Shown: in pieces, positions 1-34,456 of the stretch | How positions within the stretch are numbered: position 1 is the stretch's first letter | Layout of the letters: every line of letters begins with the position of its first letter | Assembly (NCBI GenBank): GCA_018812525.1 | Contig: JAHJDE010000175.1 | Location: forward strand, 1-34,456 | From: Gammaproteobacteria bacterium | Lineage (GTDB): Bacteria > Pseudomonadota > Gammaproteobacteria > Chromatiales > Chromatiaceae | DNA: 34,456 nucleotides | Reading direction: 5' to 3' | The notes under the pieces: model-generated | The model's input: the letters and a program-made list of their open reading frames with translations, nothing else | The model's database searches: none | What the model was told of the DNA's origin: nothing | Program-made: the position numbers and the translations under genes

Positions 1-1
1 C

Positions 2-178
2 ATCCTCTTCAACGACAAGCCCGATATCGACCCCGTCCGGCTGATCCAGATGATCCAGACCAAACCCCAACAGTTCAAACTCGACGGCCCCGACAAGCTC
101 CGCTTCTTCGCCAAGCTTGAAGAACCGGAGAAACGGGCGGAATACCTGGATCGATTGTTGGATGAGCTGGGGAATTAG
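2..178 (+). CDS. mfd: Transcription-repair coupling factor Mfd, C-terminal 58 residues (partial)
   Basis: This is the 3' end of a gene that begins left of the window. The frame reads ILFNDKPDIDPVRLIQMIQ and then KPQQFKLDGPDKLRFF, and stops at TAG 176-178. The pattern of a Q-x-P-Q...LDGP-x-x-L-x-F stretch followed by an acidic helical end matches the last residues of Mfd (TRCF C-terminal domain). Mfd is the SF2 translocase that removes RNA polymerase stalled at DNA lesions and recruits UvrA. Only the regulatory C-terminal domain is visible, so helicase motifs cannot be checked. The identification rests on family memory of this short tail. Confidence 0.8.
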   Translation: MLFNDKPDIDPVRLIQMIQTKPQQFKLDGPDKLRFFAKLEEPEKRAEYLDRLLDELGN

Positions 179-182
179 AGGT

Positions 183-243
183 GGCGAAAAATCGCATTTT
201 TCGTTTTCGCCTTGCAAAATGGCCAGGATGGCCATTTTGCAAG
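183..243. repeat. Two-hairpin intergenic repeat, copy 1
   Basis: Two adjacent inverted repeats lie just behind mfd. Hairpin A pairs GGCGAAAA (183-190) with TTTTCGCC (204-211). Hairpin B (211-243) pairs CTTGCAAAATGGCC with GGCCATTTTGCAAG around the centre AGGAT. The same two-part unit recurs at 1051-1109 and 7557-7618. The remaining bases to 436 contain no recognisable gene; this copy could serve as the mfd transcription end, although it lacks a clear U-tract. Confidence 0.8.
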
Positions 244-436
244 TTCCTCAAAAGTACCGTTTTAGGGGGGTGAGTCTGGAAGACAGACTGTGCTCTCAAC
301 CCTGACGCCTTCAGGTTATATTGCGAGTTCATGCCTCGCCCCGCTGCCACAACGAGAAAAGCCGCCCGGCTCAGGTGCAACACCCTTGCCGGACGGCTTG
401 GCCAAGGCCAGTTTTTTCATTCCCGTTACAGGCGGA

Positions 437-910
437 TCATTCCGGTATGCAACCCGTTACTGCCTGGGTGACGCTGGAGCTGAAGATCGCCTTGTGGACG
501 TCCCCCATGCTGATCATACCGACCAAGCGCTTGTCGACGGCCACGGGGATGCGGCGGAACTTGTTGCGGGCCATGGCCGCAGCGGCGCGCAGGACATGCA
601 TCTCGGGTGATACGGCGATGGCGCCCTTGGTCATGATGTCGGATACCCTGAGCTTCACCACATCCTTATACTTGCCCATCAGTTCGTCCATGTCGACCGT
701 GGCCATGCCCCCGTCCATCAATTCGTTGAGGGAGGGGAACATGCGCGACAGTACGTCTTTCTCCGCCACGAATCCGATCAGCTTGTTGTCATCGTCGACC
801 ACCGGCAGGCCGCTGTATCGGTAAAGGCACATAAGGGAGACCACCTCGATCAGCCGGGTGTCGGGCTTCACTGATCGCACCGAGCAACCCATCACGTCTT
901 TGACCAGCAT
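437..910 (-). CDS. CBS-domain pair protein
   Basis: This 157-residue cytoplasmic protein is made only of two CBS motifs. CBS1 (about 3-58) has DVMGCSVRSVKPDTRL and LPVVDDDNKLIGFVAEKDVL. CBS2 (about 92-150) has VSDIMTKGAIAVSPEMHV and RRIPVAVDKRLVGMISMGDV. A methionine-rich linker (DGGMATVDMDELMG) separates them. Such stand-alone CBS pairs usually bind adenine nucleotides and regulate a partner protein; the partner is not shown here. The ATG at 910 is preceded by a GAGGAT ribosome site about 7 bases upstream. It is transcribed toward mfd, so the two genes converge. The 3' end runs close to the copy 1 hairpins. Confidence 0.88.
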   Translation of the reverse strand: MLVKDVMGCSVRSVKPDTRLIEVVSLMCLYRYSGLPVVDDDNKLIGFVAEKDVLSRMFPSLNELMDGGMATVDMDELMGKYKDVVKLRVSDIMTKGAIAVSPEMHVLRAAAAMARNKFRRIPVAVDKRLVGMISMGDVHKAIFSSSVTQAVTGCIPE

Positions 911-982
911 ATGCTTATCCTCATTGAATTATGATTGTTGGACCCTTTGCCTAGCGCTCTCCTGTGCCGATTATCACATATT

Positions 983-1012
983 CGAGGTTCTTGCAGAACT
1001 GCAAGAACCTCG
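983..1012. repeat. Perfect 14-bp inverted repeat, 2-base loop
   Basis: CGAGGTTCTTGCAG at 983-996 pairs perfectly with 999-1012 around the two bases AA. It lies in the 5' region of the CBS gene, upstream of its start on the - strand. The inner part (TTGCAG) resembles the arm of hairpin B in the neighbouring repeat at 1077. It may be a protein site, a transcription end, or a relic of the same repeat family. Confidence 0.7.
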
Positions 1013-1050
1013 CGGTTCAGGGATGAATCGCCATTGAAAAATGAAGAAAA

Positions 1051-1109
1051 ACGAAAATCGCATTTTCGGTTTTCGTCTTGCAGAATGGCCAGGACGGCCA
1101 TTTTGCAAG
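1051..1109. repeat. Two-hairpin intergenic repeat, copy 2
   Basis: Hairpin A pairs ACGAAAA (1051-1057) with TTTTCGT (1070-1076). Hairpin B (1077-1109) pairs CTTGCAGAATGGCC with GGCCATTTTGCAAG around AGGAC. It is the closest relative of the copy at 183-243 and sits between the divergent CBS and thioredoxin-like genes. No gene is seen between 911 and 1236. Confidence 0.8.
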
Positions 1110-1236
1110 TTCATCATTCACGCGGCACTTGATTGCTGTCTCACCCCGTCAGGATACTGTCATCCTGCCATTCCCCGACGAAAAAGCCCATCGGGAGGTT
1201 GGTTGGGCCGAGGAGTCGGGCTAGAATGATACCCCA

Positions 1237-2085
1237 ATGAAAGCGATGCCATCCCTTCTCCTGCTCCTCACGCTACTATCCCCGGCACGGGTCTTTGCCG
1301 ATGCGGAACCAGCGGATTTCACCCTCAATGATCTCTCGGGCACCACGATCAAGCTCTCCGACTACCGGGGGCATTGGGTGGTCGTCAACTTCTGGGCGAG
1401 CTGGTGCGCCTCCTGCGCCGACGAGACAAAGGAACTGATCGAGTTTCAGCAGCGCTATCCCCGCATCCGGCTCCTGGGGATCAACTACGAGCAGCAGACC
1501 GAAAAAGGGCTTCGGCCGTACCTGAGCCAGTTCGAACTCAACTACCCCCAACTCCTCCTCAGATACACAACCCTCTCCCCCTTCGAGCCCTTGAAAGGCC
1601 TGCCCACCACAGCCATCGTCAACCCCGACGGGATCATGGTGAGCAAGTACGCCGGCTCGGTCACGGTCGAGATGCTGGAGACCTTCTTCCGCAAGGAGGG
1701 GGTCATCTCCGACCCCAAGGCGGTGCAAGCGGCCAAGGAGGCGGAAGAGGCCAGACAGGCCGAGGAGCAGGCCGCACAGGAAAAGGCGGAAGCAGAAGCG
1801 GAGGCCAAGGCAGCGGCTGAGGCAAAGGCCGCCGAGCAACGAGCGGCCAAAGAACGGGCAGCAAAGGTGCGCGCGGCCGCCAAGGCCAAGGCGGCTAAAG
1901 AGAAGGCGGCGCGGGCACGGGCCGCGCGCAAGGCGGCCCAGGAGAAGGCCGCCGCTGAGGCCAGTGCGGCTGCCGAGGCGCAATCCGCCGCGCAGACCCA
2001 GGCCACATCCGGACCCCAGGCCGCGCCGGTCCAGACAACTATCCCCCCCATCCCGCCACCCGAGGCCAAGTCCGGCAACCCCTGA
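1237..2085 (+). CDS. Exported TlpA-like thioredoxin-fold protein with TolA-like Ala/Lys/Glu tail
   Basis: This 282-residue protein starts with a signal peptide (residues 1 to about 21, MKAMPSLLLLLTLLSPARVF). A TlpA/ResA-type thioredoxin domain follows, with the redox motif W56-C57-A58-S59-C60 and the cis-proline loop GLPTTAIVNPDG. Family members reduce periplasmic disulfides, for example in cytochrome c maturation. From about residue 160 the protein becomes a long run of AKAAAEAKAAEQRAAKERAA-type repeats. This is predicted to be one charged helix of TolA type, and it ends in a proline-rich tail (TTIPPIPPPEAK). The fusion is unusual because most TlpA proteins end after about 170-190 residues. 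The tail could reach across the periplasm or bind the cell wall (inference). It is a single-gene unit. Confidence 0.85.
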   Translation: MKAMPSLLLLLTLLSPARVFADAEPADFTLNDLSGTTIKLSDYRGHWVVVNFWASWCASCADETKELIEFQQRYPRIRLLGINYEQQTEKGLRPYLSQFELNYPQLLLRYTTLSPFEPLKGLPTTAIVNPDGIMVSKYAGSVTVEMLETFFRKEGVISDPKAVQAAKEAEEARQAEEQAAQEKAEAEAEAKAAAEAKAAEQRAAKERAAKVRAAAKAKAAKEKAARARAARKAAQEKAAAEASAAAEAQSAAQTQATSGPQAAPVQTTIPPIPPPEAKSGNP

Positions 2086-2186
2086 CCGGGAAGACGGTGG
2101 TTAGAGGTTTTTTCACAGCCTCTCAGCCCAGCAGGGGGTGGTGAGCGGTAGCGAACCGCATCCTACAGCGCTACCACCTCCGAATG

Positions 2187-2204
2187 CCCCGTCGTCCGGC
2201 GGGG
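2187..2204. terminator. Possible hairpin behind the TlpA-like gene
   Basis: CCCCG at 2187 pairs with CGGGG at the right end of a short GC-rich stem (CCCCGTCGTCCGGCGGGG). There is no strong T-run behind it, so it is a weak candidate for the transcription end of the TlpA-like gene. The rest of 2086-2259 holds no gene. Confidence 0.3.
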
Positions 2205-2259
2205 GGCTCATGTTATCCACAACTTTTCCACCTTTCGCCAACCGCTATTCCCCTGCAAA

Positions 2260-2307
2260 ACACAATATGTAGTGGTTGACTCCTTCGCTAGTGCGTATAT
2301 ATTGTGG
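2260..2307 (+). promoter_or_regulatory. Paired NrdR boxes overlapping the nrdA promoter
   Basis: Box 1 is ACACAATATGTAGTGG (2260-2275) and box 2 is TGCGTATATATTGTGG (2292-2307). Both match the NrdR-box pattern acaCwATATaTwGtg. They start exactly 32 bp apart, about three helical turns, which is the spacing known for NrdR. A sigma70-like promoter is interleaved with them: -35 TTGACT (2276-2281), a 16-bp spacer, and -10 TATATT (2298-2303). Box 1 abuts the -35 and box 2 covers the -10, so NrdR bound with ATP/dATP should block RNA polymerase. The nrdR gene itself is not in the window. Confidence 0.85.
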
Positions 2308-2388
2308 CAGATGACCCATCAGGTCCCGTCGGCGACGCCGGCGAATCCAAGCAAATGCCCCGGAAAACGGCAGCATCCAGGAGGAATC

Positions 2389-5322
2389 ATGGCAAACGAG
2401 TGTATTCAATCCACCCCCACCGGCACCTGGGTCCCCCCGGTCACGGCAAAGTCTGAGCAAGGCGGATCGCATCCGAAGACACAGGGCTTCGCGTTTCATG
2501 TCATCCGCCGCAACGGCAAGATAACGGCCTTCGACCCGAACAAGATATCGGTCGCCATGACAAAGGCCTTCCTGGCCATCGAAGGGAACACCGCGGCCAC
2601 CTCCAGCCGAATCCACGAGACCGTCGAGCGCTTCACCCAGCAGGTGATCCAGGCACTGACCCGCACCGGCTCCAATGTCCATATCGAGGACATCCAGGAC
2701 CAGGTGGAGTTGGTGCTGATGCGTTCCGGGGAACACAAGGTCGCCCGCGCCTATGTGCTCTACCGTGCCGAGCGCGCCCGTGAGCGCGAGGAGGCGGCCC
2801 GTCAGGCTGAAGCCGGGAGCGAACAGCCCCAGATCCACATCCTTCAGGCCGACGGCAGCCGCCGTCCCCTTGACGTGCAAAGCCTGCGGGAGCTAGTGGA
2901 GGAGGCCTGCCAGGGGCTGGATGAGGTCAATGCCGAAACCATCCTCAACAGCGGCCTGCGCAACATCTTTGACGGCCTCAAGGCGTCCGATGTCACCCAG
3001 ACCCTGGTGATGAGCGCCCGCACCCTGATCGACCAGGAGCCCAACTATTCCCAGGTGGCGGCGCGCCTGCTGCTGGACCAGTTGCGCCGCGAGGCCCTGG
3101 GCTTCCTGCACCTGGAGCCGGTGGACACCCAGTCCCAGATGGGGGGCTGCTACGGCGACTATTTCAAGGGCTACCTGGACAGGGCGATCGCACTGGAGCT
3201 GCTGGACCCCCGCCTGGCCCAGTACGACCTGGATCGCCTGACCGCGGCCCTCAAACCCGAGCGCGACCTCAACTTCACCTACCTGGGCCTCCAGACCCTC
3301 TACGACCGCTATTTCATCCATTATGACGACGCCCAGGGAGGGGCTAGTGTCGCGGGAGGCAGGATGCCGGGAGCGACCCAGATCAAACATACCTTCGAGC
3401 TGCCCCAGGCCTTCTTCCTGCGCGTGGCCATGGGCCTGGCGATCAACGAGATCGACCGCGAGGCGCGGACCATTGAGTTCTACGACCTGCTCTCCAATTT
3501 CGACTTCATGAGCAGCACCCCGACCCTGTTCAACTCCGGCACCCTGCGCCCGCAGCTCTCCAGTTGCTACCTGACCAGCGTGCCCGACAACCTGGAGGGG
3601 ATCTACGGCGCCATCCGCGACAATGCCCTGCTGTCGAAATATGCCGGCGGCCTGGGCAACGACTGGAGCCGGGTGCGCGGCCTGGGCTCCCACATCAAAG
3701 GCACCAACGGCAAGTCCCAGGGCGTGGTCCCCTTCCTCAAGGTGGCCAACGACACCGCCGTGGCGGTGAACCAGGGCGGCAAGCGCAAGGGGGCGGTCTG
3801 CGCCTACCTGGAGACCTGGCACGTGGACATCGAGGACTTCCTCGAACTGCGCAAGAACACGGGCGACGAGCGCCGCCGCACCCACGACATGAACACCGCC
3901 AACTGGATTCCCGACCTCTTCATGAAGCGGGTCGCGGAGGAAGGGGAATGGACCCTGTTCTCGCCCAACGAGGTCCCGGACCTGCACGACCTCACCGGCC
4001 TGGAATTCGAACGCGCCTACACCGCCTATGAGGAGAAGGCCGCCCGCGGCGAGATCCGAATCTCCCGCAAGCTCAAGGCCCTGGACCTCTGGCGCAAGAT
4101 GCTCGGCATGCTGTTCGAGACCGGCCATCCCTGGATCGCCTTCAAGGACCCCTGCAACATCCGCTACAGCAACCAGCACCTGGGCGCCGTGCATAGCTCC
4201 AACCTCTGCACCGAGATCACCCTGCACACCAACGACAGCGAGATCGCCGTCTGTAACCTGGGATCGGTCAACCTGGCCGCCCATGTGAGCGAGCAGGGCC
4301 TCGACCTGGCGCGGCTGGAGCGCACGGTGACCACCGCCATGCGCATGCTCGACAACGTCATCGACTACAACTACTACTCGGTGCCCCAGGCGCGTAACTC
4401 CAACCTGCGCCACCGCCCCGTCGGGCTCGGCATCATGGGCTTCCAGGACGCCCTCTATAAACTACGCACCCCCTACGCCTCTCCAGAGGCGCTGGAATTT
4501 GCCGACCGATCCATGGAGGCGGTGAGCTACTTCGCCATCCGGGCCTCCACCGGCCTGGCCGAAGAGCGCGGGCGCTACTCCAGCTTCAACGGCTCCCTCT
4601 GGAGCCAGGGCGTCCTGCCCATCGACTCCATCCGCCTGCTGGCCGAACAGCGCGGCAGCTACCTCCAGATGGACGAGGGCCAGACCCTCGACTGGGACAG
4701 CCTGCGCGAGCGCGTCAAGACCGTCGGCATGCGCAACTCCAACACCATGGCCATCGCGCCCACAGCCACCATCTCCAACATCTGCGGCGTGAGCCAGTCC
4801 ATCGAGCCCACCTACCAGAACCTGTTCGTCAAATCGAACCTCTCCGGCGAGTTCACCGTGGTCAACCCCTACATGGTGCGCGACCTCAAGGCGCGCGGCC
4901 TCTGGGACGCCGTCATGGTCAACGACCTCAAATACTTCGACGGCTCCGCCCAACCCATCGACCGCATCCCCGAAGACCTCAAGGCCCTCTACGCCACCGC
5001 CTTCGAGATCGACCCCCGCTGGCTGGTGGAGGCCGGCTCCCGCCGCCAGAAGTGGCTCGACCAGGCCCAAAGCCTGAACCTGTACATGTCCGAACCCTCC
5101 GGAAAGAAGCTCGACAACCTCTACAAACTCGCCTGGGTGCGCGGCCTCAAGACCACCTATTACCTCCGCTCCATGGGCGCCACCCATATGGAAAAGGGGG
5201 CCGACGACAGCTCATCCTCGATCCTCGCCGAATTCAAGGGCGACAACCTGCTAGGCGGCACCGGTACGGAAGCCCCCAAGGCATGCAGCCTGCTCGACCC
5301 GGAGTGTGAAGCCTGTCAGTAG
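2389..5322 (+). CDS. nrdA: Ribonucleoside-diphosphate reductase, class Ia, alpha subunit
   Basis: This 977-residue protein reduces ribonucleoside diphosphates to deoxy forms together with NrdB. Two ATP-cone domains lie at the N-terminus (about 35-125 and 137-236), an arrangement known from Pseudomonas-type NrdA; the first regulates overall activity through ATP/dATP. The catalytic barrel shows LSSCYL (C393), the N-L-C-T-E motif with C607, and AVCNLGSVNL for the second redox cysteine. The C-terminal shuttle pair is C973-E-A-C976. An in-frame ATG exists at 2272, but 2389 is preferred: it has the ribosome site AGGAGG, and the earlier start lies inside the promoter and NrdR boxes. Its partner nrdB follows only after a RAYT insertion. 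Confidence 0.96.
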   Translation: MANECIQSTPTGTWVPPVTAKSEQGGSHPKTQGFAFHVIRRNGKITAFDPNKISVAMTKAFLAIEGNTAATSSRIHETVERFTQQVIQALTRTGSNVHIEDIQDQVELVLMRSGEHKVARAYVLYRAERAREREEAARQAEAGSEQPQIHILQADGSRRPLDVQSLRELVEEACQGLDEVNAETILNSGLRNIFDGLKASDVTQTLVMSARTLIDQEPNYSQVAARLLLDQLRREALGFLHLEPVDTQSQMGGCYGDYFKGYLDRAIALELLDPRLAQYDLDRLTAALKPERDLNFTYLGLQTLYDRYFIHYDDAQGGASVAGGRMPGATQIKHTFELPQAFFLRVAMGLAINEIDREARTIEFYDLLSNFDFMSSTPTLFNSGTLRPQLSSCYLTSVPDNLEGIYGAIRDNALLSKYAGGLGNDWSRVRGLGSHIKGTNGKSQGVVPFLKVANDTAVAVNQGGKRKGAVCAYLETWHVDIEDFLELRKNTGDERRRTHDMNTANWIPDLFMKRVAEEGEWTLFSPNEVPDLHDLTGLEFERAYTAYEEKAARGEIRISRKLKALDLWRKMLGMLFETGHPWIAFKDPCNIRYSNQHLGAVHSSNLCTEITLHTNDSEIAVCNLGSVNLAAHVSEQGLDLARLERTVTTAMRMLDNVIDYNYYSVPQARNSNLRHRPVGLGIMGFQDALYKLRTPYASPEALEFADRSMEAVSYFAIRASTGLAEERGRYSSFNGSLWSQGVLPIDSIRLLAEQRGSYLQMDEGQTLDWDSLRERVKTVGMRNSNTMAIAPTATISNICGVSQSIEPTYQNLFVKSNLSGEFTVVNPYMVRDLKARGLWDAVMVNDLKYFDGSAQPIDRIPEDLKALYATAFEIDPRWLVEAGSRRQKWLDQAQSLNLYMSEPSGKKLDNLYKLAWVRGLKTTYYLRSMGATHMEKGADDSSSSILAEFKGDNLLGGTGTEAPKACSLLDPECEACQ

Positions 5323-5330
5323 ATTTGATC

Positions 5331-5434
5331 GTTCCCACGCTCCAGCGTGGGAATGCATCCCCGGACGCTCCAGCGTCCCGGATCGCGACGCTGGAGCGTC
5401 GCAGGCGGCACGTTCCCACGCGGAGCGTGGGAAC
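5331..5434. repeat. REP palindrome cluster, left of RAYT
   Basis: Four palindromes stand in a row: GTTCCCACGCTCCAGCGTGG, GGACGCTCCAGCGTCC, GCGACGCTGGAGCGTCGC, and a second GTTCCCACGC...GCGTGGGAAC. They begin 8 bases behind the nrdA stop. The arrangement (a BIME-like block) is repeated in related form at 6004-6113 on the other side of the transposase gene. It is the expected substrate of the neighbouring RAYT protein. Confidence 0.88.
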
Positions 5435-5457
5435 GACAGGGCGGGAGACTTATAACC

Positions 5458-5991
5458 ATGGGCCGAAGCCGTTACCTCATCACCGAGCCGGACAAGCCCC
5501 ACTTCCTCACCTGCACGGTGATCGAGTGGCCGCCGGTCTTTACCCGGCCCGATGCGGTACAGATCCTGCTGGATAGCTGGACCTGGCTGCGTAACCAGGA
5601 GGGATTGCGGCTTTATGGCTATGTGGTGCTGGAAAACCACCTCCACTTCGTCGCCCAGGCACCACGGCTGGATAAATGCCTGAACAGCTTCAAGTCCTTC
5701 ACTGCGGCCCGGCTCATTGAGTTGCTGGAGACGCGCCAGGCCGAGCATCTACTTGCCCGGTTGCGCTTCGCCAAACGGGCACACAAACAGGACAGGGAGT
5801 ATCAGTTCTGGCAGGAAGGGTCCCATGCGGAGATGGTCTTTAACGAGGCGGTAATGCGGGAGAAGCTGGACTATATCCACTTCAACCCGGTGAAGCGGGG
5901 CTATGTGGACCTACCAGAGCACTGGCGCTACTCCAGTGCGCGGGATTACCTGGGTAAGACGGGGCTGATCGGGATCGACCCTTGGTGTTAG
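5458..5991 (+). CDS. REP-associated tyrosine transposase (RAYT)
   Basis: This 177-residue single-strand DNA transposase belongs to the IS200/Y1 superfamily. The HUH pair is H61-L-H63 in VLENHLHFVAQ, and the nucleophile is Y139 in KLDYIHFNPVKRGYV. The family cuts REP hairpins and is domesticated in many gammaproteobacteria. The start is set at ATG 5458 because earlier in-frame codons lie inside the REP palindromes and the family begins near MGRSRY. REP clusters flank it on both sides, so the whole unit 5331-6113 looks like an intact REPtron. It lies between nrdA and nrdB in the same direction, which makes nrdB expression through the insert a question. Confidence 0.92.
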   Translation: MGRSRYLITEPDKPHFLTCTVIEWPPVFTRPDAVQILLDSWTWLRNQEGLRLYGYVVLENHLHFVAQAPRLDKCLNSFKSFTAARLIELLETRQAEHLLARLRFAKRAHKQDREYQFWQEGSHAEMVFNEAVMREKLDYIHFNPVKRGYVDLPEHWRYSSARDYLGKTGLIGIDPWC

Positions 5992-6003
5992 ACCTGATCG
6001 CTG

Positions 6004-6113
6004 ATCGCTCCCAGGCTCCAGCGTGGGAATGCACCCCCGGACGCTCCAGCGTCCCGAGTCGCGACGCTGGAGCGTCGCAAACGGCATTCCCACGCTGGAG
6101 CCTGGGAACGATC
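6004..6113. repeat. REP palindrome cluster, right of RAYT
   Basis: The outer arms are GATCGCTCCCAGGCTCCAGC near the left end and its near-perfect reverse complement ending GGGAACGATC at the right. Between them lie GGACGCTCCAGCGTCC and GCGACGCTGGAGCGTCGC. The block as a whole is a large imperfect palindrome. It is a sibling of the cluster at 5331-5434 and ends about 35 bases before nrdB. Confidence 0.87.
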
Positions 6114-6149
6114 ACGTAATTAAGCAGTAACAAAAAACGGAGACCCACC

Positions 6150-7337
6150 ATGCTGAACTGGGACGACCCCCTCAAAACCACCCTCCCCCCGACGCCCCGC
6201 GCTGCGGTCGTCGCCGGGTTGGCAACACCTGATGAGTTCACGGATGAGGAAGCAACCCAACAGTTGGACTTCGCCCTTGAGGACACCCGCCCCCATCTAA
6301 AGTCCAGCGCCCCCGTCCCGCCCCCGTCCATGAAACCGGTCAATCCGGAGGATAAGCGCGTGGTCAACGGCCATACGGACATCAATCAATTGGCGCCCTT
6401 CAAGTATCCCTGGGCCTGGGAGTATTTCCTCAACGCCAACAAGAACCACTGGACGCCGCTTGACATCAACATGGCCCAGGATGTCCACGACTATCACCAC
6501 AAGCTGACCCTGGAGGAGCGCCACGTCTACGAGAACGTGCTCTCCTACCTGACCACCTCCGACATCCTGGCCATGCGCAACATCGGCCTGGCGGTGATGG
6601 AGAAGATGTCCGCCCCCGAGTTGCAGATCTATCAGGCGCGGCAGGTCTACGAGGAGTCGCTGCACACCTGGACCTATCAGCACTGCATCGAGACCATCGG
6701 CCTCGACCAGGGGGAGATCTACAATCGGTACAGAGTGGTCCCCGAGATCAACGGCAAGATCCAGCTCTCCAACCGCCGCCTCAGCTCCATCCTGCGCGCC
6801 GACATCGACCTGACCGACCGGGACGAGCTGCACAATTTCCTGATGGCCTACCTCTTCTTCGCGGGGATATTCGAAGGCTGCTGGTTCTACAACGGCTTCA
6901 GCCCCATCTTCGCCCTGCAACGGCGCGGGCTGATGAAGGGTACGGCGGAACAGTTGCAATACATCATGCGTGACGAGGTGCTGCACGCCTCCTTCGGCCT
7001 GCGGGTGACCAAGCAGATCATGCAGGAGGAGCGCATCACCCCGGACCCCAAGGCCCTGCGCGAGATGTGGGACGAGTGCGAGGCCGCCGAGCACGCCTAT
7101 GCCGGCTACATCCTGCGCGACCCCATCCTCGGCTACTCGGCGGCGGACCACATGGAGCAGTTCCGCTTCATCGCCAACCGCCGCTCCCGCCAGATGGGCT
7201 TCGAGCAGGACCCCTTCCCCGGCGCGCAAAACGCCCTGCCCTGGCTCGACGAACAGGCCAACCTGCGCAAGGAGAAGAACTTCTTCGAGACCCGCGTCAC
7301 CGAGTATCAGACCGGCGGGGCCTTGAAGTGGGAGTGA
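6150..7337 (+). CDS. nrdB: Ribonucleoside-diphosphate reductase, class Ia, beta subunit
   Basis: This 395-residue diiron protein carries the tyrosyl radical used by NrdA. The ligand set is visible: D138 in TTSDIL, then E169-x-x-H172-x-x-x-Y176 in EESLHTWTY (the pattern of E. coli E115, H118 and Y122). The second half-site is FEGCWF and RDEVLHASFG. The tyrosine at the radical position argues for class Ia rather than Ic. A roughly 75-residue N-terminal extension rich in proline and acidic residues makes it longer than E. coli NrdB (376). The ribosome site CGGAG precedes the ATG. It normally sits next to nrdA; here the gap is 827 bases because of the RAYT unit. Confidence 0.95.
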   Translation: MLNWDDPLKTTLPPTPRAAVVAGLATPDEFTDEEATQQLDFALEDTRPHLKSSAPVPPPSMKPVNPEDKRVVNGHTDINQLAPFKYPWAWEYFLNANKNHWTPLDINMAQDVHDYHHKLTLEERHVYENVLSYLTTSDILAMRNIGLAVMEKMSAPELQIYQARQVYEESLHTWTYQHCIETIGLDQGEIYNRYRVVPEINGKIQLSNRRLSSILRADIDLTDRDELHNFLMAYLFFAGIFEGCWFYNGFSPIFALQRRGLMKGTAEQLQYIMRDEVLHASFGLRVTKQIMQEERITPDPKALREMWDECEAAEHAYAGYILRDPILGYSAADHMEQFRFIANRRSRQMGFEQDPFPGAQNALPWLDEQANLRKEKNFFETRVTEYQTGGALKWE

Positions 7338-7355
7338 GCCCCTCTACCCTGGGGT

Positions 7356-7400
7356 GATGACCTTGGGCCATGGCGGGACGCCGGTGGCCCGAGGGTCATC
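7356..7400. terminator. Long hairpin behind nrdB
   Basis: GATGACC (7356-7362) pairs with GGTCATC (7394-7400), and inside it GGGCCA pairs with TGGCCC, giving a 45-base two-step stem. It starts 18 bases after the nrdB stop. It probably protects or ends the nrd transcript. Confidence 0.6.
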
Positions 7401-7420
7401 CCATCCATCCCTCCTGCCTG

Positions 7421-7446
7421 AAACATGAACGGGTTCATGTTTTGGG
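7421..7446 (+). terminator. Rho-independent terminator after nrdB
   Basis: AAACATGAAC pairs with GTTCATGTTT around GG (7421-7442) and is followed by T and G bases. The 10-bp stem with A-run and T-run ends is the form of a bidirectional intrinsic terminator. Between here and 7556 there is no gene; the short inverted repeat GTACC-AA-GGTAC at 7475-7486 might be a regulator site for the adhesin. Confidence 0.6.
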
Positions 7447-7556
7447 GAATTTTCTCCCTCCCCGTCCTCCGTCTAGTACCAAGGTACATTCCTATCGGCG
7501 CCCATAGACACTAGAATTATCCTCGAACAAGAGAGTTTCTTCGTCCCCAGTAAAGG

Positions 7557-7618
7557 AAATCGAAAAACACTCTTTTCGATTTACGTCTCTAAAAATGCCA
7601 GGGATGGAATTTTTAGAG
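7557..7618. repeat. Two-hairpin intergenic repeat, copy 3 (diverged)
   Basis: Hairpin A pairs AAATCGAAAA (7557-7566) with TTTTCGATTT (7573-7582). Hairpin B pairs CTCTAAAAAT (7587-7596) with ATTTTTAGAG (7609-7618) around GCCAGGGATGGA. Compared with copies 1 and 2 the arm sequence has changed on both sides so that pairing is kept, while the loop motif CCAGG-ATGG stays. It ends 53 bases before the adhesin start and may lie in its leader. Confidence 0.75.
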
Positions 7619-7671
7619 GTCCCCTAAAGATGCGGGGCACCAGACCCTGTCTCGATGGAGAATTTGCTGCC

Positions 7672-10600
7672 ATGAACACTTCAAGCGGAACCACCCTGGC
7701 CATCGGCATCGCTACTCAGGTCAGCGGCCATGTGACCGTCACTGGCAGAAATGGCGATACGCGCATACTCCATGCGGGCGATTTTCTGTTCGAGGGCGAT
7801 ATGGTCCACACCGGCCCGGGCGGCAGCGCCTCGCTGGAATTCAATAACGGCAGGCGCATGGATCTGGGCCGCGACAGCAGCGCCAACGTCCTGGTGGTGG
7901 AAGATCCAGCCCCCTCCACCGAGATATTTCTGGCCGACAACGAACCCCCGGCGGCTGGGCCTTACGCCGTTCTCCAGCCCCAGACGGCCTCAACCACCGC
8001 CGGATCCGGTCCAAGAGACGAGTCCCAGGTTGTCGAATACATCGATCGTACTGCCGATCTGGGTAAGGTCGATGCAGGCTATGTTACAAAGGGACCCGGC
8101 TTCGCCCTTGAAAGCGAGGTCGAGTATCTGAGCAACAATTTCCGCACGGGGATGCTGGGTAATGTAGATGCCGGCTACGAAACTGCTGGCCTGGATTTTT
8201 CTTTCAACGACAAGGTCCTTACTATCGATGCTCCGACATCAGGATCTGGCCCCAGCCCCGGCGCCCTCGCGCCTTTGTTTGCTTCTATCGCCCTGGATCA
8301 AAATATCAGCCTCGACGATGTCATCAATGCCATCGAAAAAGATCAGGACATCGCCATTACCGGATCCACCGGCGGCGACGTGGTGCCCGGCGACCCGGTC
8401 ACAATCAGCGTCGGCGGCAGGAGCTACAGGGGGCCTGTTGACGTAAACGGCCATTTCAGCATTGATGTCCCTGGCAGCGTGTTGGCCAGCAACCCGCAGA
8501 CCAGTATCCAGGCAAGCGTTACCCATACGAACGGCGTCGGCACCAGCGTCACGGCTTCGGACAGCGCGACCTACGGCGTGGATGTCACCGCCCCGACCCT
8601 CACCGTCGATGCCCCCGACAACAGCAGCGATCCCACGCCGACCATCACCGGCACTACCGATGCCCCGGACGGCAGCATCTTGAATCTCACCGTTACCGAC
8701 AGCAACGGCGTCGTGCAGCAGCTCACCACTGTCGCTACCGGCGGCAGCTACAACCTGGATGTCCCGGCCGTCCTAGCCGAGGGCAGCTATACTGTCTCCG
8801 CCACCGTCACCGACCCCGCCGGAAATATCGTCAATGCCGCAGATACGGGCAGTATCGATACCCTTGCGCCGGTCCCCAGCATCGCCCTGGATGCGGACAT
8901 CGCTGGCGACGACATCATCAGTGCCGCCGAAAGCGGCCAAGATATCGCCATCACTGGCATCGTCGGTGGAGACGCCCAGGTAGGCGACACCGTCACCCTG
9001 ACCGTCAACGGCAAAACCTTCAGCGGAACCGTTCAGGCCGACTTCCGTTTCAGCATCGATGTCCCTGGCGCCGATCTGGTCAACGACAGCGACCACAGCA
9101 TCGATGCCAGCATCACCACAGGGGATGCCGCCGGCAATGTCGGCACGGCTTCCGATACGGAAGGCTACAGCGTCAGACCGGTCGCCCTCGATGACAGCTT
9201 CACCCTCAACGAGGATGCGGTGCTGAGCGGGACCCTGGCGGGCAACGACAGCCTGTCCGGCGACGGCGGCAACAGCTTCGCCAAGGCCACCGATCCGGCC
9301 CATGGGGTCCTGGTGGTCAATGCCGACGGCAGCTTCACCTATACCCCGGTGGCCAACTACAGCGGTCCCGACAGCTTCACCTACAGCCTCACCGATGCCG
9401 ATGGGGATCTGAGCACGGCGGTGGTGAACCTGACGGTCAACCCGCTGGATGACGTGCCGGTCGCGGTCGATGACAGTTTCACCTTGAACGAAGACGCAGC
9501 GCTGAACGGCTCCTTGGCGGGCAACGATACGGCCTCCGGCGATGGCGGCAATGTCTGGGCATTGGCCAGCAACCCCAGCCATGGCGCCGTGACCGTCAAC
9601 CCGGATGGTTCTTTCAGTTATACCCCTGCCGCCAACTACGCAGGCCCCGACAGCTTCACCTACAGCCTTACCGACACCGACGGCGATCTGAGCACCGCCA
9701 CCGTCAACCTGACCGTCAGCCCGCTGGACGATGTCCCGGTTGCGGTCGATGACAGTTTCACGTTAAACGAAGACGCGGCGCTGAACGGCTCCTTGGCGGG
9801 CAACGATACCTTGAGTGGCGATGGCGGCAATGTCTGGGCCTTGGCGGTCAACCCGGCCCATGGCGCGGTCACGGTCAATGCCGACGGCACTTTCTCCTAC
9901 ACCCCTGCCGCCAACTACGCAGGCCCCGACAGCTTCACCTATACCCTCACCGACAGTGACGGCGATCTGAGCACCGCCACCGTCAACCTGACCGTCAGCC
10001 CGTTGGACGATGTCCCGGTCGCGGTCGATGACAGTTTCGTCCTCAACGAAGACGCAGCGCTGAACGGCTCATTGGCGGGCAACGACACGGCCTCCGGCGA
10101 TGGCGGTAATGTCTGGGCCTTGGCCGGCAACCCCAGTCATGGCACCGTGACCGTCAACCCGGATGGTTCTTTCAGTTACACCCCTGCCGCCAACTACGCA
10201 GGCGCGGACAGCTTTACCTATACCCTCACCGACACCGACGGCGATGTGAGCACCGCCACCGTCAACCTGACGGTCGATGCCGTCAATGAAGTGGTGGCGA
10301 TCAATGACAGCGCAACGACCAATGAGGATACGCCGGTCACTATCCCGGTCATGGGCAACGACTCCGACCCGGAAGGCGATACCTTCGCCGTTACCGCGGC
10401 AACTCAGGGTGCCAACGGTTCGGTGGTCATCGACCCCGTTAGCGGCAATCCGGTCTATAGTCCCAATGCCGACTGGAGCGGCACGGACAGCTTCACCTAC
10501 ACCCTCACCGATGCCAACGGGGCAACCGATACTGCTACCGTCTCCGTCACAGTCAATCCCGTGCCCCCCGTTGTTTCCATAACCGCGACTGATGGCAGTG

Positions 10601-13600
10601 CCGTTGAGGGCTCGGACAACAGCATCGTCTTTACCGTAAGCCAGAACGAGATCGACGGTAACGACACGACCGTCGACATCGCCCTCAACCTGGGCGAGGT
10701 GGAAGCGGAAGACATCGCCTCCATTGCCTATACCGACAGCAATGGCATCGGCCATACCTTGTCGTCCCAAGCGCAAATCAGCGATTTCGTCACCAACGGG
10801 GGGACGCTGAAGATCCCCGCCGGCAGCACCAATGCCCCGGCGATCACCATCACCGTGATCGATGACGCCTTGCTGGAGATGCCCGAAACCCTCAGCATGT
10901 CTATCAGCAACCCGGTCAACGCCACCCTTGGCACCGCCAGTGACACAGCGGCCATTGCGGATGAGTCGACGGCCCCCGATCCGATTGACACCGTCTATGT
11001 CCGCATCCTCAACGACGCGGCGTTGATCGAGGACGACGGGGTCAAGCTGAGCCATCAGGTGCAGTTGGTGGACATGGACGGCAATGAGGTGAAGCTCTAT
11101 GCCGGCCAGTCGATGACCATCAATCTCGCCTACTCCAACGACACGACGGAAAACGCCGATTTCCAAGCCGGCGGCAGGATGACCCAGGTCGTCATCTTGG
11201 GCAGCGCAGCGGGTGTGAGTACAGCCACCATCGAAAATACGATCGCGGACGATGCCTTGCTGGAAGGCGACGAGGCCTACAGCCTCACAATCGGCACCAT
11301 CGAAGCCGGTCACCCCTTCGAAAACGTGCAGGCCGCCGGGGACGGCGCCACCCCGGCCGACGGCAATCCCATGTCCGTCACCGGCACCATCCATGATGAT
11401 GAAACCCCCATCGCGCCGACCCTCAGCGGCGATCAGACCATTCGTCTTTCCGAAGAGGGATTGGCCGATGGGCTGGCTGATTCCGTTGGGAACAGCGACA
11501 CGACCGATGCGGTGGTATACAGCGGCAACTTCGCGGTAGCCGATGCCAACCCGACGGATATCCTGACTCTGACGCTGTCCGCGCCCGCCGGAATTTACAC
11601 CTCCAACGGTGAATCGATCAGTTGGGCACTGAGCAACGCCAATAAGACGCTGACCGGATCGACGACAGCCGGCGATGTCCTTAAGGTCGATATCAACGAT
11701 GCGGGGGCCTACACCGCCACCCTGCTCGGCCCCATCGATCATGCGGCGCCCACCGGACCGGCGACTTCGGAGGAGAACCAGTTGACGGTAGACCTCCAAG
11801 TAACCGTTAACGACGGCACCGGCCGCAGTGATACCTCAACCCTAAGCCTGGTGATCGAGGATGACTCGCCCCATGCGTCCAATGGCGACAACATCATCAA
11901 CCTGGAAATCAGGCCCATCACCACCAACATCATCTTCACCCTTGATATCTCGGGGTCGATGGGTAGTGGGGCCGGGTCCAAATATGAAATCGCCCGGCAG
12001 GCACTGTTGGATACCATCAATGCCTATGAAGAGAATGGTCCGGTCAATGTCAGCCTGACCGTCTTCAGTACACAGGGCTCGGTTGCATTCGACTGGCTGC
12101 CATCCGCGGACGCCAAGACCTATATTACCAACAGCCTAACGGCGGCCGGCGGCTGGACCAACTATGAGGATGCCCTCTACGAGACGATGAAGGTCAGCAA
12201 TGGCGGGTTCCCACCTGCCACACAAACGGTCGCCTACTATCTCTCCGATGGCGTACCGACGGTTGAGTTGAACGACGGCACGCCCAATCCGGATGACGTA
12301 ACTGGGGGGAATACACAGGACGGCACCGGCTCGACCTATCTCGATGATGCCCATATCACAAATTGGACTGCGTTCATCGAAAGCAACAATATCGATCTCA
12401 CCGTGATTGGGATAGAGATGACCGATGCAACCTACCTGGACAGGGTGCAGATCCAGGCCGGCAAGACGGCCATCCTGGTCAATGACGCAAGTGACCTGAG
12501 CGGCACTATCCTCAATCAGATCGATCTCTACAAAGACGGCGATCTGACCACTGATGTCGAAGGCAACACCTTGATCGACTTTGGTGCCGACGGCGGTTAT
12601 CTCGAATCAGTCACCATCGCTGGGAACACCGTCCAATATGATCCCAACAACCCCACACAGACGGTCGCCGGCACCCACGGCAACTTCACCATCAATTTCA
12701 ACACGGGCACCTATCGATACACCGTTACCGACACCAATTACGTCGATCACACCGAAATCATCGGCGCGGAGATCCTGGACAATGACGGCGACCTGGTGGA
12801 CACCATCCTGCTCAACATCAACATCGCCTATGACGTTGCCTTTGGCACCGCGCCGCACATCAGGGAGGCCGATACCAGCGTCGTCGAGGACATCGCCCAG
12901 GTCATCGCCACGGCGACCGACTCGAACGGCACCATCGTTACGAATACCCTCAATGCGAATCATGGCACCGCGACCCTGGATGCCAGCGGCAATATCACCT
13001 ATGCACCCGACAGCGGCTACCTGGGCCGGGATGTGGTCAGCGTCTCCGTGACCGACAATGAGGGCAAGACCAGCACACGCAACATCGTCGTGGATGTCAT
13101 CACGGCGGCGGAGAATGCCGATACGCCGACATTGACCATGGACATCACGCAGGCAGGCGGCCTTGCCGCTGTCAACCAGACAGACGCCTTTGCCGCGGGC
13201 CTCGATGGCTGGAGTGGCACCGGCGTCACTCAAACCAGCGGTTACATGAACATCGACACGGGGGGCTATACCGCATCGAAGACCTTCGACTTTGGCGCCG
13301 GTTATGCCAACAAAACAGTGACCATCGGCTTCACCACCGACATCGCGGCCAGCTCCTGGGATGGAGGCACCGATAGGATGCAAGTGAATGTCAACGGCGC
13401 TGCCGCCTATAGCAAAACCCAGGACGCGGATCTGGATAGCGGGGTCAGCCACAGCTTCAGCGCTACTCTCGATGGCAATGGCCGTCTTTCCGTCCAGATA
13501 AACAGCAACGCCACCCAATCCGGCGAGTATCTTCGCGTTGATAATTTCAATCTTCAGATCGACGGCACCTTTGAATATCAGGTCGATCTCAACGCCGCTG

Positions 13601-14778
13601 TCACCGACCCCACGGAGACGCTTTCACCCATCACCCTCAAAGCCCTTCCCTACGGCGCGACGCTTGAGGATGCCAGCCGCAACCCCATCACCGCCAATGC
13701 CGATGGCAGCTATACGGTTCCCGTGGTCGCTGGCAACGCAACCGTCTGGATCGTCTCAGCCAGCGCGATGAGCGCCGCCCAGATCGATGCCCTGACCGCC
13801 TCCGTCACTTCCACCCAACCCGGCAGCGGTGATATAGCAACCGTCGAGGTCCATGGCGATAACGGCACGGCGGTTATTATCGACGGTATCGTCGCCGGCC
13901 TGATCTATGAGACCAGCTCGGGGATTACCGGCTATACCGGTGCGGACGGCTATTTTGAATACGTTGCCGGCGACACCGTTGTGTTCAAACTGGGCAACCT
14001 CATCATCGGAACTATCGATACCCAGGAGATCCAGGACGGCAAGGTCTTCCTCCAGGATATTGCCGGCGTCGAGCGCACCGATCTCAACGACAATTACGTG
14101 GAGAACATGGCGGTACTGCTGCAATCCCTCGATGAGAACAGCAACGCCTATGACGGCATCGTCATCACCGAGGCCATGCATCAGGCCTTCGCCGGCGACG
14201 GCTTCGATCTGGCCAGCATCTCCGAAGCGGAACTGCGCGCTCTTATTGAACTGACTGGCTTTCAGGCCGTTTCCGAGGAAGATGCCATGCAGCATGTGCA
14301 AGACATGCTGGAGTTACATGCGGGAATCGATGAGGGAGCGTTCGAGGCCCATCTTGATGATGACTTGCTCGCCATCGCCGAACCCGATCCGCAGGCAGAG
14401 GATCTGCTCTACCTCAGCGAACCCGACGATGATACGGGTAGTTTGCATGCAAGCTACCTGATGTCGTCCGGCGAAAGCCTGCTGCTGATGGATTTCGGCA
14501 ATCTGGCGGACAACCCCCTTGGCGATGATGCCGGCGACCTCCTGATCCATGCCCCGGGTGAAGAGGGCGAAGATCTCCACATGAGCTATCTGATCCAGGC
14601 GGAAGATAATCTGATGTCGCTGAATTTTGGCCAACAGTCGCAAGAAGGTGGCGATCAGATAGAGCATAACCTCCCCGCCCAACCGGCCGGCAGCACCCAT
14701 CCGGATTTGCCGGAGAGCTATGCGGCTCCAGATCAGCCTCTATTGCATATCGACTCTCCGGATCATGGCCTCGTTTAA
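7672..14778 (+). CDS. Giant LapA-like surface adhesin with retention module, cadherin-like repeats and VWA domain
   Basis: This 2368-residue protein has an N-terminal retention module of the LapA/BapA type (residues 1-75, IATQVSGHVTVTGRNGDTRI). Behind it is TTAG at 108-111, where LapA has its TAAG protease site. Ig-like Ca-binding domains follow (about 220-500). Then come four cadherin-like repeats of exactly 93 residues (VDDSFTLNEDAALNGSLAGN; 506-877) and a diverged fifth. Next are a Calx-beta-like region, a von Willebrand A domain with MIDAS D1425-x-S1427-x-S1429, a further cadherin-like repeat and a carbohydrate-binding-like segment. The last 190 residues are acidic with an internal duplication (LHASYL / LHMSYL). 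No RTX nonapeptides are seen, and no type I secretion genes are nearby. The start at 7672 (GGAG upstream) is preferred over in-frame ATG 7630. Likely role: cell adhesion and biofilm. Confidence 0.88.
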   Translation: MNTSSGTTLAIGIATQVSGHVTVTGRNGDTRILHAGDFLFEGDMVHTGPGGSASLEFNNGRRMDLGRDSSANVLVVEDPAPSTEIFLADNEPPAAGPYAVLQPQTASTTAGSGPRDESQVVEYIDRTADLGKVDAGYVTKGPGFALESEVEYLSNNFRTGMLGNVDAGYETAGLDFSFNDKVLTIDAPTSGSGPSPGALAPLFASIALDQNISLDDVINAIEKDQDIAITGSTGGDVVPGDPVTISVGGRSYRGPVDVNGHFSIDVPGSVLASNPQTSIQASVTHTNGVGTSVTASDSATYGVDVTAPTLTVDAPDNSSDPTPTITGTTDAPDGSILNLTVTDSNGVVQQLTTVATGGSYNLDVPAVLAEGSYTVSATVTDPAGNIVNAADTGSIDTLAPVPSIALDADIAGDDIISAAESGQDIAITGIVGGDAQVGDTVTLTVNGKTFSGTVQADFRFSIDVPGADLVNDSDHSIDASITTGDAAGNVGTASDTEGYSVRPVALDDSFTLNEDAVLSGTLAGNDSLSGDGGNSFAKATDPAHGVLVVNADGSFTYTPVANYSGPDSFTYSLTDADGDLSTAVVNLTVNPLDDVPVAVDDSFTLNEDAALNGSLAGNDTASGDGGNVWALASNPSHGAVTVNPDGSFSYTPAANYAGPDSFTYSLTDTDGDLSTATVNLTVSPLDDVPVAVDDSFTLNEDAALNGSLAGNDTLSGDGGNVWALAVNPAHGAVTVNADGTFSYTPAANYAGPDSFTYTLTDSDGDLSTATVNLTVSPLDDVPVAVDDSFVLNEDAALNGSLAGNDTASGDGGNVWALAGNPSHGTVTVNPDGSFSYTPAANYAGADSFTYTLTDTDGDVSTATVNLTVDAVNEVVAINDSATTNEDTPVTIPVMGNDSDPEGDTFAVTAATQGANGSVVIDPVSGNPVYSPNADWSGTDSFTYTLTDANGATDTATVSVTVNPVPPVVSITATDGSAVEGSDNSIVFTVSQNEIDGNDTTVDIALNLGEVEAEDIASIAYTDSNGIGHTLSSQAQISDFVTNGGTLKIPAGSTNAPAITITVIDDALLEMPETLSMSISNPVNATLGTASDTAAIADESTAPDPIDTVYVRILNDAALIEDDGVKLSHQVQLVDMDGNEVKLYAGQSMTINLAYSNDTTENADFQAGGRMTQVVILGSAAGVSTATIENTIADDALLEGDEAYSLTIGTIEAGHPFENVQAAGDGATPADGNPMSVTGTIHDDETPIAPTLSGDQTIRLSEEGLADGLADSVGNSDTTDAVVYSGNFAVADANPTDILTLTLSAPAGIYTSNGESISWALSNANKTLTGSTTAGDVLKVDINDAGAYTATLLGPIDHAAPTGPATSEENQLTVDLQVTVNDGTGRSDTSTLSLVIEDDSPHASNGDNIINLEIRPITTNIIFTLDISGSMGSGAGSKYEIARQALLDTINAYEENGPVNVSLTVFSTQGSVAFDWLPSADAKTYITNSLTAAGGWTNYEDALYETMKVSNGGFPPATQTVAYYLSDGVPTVELNDGTPNPDDVTGGNTQDGTGSTYLDDAHITNWTAFIESNNIDLTVIGIEMTDATYLDRVQIQAGKTAILVNDASDLSGTILNQIDLYKDGDLTTDVEGNTLIDFGADGGYLESVTIAGNTVQYDPNNPTQTVAGTHGNFTINFNTGTYRYTVTDTNYVDHTEIIGAEILDNDGDLVDTILLNINIAYDVAFGTAPHIREADTSVVEDIAQVIATATDSNGTIVTNTLNANHGTATLDASGNITYAPDSGYLGRDVVSVSVTDNEGKTSTRNIVVDVITAAENADTPTLTMDITQAGGLAAVNQTDAFAAGLDGWSGTGVTQTSGYMNIDTGGYTASKTFDFGAGYANKTVTIGFTTDIAASSWDGGTDRMQVNVNGAAAYSKTQDADLDSGVSHSFSATLDGNGRLSVQINSNATQSGEYLRVDNFNLQIDGTFEYQVDLNAAVTDPTETLSPITLKALPYGATLEDASRNPITANADGSYTVPVVAGNATVWIVSASAMSAAQIDALTASVTSTQPGSGDIATVEVHGDNGTAVIIDGIVAGLIYETSSGITGYTGADGYFEYVAGDTVVFKLGNLIIGTIDTQEIQDGKVFLQDIAGVERTDLNDNYVENMAVLLQSLDENSNAYDGIVITEAMHQAFAGDGFDLASISEAELRALIELTGFQAVSEEDAMQHVQDMLELHAGIDEGAFEAHLDDDLLAIAEPDPQAEDLLYLSEPDDDTGSLHASYLMSSGESLLLMDFGNLADNPLGDDAGDLLIHAPGEEGEDLHMSYLIQAEDNLMSLNFGQQSQEGGDQIEHNLPAQPAGSTHPDLPESYAAPDQPLLHIDSPDHGLV
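9187..10302 (+). repeat. Four tandem 279-bp units inside the adhesin gene
   Basis: Units begin at 9187, 9466, 9745 and 10024, each exactly 279 bases after the last. Each starts with codons for DDSFxLNEDA and carries the stretch PAANYAG-DSFTY. Units 2-4 are close to identical at DNA level. A diverged fifth unit starts at 10303. They encode cadherin-like domains of 93 residues and are a likely site of copy-number change by recombination. Confidence 0.9.
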
Positions 14779-14820
14779 CAGATAAGGATCGGTCGAGTAG
14801 ACCGAAGGCCCAAGCGGGGT

Positions 14821-14997
14821 CTGTCCATTTCCTGTGATGCTTTCATTGAACGCCTCGCCGCACGCGGCCTTGATCCGCCCTCGAAAGACGCGCTTAACGA
14901 ATTCGCACTGGACAACTTCACGAAAACCACCAGCAAAGATATGCTGGGCTACGATCCCGACAATCCATCCGTCATCAAGTTTCTCGACATAAAAACA
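14821..14997 (+). pseudogene. Open, protein-like fragment of unknown origin
   Basis: From CTG 14821 the + frame stays open and reads DAFIERLAARGLDPPSKDAL and then ALDNFTKTTSKDMLGYDPDN. This looks like real protein but has no start codon or ribosome site. It ends just before the large palindrome at 15008. I do not recognise the family. It is best seen as the C-terminal scrap of a gene lost by deletion. The rest of 14779-15007 holds nothing else. Confidence 0.3.
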
Positions 14998-15007
14998 CAA
15001 GGGATCA

Positions 15008-15039
15008 GGTCTTTCTTTTTGCATGCAAAAAGAAAGACC
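15008..15039. repeat. Perfect 32-bp palindrome
   Basis: GGTCTTTCTTTTTGCA (15008-15023) is followed at once by its exact reverse complement. On either strand it can form a hairpin with A- and T-rich arms, so it may work as a terminator for the adhesin and for the opposite strand. It lies exactly where homology of the - strand autotransporter ends, so it may also mark a deletion or insertion end. Confidence 0.8.
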
Positions 15040-15903
15040 CCGAAACGCGGGAAAATACCCTGTCTTCGTCGCTGGCGCTCTTGCCCAGGCCGATGCCGGC
15101 CATGAGCGTATCGGAACCGAGGCGGTTGCAGTAGCCCACCTCACCCAGGCCGCCTTGGGCGTCCCGGTCGCGCTCGAAACGGGCCAGGTCGCCGCTGATC
15201 CAGGCGCAACGGCCGCCGGCGGGGATGGCGCTGTCCATCAGGGGGCGATGGTGGGCTCCGTTGAGTGTCAGAATTATTGAAGCCGATGGTGTTGGTCAGC
15301 GGCTGGGAGGTGCCGCCCAAGCTGTTGTTCAGATCAGCGTCCAAGGTCAGGACGCAGGAACCGGCGCGGGCCGCGGGCCAGCCAGGCCTCGGTGCCGCTG
15401 GGGCCGGAGCCATGGCCGACCACCACGGTGCCGTCGCTGTTCACGCCATAGGCTTCAGTCAAGGTATAACCCGGCGCCACCGCGACGCCGTTGGCCGCCA
15501 GCCAGGCGGTGACGGTCTGCATGCCGCTGGCCTGGGTCCAGCGGAAGGCCTCGGTGCCGTTGCCACTGCCGCTGTACCCCACCACCACGCTGCCGTCGGC
15601 GTTGACGCCGAGGACCACACTGTAAAACCCCCCGCCGGCCAGATCGCCCAGCGGGGCCATGCCACCCGCCTGGGTCCAGCGGAAGACCTCGGCGCCGAGG
15701 GCTCTGGTGCCCTGACCCACCACCACGCTGCCGTCGGCGTTGACGCCGAGGGCGTAACTTTCAAAACCCCCACCGGCCAGATGGCCCAGCGGGACGAATT
15801 CATCGGCGGCCATCGAGGGGGGACTCAGGGAAAACACCGCCCCCGTCAGCAGGGCGCGGATGGCCAGGCTCAGTAGCGAGGGGCTATTTTGCCGGGAAGC
15901 CAT
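15040..15903 (-). pseudogene. Autotransporter with HAF repeats, frameshifted and truncated
   Basis: ATG 15903 starts a signal peptide (MASRQNSPSLLSLAIRALL...PSMAADE). Three HAF-type beta-propeller repeats follow (YALGVNADGSVVVG, VVLGVNADGSVVVG, AYGVNSDGTVVVG with FRWTQA). The frame breaks near 15365: the next part (CVLTLDADLNNSLGGTSQPL) is in another frame. It breaks again near 15270, where the start of an autotransporter barrel domain appears (MDSAIPAGGRCAWISGDLAR, LGEVGYCNRLGSDTLMAGIG). The barrel is cut off at the 15008-15039 palindrome, leaving only its first 75 or so residues. The protein cannot be anchored in the outer membrane. The intact form would display the HAF propeller on the cell surface. 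Confidence 0.8.
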
Positions 15904-16066
15904 GGTCAAATCGCCATTCCGTGTCAATCGAATACCGTCACTCTATCACCACCCAACGCCATTGCCATCCGTTCTCTTCGAAACGCGCCCAACCGATTGC
16001 GGTTATTGACAAATATCCGCCCCTGCGGGATGTGGTGAACGACACCGCATCCGGGCTTCCCCATCC

Positions 16067-16402
16067 TCAGCGCCAACGAACCAACCTTTCAAGAAGCAAG
16101 TCCTCCAGGTCACGTCTGCCATCCAGCACGGCCAATACAATCACCTTCGCTCCCTCAATCCGGTAGATGATCCGCCAGGGATTTGATATGACCTCGCGGT
16201 GGGTATGAACACCCACCGATCTGATCTCAGGAACCGACCTCCCTCGCTCGGGGAAGCTGGCGAGCGTATTGGCCTTGTCTCGAAGCCGATGCAGAATTCG
16301 CTTGGCCTGGTTAGGGTCTTCCATGGCTATGAAGCGAATAATACCCCCCAGATCCGAACGAGCTATCCCTGTCCATTTAACCCTGAAGGTCTTGTTGCTC
16401 AT
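16067..16402 (-). CDS. ParE/RelE-family toxin
   Basis: This 111-residue toxin reads FRVKWTGIARSDLGGIIRFI at the N-terminus and VISNPWRIIYRIEGAKVIVL before a DGRRDL end. This is the typical ParE/RelE fold pattern of a helical hairpin, then strands with an arginine in the WRIIYR strand. ParE members act on DNA gyrase and RelE members cut mRNA; the sequence favours ParE-like but does not settle it. The ATG overlaps the stop of the upstream antitoxin by 4 bases (16399-16402), so they are co-translated. A stretch of about 160 bases to the autotransporter relic is empty. Confidence 0.88.
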   Translation of the reverse strand: MSNKTFRVKWTGIARSDLGGIIRFIAMEDPNQAKRILHRLRDKANTLASFPERGRSVPEIRSVGVHTHREVISNPWRIIYRIEGAKVIVLAVLDGRRDLEDLLLERLVRWR

Positions 16403-16662
16403 TGAATCTCGGCTTCAAGTTCTGAGAAGACATCCTCCTGATCGTAGAGTAGGTCATTCTCGATGTCCGCCTCTCCTTGGGCGATTAACTTGAGCATCAG
16501 CAGTGCCCGTTGGTGTTTTCGGTAGGTTTCGACATCCTGTACCACTGCCGTTGCCGAACCATTCTGGGTCAGTACCAGTGTTGCCCCCGATACCTGTATG
16601 TCGTGCAACATCTGAGTGGCAGAGGATTTGAACTTGGTGAGACTGACAATTTGATCACCCAT
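16399..16662 (-). CDS. Phd/YefM-family antitoxin
   Basis: This 87-residue partner of the downstream ParE-like toxin has a Phd/YefM DNA-binding N-terminus (IVSLTKFKSSATQMLHDIQV, then LVLTQNGSATAVVQDVETY). Its acidic C-terminus (DLLYDQEDVFSELEAEIQ) should wrap the toxin. The ribosome site TGGAGTGACCA precedes the ATG. Phd-family antitoxins repress their own promoter, and a candidate operator lies just upstream. Confidence 0.9.
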   Translation of the reverse strand: MGDQIVSLTKFKSSATQMLHDIQVSGATLVLTQNGSATAVVQDVETYRKHQRALLMLKLIAQGEADIENDLLYDQEDVFSELEAEIQ

Positions 16663-16671
16663 TGGTCACTC

Positions 16672-16692
16672 CAATTCGAATTCAGTCCGAAT
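16672..16692. promoter_or_regulatory. Candidate operator of the ParE/Phd pair
   Basis: AATTCG and CGAATT form an inverted repeat about 10 bases before the antitoxin start, in an AT-rich stretch that should hold the promoter on the - strand. Its place and symmetry fit autorepression by the antitoxin. Confidence 0.45.
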
Positions 16693-16832
16693 TTAATCAT
16701 ATCATTCCATTGATTAGCCACACTGGAATGGCGGAGATAACGTAGGAGCGTTTTGTAATAGGGGACATGTAATAGGGGACAGACCACGGTTTTTCTGCCA
16801 TCCTTCCAGCTCCCTGAGTGTCGGAAAAACCC

Positions 16833-17546
16833 ATGCCCCGCCGCGCACGTCTATCCCTGCCGAATGTTCCCCAGCACTTGATCCAGCGTGGCAATAACCG
16901 GCAGGTTTGTTTCGCCGCCGATGAGGATTACCGCTTTTATCTCGACTGGCTGGGCGACTACGCCGCCCGCACCGGCTGTCGCATCCACGCCTATGTGCTG
17001 ATGACCAACCATGTGCATCTGCTGGTCAGCGCGGAACGGGGCGGGGCGACGGGGGAGATGATGAAGGCGCTGGGGCAGCGCTATGTGCAGTATTTCAATC
17101 GCAGCCACCGACGCAGTGGCACCTTGTGGGAGGGGCGCTACCGCTCCTGCCCGACGCAGACGGAAGACTATCTGTTGGCTTGCCAGCGGTATATCGAATT
17201 GAATCCGGTGCGGGCCGCGATGGTGGCGCATCCGGCGGAGTATCGCTGGTCGAGTTATCGGGCGAATGCGCAAGGCGAAGCGGATGCCCTGATTACGCCT
17301 CACGCGGTGTATCAGGCGCTCGGTCTGGACGAGGCGGCGCGGCAGATGTCGTATCGGGAACTATTCCGTTACGAGTTGGAGCCGGGCTTGGTGGATGAGA
17401 TTCGCAAGGCGACGAATGGAAATTTCGTGTTGGGCGACGCGCGTTTTGCGGAACAGATCGCGATGGCGCTGGGGCGGCGTGTGACGCCGGGGACATCGGG
17501 AAGGCCGAGAAAGATGCCTATGCCGGAATCGGGGACGTTGCCGTGA
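16833..17546 (+). CDS. IS200/RAYT-like Y1 transposase
   Basis: This 237-residue transposase begins MPRRARLSLPNVPQHLIQRG, the usual start of this family, so ATG 16833 is chosen over 16818. The HUH motif is H60-V-H62 in MTNHVHLLVS and the catalytic tyrosine is Y120 in RYIELNPVRA. The flanks carry GGGGACAGACCACGG (about 16776) on the left and the related inverted ATCGTGGCCCCCTG (about 17552) on the right, as expected for element ends. It belongs to a different subgroup from the RAYT at 5458 and has no REP cluster beside it. It inserts between the toxin pair and the broken higB-like locus. Confidence 0.9.
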   Translation: MPRRARLSLPNVPQHLIQRGNNRQVCFAADEDYRFYLDWLGDYAARTGCRIHAYVLMTNHVHLLVSAERGGATGEMMKALGQRYVQYFNRSHRRSGTLWEGRYRSCPTQTEDYLLACQRYIELNPVRAAMVAHPAEYRWSSYRANAQGEADALITPHAVYQALGLDEAARQMSYRELFRYELEPGLVDEIRKATNGNFVLGDARFAEQIAMALGRRVTPGTSGRPRKMPMPESGTLP

Positions 17547-17639
17547 CGAAAATCGTGGCCCCCTGTTTTTCACAGTTTTTTTGCCTGTTTTGCTAACCGC
17601 CATCTAGCCAGAATATACAGTATTTTGTATAATTCACGC

Positions 17640-17965
17640 ATGACCGATCCCAAGCCCGTCGAGTTCCGGGGTAGCACCTTCGTACCTTTCCTCTCCAGGC
17701 CAGGCGGGAAGCAGGTCATCAGCTCGATCAGGTGCAGAACGGTCAGGAGCCGGATGACTGGAAGCCCATGAACACCGTGGGCCAAGGTGTGAAGGAAATT
17801 CGGATTCGGGATGCAGCCGGAGCGTTTCGGGTCATCTACGTTGCTAAGTTCGCTGACGTCGTCTATGTGCTTCACTGCTTCCAGAAGAAAACTGAGAAGA
17901 CCAGCAAGACCGATCTGGACTTGGCCGCTAAGCGTTACCGCGATTTGTTAAAGGAGCTAGGCTAA
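17640..17965 (+). pseudogene. HigB/RelE-type (phage Gp49-like) toxin gene broken by a frameshift
   Basis: ATG 17640 starts MTDPKPVEFRGS and then the frame goes wrong. The correct continuation is one frame off: LRTFPLQARREAGHQLDQVQ from about 17678, then PDDWKPMNTVGQGVKEIRIR and AAGAFRVIYVAKFADVVYVL, to TAA 17963-17965. One base, or one base plus a few codons, is missing near 17676 (the expected LDD before LR is absent). The frame from ATG 17640 ends at a TGA just after 17765. A GTG at 17732 could only give a truncated C-terminal part. The intact family degrades mRNA on the ribosome. An AT-rich stretch with TATAAT at 17628 lies 7 bases before the ATG. Confidence 0.8.
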
Positions 17966-18246
17966 TGAGCAACCAACGATTTGCCAGTGTCTGGGATGCC
18001 ATCGAGGACACCCCGCAAGAAGCGGAAAACATGAAGCTGCGCTCCATCCTGATGATGGCGCTGAAGAACCACCTGATCCGCACCGAAATGAGCCAGGCGC
18101 AAGCCGCCAAGCTCTTAGGTGTGACTCAACCTCGCATCTCTGACCTGATGCGAGGCAAGATAAACCTGTTCGGCCTCGATGCGCTGGTGAACATGGCGAC
18201 GGCTGCCGGACTTCACATTGAGTTGCGTGTGCTCGAAGCAGCCTGA
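17965..18246 (+). CDS. Xre-family antitoxin (HigA-like)
   Basis: This 93-residue protein with a central helix-turn-helix reads SQAQAAKLLGVTQPRISDLM followed by RGKINLFGLDALVNMA. This is the usual antitoxin paired with Gp49/HigB-like toxins. Its ATG shares one base with the toxin stop (TAATG), preceded by AAGGAG. It is intact although its toxin is broken, so it may persist only as a repressor. A weak hairpin (GGCC-TCG-GGCC flanked by T and A runs) at 18254-18275 could be its terminator. Confidence 0.88.
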   Translation: MSNQRFASVWDAIEDTPQEAENMKLRSILMMALKNHLIRTEMSQAQAAKLLGVTQPRISDLMRGKINLFGLDALVNMATAAGLHIELRVLEAA

Positions 18247-18289
18247 TAATTCCTTTTTGGCCTCGGGCCGAAAAACGACTTGCCAAAGT

Positions 18290-18925
18290 GGACCCCAGAG
18301 CCCACCACCTGGTCGCCGATAAAGATCAACTGCTTGAGGTACTCGCCCACCAGCCGAGGGCGTCCCAGGTAGTGATAGTGATGGACTAGGGTTCTTGAGT
18401 GCCGGAATGCTTTGCATTTGAGTCAAATTCTGCTGCAACGCGTAGGAGCGCCTTGCAGGCGCGATCTTCACCACCCCAATCGCACCTGCAAGGCGCTCCT
18501 ACGGTATGGCGGCGTAATTCACGTCTCGTCGGTCTGAGGTGGAGCCTCGCTCGATAGTCCCACAGATAGCGATCAGGTCCCTCGGCCAGGCTTATCCGGG
18601 GCGCGGGATGATCACCGACGCGCCCTGCCAAGGGCTGCTGGATGAACAGGGGGATCTGGGAAAAGTCAGGGGTCTTGAGGTTGTTCTTGGGCCGTAGGCG
18701 CGGCGGCAACAGGATGTGCCCGGCCTCCTCCAGCCGCAACAGCAAGTCGCGGGCGGCATATTCCTTGAACTGGCCGTTGGCCTGCCGCCACTCCCAGTGC
18801 TCACACAACCGCCGGGTGATGTGGCTGCGTCCACGCCCATAGCCATCACCCACGGCCCGGCGGATAAGGTTCAAATCGCCCGCCCGCAGATCGCGGGGGT
18901 GTGGTTCCCATGCTGGGCATTCCAT
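18290..18925 (-). pseudogene. DruA-like (DUF4338) gene relic
   Basis: From ATG 18925 the frame reads HPRDLRAGDLNLIRRAVGDG, then RRLCEHWEWRQANGQFKEYA and RDLLLRLEEAGHILLPPRLR. This is the conserved N-terminal part of the DUF4338 family that includes DruA of the Druantia anti-phage system. Behind it the frame decays (about 18530), and a 63-bp inverted repeat interrupts the gene at 18441-18503. The downstream core motif of the family, HHYHYLGRPRLVGEYLKQLI, reappears at about 18290-18380. The rest of the family domain is missing. No other Druantia gene (druE helicase etc.) is present, and stand-alone DUF4338 genes are common. Confidence 0.7.
18441..18503. repeat. Inverted repeat inserted in the DruA-like relic
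   Basis: CGTAGGAGCGCCTTGCAGGC (from 18441) faces its near-perfect reverse complement ending GCGCTCCTACG at 18503. The family GTAGGAGCG...CGCTCCTAC is a common small intergenic REP in gammaproteobacteria. It separates the two parts of the DUF4338 relic. Confidence 0.75.
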
Positions 18926-18985
18926 CCCATTTCTGATATAAGAGGTTGCGAAGTCACAACCTGAAAGAAGGCGGGGTGGTTTAGC

Positions 18986-19102
18986 ATGGCAAAGATCGAA
19001 CTTGGTGTGCCGGAAGAATTCATGGGACTTGTTGATATCTGGAGGAATTCTATCGACTCCATGAAGTCGACACTGGAACGATGGCATCAAGGTCGCCCGT
19101 GA
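18986..19102 (+). CDS. Small open frame of 38 codons, unknown
   Basis: ATG 18986 reads MAKIELGVPEEFMGLVDIWR and ends at TGA 19102. A purine-rich GAAAGAAGGCGGGG lies upstream. It starts divergently from the DruA-like relic and runs into the recombinase relic in another frame. It could be a real small gene, or the start of a larger gene cut off by the recombinase fragment. No family is recognised. Confidence 0.3.
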   Translation: MAKIELGVPEEFMGLVDIWRNSIDSMKSTLERWHQGRP

Positions 19103-19557
19103 GATAGTTGAGCAATGCCTATTGGCGTCCGTGAAACGCGACCTCGCCAGCGAGGCCGCGTTCCTCGCTTTTGAAGCCGAGGTTCTAAGGCTGCTGAGGG
19201 AAAGCCGCCCGGACCCCGGCGAACCCAAGCGACTTCTGCGGCAGGCGGAGAAGGAGTGTGACAACATCATGGCCGCCATCCGTGCGGGGATCCTCACGCA
19301 AAGCACAGAAGAGGCGCTTGAAAAGGCCGAGATTGCCATTCAGTCCGCCAAGCGGAGGCTGGAAGAAACGCATGCCGATCAACCGGCCCTGCTTATTCCG
19401 ATATTGCGTGAAATCTGGAAGCGCAATGTTGAGAAGCTGGAACAAATCGACGACGTTCCGGCGGCCAGGGAGGCGATTAAATACTTGGTGGGGGAAGAGA
19501 TTAGGCTGATTCCGAGTGACGGAATCCTGGTAGCAGAGATTCTGACAGGCGGCCCTA
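19065..19557 (+). pseudogene. C-terminal relic of a large serine recombinase
   Basis: The open frame reads VAREIVEQCLLASVKRDLAS, then RLLRQAEKECDNIMAAIRAG and EAIKYLVGEEIRLIP. This is the coiled-coil and C-terminal part that follows the zinc ribbon in site-specific serine recombinases of phage and ICE type. The catalytic domain (with its serine), the recombinase domain and the natural stop are missing. The frame runs on into the opposite strand of tRNA-fMet, giving a meaningless end. This is an old integration scar beside a tRNA gene. Confidence 0.72.
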
Positions 19558-19571
19558 GAGCTGCCTGTCAG
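19542..19571 (-). terminator. Hairpin behind tRNA-fMet
   Basis: On the - strand CTGACAGGC pairs with GCCTGTCAG around a 12-base loop, starting 7 bases after the tRNA CCA end. It should end the tRNA transcript or direct 3' processing. It overlaps the end of the recombinase relic on the other strand. Confidence 0.65.
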
Positions 19572-19578
19572 ATAATGA

Positions 19579-19655
<77 letters not shown>

Positions 19656-19797
19656 TCAACGATCCGCGAACTATACTGGCATGAACCGGCCTTTGCAAGC
19701 AGCTTACGCTAAATTGTTAGCCCAAAGCAGTAATGTCCCCTCCGTCCAATTCTAAAATATCCCCTTTCGGTCTCAGGGGGGGTTGACAGAGGAGCAC

Positions 19798-19893
19798 ATG
19801 ACGATGAATCGACAAGAGGTAGACCGGCTTCAGGTCATCCAGGCGATGGTGAGCCGACAACTTGGGCAGAAAGCGGCTGCCGAGCAGTTAGGA
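19798..19893 (+). pseudogene. 5' remnant of an ISNCY-like transposase
   Basis: ATG 19798, behind AGAGGAGC, gives MTMNRQEVDRLQVIQAMVSR and then QKAAAEQLG. This is the typical N-terminal helix-turn-helix start of ISNCY-family transposases. Homology stops after about 32 codons, where the gene would enter its second helix-turn-helix, and the frame then runs antisense into amiC. The 19672-19797 stretch before it (including GTAATGTCCCC) may be the left end of the element. Confidence 0.6.
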
Positions 19894-19935
19894 TCGATCA
19901 GCCTCTTGGATGATGACCGCCGGTGCGGTTCGGCA

Positions 19936-21240
19936 TCAGCCGTCGAAGGGGAAGCGGGGCTTTTCCCGTTCCGTCACCTGTCCCTGCCTGCCGTTGGCGG
20001 AGGGATCGACCTCGGTCTGACCAAGACGGGGCTCGTTCGACTCGGTGGGATAATTGCCGCCGGTGGCGGCCTGGCGTTTTCCCCTGAGCATCGCCGCCAG
20101 CTTGGTGTCGATGGGCGGGCTTGCGTGGAAGTAGTCGCGGATGCCGTTCATGAGCGCCCCGGCGATCCGGCCCTGATGGGTGGAATCGACCAGTTTCCGT
20201 TCTTCGTCCGGATTGGAGATGAAGGCGGTCTCGACCAGGAGCGAGGGGATATCCGGGGCCTTCAGGACCATGAAGCCGGCCTGTTGGACCCGGCTGCCAT
20301 GGGTGTTGCCGACCCGGCTCAGTTCACCGAAGACCTGATGGGCCACATCGTTGCTTGCCTGTATTGTGGCGGTCTGGGAGAGATCGAGCAGTACTGAGGC
20401 CAGCACGTCGTCCTTGTTATCCAGGCTGACGCCCCCGACCAGATCGGCGCTGTTCTCCCTCTCTGCCAGCCAGCGGGCCGCCTCGCTCGATGCCCCCTTG
20501 CGCGACAGGGTGAAGACCGAGGAGCCCCTGGCCCGTTTGTCCTGGAAGGCATCGGCATGGATGGAGACGAAGAGGTCGGCGTGGTGCTTGCGGGCGATGG
20601 ACATGCGCTTGCGCAGGGGAATGAAATAGTCCCCGTCGCGGACCAGGACTGCCTTCATGCCGGGTTCCCGATTGATGCGGTCGGCCAGGCGGCGGGCGAT
20701 GGCAAGGGTGACATCCTTCTCCTTGACACCACGTGTGCCAAGGGCACCCGGGTCCTCGCCGCCGTGCCCCGCATCCACTGCGATCACCACATCCCGCAAA
20801 CCGCCCTTGATGCTCTGCTCCACCGTGACGACCGGCTGCCGCGGCTGGCCGCCCTGGGACTCGAACAGGTCGAATACCAGGCGATGGCCATAGCCGCCAC
20901 TGGGGGGCAGAACATAGCTCTTCGGCCGTACCGGTTGCTTCAGGTCGAGCACCAGGCGCAGGTCCTTGCCGTTCTGGACGCCGCTACGCAGACCTTTCAG
21001 ATAGGGGTTGCTGACGGTGGGATCGCTCAACCGGCTGTCGAGCCGGACGTTCTCCAGGTCGATGACCAGGCGATTGGGATTATCCAGGCTGAACAGGTTG
21101 TGTACGACGGGGCCGGCGGTATCCAGCACCAGACGGATATGGTCGGGCGCCGTCCAATAGCGGACCGCGTGCACGGCGACCTGGGCGGCTTCGGCAGCGA
21201 GTGAGAAAACCAGCAGTGTGAGGCCAATAATGATTCGCAT
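19936..21240 (-). CDS. amiC: N-acetylmuramoyl-L-alanine amidase, AMIN + Amidase_3
   Basis: This 434-residue periplasmic zinc amidase cleaves the stem peptide from MurNAc and splits daughter cells under EnvC/NlpD control. It has a signal peptide (MRIIIGLTLLVFSLAAEAAQ), an AMIN septum-targeting domain (about 20-130) and an Amidase_3 domain from about 150. Zinc and catalytic motifs are AVDAGHGGEDPGA, LFVSIHADAF and LLVETAFISN. The C-terminus after HASPPIDTKLAAML is low-complexity and lacks the LysM domain often found in AmiB-like proteins. It is the last gene of the nnrD-tsaE-amiC run; mutL, usually next, is absent and IS debris follows. The symbol could equally be amiB. Confidence 0.9.
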   Translation of the reverse strand: MRIIIGLTLLVFSLAAEAAQVAVHAVRYWTAPDHIRLVLDTAGPVVHNLFSLDNPNRLVIDLENVRLDSRLSDPTVSNPYLKGLRSGVQNGKDLRLVLDLKQPVRPKSYVLPPSGGYGHRLVFDLFESQGGQPRQPVVTVEQSIKGGLRDVVIAVDAGHGGEDPGALGTRGVKEKDVTLAIARRLADRINREPGMKAVLVRDGDYFIPLRKRMSIARKHHADLFVSIHADAFQDKRARGSSVFTLSRKGASSEAARWLAERENSADLVGGVSLDNKDDVLASVLLDLSQTATIQASNDVAHQVFGELSRVGNTHGSRVQQAGFMVLKAPDIPSLLVETAFISNPDEERKLVDSTHQGRIAGALMNGIRDYFHASPPIDTKLAAMLRGKRQAATGGNYPTESNEPRLGQTEVDPSANGRQGQVTEREKPRFPFDG

Positions 21241-21324
21241 GGTTCTGGATGCAATCTCCTGTCTGGTTAAATATAGCAGACAGAAATATTTTTTCCAGTT
21301 TTTCCATCGAATTAGCGGATCTTC

Positions 21325-21825
21325 TTAATCTACGTTATTACTCTGCCTTGTCACGCCAGCCGGCAGGGCCAGGGCGGAGAGCCGATCCGCGAGGTATTCG
21401 CCGCCCTTGCTGCCGGGCACCAGTTCGAGGATGCGAGCCACCCCCGCATGCCGGATCCGCAGCACCAGATCGGCGACTGGCAGCACCCCCCTCCCCTTGT
21501 CGGGCCACTCCACCAGCAGGATCGATCGGCCGTCGCAGATGTCGCGAATCCCCAGATACTCCAGCTCCTCGGGGTCAGCCAAGCGGTAGAGATCCAGGTG
21601 ATGGATCGACCGGTCGGCCAGCCGGTAGTCCTCCAGCAGGCTGTATGTGGGGCTGCGCACGGTCCCGGCATGGCCAAGGCCTCGTAGCAGGCCGCGCACC
21701 AGGGTGGTCTTGCCCGCGCCCAGATCCCCCTCCAGATAGATGACCAGGCCATCGACCAGAAGACCGGCAAGTAAGGCGCCGAACCCTATCTGGGCCTCGG
21801 TCCCCTGGATGCGCCAGCTCAGCAT
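21325..21825 (-). CDS. tsaE: tRNA t6A biosynthesis ATPase TsaE
   Basis: This 166-residue ATPase works with TsaB and TsaD to place threonylcarbamoyl on A37 of ANN-decoding tRNAs. The Walker A motif is GDLGAGKTT (33-41). The family motifs SPTYSLLEDY, HHLDLYRL and LVEWPDKG are all present. The start ATG 21825 overlaps the end of nnrD by 7 bases, the usual coupling in this cluster. The frame is open further upstream, but that part lies inside nnrD. Confidence 0.95.
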   Translation of the reverse strand: MLSWRIQGTEAQIGFGALLAGLLVDGLVIYLEGDLGAGKTTLVRGLLRGLGHAGTVRSPTYSLLEDYRLADRSIHHLDLYRLADPEELEYLGIRDICDGRSILLVEWPDKGRGVLPVADLVLRIRHAGVARILELVPGSKGGEYLADRLSALALPAGVTRQSNNVD

Positions 21826-23399
21826 GCCTCGGCCTCCGCCAAGAGCGGCCGCAGTTCCGCAATCAGATCGGAGGCGATCAGCCCCCGCTCGCCCCGGCTG
21901 GCTGCGAGGTCGGCGGCGGTGGCGTGCAGCACCACGCCCAGTTCCGCCGCGCGGACCGGCGCGAAGCCCTGGGCCATGAGGGCGGCGATAATGCCGGTCA
22001 GGACATCGCCCATGCCCCCGCTCGCCATACCCGGATTGCCGGCGCTGCACAGGGCCGGGGGGCGGCTATCGTAAGTATTCGCGCTGCCAGCGCAGGATTG
22101 CCCCCTCTCTCTCAGGGTTGGAAAGAGGGCCTCGCCGTCGGCGGCGATCAAGCTGCCCGCCCCCTTCAGAACGGCAACGGGGGCATAACGGGAACGCAGC
22201 GCCTCGACGGCTGCAAACCGGTCGGCCTGGATCTCCCTGTTGCTCATATTCAGCAGGCGGGCGGCCTCGCCCGGATGGGGGGTAATCACCGCCTGCGCCA
22301 GACGGCGCGGGTTCCGGGCCAGGAGATTGAGTCCGTCGGCATCCAGCACGAGGGGCTTGCCGCTTGTCGCCACGGCCTCGAACAAGGCCCTGCCCCAGGC
22401 CGATTGCCCCAGTCCCGGTCCCAGGGCGATAACGGAGGCAGCCTCCATCAGGACCGAGAGTTCATCCACTGAGGCGACGGCGTGGCACATGAGTTCGGGA
22501 CGGGAGAGGCCGATAAAAGCCGCGTGGGCCGGATGGGTAGCGACCGATACCAGGCCGGCGCCGGCGCCGGCGCGGAGTGCCCCTTCCCCCGCGAGCCGCG
22601 CGGCCCCGGCGAATCCGGGCGCACCGCCCACCACCAGCACATGACCGAAATCCCCCTTGTGGGCACAGCGCCCCCGCCTCGGCAGGGTAGAGGCCAGTAG
22701 CCCCCAGTCCAGGCGGCGGGCGGCCGCAATGGTTCCGGCATAGACCCTTGCCGGTACATCCAGGGTATCGAAAAAGAGCCGGCCGGTCCGATCCGGTCCC
22801 GCCCCCGTGAAGAGCCCCTGTTTCAGGCCGATGAAGGTAACCGTCGCTGCCGCGCGCACGGAACAGCCCATCTCAGTGCCCTTGTCGGCGTTCAGGCCGG
22901 AAGGGATGTCCGCCGAAATGACAGGGGCCGGGTGGTTGTTCATGGCCTCGATGGCCTGGCGCATGACGCCGCCGACCTCGCGGTCGAGGCCGGTCCCCAG
23001 GAGGGCATCGATGATCAGCCCGGCCTCCTTCGGCAGGGAGCCGAAAGGCCGCGGTTCGAGTCCTGCCTGACGGGCCAGTTCGAGATGGTAAAGGGCATCG
23101 CCCTTGATGCGGCCCAGATCACCTAGTTGCAGCAGATCGACCGCCAGGCCTGCGGTCAGGGCATGCCGGGCCACCACATAGCCATCCCCGCCATTATTGC
23201 CCGGACCGCAGAGGACGGCCCAGCGCCGCGCCTCGGGAAAGAGCGCGCAGGCGCGGGTAAAGAGCGCCCGGCCCGCGCGCTCCATCAACTCCGCGCCGGG
23301 GATCTGGAAGTCCTCGATGGCCAGACGGTCGAACTCGCGCACCTGATCGGCACGGTAGAGGGCGTAGGGAAGCTGGCCGCTGCTTGGCAGTGTTCGCAC
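21819..23399 (-). CDS. nnrD: Bifunctional NAD(P)HX epimerase / ADP-dependent dehydratase
   Basis: This 526-residue enzyme repairs hydrated NADH and NADPH. The N-terminal YjeF_N epimerase domain shows YRADQVREFDRLAIEDF and CGPGNNGGDGYVVARH. The C-terminal carbohydrate-kinase-like dehydratase domain shows VVGGAPGFAGAARLAGEGA, LDADGLNLLA, TPHPGEAARLL and GNPGMASGGMGDVLTG. The frame is open to 23609, but that overlaps glnS. GTG 23399 is chosen because the family starts about 10 residues before YRADQV. An extra loop of about 20 residues (CAGSANTYDSRPP) precedes the GNPGMASGG motif. It is the 71-bp downstream neighbour of glnS. Confidence 0.92.
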   Translation of the reverse strand: MRTLPSSGQLPYALYRADQVREFDRLAIEDFQIPGAELMERAGRALFTRACALFPEARRWAVLCGPGNNGGDGYVVARHALTAGLAVDLLQLGDLGRIKGDALYHLELARQAGLEPRPFGSLPKEAGLIIDALLGTGLDREVGGVMRQAIEAMNNHPAPVISADIPSGLNADKGTEMGCSVRAAATVTFIGLKQGLFTGAGPDRTGRLFFDTLDVPARVYAGTIAAARRLDWGLLASTLPRRGRCAHKGDFGHVLVVGGAPGFAGAARLAGEGALRAGAGAGLVSVATHPAHAAFIGLSRPELMCHAVASVDELSVLMEAASVIALGPGLGQSAWGRALFEAVATSGKPLVLDADGLNLLARNPRRLAQAVITPHPGEAARLLNMSNREIQADRFAAVEALRSRYAPVAVLKGAGSLIAADGEALFPTLRERGQSCAGSANTYDSRPPALCSAGNPGMASGGMGDVLTGIIAALMAQGFAPVRAAELGVVLHATAADLAASRGERGLIASDLIAELRPLLAEAEAC

Positions 23400-23469
23400 A
23401 AACCTAATCTCTTGGTCCAACCACAAAGGTCGCAAAGGAACGCGAGGGCGTTCGCATGAAATATCCGGG

Positions 23470-25155
23470 CTAGGGCTTTGACTGCTGCTCGAGCTTGGCC
23501 CAGGAGTCGCGCAGGCTGAGGGTGCGGTTGAAGACGAGCCCCGGCGCCTTGGCATCGCGGGTGAAATAGCCCTCGCGCTCGAACTGGTAATGGACCTCGG
23601 GTGCGGCATCGGCCAGGGCGGCCTCTACCCGGCAGTCGGTCAGAATCTCCAGGGATGCGGGGTTGATCAGGTCGGTGAACTCGCTGCCGGAGACGGCATC
23701 GGGGGTGGGATGGGTAAAGAGGCGGTCGTAGAGACGCACCTCGGCCTTCACCCCGGTCGCGGCACAGACCCAATGGATTACACCCTTGACCTTGCGCCCT
23801 TCGGGATTGGCGCCGAGGGTGGCGGGGTCGTAGGAACAGCGCAGCTCGACAATCTCACCCTGGTCGTTTCTGATCACCGCTTCGCATTTGATGACATAAG
23901 AACCCCGCAGCCGCACCTCGCCGCCAGTCACCAACCGCTTCCACTGCTTGTTGGGCGCGACCTCGGCGAAATCGGCCTGGTCGATGAAAATCTCGCGGCC
24001 CATGGCGATCTTGCGTGCCCCCAGGGTCTCGTCCTTGGGGTGATTGGCCAGATCCAGCGTCAGGGTCTGATCCGACGGGAAATTCTCGATCACCACCCGG
24101 AGGGGCCGCAGCACCGCCATGCGGCGTTCGGCGCGGGCATCCAGGTCCTCGCGGATGCAACTCTCCAGCACCCCCATCTCGACCCGGTTGTCGGACTTGG
24201 TCACGCCGATACGGTGGCAGAACTCCCGGATTGCACCGGGGGTGAAACCGCGCCGCCTGAGCCCGGCGAGGGTGGGCATGCGCGGGTCGTCCCAGCCCTG
24301 TACATAGCCCTCGCTGACCAGTTGGGTCAGCTTGCGCTTGCTCATGACCGTGTATTCCAGGTTGAGTCGGGAGAACTCGATCTGGCGCGGGTGGCAGCCG
24401 ATGCTGATGTTGTCCAGCACCCAGTCGTAGAAGGGGCGGTGGTCCTCGAACTCCAGGGTGCAGAGGGAGTGGGTGATCCCCTCCAGGGCGTCGGAGATGG
24501 GGTGGGTGTAGTCGTACATCGGATAGAGGCACCAGGCCGCGCCGGTCTGGTGGTGGACCACGCCGTGACGGATGCGGTAGAGCACCGGATCACGCAGGTT
24601 AATGTTGGGCGAGGCCATGTCGATCCGGGCGCGCAGGACCCTGGCGCCGTCGGGGAACTCGCCGGCCCGCATGCGCTGGAAGAGGTCGAGGTTCTCGGCG
24701 ATCGAACGGTCGCGGTAGGGGCTGTTCCTGCCCGGTTCCTTGAGGGTGCCGCGATATTCGCGCATCCGCTCGTTGTCCAGCTCGCAGACGAAGGCCTTGC
24801 CTTTTTCGATCAGCTCGATAGCGAATTGGTAGAGCCGTTCGAAATAATCCGAGGCGAAGAAGAGCCGGTCGTCCCAGTCGAAGCCCAGCCAGCGCACGTC
24901 GTTCTGGATCGACTGGACGAACTCGATGTTCTCCTTGTGGGGATTTGTATCGTCGAAGCGCAGGTTGCACAGCCCCCGGTAGTCCTGGGCGATGCCGAAG
25001 TTGAGCACGATGGACTTGGCGTGGCCGATGTGCAGATAGCCGTTGGGCTCCGGCGGGAAGCGGGTGTGGATCAGGCTGTGCCTGCCGCTGGCCAGGTCTT
25101 GGTCGATGACCTGGCGGATGAAATTGCTGGGGGCGGACTTTTCTTCACCGCTCAT
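23470..25155 (-). CDS. glnS: Glutaminyl-tRNA synthetase
   Basis: This 561-residue class I synthetase charges tRNA-Gln directly. The ATP-binding motifs are [15 protein letters not shown] (about 34-48) and VMSKRKL. The anticodon-binding beta-barrel half is present to the C-terminus ([20 protein letters not shown]). Length matches E. coli GlnS (about 554). A bacterial GlnS is mostly found in gamma- and betaproteobacteria. It lies downstream of gltX with a repeat between them. Confidence 0.97.
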
Positions 25156-25176
25156 TTCTTTTCCTTCGAGTCAGTT

Positions 25177-25251
25177 CGTAGGGTGGATAAGCGGAGCGCA
25201 TCCACCCAGGGTCGCGGTATCGGCGGATGCGCTTCGCTTATCCGCCCTACG
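25177..25251. repeat. Inverted repeat between gltX and glnS
   Basis: CGTAGGGTGGATAAGCGGAG (from 25177) faces its near reverse complement ending TTATCCGCCCTACG at 25251, with the centre AGGGTCGCGGTATC. This GTAGGGTGGATAAG...CTTATCCGCCCTAC unit is a widespread proteobacterial intergenic repeat. It fills nearly the whole gltX-glnS gap and may weaken transcription into glnS. Confidence 0.8.
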
Positions 25252-25259
25252 TCTCAATC

Positions 25260-26654
25260 TTAGGCCTCGATAAAGGCAACGGCCCTGTCGATACGCCGCA
25301 GACAGGCGTCGCGGCCGATCAGGAACAGGGTCAGGTCCAGATCGGGCGAGGGGGCGCCGCCGGTGACGGCGACCCGCAGGGGCATGCCCACCTTGCCGAA
25401 GCCGACTTGCAGCTCCGCCACCACTTGTTCGATGCCCTGATGGATGGCCTCGCGGCTCCAGTCTTCCAGTAGCGCCAGTTTCTCCCGCATCTTGCGCAGG
25501 GGCTCGACCGCCGGGGCCTTCAACGCCTTGGCCGCCGCTTTTTCGTCGTAGTTCTCGAAATCGCGGTAATAGAAGAGGCTGATGGCCGCCAGCTCCTTGA
25601 GGGTACTGGCCCGCTCCCGCTGGGCCTCCACCACGGCCACCAGATCGGGACCCTCGGCGGGATCGATCCCCAGGTCCCCCAGGTGGCGGGAGACGAGGTG
25701 GGCGATGCGCAGGGGATCGGCGCTCTTGAGGTACTGCTGGTTGATCCAGAGCAATTTGTCGGTGTTGAAGGCCGAGGGGGACTTGTTGACCGCGTCCACG
25801 TCGAAGAGATGGACCATCTCGTCCACCGAGAACAGCTCCTGGTCGCCGTGGGACCAGCCGAGGCGCACCAGATAATTGAGCAGGGCCTCGGGTAGGAAAC
25901 CGTCCTCCAGGTATTGCATCACGCTCACGGCGCCGTGGCGCTTGGAGAGGCGGGCGCCGTCGTCGCCCAGGATCATGGGGACATGGGCGTAGCGGGGCAC
26001 GTCCCAGCCCATGGCCTTGAGCATGTTGATCTGGCGCGGGGTGTTGTTGAGGTGGTCGTCGCCACGGATCACGTGGGTGATGGCCATGTCGTGGTCATCG
26101 ACGACAACGGTCAGGTTGTAGGTCGGAGCGCCGTCGGTGCGGCGGATGATGAGGTCGTCCAGCTCGGTGTTGTTGAAGGCCACCTTGCCCCGAATCATGT
26201 CGTCCACCACCACGGCCCCGTCCACCGGGTTCTTGAAGCGGATCACATGGGGCTCGTCGGGGCTGATCTGCTTGTTACGGCAGCAGCCGTCGTAGCGGGG
26301 CTTTTCCTTGTGGGCCATCTGCCGCTCGCGCAGCTCGTCCAGCCGTTCCTTGGAGCAATTGCAGCGGTAGGCCAAGCCCTTCACCATCAGCTCGCCGATC
26401 ACCTCGTTGTAGCGCTCGAAACGGTGGGTCTGATAGAAGGGACCCTCGTCGTACTCCAGGTTCAGCCAGGTCATGCCTTCCAGGATGGCGTTGACCGACG
26501 CCTGGGTGGATCGCTCCAGATCGGTATCCTCGATGCGCAGGATGAAACGCCCCCCATGCTTGCGGGCATAGAGCCAGGAAAAGAGCGCGGTGCGGGCGCC
26601 GCCGACATGGAGATAACCGGTGGGGCTGGGAGCGAAACGGGTACGAACCGACAT
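25260..26654 (-). CDS. gltX: Glutamyl-tRNA synthetase
   Basis: This 464-residue class I synthetase charges tRNA-Glu and also supplies Glu-tRNA for tetrapyrrole synthesis. Motifs are [20 protein letters not shown] (HIGH region), [12 protein letters not shown] and [12 protein letters not shown] (KMSKS region). A zinc-type insert carries [11 protein letters not shown] and CCR. Length is standard for the family. The ATG at 26654 follows a purine-rich GAGGTGAAT. Together with glnS it forms the first part of the - strand block. Confidence 0.96.
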
Positions 26655-26774
26655 GCATTCACCTCAACATCAAAGAGGCGGCATTCTAACACTAATCAGT
26701 GAGATGGGAGCCCGGCGGGGGCAGGCGAAGCGGGGGGAGAGAGGCGGCGCTTCCCTGCGCCGGGGTGTTCCTGG

Positions 26775-27161
26775 TCAGCCTTGCTTGGCCTTGGAGACCA
26801 TGAATTCGATGGCGGCCTTCAACTCGGCGTCGTCGCAATCCATGCAGGTACCCTTGGGCGGCATGCCCTTGGCGGTGCCGGGGACGGCGGAAGCCATCAG
26901 CGCGTCCATGCCCTTGGCGATGCGGGGTTCCCAGGCGGCCTTGTCGCCGAACTTCGGGGAACCGGCGATACCGGCCTCGTGGCAAACCTTGCAGGTCTTG
27001 GTGTAGATTTCTTCACCGGAACGGCCAGCGGCCTGGGCCAGACCAGCGACGGCCAGCATGGCGCCGGCAACTGCAAAAAACCGCCGGGGGCGGTTTTTCG
27101 CGCAAGCCCCGAAAGGGGTGAGGTGCAGGAAGCACCGAACAAATGCGACGGTCTTCTTCAT
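26775..27161 (-). CDS. Small c-type cytochrome (cytochrome c5 family) with an insertion in the signal peptide
   Basis: This 128-residue periplasmic electron carrier has the haem-binding motif C-K-V-C-H in IYTKTCKVCHEAGIAG. The distal methionine is probably in AKGMPPKGTC, and an extra C-M-D-C pair is typical of cytochrome c5. The signal peptide is odd: MKKTVAFV is separated from VAGAMLAVAGLAQA by about 23 residues (RCFLHLTPFGACAKNRPRRF...). At DNA level this is a GC-rich two-hairpin element of 69 bases that keeps the frame. Without it the signal peptide would be of normal length. GGAG lies 9 bases before ATG 27161. It precedes gltX by 120 bases. Confidence 0.88.
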   Translation of the reverse strand: MKKTVAFVRCFLHLTPFGACAKNRPRRFFAVAGAMLAVAGLAQAAGRSGEEIYTKTCKVCHEAGIAGSPKFGDKAAWEPRIAKGMDALMASAVPGTAKGMPPKGTCMDCDDAELKAAIEFMVSKAKQG

Positions 27162-27363
27162 ATCGGAAACTCTCCAGACATAGTGGTAATGGGTTATCCG
27201 TACACAGCGGGACGGGCAAGACAAATTCGGTGCGGATTCTGTCACACGTCGTTTTGATGTGAAACCACAAATATCATTCCGGCATCTCAGGTAAATATCC
27301 GGGCTGTCTGGCATCAAAAATCTTGACCGCATCCCTCTGGGGGGATTACATTGCCGCTCCTTC

Positions 27364-27438
27364 GGGCGCGTAGCTCAGCGGGAGAGCACTGCCTTCACAC
27401 GGCAGGGGTCATAGGTTCGAACCCTATCGCGCCCACCA
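27364..27438 (+). tRNA. tRNA-Val (anticodon CAC)
   Basis: The 75-base cloverleaf has acceptor stem GGGCGCG / CGCGCCC with A73 and encoded CCA. The D-arm is TAGCTCAGCGGGAGAGCA, and the anticodon stem CTGCC / GGCAG carries the loop TTCACAC, giving anticodon CAC. The T-arm is ATAGGTTCGAACCCTAT. A tyrosine integrase gene ends 25 bases downstream, so the tRNA 3' part is the likely attachment site of the island. Confidence 0.96.
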
Positions 27439-27454
27439 TATATTTCAAGTACTT

Positions 27455-27485
27455 AGGCCGGTTTCACCCGGCCTTCTTTTTTTCC
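27455..27485 (+). terminator. Rho-independent terminator of tRNA-Val
   Basis: AGGCCGG pairs with CCGGCCT around TTTCAC and is followed by TCTTTTTTT. It ends the tRNA transcript. The last codons and stop of the integrase (QEKKKAG) are read from its opposite strand, so the two genes share this sequence. Confidence 0.88.
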
Positions 27486-28648
27486 TGTGTAGTGATTTGT
27501 GTAACAACCGCCCTCGGCACAGTCACGTTTTCCCTTGTCACCAACTCAACCGCATCGAGCATTTGCCGAATCATGGGGCCGGTGTAACGGGCGGTGACTC
27601 CGCCGCTTTCGTGGCCCAATACCCGCTTTATCAGATCCATGGATGTCCCGGTTTCTGCCAGTCGCTCAGTGAACGTGTGCCGGAGATTATGCACCCCGGC
27701 CACATACCCATCCTTCGGCAGCCCGGCTTCAGTCCAGGCGCTCCGCCAGCCGTTATTGGTGATTCGGTACATCTCGCCACCGCCCCTTGGCCCGGGGAAC
27801 ACAAGCTCGTCATCCACCACGCCTGACTGCACCTCGATTATCGACCGGGCCGCCGCGTTGGCGACCAGGTATCGATCCTCCTGCTGGCTGACCGTCTTGC
27901 AGGCGCTGCCCTTGCGGACCTCTGCTGGTATCCGCCAGACAGCGAACCGAGGCAACCCCTCGCAACGCTGCTCCCATGCCCATCGAAACCCGGTGATTTC
28001 GCCCTGCCTCGTGCCAGTCCAGAGTCCAAAAAGTACAGGGGCGATCAGGTGCTGTCGTCTTGGTTTTTCCAAGGCCGCAATCAGCCGGTCCTGTTCATTC
28101 CAGGTCAGGCGGTACGGCTGACGCCTGTCGTCCCAGTCCGGGGCGACGATCCGGGGAACGGCGGTCTTGAGCCAGGGTTCCGGCCCATCCCGCAGCACCC
28201 GGGCCGCGTGGTTGAGCACGGACACCACAACCACGTATGCCCTGGCGACCGTACCGGAAGACAAGCCATTGTCCCGGCAATCAGCCTCGAACGTCCCTAG
28301 CGCGCCCTGGTGTACGTGGGACAGTGGCAGGTGGCCTATAAACGGATCGAAGCTCTTGATGGCATAGATTGCTCGTTCCGGATTTTTGCCTCGTCGTTCC
28401 AGCGATAACACGTATTCCACGGCCGCATCCTGAAAGCTGCGCTCTGATTGGATCGGAATCGGTTTGGGGTTGCGCAATTCCTCCATGATCTCGACTATAC
28501 GGCGGTCCCTGTATGCCTCCGCCGCTGCTCTTTCTCGGCTTCCAGTCGCCTCACGAAGGAAGACGCGCTGGTCGCCGTATCGCACTTGCTTTTGGACGTA
28601 CCACCAGCCGTTACGCAGGATGAGTCCGTCCGGTTTTTTGTTCGCCAT
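27464..28648 (-). CDS. int: Tyrosine integrase
   Basis: This 394-residue phage/ICE-type integrase should recombine attP with the tRNA-Val 3' end. The catalytic set is R214 (GTRQGE), H320-x-x-R323 (HNLRHTF), H346 (LGHESG) and Y355 (TARYTG), all present. The N-terminus has an arm-binding-like beta region (ILRNGWWYVQKQVRYGDQRV), and a SAM-like core-binding domain runs over about 70-165. AAGGAGG lies 5 bases before ATG 28648. The C-terminus ends inside the tRNA terminator. It appears intact and probably active. Confidence 0.95.
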   Translation of the reverse strand: MANKKPDGLILRNGWWYVQKQVRYGDQRVFLREATGSRERAAAEAYRDRRIVEIMEELRNPKPIPIQSERSFQDAAVEYVLSLERRGKNPERAIYAIKSFDPFIGHLPLSHVHQGALGTFEADCRDNGLSSGTVARAYVVVVSVLNHAARVLRDGPEPWLKTAVPRIVAPDWDDRRQPYRLTWNEQDRLIAALEKPRRQHLIAPVLFGLWTGTRQGEITGFRWAWEQRCEGLPRFAVWRIPAEVRKGSACKTVSQQEDRYLVANAAARSIIEVQSGVVDDELVFPGPRGGGEMYRITNNGWRSAWTEAGLPKDGYVAGVHNLRHTFTERLAETGTSMDLIKRVLGHESGGVTARYTGPMIRQMLDAVELVTRENVTVPRAVVTQITTQEKKKAG

Positions 28649-28884
28649 AACGCCTCCTTGCCGGCTTCCGCCGGATGTATTCTGGGCACGGTATCGGCCC
28701 AGGCGTCAAGGTCGTGGATATCCCATCGATGACCTCGTGCGCTCCTGCCGATGTTGATGTGGTTCACGTAGGGCCGCACATTGGCATCGAAGTCGGGGAT
28801 GGACCTGCCGAGATATGCCGCTGCCTCCCCCCTGCTCAGGAAGCGGGGATTAATGACTACGAGTGAATGTGTTCTTGTTCCCAT
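28495..28884 (-). CDS. Excisionase-like helix-turn-helix protein
   Basis: The N-terminal half reads NPRFLSRGEAAAYLGRSIPD and then RSARGHRWDIHDLDAWAD, a MerR/AlpA-type winged helix typical of excisionases, placed just upstream of the integrase as usual. The frame continues 154 bases into the integrase gene in another frame, and the last 50 or so residues look meaningless (SCVTAGGTSKSKCD). Either the true gene once ended earlier and lost its stop, or the overlap is tolerated. No good ribosome site is seen before ATG 28884. Confidence 0.6.
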   Translation of the reverse strand: MGTRTHSLVVINPRFLSRGEAAAYLGRSIPDFDANVRPYVNHINIGRSARGHRWDIHDLDAWADTVPRIHPAEAGKEALWRTKNRTDSSCVTAGGTSKSKCDTATSASSFVRRLEAEKEQRRRHTGTAV

Positions 28885-28994
28885 GTTTAAATTCTTTCAT
28901 GAAAACAAGGGTATGTGTCGCTGAATAGAGGCCATTTTGGCCCGTATTAAATTTCTTTTATGGGCAAAAACATGGTAGTCTTCGGGGCCTGCAT

Positions 28995-29259
28995 GTTACT
29001 GCGTAACGCAAAGCAGCCGAGGTGCGGACAGGGATAAAAATCCGAACAAGAGGCAGGGACTCGGCCGCTACGCAGTAACGTGCCGCATGTTACGTGGTAA
29101 CTCATAATGTGTTACGCAGTCTATGCGCATCTTATTGGAATATATGGATATTAATGAGGTATGGATTTCATGCTGGCGACCTCCGAGGGGTTTTTTGGCG
29201 TTTTCCAATAAACTCACAGTTGCAGTTACTGCGTAACCTGATATATATTACGCGGTAAT
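28995..29259. promoter_or_regulatory. Array of six palindromic GTTAC-GTAAC sites, partly with 22-bp phasing
   Basis: Sites are GTTACTGCGTAAC (28995), GCTACGCAGTAAC (29067), GTTACGTGGTAAC (29089), GTTACGCAGTCTA (29111, half degenerate), GTTACTGCGTAAC (29225) and ATTACGCGGTAAT (29247). Starts at 29067, 29089 and 29111, and at 29225 and 29247, are exactly 22 bp apart (two helical turns). A pair TTATTGGAA / TTCCAATAA (29132, 29203) lies between the groups. The stretch 28885-29283 has no gene and separates the divergent xis/int and regulator transcripts. It is likely an operator set for the 29284 ribbon-helix-helix protein, or iterons of a replication or transfer origin. Confidence 0.8.
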
Positions 29260-29283
29260 TAATAAGCAGTCAGGAGCCGACCA

Positions 29284-29661
29284 ATGAGCACCACCAATGC
29301 GGAAAGACAGAAAAAATATCGGGAGGGCCGCGCGCACAGCGGAAGGGAACGGCGGCTCAACACCTGGATCAGCAGTGCGGCCAGCCAGGCGCTAACCCGT
29401 ATCGCCCAACATTACGGCATGCCAAAGCGGGAGATCCTGGAGGGGCTAATCCTGGGGTGCGACGATAGACTCATTGAGTTCGTCCGCAGTATCGATGGCG
29501 GCGGCGACGATTACGAGCTGGACAAATACCTCTGTCCAACCCGAGGCGGCGCAAATCCGCCTCGGATACGGGTGCCGAAGGAGCGGCCGGAGTCACCGGC
29601 TTTCGAGCGGGCTTTCCGACTCCATCTGTTGCGTAAGCAGGTCCACTTACACAATGACTGA
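29284..29661 (+). CDS. Ribbon-helix-helix regulator (CopG-like)
   Basis: This 125-residue protein has a basic N-terminus (ERQKKYREGRAHSGRERR), then a ribbon strand RRLNTWISS and helices ASQALTRIAQHYGMPKREIL, the form of plasmid RHH regulators. The C-terminal half (VRSIDGGGDDYELDKYLC and a basic tail) is not recognised. AGGAG lies 8 bases before the ATG. It sits directly behind the six palindromic sites, so it probably binds them and controls itself and the divergent xis/int genes (inference). Confidence 0.65.
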   Translation: MSTTNAERQKKYREGRAHSGRERRLNTWISSAASQALTRIAQHYGMPKREILEGLILGCDDRLIEFVRSIDGGGDDYELDKYLCPTRGGANPPRIRVPKERPESPAFERAFRLHLLRKQVHLHND

Positions 29662-29758
29662 CAATGAATCGGGATCTATTGGCGCGGACGCGGATTGAGC
29701 TGGAAGATTTTGCCTCGAAATATGGCAACTGGGTCAAAAATGTCCGAATATGCGGGAT

Positions 29759-29974
29759 ATGAAAGGTAGCGAGTTCATCAAACGCATTCAGAAAATCGCC
29801 AGGGAGCGCCACCTGCTCTGCTCCTGGCATCCCGATAGAGGAAAGGGATCGCACGGCGTTTTGAAACTGGGCGCCAACAGGACCATTGTCAGAAACCCCA
29901 AGGATGAACTCAAAACCGGAACCTACCATGCCATGCTCAAACAATTGGGCTTGAGCGAACAAGACCTGTTCTAG
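29759..29974 (+). CDS. hicA: HicA toxin (mRNA interferase)
   Basis: This 71-residue toxin begins MKGSEFIKRIQKIARERHLL and has the double-strand-RNA-binding-like fold. The active histidine is in GKGSHGVLKLG and a second family mark is the NPKDELKTGTYHAMLKQLG end. HicA cuts mRNA without the ribosome. In-frame ATG 29750 is possible, but the family usually starts at MKxSE. It lies 8 bases before hicB, in the usual toxin-first order. It appears intact. Confidence 0.92.
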   Translation: MKGSEFIKRIQKIARERHLLCSWHPDRGKGSHGVLKLGANRTIVRNPKDELKTGTYHAMLKQLGLSEQDLF

Positions 29975-29982
29975 GAGTCATC

Positions 29983-30414
29983 ATGCAGCGCCACTTTGCC
30001 TATCCCGTCGCCCTCACTGCCGATGAGGTGGATGGGGGATTCGTTGCCAATTGTCGTGACATACCCGAGGCCATCACCCAAGGCGATAGCCTGGAAGAAG
30101 TGCTGGAGGCTGCTGAGGGCGCATTGGAAGCCGCTGTCGAAATGCGCATGGAAGATGGCCTGGATATCCCCTTGCCCAGCGAGATCCGAGAGGGTGAGCA
30201 CCCGGTTTCCTTACCGGTTGGAAGCTCGATGAAGGCAGCAGTTTACTTGGCGATGAGAGAACAAGGGCTTAGCAAGAGCGAGCTTGCCCGACGCCTGGAT
30301 CTGGACGAAAAAGAGGCCCGCCGCATCTTGGATCCCAGGCACGCCACCAAGGTTCCCACCCTCGAACGTGTCCTGTGCGCCTTGGGAAAGCGAGTGGAGG
30401 TTGTGGTGTATTGA
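29983..30414 (+). CDS. hicB: HicB antitoxin
   Basis: This 143-residue antitoxin has an N-terminal degenerate RNase H-like domain (YPVALTADEVDGGFVANCRD...EAITQGDSLEEVLEAAEGAL) that blocks HicA. Its C-terminal helix-turn-helix (MREQGLSKSELARRLDLDEK) binds the operon promoter. AGGAG lies just upstream. The HTH type (rather than RHH) C-terminus is one of the two known HicB classes. Confidence 0.93.
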   Translation: MQRHFAYPVALTADEVDGGFVANCRDIPEAITQGDSLEEVLEAAEGALEAAVEMRMEDGLDIPLPSEIREGEHPVSLPVGSSMKAAVYLAMREQGLSKSELARRLDLDEKEARRILDPRHATKVPTLERVLCALGKRVEVVVY

Positions 30415-30456
30415 CGATTATCTCCCCCAGCCCGTGACGGCAGGGGTCGTGGCAAG

Positions 30457-30495
30457 CGGGTCGGGACCGCGAGGGGTCTCCTCTCCCTTTTTTTG
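30457..30495 (+). terminator. Weak terminator behind hicB
   Basis: GACC and GGTC can pair in GGGACCGCGAGGGGTCTCC, followed by a run of eight T bases near 30487-30494. The stem is short. It lies about 45 bases behind the hicB stop. Confidence 0.35.
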
Positions 30496-30505
30496 TGCAT
30501 CAGAT

Positions 30506-30688
30506 CTACCCTACCAGGCGTGTGCCCGGTGCCAACTCGCGGAATAGTGCGGAATAGTGGCGCCACGTTTCCAGCTCACACTCTCTGGCCTCCCAGCGCC
30601 AGCCGGCCAGCTCTCCCGCCTCCACAACACCTTCGCCGGTCACGTAGACGCTGACTGTTCCTGCGCACCAGCCTATGGGACTGCCGCT
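30506..30688 (-). CDS. Short protein-like frame, unknown
   Basis: The - frame ending at TAG 30506 reads GWCAGTVSVYVTGEGVVEAG and then WRWEARECELETWRHYSALF. The residue make-up is protein-like, with alternating hydrophobic and charged residues. The only usual start is GTG 30643 (45 codons); further up the frame meets TAG 30689 directly behind an ATG. It is the last open frame of the - strand run of small island genes. No family is recognised, and it may be a truncated relic. The tandem 10-mer GCGGAATAGT (30539 and 30549) lies inside it. Confidence 0.3.
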   Translation of the reverse strand, partial: SGSPIGWCAGTVSVYVTGEGVVEAGELAGWRWEARECELETWRHYSALFRELAPGTRLVG

Positions 30689-30743
30689 CTACATATTTTC
30701 GGCTCATGTTTCGATCTCTCTCTGCGTTTTTCTTTCGATGGTG

Positions 30744-31280
30744 TCAGATTTTAGTCAAGCTCTTCACCGAGGACTCTCTCCAGCCACCACAGCCCACCTT
30801 GGCCGTGGGCCAGTGCTCATCGTTCAATCGCCGAGCGATAGCCGAGGGGCCGAGTCCCTGGCCTGTCAGGTAACGGTTGTAGCTGGTGGACCGCTCCCGG
30901 TCATAGGCTGCGGAAGGGGCGAAGGATTCCGTTTCCGGCGCGGATTTCAATGCTTCCGTCTCCGGGTTAGGCTCGGGCTATGAAAGGAGGCGCCTTCGGG
31001 ACGGGGCTGGGGCTGCCTCCAGGGCACTGATGCGCTGCTCCTGTTCCCATCCCAGCGTCTCCAGAGCGGCCAGACGGTTCAATATGTCTGTAACGGTGTC
31101 TGGATAACCGCCAAGATTCGGCCGCCAGCCAGCTTCAAGGGCGTCCAGGCCGATAAGCAGGATCTCCGTCATGGTGGACGGCAGATCCGGCAGCGCGGCC
31201 AGGGTCTGAATCCTGACCTTGGTCCCCTCGGGGAATTTCAGACTGATAGTTTCCGGCTTGGTGCGGTTGATGGGGCTCAT
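30744..31280 (-). pseudogene. Island gene split by an in-frame UAG (RHH-like N-part, HTH-like C-part)
   Basis: ATG 31280, behind AAGGAG, gives 100 residues: a ribbon-helix-helix-like start (ETISLKFPEGTKVRIQTLAA), the helix PSTMTEILLIGLDALEAG, and the coiled coil ILNRLAALETLGWEQEQRIS. TAG 30978-30980 stops it. In the same frame, without any shift, a further 78 codons follow: YDRERSTSYNRYLTGQGLGP and then SAIARRLNDEHWPTAKVGCG, a helix-turn-helix of the type found in resolvase-like proteins. A TTG at 30950 could start the second part. The simplest reading is one nonsense mutation in a gene of about 179 residues; readthrough by a suppressor tRNA is the alternative. Confidence 0.6.
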
Positions 31281-31329
31281 GCCACCTGCTCCTTCTAATG
31301 CTGACTGTGTCTTTATCTGAATCTTGATT

Positions 31330-31527
31330 TCAATGCCCAAGGCACGGGCTTGAGAGCCGACAGGCCGGTTCCCCTCCAGCTTCTGATTGTTGATTATCCG
31401 GAGTCGGGGCAGGAGAGGCGGTGGTAAGCAGGACAGCCTTTGCTGCCTTGTCCACCTGTGCTCCGGCTACAGCCTGAGCTGCGGCTGTAACCATCTTTCC
31501 AAGACCACGGTCGTAACTGGATGCCAT
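31330..31527 (-). CDS. Small island protein, unknown
   Basis: 65 codons from ATG 31527 encode MASSYDRGLGKMVTAAAQAV and then GAQVDKAAKAVLLTTA with a proline and serine tail. It starts 5 bases after the stop of the upstream gene and ends about 50 bases before the start of the next, so it fits as the middle gene of a - strand operon. The upstream GCGCGCTAAG is a poor ribosome site, so translation may be coupled. Family unknown. Confidence 0.45.
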   Translation of the reverse strand: MASSYDRGLGKMVTAAAQAVAGAQVDKAAKAVLLTTASPAPTPDNQQSEAGGEPACRLSSPCLGH

Positions 31528-31532
31528 GTGAC

Positions 31533-31868
31533 TTAGCGCGCCACCCTGCTTACGACATAGAGGCTCGTCTCTCCGCTACCCCATCGCCATGGCCGTCTCT
31601 CGTATTCGTCCCAGCACCCATCGACGACAATGATTACCGCGCCAGCGGGCAGCAGGTACTCGGCCCCAGGGATGAGGAATTCGCCCAGTAGGGCAAACCC
31701 TCCTCGTTTCGAACTATCAACCCCCTTTACCCATTTGCGCCAACTCTTGACGTTTGGGTATTTCAATCCCCGGTATACCTCGCCGTCGTAGGCATAGTAA
31801 GGGTCCGATTCAGGGATACGCACCTTTGTTGCTGTGGTGATGTCGTTAGCAGTGCTCATGCTCTTCAT
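31533..31868 (-). CDS. Island protein of 111 residues, unknown
   Basis: ATG 31868 (or ATG 31859, MSTAND) gives DPYYAYDGEVYRGLKYPNVK, SWRKWVKGVDSSKRGGFALL and LPAGAVIIVVDGCWDEYERR. It is a soluble, aromatic-rich protein without signal peptide or membrane part. It is the first gene of the - strand run 31868 -> 30744, and the next frame follows after 5 bases. The residue pattern is clearly that of a real protein, but I do not recognise the family. Confidence 0.6.
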   Translation of the reverse strand: MKSMSTANDITTATKVRIPESDPYYAYDGEVYRGLKYPNVKSWRKWVKGVDSSKRGGFALLGEFLIPGAEYLLPAGAVIIVVDGCWDEYERRPWRWGSGETSLYVVSRVAR

Positions 31869-31994
31869 GTTCTGTTACCTCTGTTGCTTCTGTTACCGGC
31901 TCGCTCCCGATGGGTTTTGCCGGGGGATCGTTACTCGACAGCTCCCAAGACGGCTGACAAACCCAGCCTACTGCCTTTTTCTGGAATGCAAGCC

Positions 31995-32025
31995 CCGAAT
32001 AACCGCCTTTAACGGGGCTATTCGG
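31995..32025. terminator. Hairpin behind the pilin relic
   Basis: CCGAATA (31995-32001) pairs with TATTCGG (32019-32025). An alternative pairing of AGCCCCG (31991) with CGGGGCT (32013) excludes the first. It lies 6 bases after the stop of the - strand pilin relic and is followed on that strand by the 31868 gene. The stretch 31869-32030 holds no convincing gene. Confidence 0.4.
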
Positions 32026-32030
32026 ACTTT

Positions 32031-32256
32031 TTAGGCATAGCTCCCGCCGCCGACGAAAATCCTGACCCAATTTCCGGCCATGAGAGCGAAAGAAAACCCC
32101 AGGGCGATACGGAGCACATGCCCCAAGATGCCGTGGGTCTCGCCGAAGGCGATCAACAAGCCCGCCACCACGAACGCAATGGATGCGATGAACTCGGTCA
32201 GGGCAGGAGGGAAGAAGGTTTCAGTTTCACGAGATTTATCCAGTGCGGGTTGTCAT
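32031..32256 (-). pseudogene. TrbC/VirB2-like conjugative pilin relic
   Basis: The frame ending at TAA 32031 reads PALTEFIASIAFVVAGLLIA and then GHVLRIALGFSFALMAGNWV. These are two hydrophobic helices joined by a short FGETHG turn, the form of VirB2/TrbC T4SS pilins. No start exists in this frame. ATG 32256 starts MTTRTG in a frame one base off and then meets TAA, so a single-base loss would explain the break, or the gene is truncated by the arrival of mqsRA. It suggests the island once had conjugation genes. The assignment rests on topology and composition rather than on fixed residues. Confidence 0.5.
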
Positions 32257-32500
32257 CCTACAAAGCGACCGACGAAAGCCCGGAAAGACCGATAACCAAC
32301 TTGCTAAGGACACCGGAATCGGCTACATCTAAACCCATGGAGAAAAGAACCCCTCACTGCAAGCTGTCCGTGGCCAAGGCATTGGTCGAGGCGGGTAAGG
32401 TTCGAATGACCAACCGGGCAGTTGAGGATGCTGATCTGCTTGGATTTGACCGGGCGGGCATGATTCGTGTGGTGCTCGCACTGACGACGAGCGACTTCTA

Positions 32501-32508
32501 TAAAAGTA
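32501..32508. repeat. Target site duplication, left copy (TAAAAGTA)
   Basis: The 8-mer TAAAAGTA directly before the MITE is repeated exactly at 32650-32657 directly behind it. An 8-bp duplication narrows the transposase families that could have moved the element. Confidence 0.9.
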
Positions 32509-32649
32509 CCTGATTAGCAAGCTACTTCAGCTAGGCGTAGTTCTGTGGGGCATTTGGGCCTGAATAGGCGACAAAACGCACATTCACAGGCCCCCAGCAA
32601 CGCAAAAAGCCCTCTTTTCGATGCTAGCTGAAGTAGCTTGCTAATCAGG
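32509..32649. mobile_element. 141-bp MITE with perfect 26-bp terminal inverted repeats
   Basis: The ends 32509-32534 (CCTGATTAGCAAGCTACTTC...) and 32624-32649 are exact reverse complements over 26 bp. The 89-bp centre (GGGGCATTTGGGCCTGAATA...) has no coding frame. The element is flanked by the 8-bp duplication TAAAAGTA (32501-32508 and 32650-32657). It has no transposase of its own and must have been moved in trans. Perfect ends and duplication point to a recent insertion. Confidence 0.93.
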
Positions 32650-32778
32650 TAAAAGTATGACCACTCTTGCCGATCATCGGATTTCGCAGGATGTGTACCG
32701 CCCCAAAACCCCGGCGGGGGATATCTATCTGAAACTCACGGTCACCGATGACGTGCTCATCCTGTCCTTCAAGGAGCT

Positions 32779-33186
32779 ATGAACATGAAATGCCCATGCT
32801 GCGGGGCGGCCGAGCTGATCCATGACACCCGTGACGTGCCTTTCACCTACAAGGGGGAAACCACGATCATCCCTTCCGTGACGGGTGATTTCTGTCCTGC
32901 CTGTGCCGAAGTGATTCTGGAGATGGATGAAGCGGATCGCTATGGCATGGCCATAGCGGCGTTTCGAAAGGAGGTGAACGCCTCAATCGTCGATCCCGGC
33001 TTCATTGCCGGCGTTCGAAAAAAACTCGCCCTGGATCAGAAGGAGGCCGCCGAGATCTTCGGCGGCGGCGTCAATGCCTTCTCCCGCTACGAAACCGGCA
33101 AGATCAAGCCCTCGCTGGCGCTGGTAAAGCTGCTCAAGGTGCTGGATCGCCATCCGGATCTGCTGAATGAGATCAGGGGCCTCTGA
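32779..33186 (+). CDS. mqsA: MqsA antitoxin
   Basis: This 135-residue antitoxin and repressor has an N-terminal zinc domain with ligands C5, C8, C39 and C42 (MKCPCC and DFCPAC), which binds MqsR. Its C-terminal helix-turn-helix reads GVRKKLALDQKEAAEIFGGG and VNAFSRYETGKIKPSLALVK, near the E. coli MqsA sequence. The ATG overlaps the mqsR stop by 4 bases (ATGA); an alternative start is ATG 32785. It is intact although its toxin is broken. Confidence 0.95.
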   Translation: MNMKCPCCGAAELIHDTRDVPFTYKGETTIIPSVTGDFCPACAEVILEMDEADRYGMAIAAFRKEVNASIVDPGFIAGVRKKLALDQKEAAEIFGGGVNAFSRYETGKIKPSLALVKLLKVLDRHPDLLNEIRGL

Positions 33187-33263
33187 TCAGAAGCGGTTGA
33201 TTCTGCGTAACTTCGGGAATCTGAGAAGTTGCCAGGCTAAGCCAGGAATCCCCGGCCTTCCGC

Positions 33264-33548
33264 TTATTCCCCTTCCGTGGAGAGGATGAACCCATTGTCC
33301 CTGAGCTGCGCCATCTCCGCCTCTGGCCGGTGGATGCAGATCTCTACCTGTGCCAGCAGGTCCCGGAAGCGCCGGACGGCGGCTTCTGCTCCCATGGCAT
33401 CTGCCCTGGCCTCCAAGTCCTGGAGGTCATCCCTGGCCTCTATCCAGTCCTCCCGGTTCCCGCCCTGATCACAAGCGCGGCGGAGGATTTGCAGGGCATC
33501 CCACAGGAATTGCTCAATGATCTCGATGGGGTTGGGGCTGGTCTTCAT
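33264..33548 (-). CDS. Island protein of 94 residues, unknown
   Basis: ATG 33548 starts MKTSPNPIEIIEQFLWDALQ, then ILRRACDQGGNREDWIEARD and DLQDLEARADAMGAEAAVRR. It is predicted all-helical, probably a short coiled coil, with no membrane part. Its ATG overlaps the stop of the upstream gene by 4 bases (ATGA), so the two are a translationally coupled pair. It runs convergent to mqsA with 77 bases between. Family unknown. Confidence 0.6.
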   Translation of the reverse strand: MKTSPNPIEIIEQFLWDALQILRRACDQGGNREDWIEARDDLQDLEARADAMGAEAAVRRFRDLLAQVEICIHRPEAEMAQLRDNGFILSTEGE

Positions 33549-33871
33549 GGCCGGAACACCCTGCCAGGGTAATATCCGGTAATGAACTGCCCCGTGCCCC
33601 GGAAGTCGCCTCCTCGCCCCACATCGGCACGAATACGGACGTAACCCAAATCGCAATCGACCAGCTCTGTGCCATCCATGCCCAGGGAAACCACTGTCCT
33701 CATCATGTCGTGGTCGAAATGTTTGGCGCCGCAGATAATCAACCCCTCATGCCTGCCGGCAGCGGGGCCGAGCCGGATCGCCAGGCGGTCCGGTGCCTGG
33801 AAAGGCCGGAACCGGCGATGCTGGTAGGGAGTGCCGGAGAGAGTCACTACAGTTGTGTCTTGATTGCTCAT
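33545..33871 (-). CDS. Island protein of 108 residues, unknown
   Basis: ATG 33871 starts MSNQDTTVVTLSGTPYQHRR, then PFQAPDRLAIRLGPAAGRHE, GLIICGAKHFDHDMMRTVVS and FITGYYPGRVF. It looks like a small beta-rich soluble protein. The frame is open further to 33901, but the ATG at 33871 gives the more natural start. It is coupled to the following 94-residue gene. Family unknown; position between MqsRA and ArdA suggests accessory cargo. Confidence 0.6.
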   Translation of the reverse strand: MSNQDTTVVTLSGTPYQHRRFRPFQAPDRLAIRLGPAAGRHEGLIICGAKHFDHDMMRTVVSLGMDGTELVDCDLGYVRIRADVGRGGDFRGTGQFITGYYPGRVFRP

Positions 33872-33970
33872 ATCTGTATACCTGGATTGATAATGTGCCA
33901 ATGTGTGCTGGTGGTGCTACCGCTACCAGACGCCAGACAGCATGCGCCGCAAAATAGGGGATCAGATCGC

Positions 33971-34045
33971 CGAATAACGCGGAATAGCGGTGTTATTCGC
34001 CTGTTGTTCGATGATTCTGATTCGATGGCTCCAATTGGAGCCATC
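33971..34045. repeat. Two palindromes upstream of the 33871 operon
   Basis: CGAATAAC (33971) pairs with GTTATTCG (33992) around GCGGAATAGCGGT, and GATGGCTCCAA followed by TTGGAGCCATC (34024-34045) is a perfect 22-bp palindrome. The stretch 33872-34195 holds no convincing gene. The palindromes may be operators of the - strand operon starting at 33871. Confidence 0.6.
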
Positions 34046-34195
34046 CCATCCCCCATCCCTCCTATTTGCGTTCCCCGAATTTGGGGACCTCTGCCCCTTC
34101 ACCCAACCGCATCCCCTCACGCCTCACCCTTTCGACTTCCTGCCCGATCCAGCCCGCCAGGTCCCGAACAAAGCCCTCGGCGATGCCCGAAACGA

Positions 34196-34217
34196 AAGAA
34201 AGCCCCCGAAGGGGCTT
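34196..34217 (-). terminator. Terminator of ardA
   Basis: On the - strand AAGCCCC pairs with GGGGCTT around TTCGG and is followed by TCTTTCG. It starts 6 bases behind the ardA stop. The tetraloop-like TTCG favours a stable hairpin. Confidence 0.75.
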
Positions 34218-34222
34218 GGTTT

Positions 34223-34456
34223 TCAGAAGTCATTGGCGTTAGTGACCAAGAGATCGTGGCGCAGTTCGGTGATGTCACCGTTGATCCTCAGGTCGCGGGC
34301 GATGGCCTCGTAGTCGATGTAGAGCCGCAGGTGCTCCGGGATGTCGTAGCTCGCTTCGTAGAGGTCGCAGGCGTAGTCCGAGGCCTTGCCTTCAAAAAGG
34401 CAGACTTCATCGTAGCGTTCCAGCGCATCGGAGAGGCGGTAGCCGAGATCCCCCAG
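34223..34456 (-). CDS. ardA: ArdA-like antirestriction protein, C-terminal part (partial)
   Basis: The 77 visible residues read LGDLGYRLSDALERYDEVCL, then ASDYACDLYEASYDIPEHLR, LYIDYEAIARDLRINGDITE and end in TNANDF. The motif IPEHLRLYIDYEAIARDLRI is the C-terminal signature of ArdA, an acidic DNA-mimic protein that blocks type I restriction enzymes when mobile DNA enters a new host. The start lies beyond the window. Its presence supports a conjugative origin of the island. Confidence 0.85.
   Translation of the reverse strand: MGDLGYRLSDALERYDEVCLFEGKASDYACDLYEASYDIPEHLRLYIDYEAIARDLRINGDITELRHDLLVTNANDF

Follow-up and report, generated by a model that had tools for sequence, protein, structure and literature searches.

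A RAYT transposase gene and its palindromic units between nrdA and nrdB in a genus of Chromatiaceae

Organization of the nrdA-RAYT-nrdB junction

The window analysed here is the whole stretch of 34,456 nucleotides of contig JAHJDE010000175.1 (assembly GCA_018812525.1), and belongs to a genome (G000) of 3.5 Mb in 215 contigs. The two genes of a class I ribonucleotide reductase are separated in it by an intact RAYT gene lying between two palindromic units (Table 1). The gap from the nrdA stop codon (5320-5322) to the nrdB ATG at 6150 measures 827 bp. This agrees with an earlier note on this DNA, which had described a RAYT with flanking repeats parting the two genes by 827 bases, and gap, open reading frame and both units were all recovered. 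The element was also found where that note had placed it, at 5331-6113, but the edges of the units are slightly wider. nrdA most likely starts with the ATG at 2389, and a longer reading frame from 2272 is also open. A GGAGA motif at 5444-5448 lies 9 nt 5' of the RAYT ATG, and the 3' unit begins 10 nt past the RAYT stop.

The surroundings hold two further genes of note. Directly 3' of nrdB, a repetitive open reading frame of 2382 aa (7630-14778) encodes a probably secreted, adhesin-like protein (cadherin/VCBS-like by eye), and 5' of nrdA (1237-2085) there is a TlpA/ResA-like thioredoxin whose long tail is rich in Ala, Glu and Lys.

Table 1. Features of the nrdA-RAYT-nrdB region, in window coordinates
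Feature	Position	Strand	Basis
NrdR-like box	2260-2275	+	match to the presumed NrdR consensus
Sigma-70-like promoter	2276-2303	+	promoter scan
Degenerate second NrdR-like box	about 2291-2306	+	by eye
nrdA, class I ribonucleotide reductase alpha	2389..5322	+	NF005544, 1667 bits
5' palindromic unit	5326..5436		alignment, fold
RAYT / TnpAREP-like HUH tyrosine transposase, 177 aa, intact	5458..5991	+	ORF, NF047646
3' palindromic unit	6002..6114		alignment, fold
nrdB, class I ribonucleotide reductase beta	6150..7337	+	NF005550, 334 bits
Hairpin of 13 pairs resembling a terminator, 3' of nrdB; may end the transcription unit	7417..7446	+	scan at chance level overall

The RAYT protein

The RAYT open reading frame matches the NCBIfam profile NF047646 (REP_Tyr_transpos) at 95.3 bits, above its cut-off of 80, and no Pfam family at E 0.001. 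A profile built from eight relatives has one match in the PDB, 4er8 (TnpArep; E 4.9e-7). The catalytic motifs are represented by the HUH motif H61-L-H63 and by Y139-I-H-F-N143 (Y139-x-x-x-N143), and H61, H63, Y139 and N143 are invariant in 8/8 aligned relatives. Indeed, an HUH motif with a catalytic Tyr followed by an Asn (N119 in E. coli) is what the available part of PMC6006769 gives for class 2 of TnpAY1 (RAYT/TnpAREP), class 1 having Y---Q and class 3 Y----Q.

The palindromic units and their dispersal

The 5' and 3' units, of 111 and 113 bp, are about 90% identical when aligned. Each is an inverted double palindrome in which four small hairpins are arranged in mirror order, and the whole unit folds into a single long hairpin, at -87.2 kcal/mol (z -11.8) for the 5' unit and -96.8 kcal/mol (z -13.9) for the 3' unit, with 0/200 shuffles as stable in either case. 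The motif CGTTCCCACGC, with at most one mismatch, occurs eight times in the window, seven of them inside the two units (expected 1.05), and GACGCTCCAGCGTC, with at most two mismatches, occurs nine times, always inside the units (expected 0.45). Since these counts exceed expectation, the motifs are not due to chance.

The repeat is dispersed in the window's genome, where it was found at no fewer than 43 merged places; as this figure comes from 40 of 79 candidates, further places are likely. In another species of the genus (G001) it occupies 20 merged places, with all 39 candidates scored. The units fall into two size classes, set apart by the central spacer. In both genomes the RAYT is flanked by multicopy dispersed repeats, as expected of a REPtron, and this part of the earlier note's "complete REPtron" stands, with a RAYT and dispersed repeats on both sides; what is missing is the GTAG tag. 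Indeed, neither window unit contains GTAG or CTAC, and one of 16 aligned copies has one. Because of this, the window units are not canonical REPs. Both units have a GTGG, which by eye sits inside the stem and not at the hairpin foot. Among the matches listed in a literature search with the letters of the repeat, no title concerns it.

RAYT relatives in other genomes

A second RAYT of the window's genome, 84% identical in amino acids and with units on both sides, lies on a contig (C26) of 5985 bases on which no nrd gene is present. Of 210 genomes of the window's family, 42 carry such a RAYT (E 1e-30) and 46 contain a match to the unit, with at most four candidates scored per genome. In a viral collection, 47 stretches matched a pattern and none of these encodes a RAYT relative.

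A scan of named genomes gave at least 492 relatives, and the figures that follow are for the best 80 of these, 68-83% identical on the best segment. They include Halothiobacillus, Sulfuricella, Desulfobulbus, Gallionella, methanotrophs, Pseudomonas, cyanobacteria and others. Within 600 bp of the RAYT, 76/80 have a TTCCCANGC-type motif, and 69/80 have it on both sides, against a chance expectation of about 0.03 per locus, obtained by arithmetic without a shuffle control. In 45/80 the RAYT is bracketed by a left and a right half-unit, and thus the dispersed unit resembles the element minus its gene. The window and G001 have a complete unit on both sides of the gene, and so do 6/80; no end motif on either side is seen in 6/80, and mixed arrangements in 23. 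The RAYT of G208, 82% identical to that of the window, has none of these end motifs.

In the window's family, no nrd gene adjoins the RAYT at the other loci examined (33 of 34 rows without one). Among the best 80 of at least 492 relatives, an nrd gene is near in L198 and L202, which represent one lineage with the RAYT beyond nrdB and convergent, and in L252, at about 3 kb; these are too few cases to claim a general pattern. In the former two (Halothiobacillaceae; L198 776-1303, L202 277-810), the RAYTs are 80-83% identical to that of the window and are oriented oppositely to nrdB, about 0.9-1.5 kb past its end; the NrdB beside them is of a different type.

Age and inheritance of the insertion

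G001 carries the same RAYT at the same nrdA-nrdB junction, with a gap of 773 and 89% amino acid identity of the RAYT. Between the two species, which make up the genus sample, dS is 0.330 for RAYT, 0.355 for nrdA and 0.433 for nrdB, and dN is 0.058, 0.056 and 0.047, respectively, with dN/dS of about 0.18, 0.16 and 0.11. As the dS and dN of the RAYT are near those of nrdA, the gene has been passed down vertically under a constraint about like that of nrdA, and these substitution rates show purifying selection on it. A recent insertion is thus ruled out, since both species share the RAYT with nrdA-like divergence. In a tree with 28 RAYT rows, of which 22 come from the 80 named loci, the pair of genes linked to nrd group as sisters (95/80), and together with the C26 copy they make up a clade of three (94/87). 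G001 has one RAYT at E 1e-10, and a counterpart of the C26 copy was not found there.

In the wider family, a close NrdB is present in 66 of 210 genomes, with nrdA upstream in 64; the remaining two stop at contig ends. A RAYT lies in 2 of these 64 readable junctions, both of the window's genus. The comparison with relatives that the earlier note had proposed thus shows that those outside the genus have no RAYT at this place, and the possibility it had raised against an insertion, a RAYT as ancient neighbour in all relatives, does not apply: the association is old within the genus and not in the family. The anatomy of the element, its identical site in both species and its absence from the other readable family junctions are direct readings of the sequences.

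When the flanks of 30 repeat loci of G000 and 30 of G001 were compared, long flanks that match on both sides were seen at the nrd site alone. The other matches were of the C26 RAYT to the nrd RAYT (L010, L011) and of stretches of about 150 nt from L012 that are probably further units. The nrd site is not the sole shared repeat site, as a second one was found outside the compared G001 set. At this intergenic site (L005 / L308), G000 carries a full unit where G001 has a single hairpin, possibly a view of a unit shrinking or growing.

Transcription signals and stop-proximal hairpins

A promoter scan of 1900-7700 gave two hits, both starting at 2276 before nrdA (2 versus 0.9 in shuffles), and no sigma-70-like promoter in the insert, in a crude scan near chance level. 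No terminator-like site was found in the insert, with a weak scan that gave four in the region, one of them the hairpin at 7417 past nrdB, and 4.5 in shuffles. Both scans are near chance and are confined to sigma-70-like and intrinsic signals, with Rho and other sigma factors outside their scope. The box before nrdA at 2260-2275 was identified with the NrdR consensus. With three mismatches allowed this consensus has three matches, two of which are the two strands of this box and one a weak match at 17615. At this sensitivity, the earlier note was right that nrdB is not preceded by a second pair of NrdR boxes. As promoter-like sites were found only before nrdA, a single nrdA-RAYT-nrdB transcript is likely and would be the simplest reading.

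The first predicted pair of the 5' unit is at 5329, and the hairpin begins 6 nt past the nrdA stop in the window and 7 nt in G001, well within 15 nt in both. According to the accessible portion of PMC12306157, translation in E. coli is lowered by REPs that lie 15 nt or less past a stop codon, and a REP-containing nrdAB transcript is counted among REPs at this distance. In the nrdA-nrdB gap of E. coli K-12 (L157; 233 bp, REP-like by eye, z -7.1), the first predicted pair likewise lies 6 nt past the nrdA stop. By analogy, an effect of the units on nrd expression is plausible, with an altered NrdA:NrdB subunit ratio as one possible outcome for which the E. coli REP-containing nrdAB transcript would be the precedent, and a stop-proximal effect on translation or decay seems likelier than termination.

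Structure in the nrdA-nrdB junction across the family

The spacer left outside the units amounts to 3+35 = 38 nt in G000 and 12+21 = 33 nt in G001. Both values fall among those of the 58 measured family spacers without RAYT, which extend from 12 to 751 bp with a median of 60. Of 66 loci, L121 and L151 (no nrdA, contig ends) and four with the NrdB start missed by the motif, whose spacers are short by eye, were left out before measurement; the 257 nt of L100 are probably overlong owing to a misread nrdA end. The longest of these gaps, in L039 (G008; 751 bp), holds an open reading frame that by eye resembles an ImmA/IrrE-type metallopeptidase and represents a separate gene insertion at this junction. 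L050 (G005) has an extra open reading frame of about 190 codons by eye between nrdA and nrdB.

The fold test took 47 of 60 measured spacers (40-350 nt), and the nrd pair was recognised in 35 of 40 stretches; control gaps came from a crude gene caller (coding fraction 0.48-0.91), with rows of the same genus not independent and genus labels assigned by hand. For spacers of 80-350 nt, z<-3 was reached by 14/25 nrd versus 15/111 control gaps (Fisher p 2e-5; 8/10 genera), and for all spacers of 40-350 nt by 14/47 versus 16/152 (p 0.004). At z<-5, the figures for 80-350 nt are 5/25 versus 11/111 (p 0.17, not significant), and spacers of 40-79 nt gave 0/22 versus 1/41. A test of perfect arms in gaps of 80-300 nt was not robust (arm of at least 9, 9/15 versus 16/102; of at least 11, 2/15 versus 10/102). 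A strong claim of a hotspot is therefore upheld in part only, failing at z<-5 and in the arm test, and it is only suggestive that nrdA-nrdB spacers may be richer in structure than control gaps.

Individual junctions of other genera contain dispersed palindromes unrelated to the units of the window. G103 has a GTAGGAG-type palindrome there with 67 match rows in its own genome, and G021 another with 36, a row being a match on either strand or a part of one, not a place. Shorter GTAGGAG palindromes occur at the junction of G115 and G113, two members of the genus of G021, and the G021 palindrome matches elsewhere in their genomes with 24 and 20 rows, respectively.

Comparison with known systems

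The element, a RAYT with palindromes of its own that lack the GTAG tag, is of a known kind, and the place where it has persisted is unusual. With the REPtron of E. coli it shares the HUH and Y---N motifs and the dispersed inverted repeat pairs on both sides. It differs in that its units are double palindromes without the tag, and in the half-unit bracketing of its relatives described above, whereas canonical REPtrons carry REPs tagged with GT[AG]G at the hairpin foot, according to the available parts of PMC6006769 and PMC8266576. The missing tag brings the units closer to TIRtrons, for which the part of PMC3733652 at hand describes a RAYT (TIRYT) flanked by long, sometimes double-palindromic TIRs. 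Shared features are the lack of GTAG, self-complementary tracts in the flanking inverted repeats and genomic copies elsewhere, while the window differs by having a full unit at either end; compared by description of the TIRs, the two may be of the same type. Stable hairpins in the gap from 6 nt past the nrdA stop are common to the window and to E. coli nrdAB (L157, and PMC12306157 in its accessible portion). The E. coli gap has a different repeat family and no RAYT gene, and its palindromes are thus presumably of independent origin. No description of a RAYT inside nrdA-nrdB was found in the open-licence literature, to the extent that its texts were available.

Possible roles of the element in the nrd operon

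On balance, it is probable that a RAYT element of a widespread family, consisting of the gene and two-hairpin palindromes, entered the nrdA-nrdB spacer in the ancestor of the genus and remained there, with its hairpins acting post-transcriptionally and the RAYT persisting for its own activity. The three genes would be transcribed together from the NrdR-type promoter before nrdA, and the polymerase would read through the hairpins, since these are not followed by a U-tract. Past the nrdA and RAYT stops, the hairpins could then block 3' exonucleases and/or slow ribosomes at the stop, thereby setting the output of nrdA and nrdB separately. What keeps the RAYT itself would most likely be its own action on the dispersed repeats, the nrd junction being a home that is tolerated and well expressed. 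What speaks against this explanation is that the stop-proximal effect has been reported for REPs of E. coli and not for the repeat of the window.

The element might also be a neutral passenger in a spacer that tolerates DNA, its hairpins having no measurable effect on nrd and the RAYT being kept only for its own activity. This is possible, although somewhat doubtful. The variable lengths of family spacers and the other open reading frames carried there by G008 and G005 are consistent with it, and because such variable spacers are common a regulatory role is not required; moreover, purifying selection on the RAYT needs no nrd role, and structure at z<-5 is not significantly richer than in controls. 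From the E. coli precedent, however, some effect would be expected of such strong stop-adjacent hairpins, placed 6-7 nt past the nrdA stop in both species.

Transcription attenuation is a term that appears in papers on REPs, and hairpins of -87 and -97 kcal/mol in untranslated gaps might stop or attenuate transcription, for instance with Rho, nrdB being then expressed from a promoter inside the RAYT or at a lower level than nrdA. The earlier note had entertained this too, but termination by the units is the weaker guess: the crude scan finds neither a terminator-like nor a promoter-like site in the insert, and in G001 nrdB follows the 3' unit after 21 nt, too short a stretch to hold a promoter, so that such a mechanism is unlikely. 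Slightly less likely again is that the RAYT was retained at the junction for its NrdR control, which would couple its activity on single-stranded DNA to dNTP demand or replication. It would fit with this that the RAYT is intact and constrained within an NrdR-type operon in both species compared, and that long matching flanks are seen at this site alone among the 30 plus 30 loci; the further shared repeat site, the C26 RAYT on a contig devoid of nrd genes, and the 33 of 34 family rows without nrd beside the RAYT argue against it, and conservation of a gene does not prove conservation of its location. A similarly low likelihood attaches to the fuller version, in which an NrdR-controlled ribonucleotide reductase operon would have acquired a domesticated HUH transposase as its middle gene, tying repeat mobilisation on single-stranded DNA to dNTP demand, at a junction that would be a recurrent landing site for unrelated palindromes setting the NrdA:NrdB ratio.

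Collectively, this locus is a natural case of a constrained RAYT fixed inside an essential two-subunit operon, with relatives that have an empty junction available for comparison. If the recurrent palindromes of the nrdA-nrdB junction do function, as the case of E. coli suggests, REP-like tuning of operon stoichiometry would become testable across several apparently independent acquisitions.
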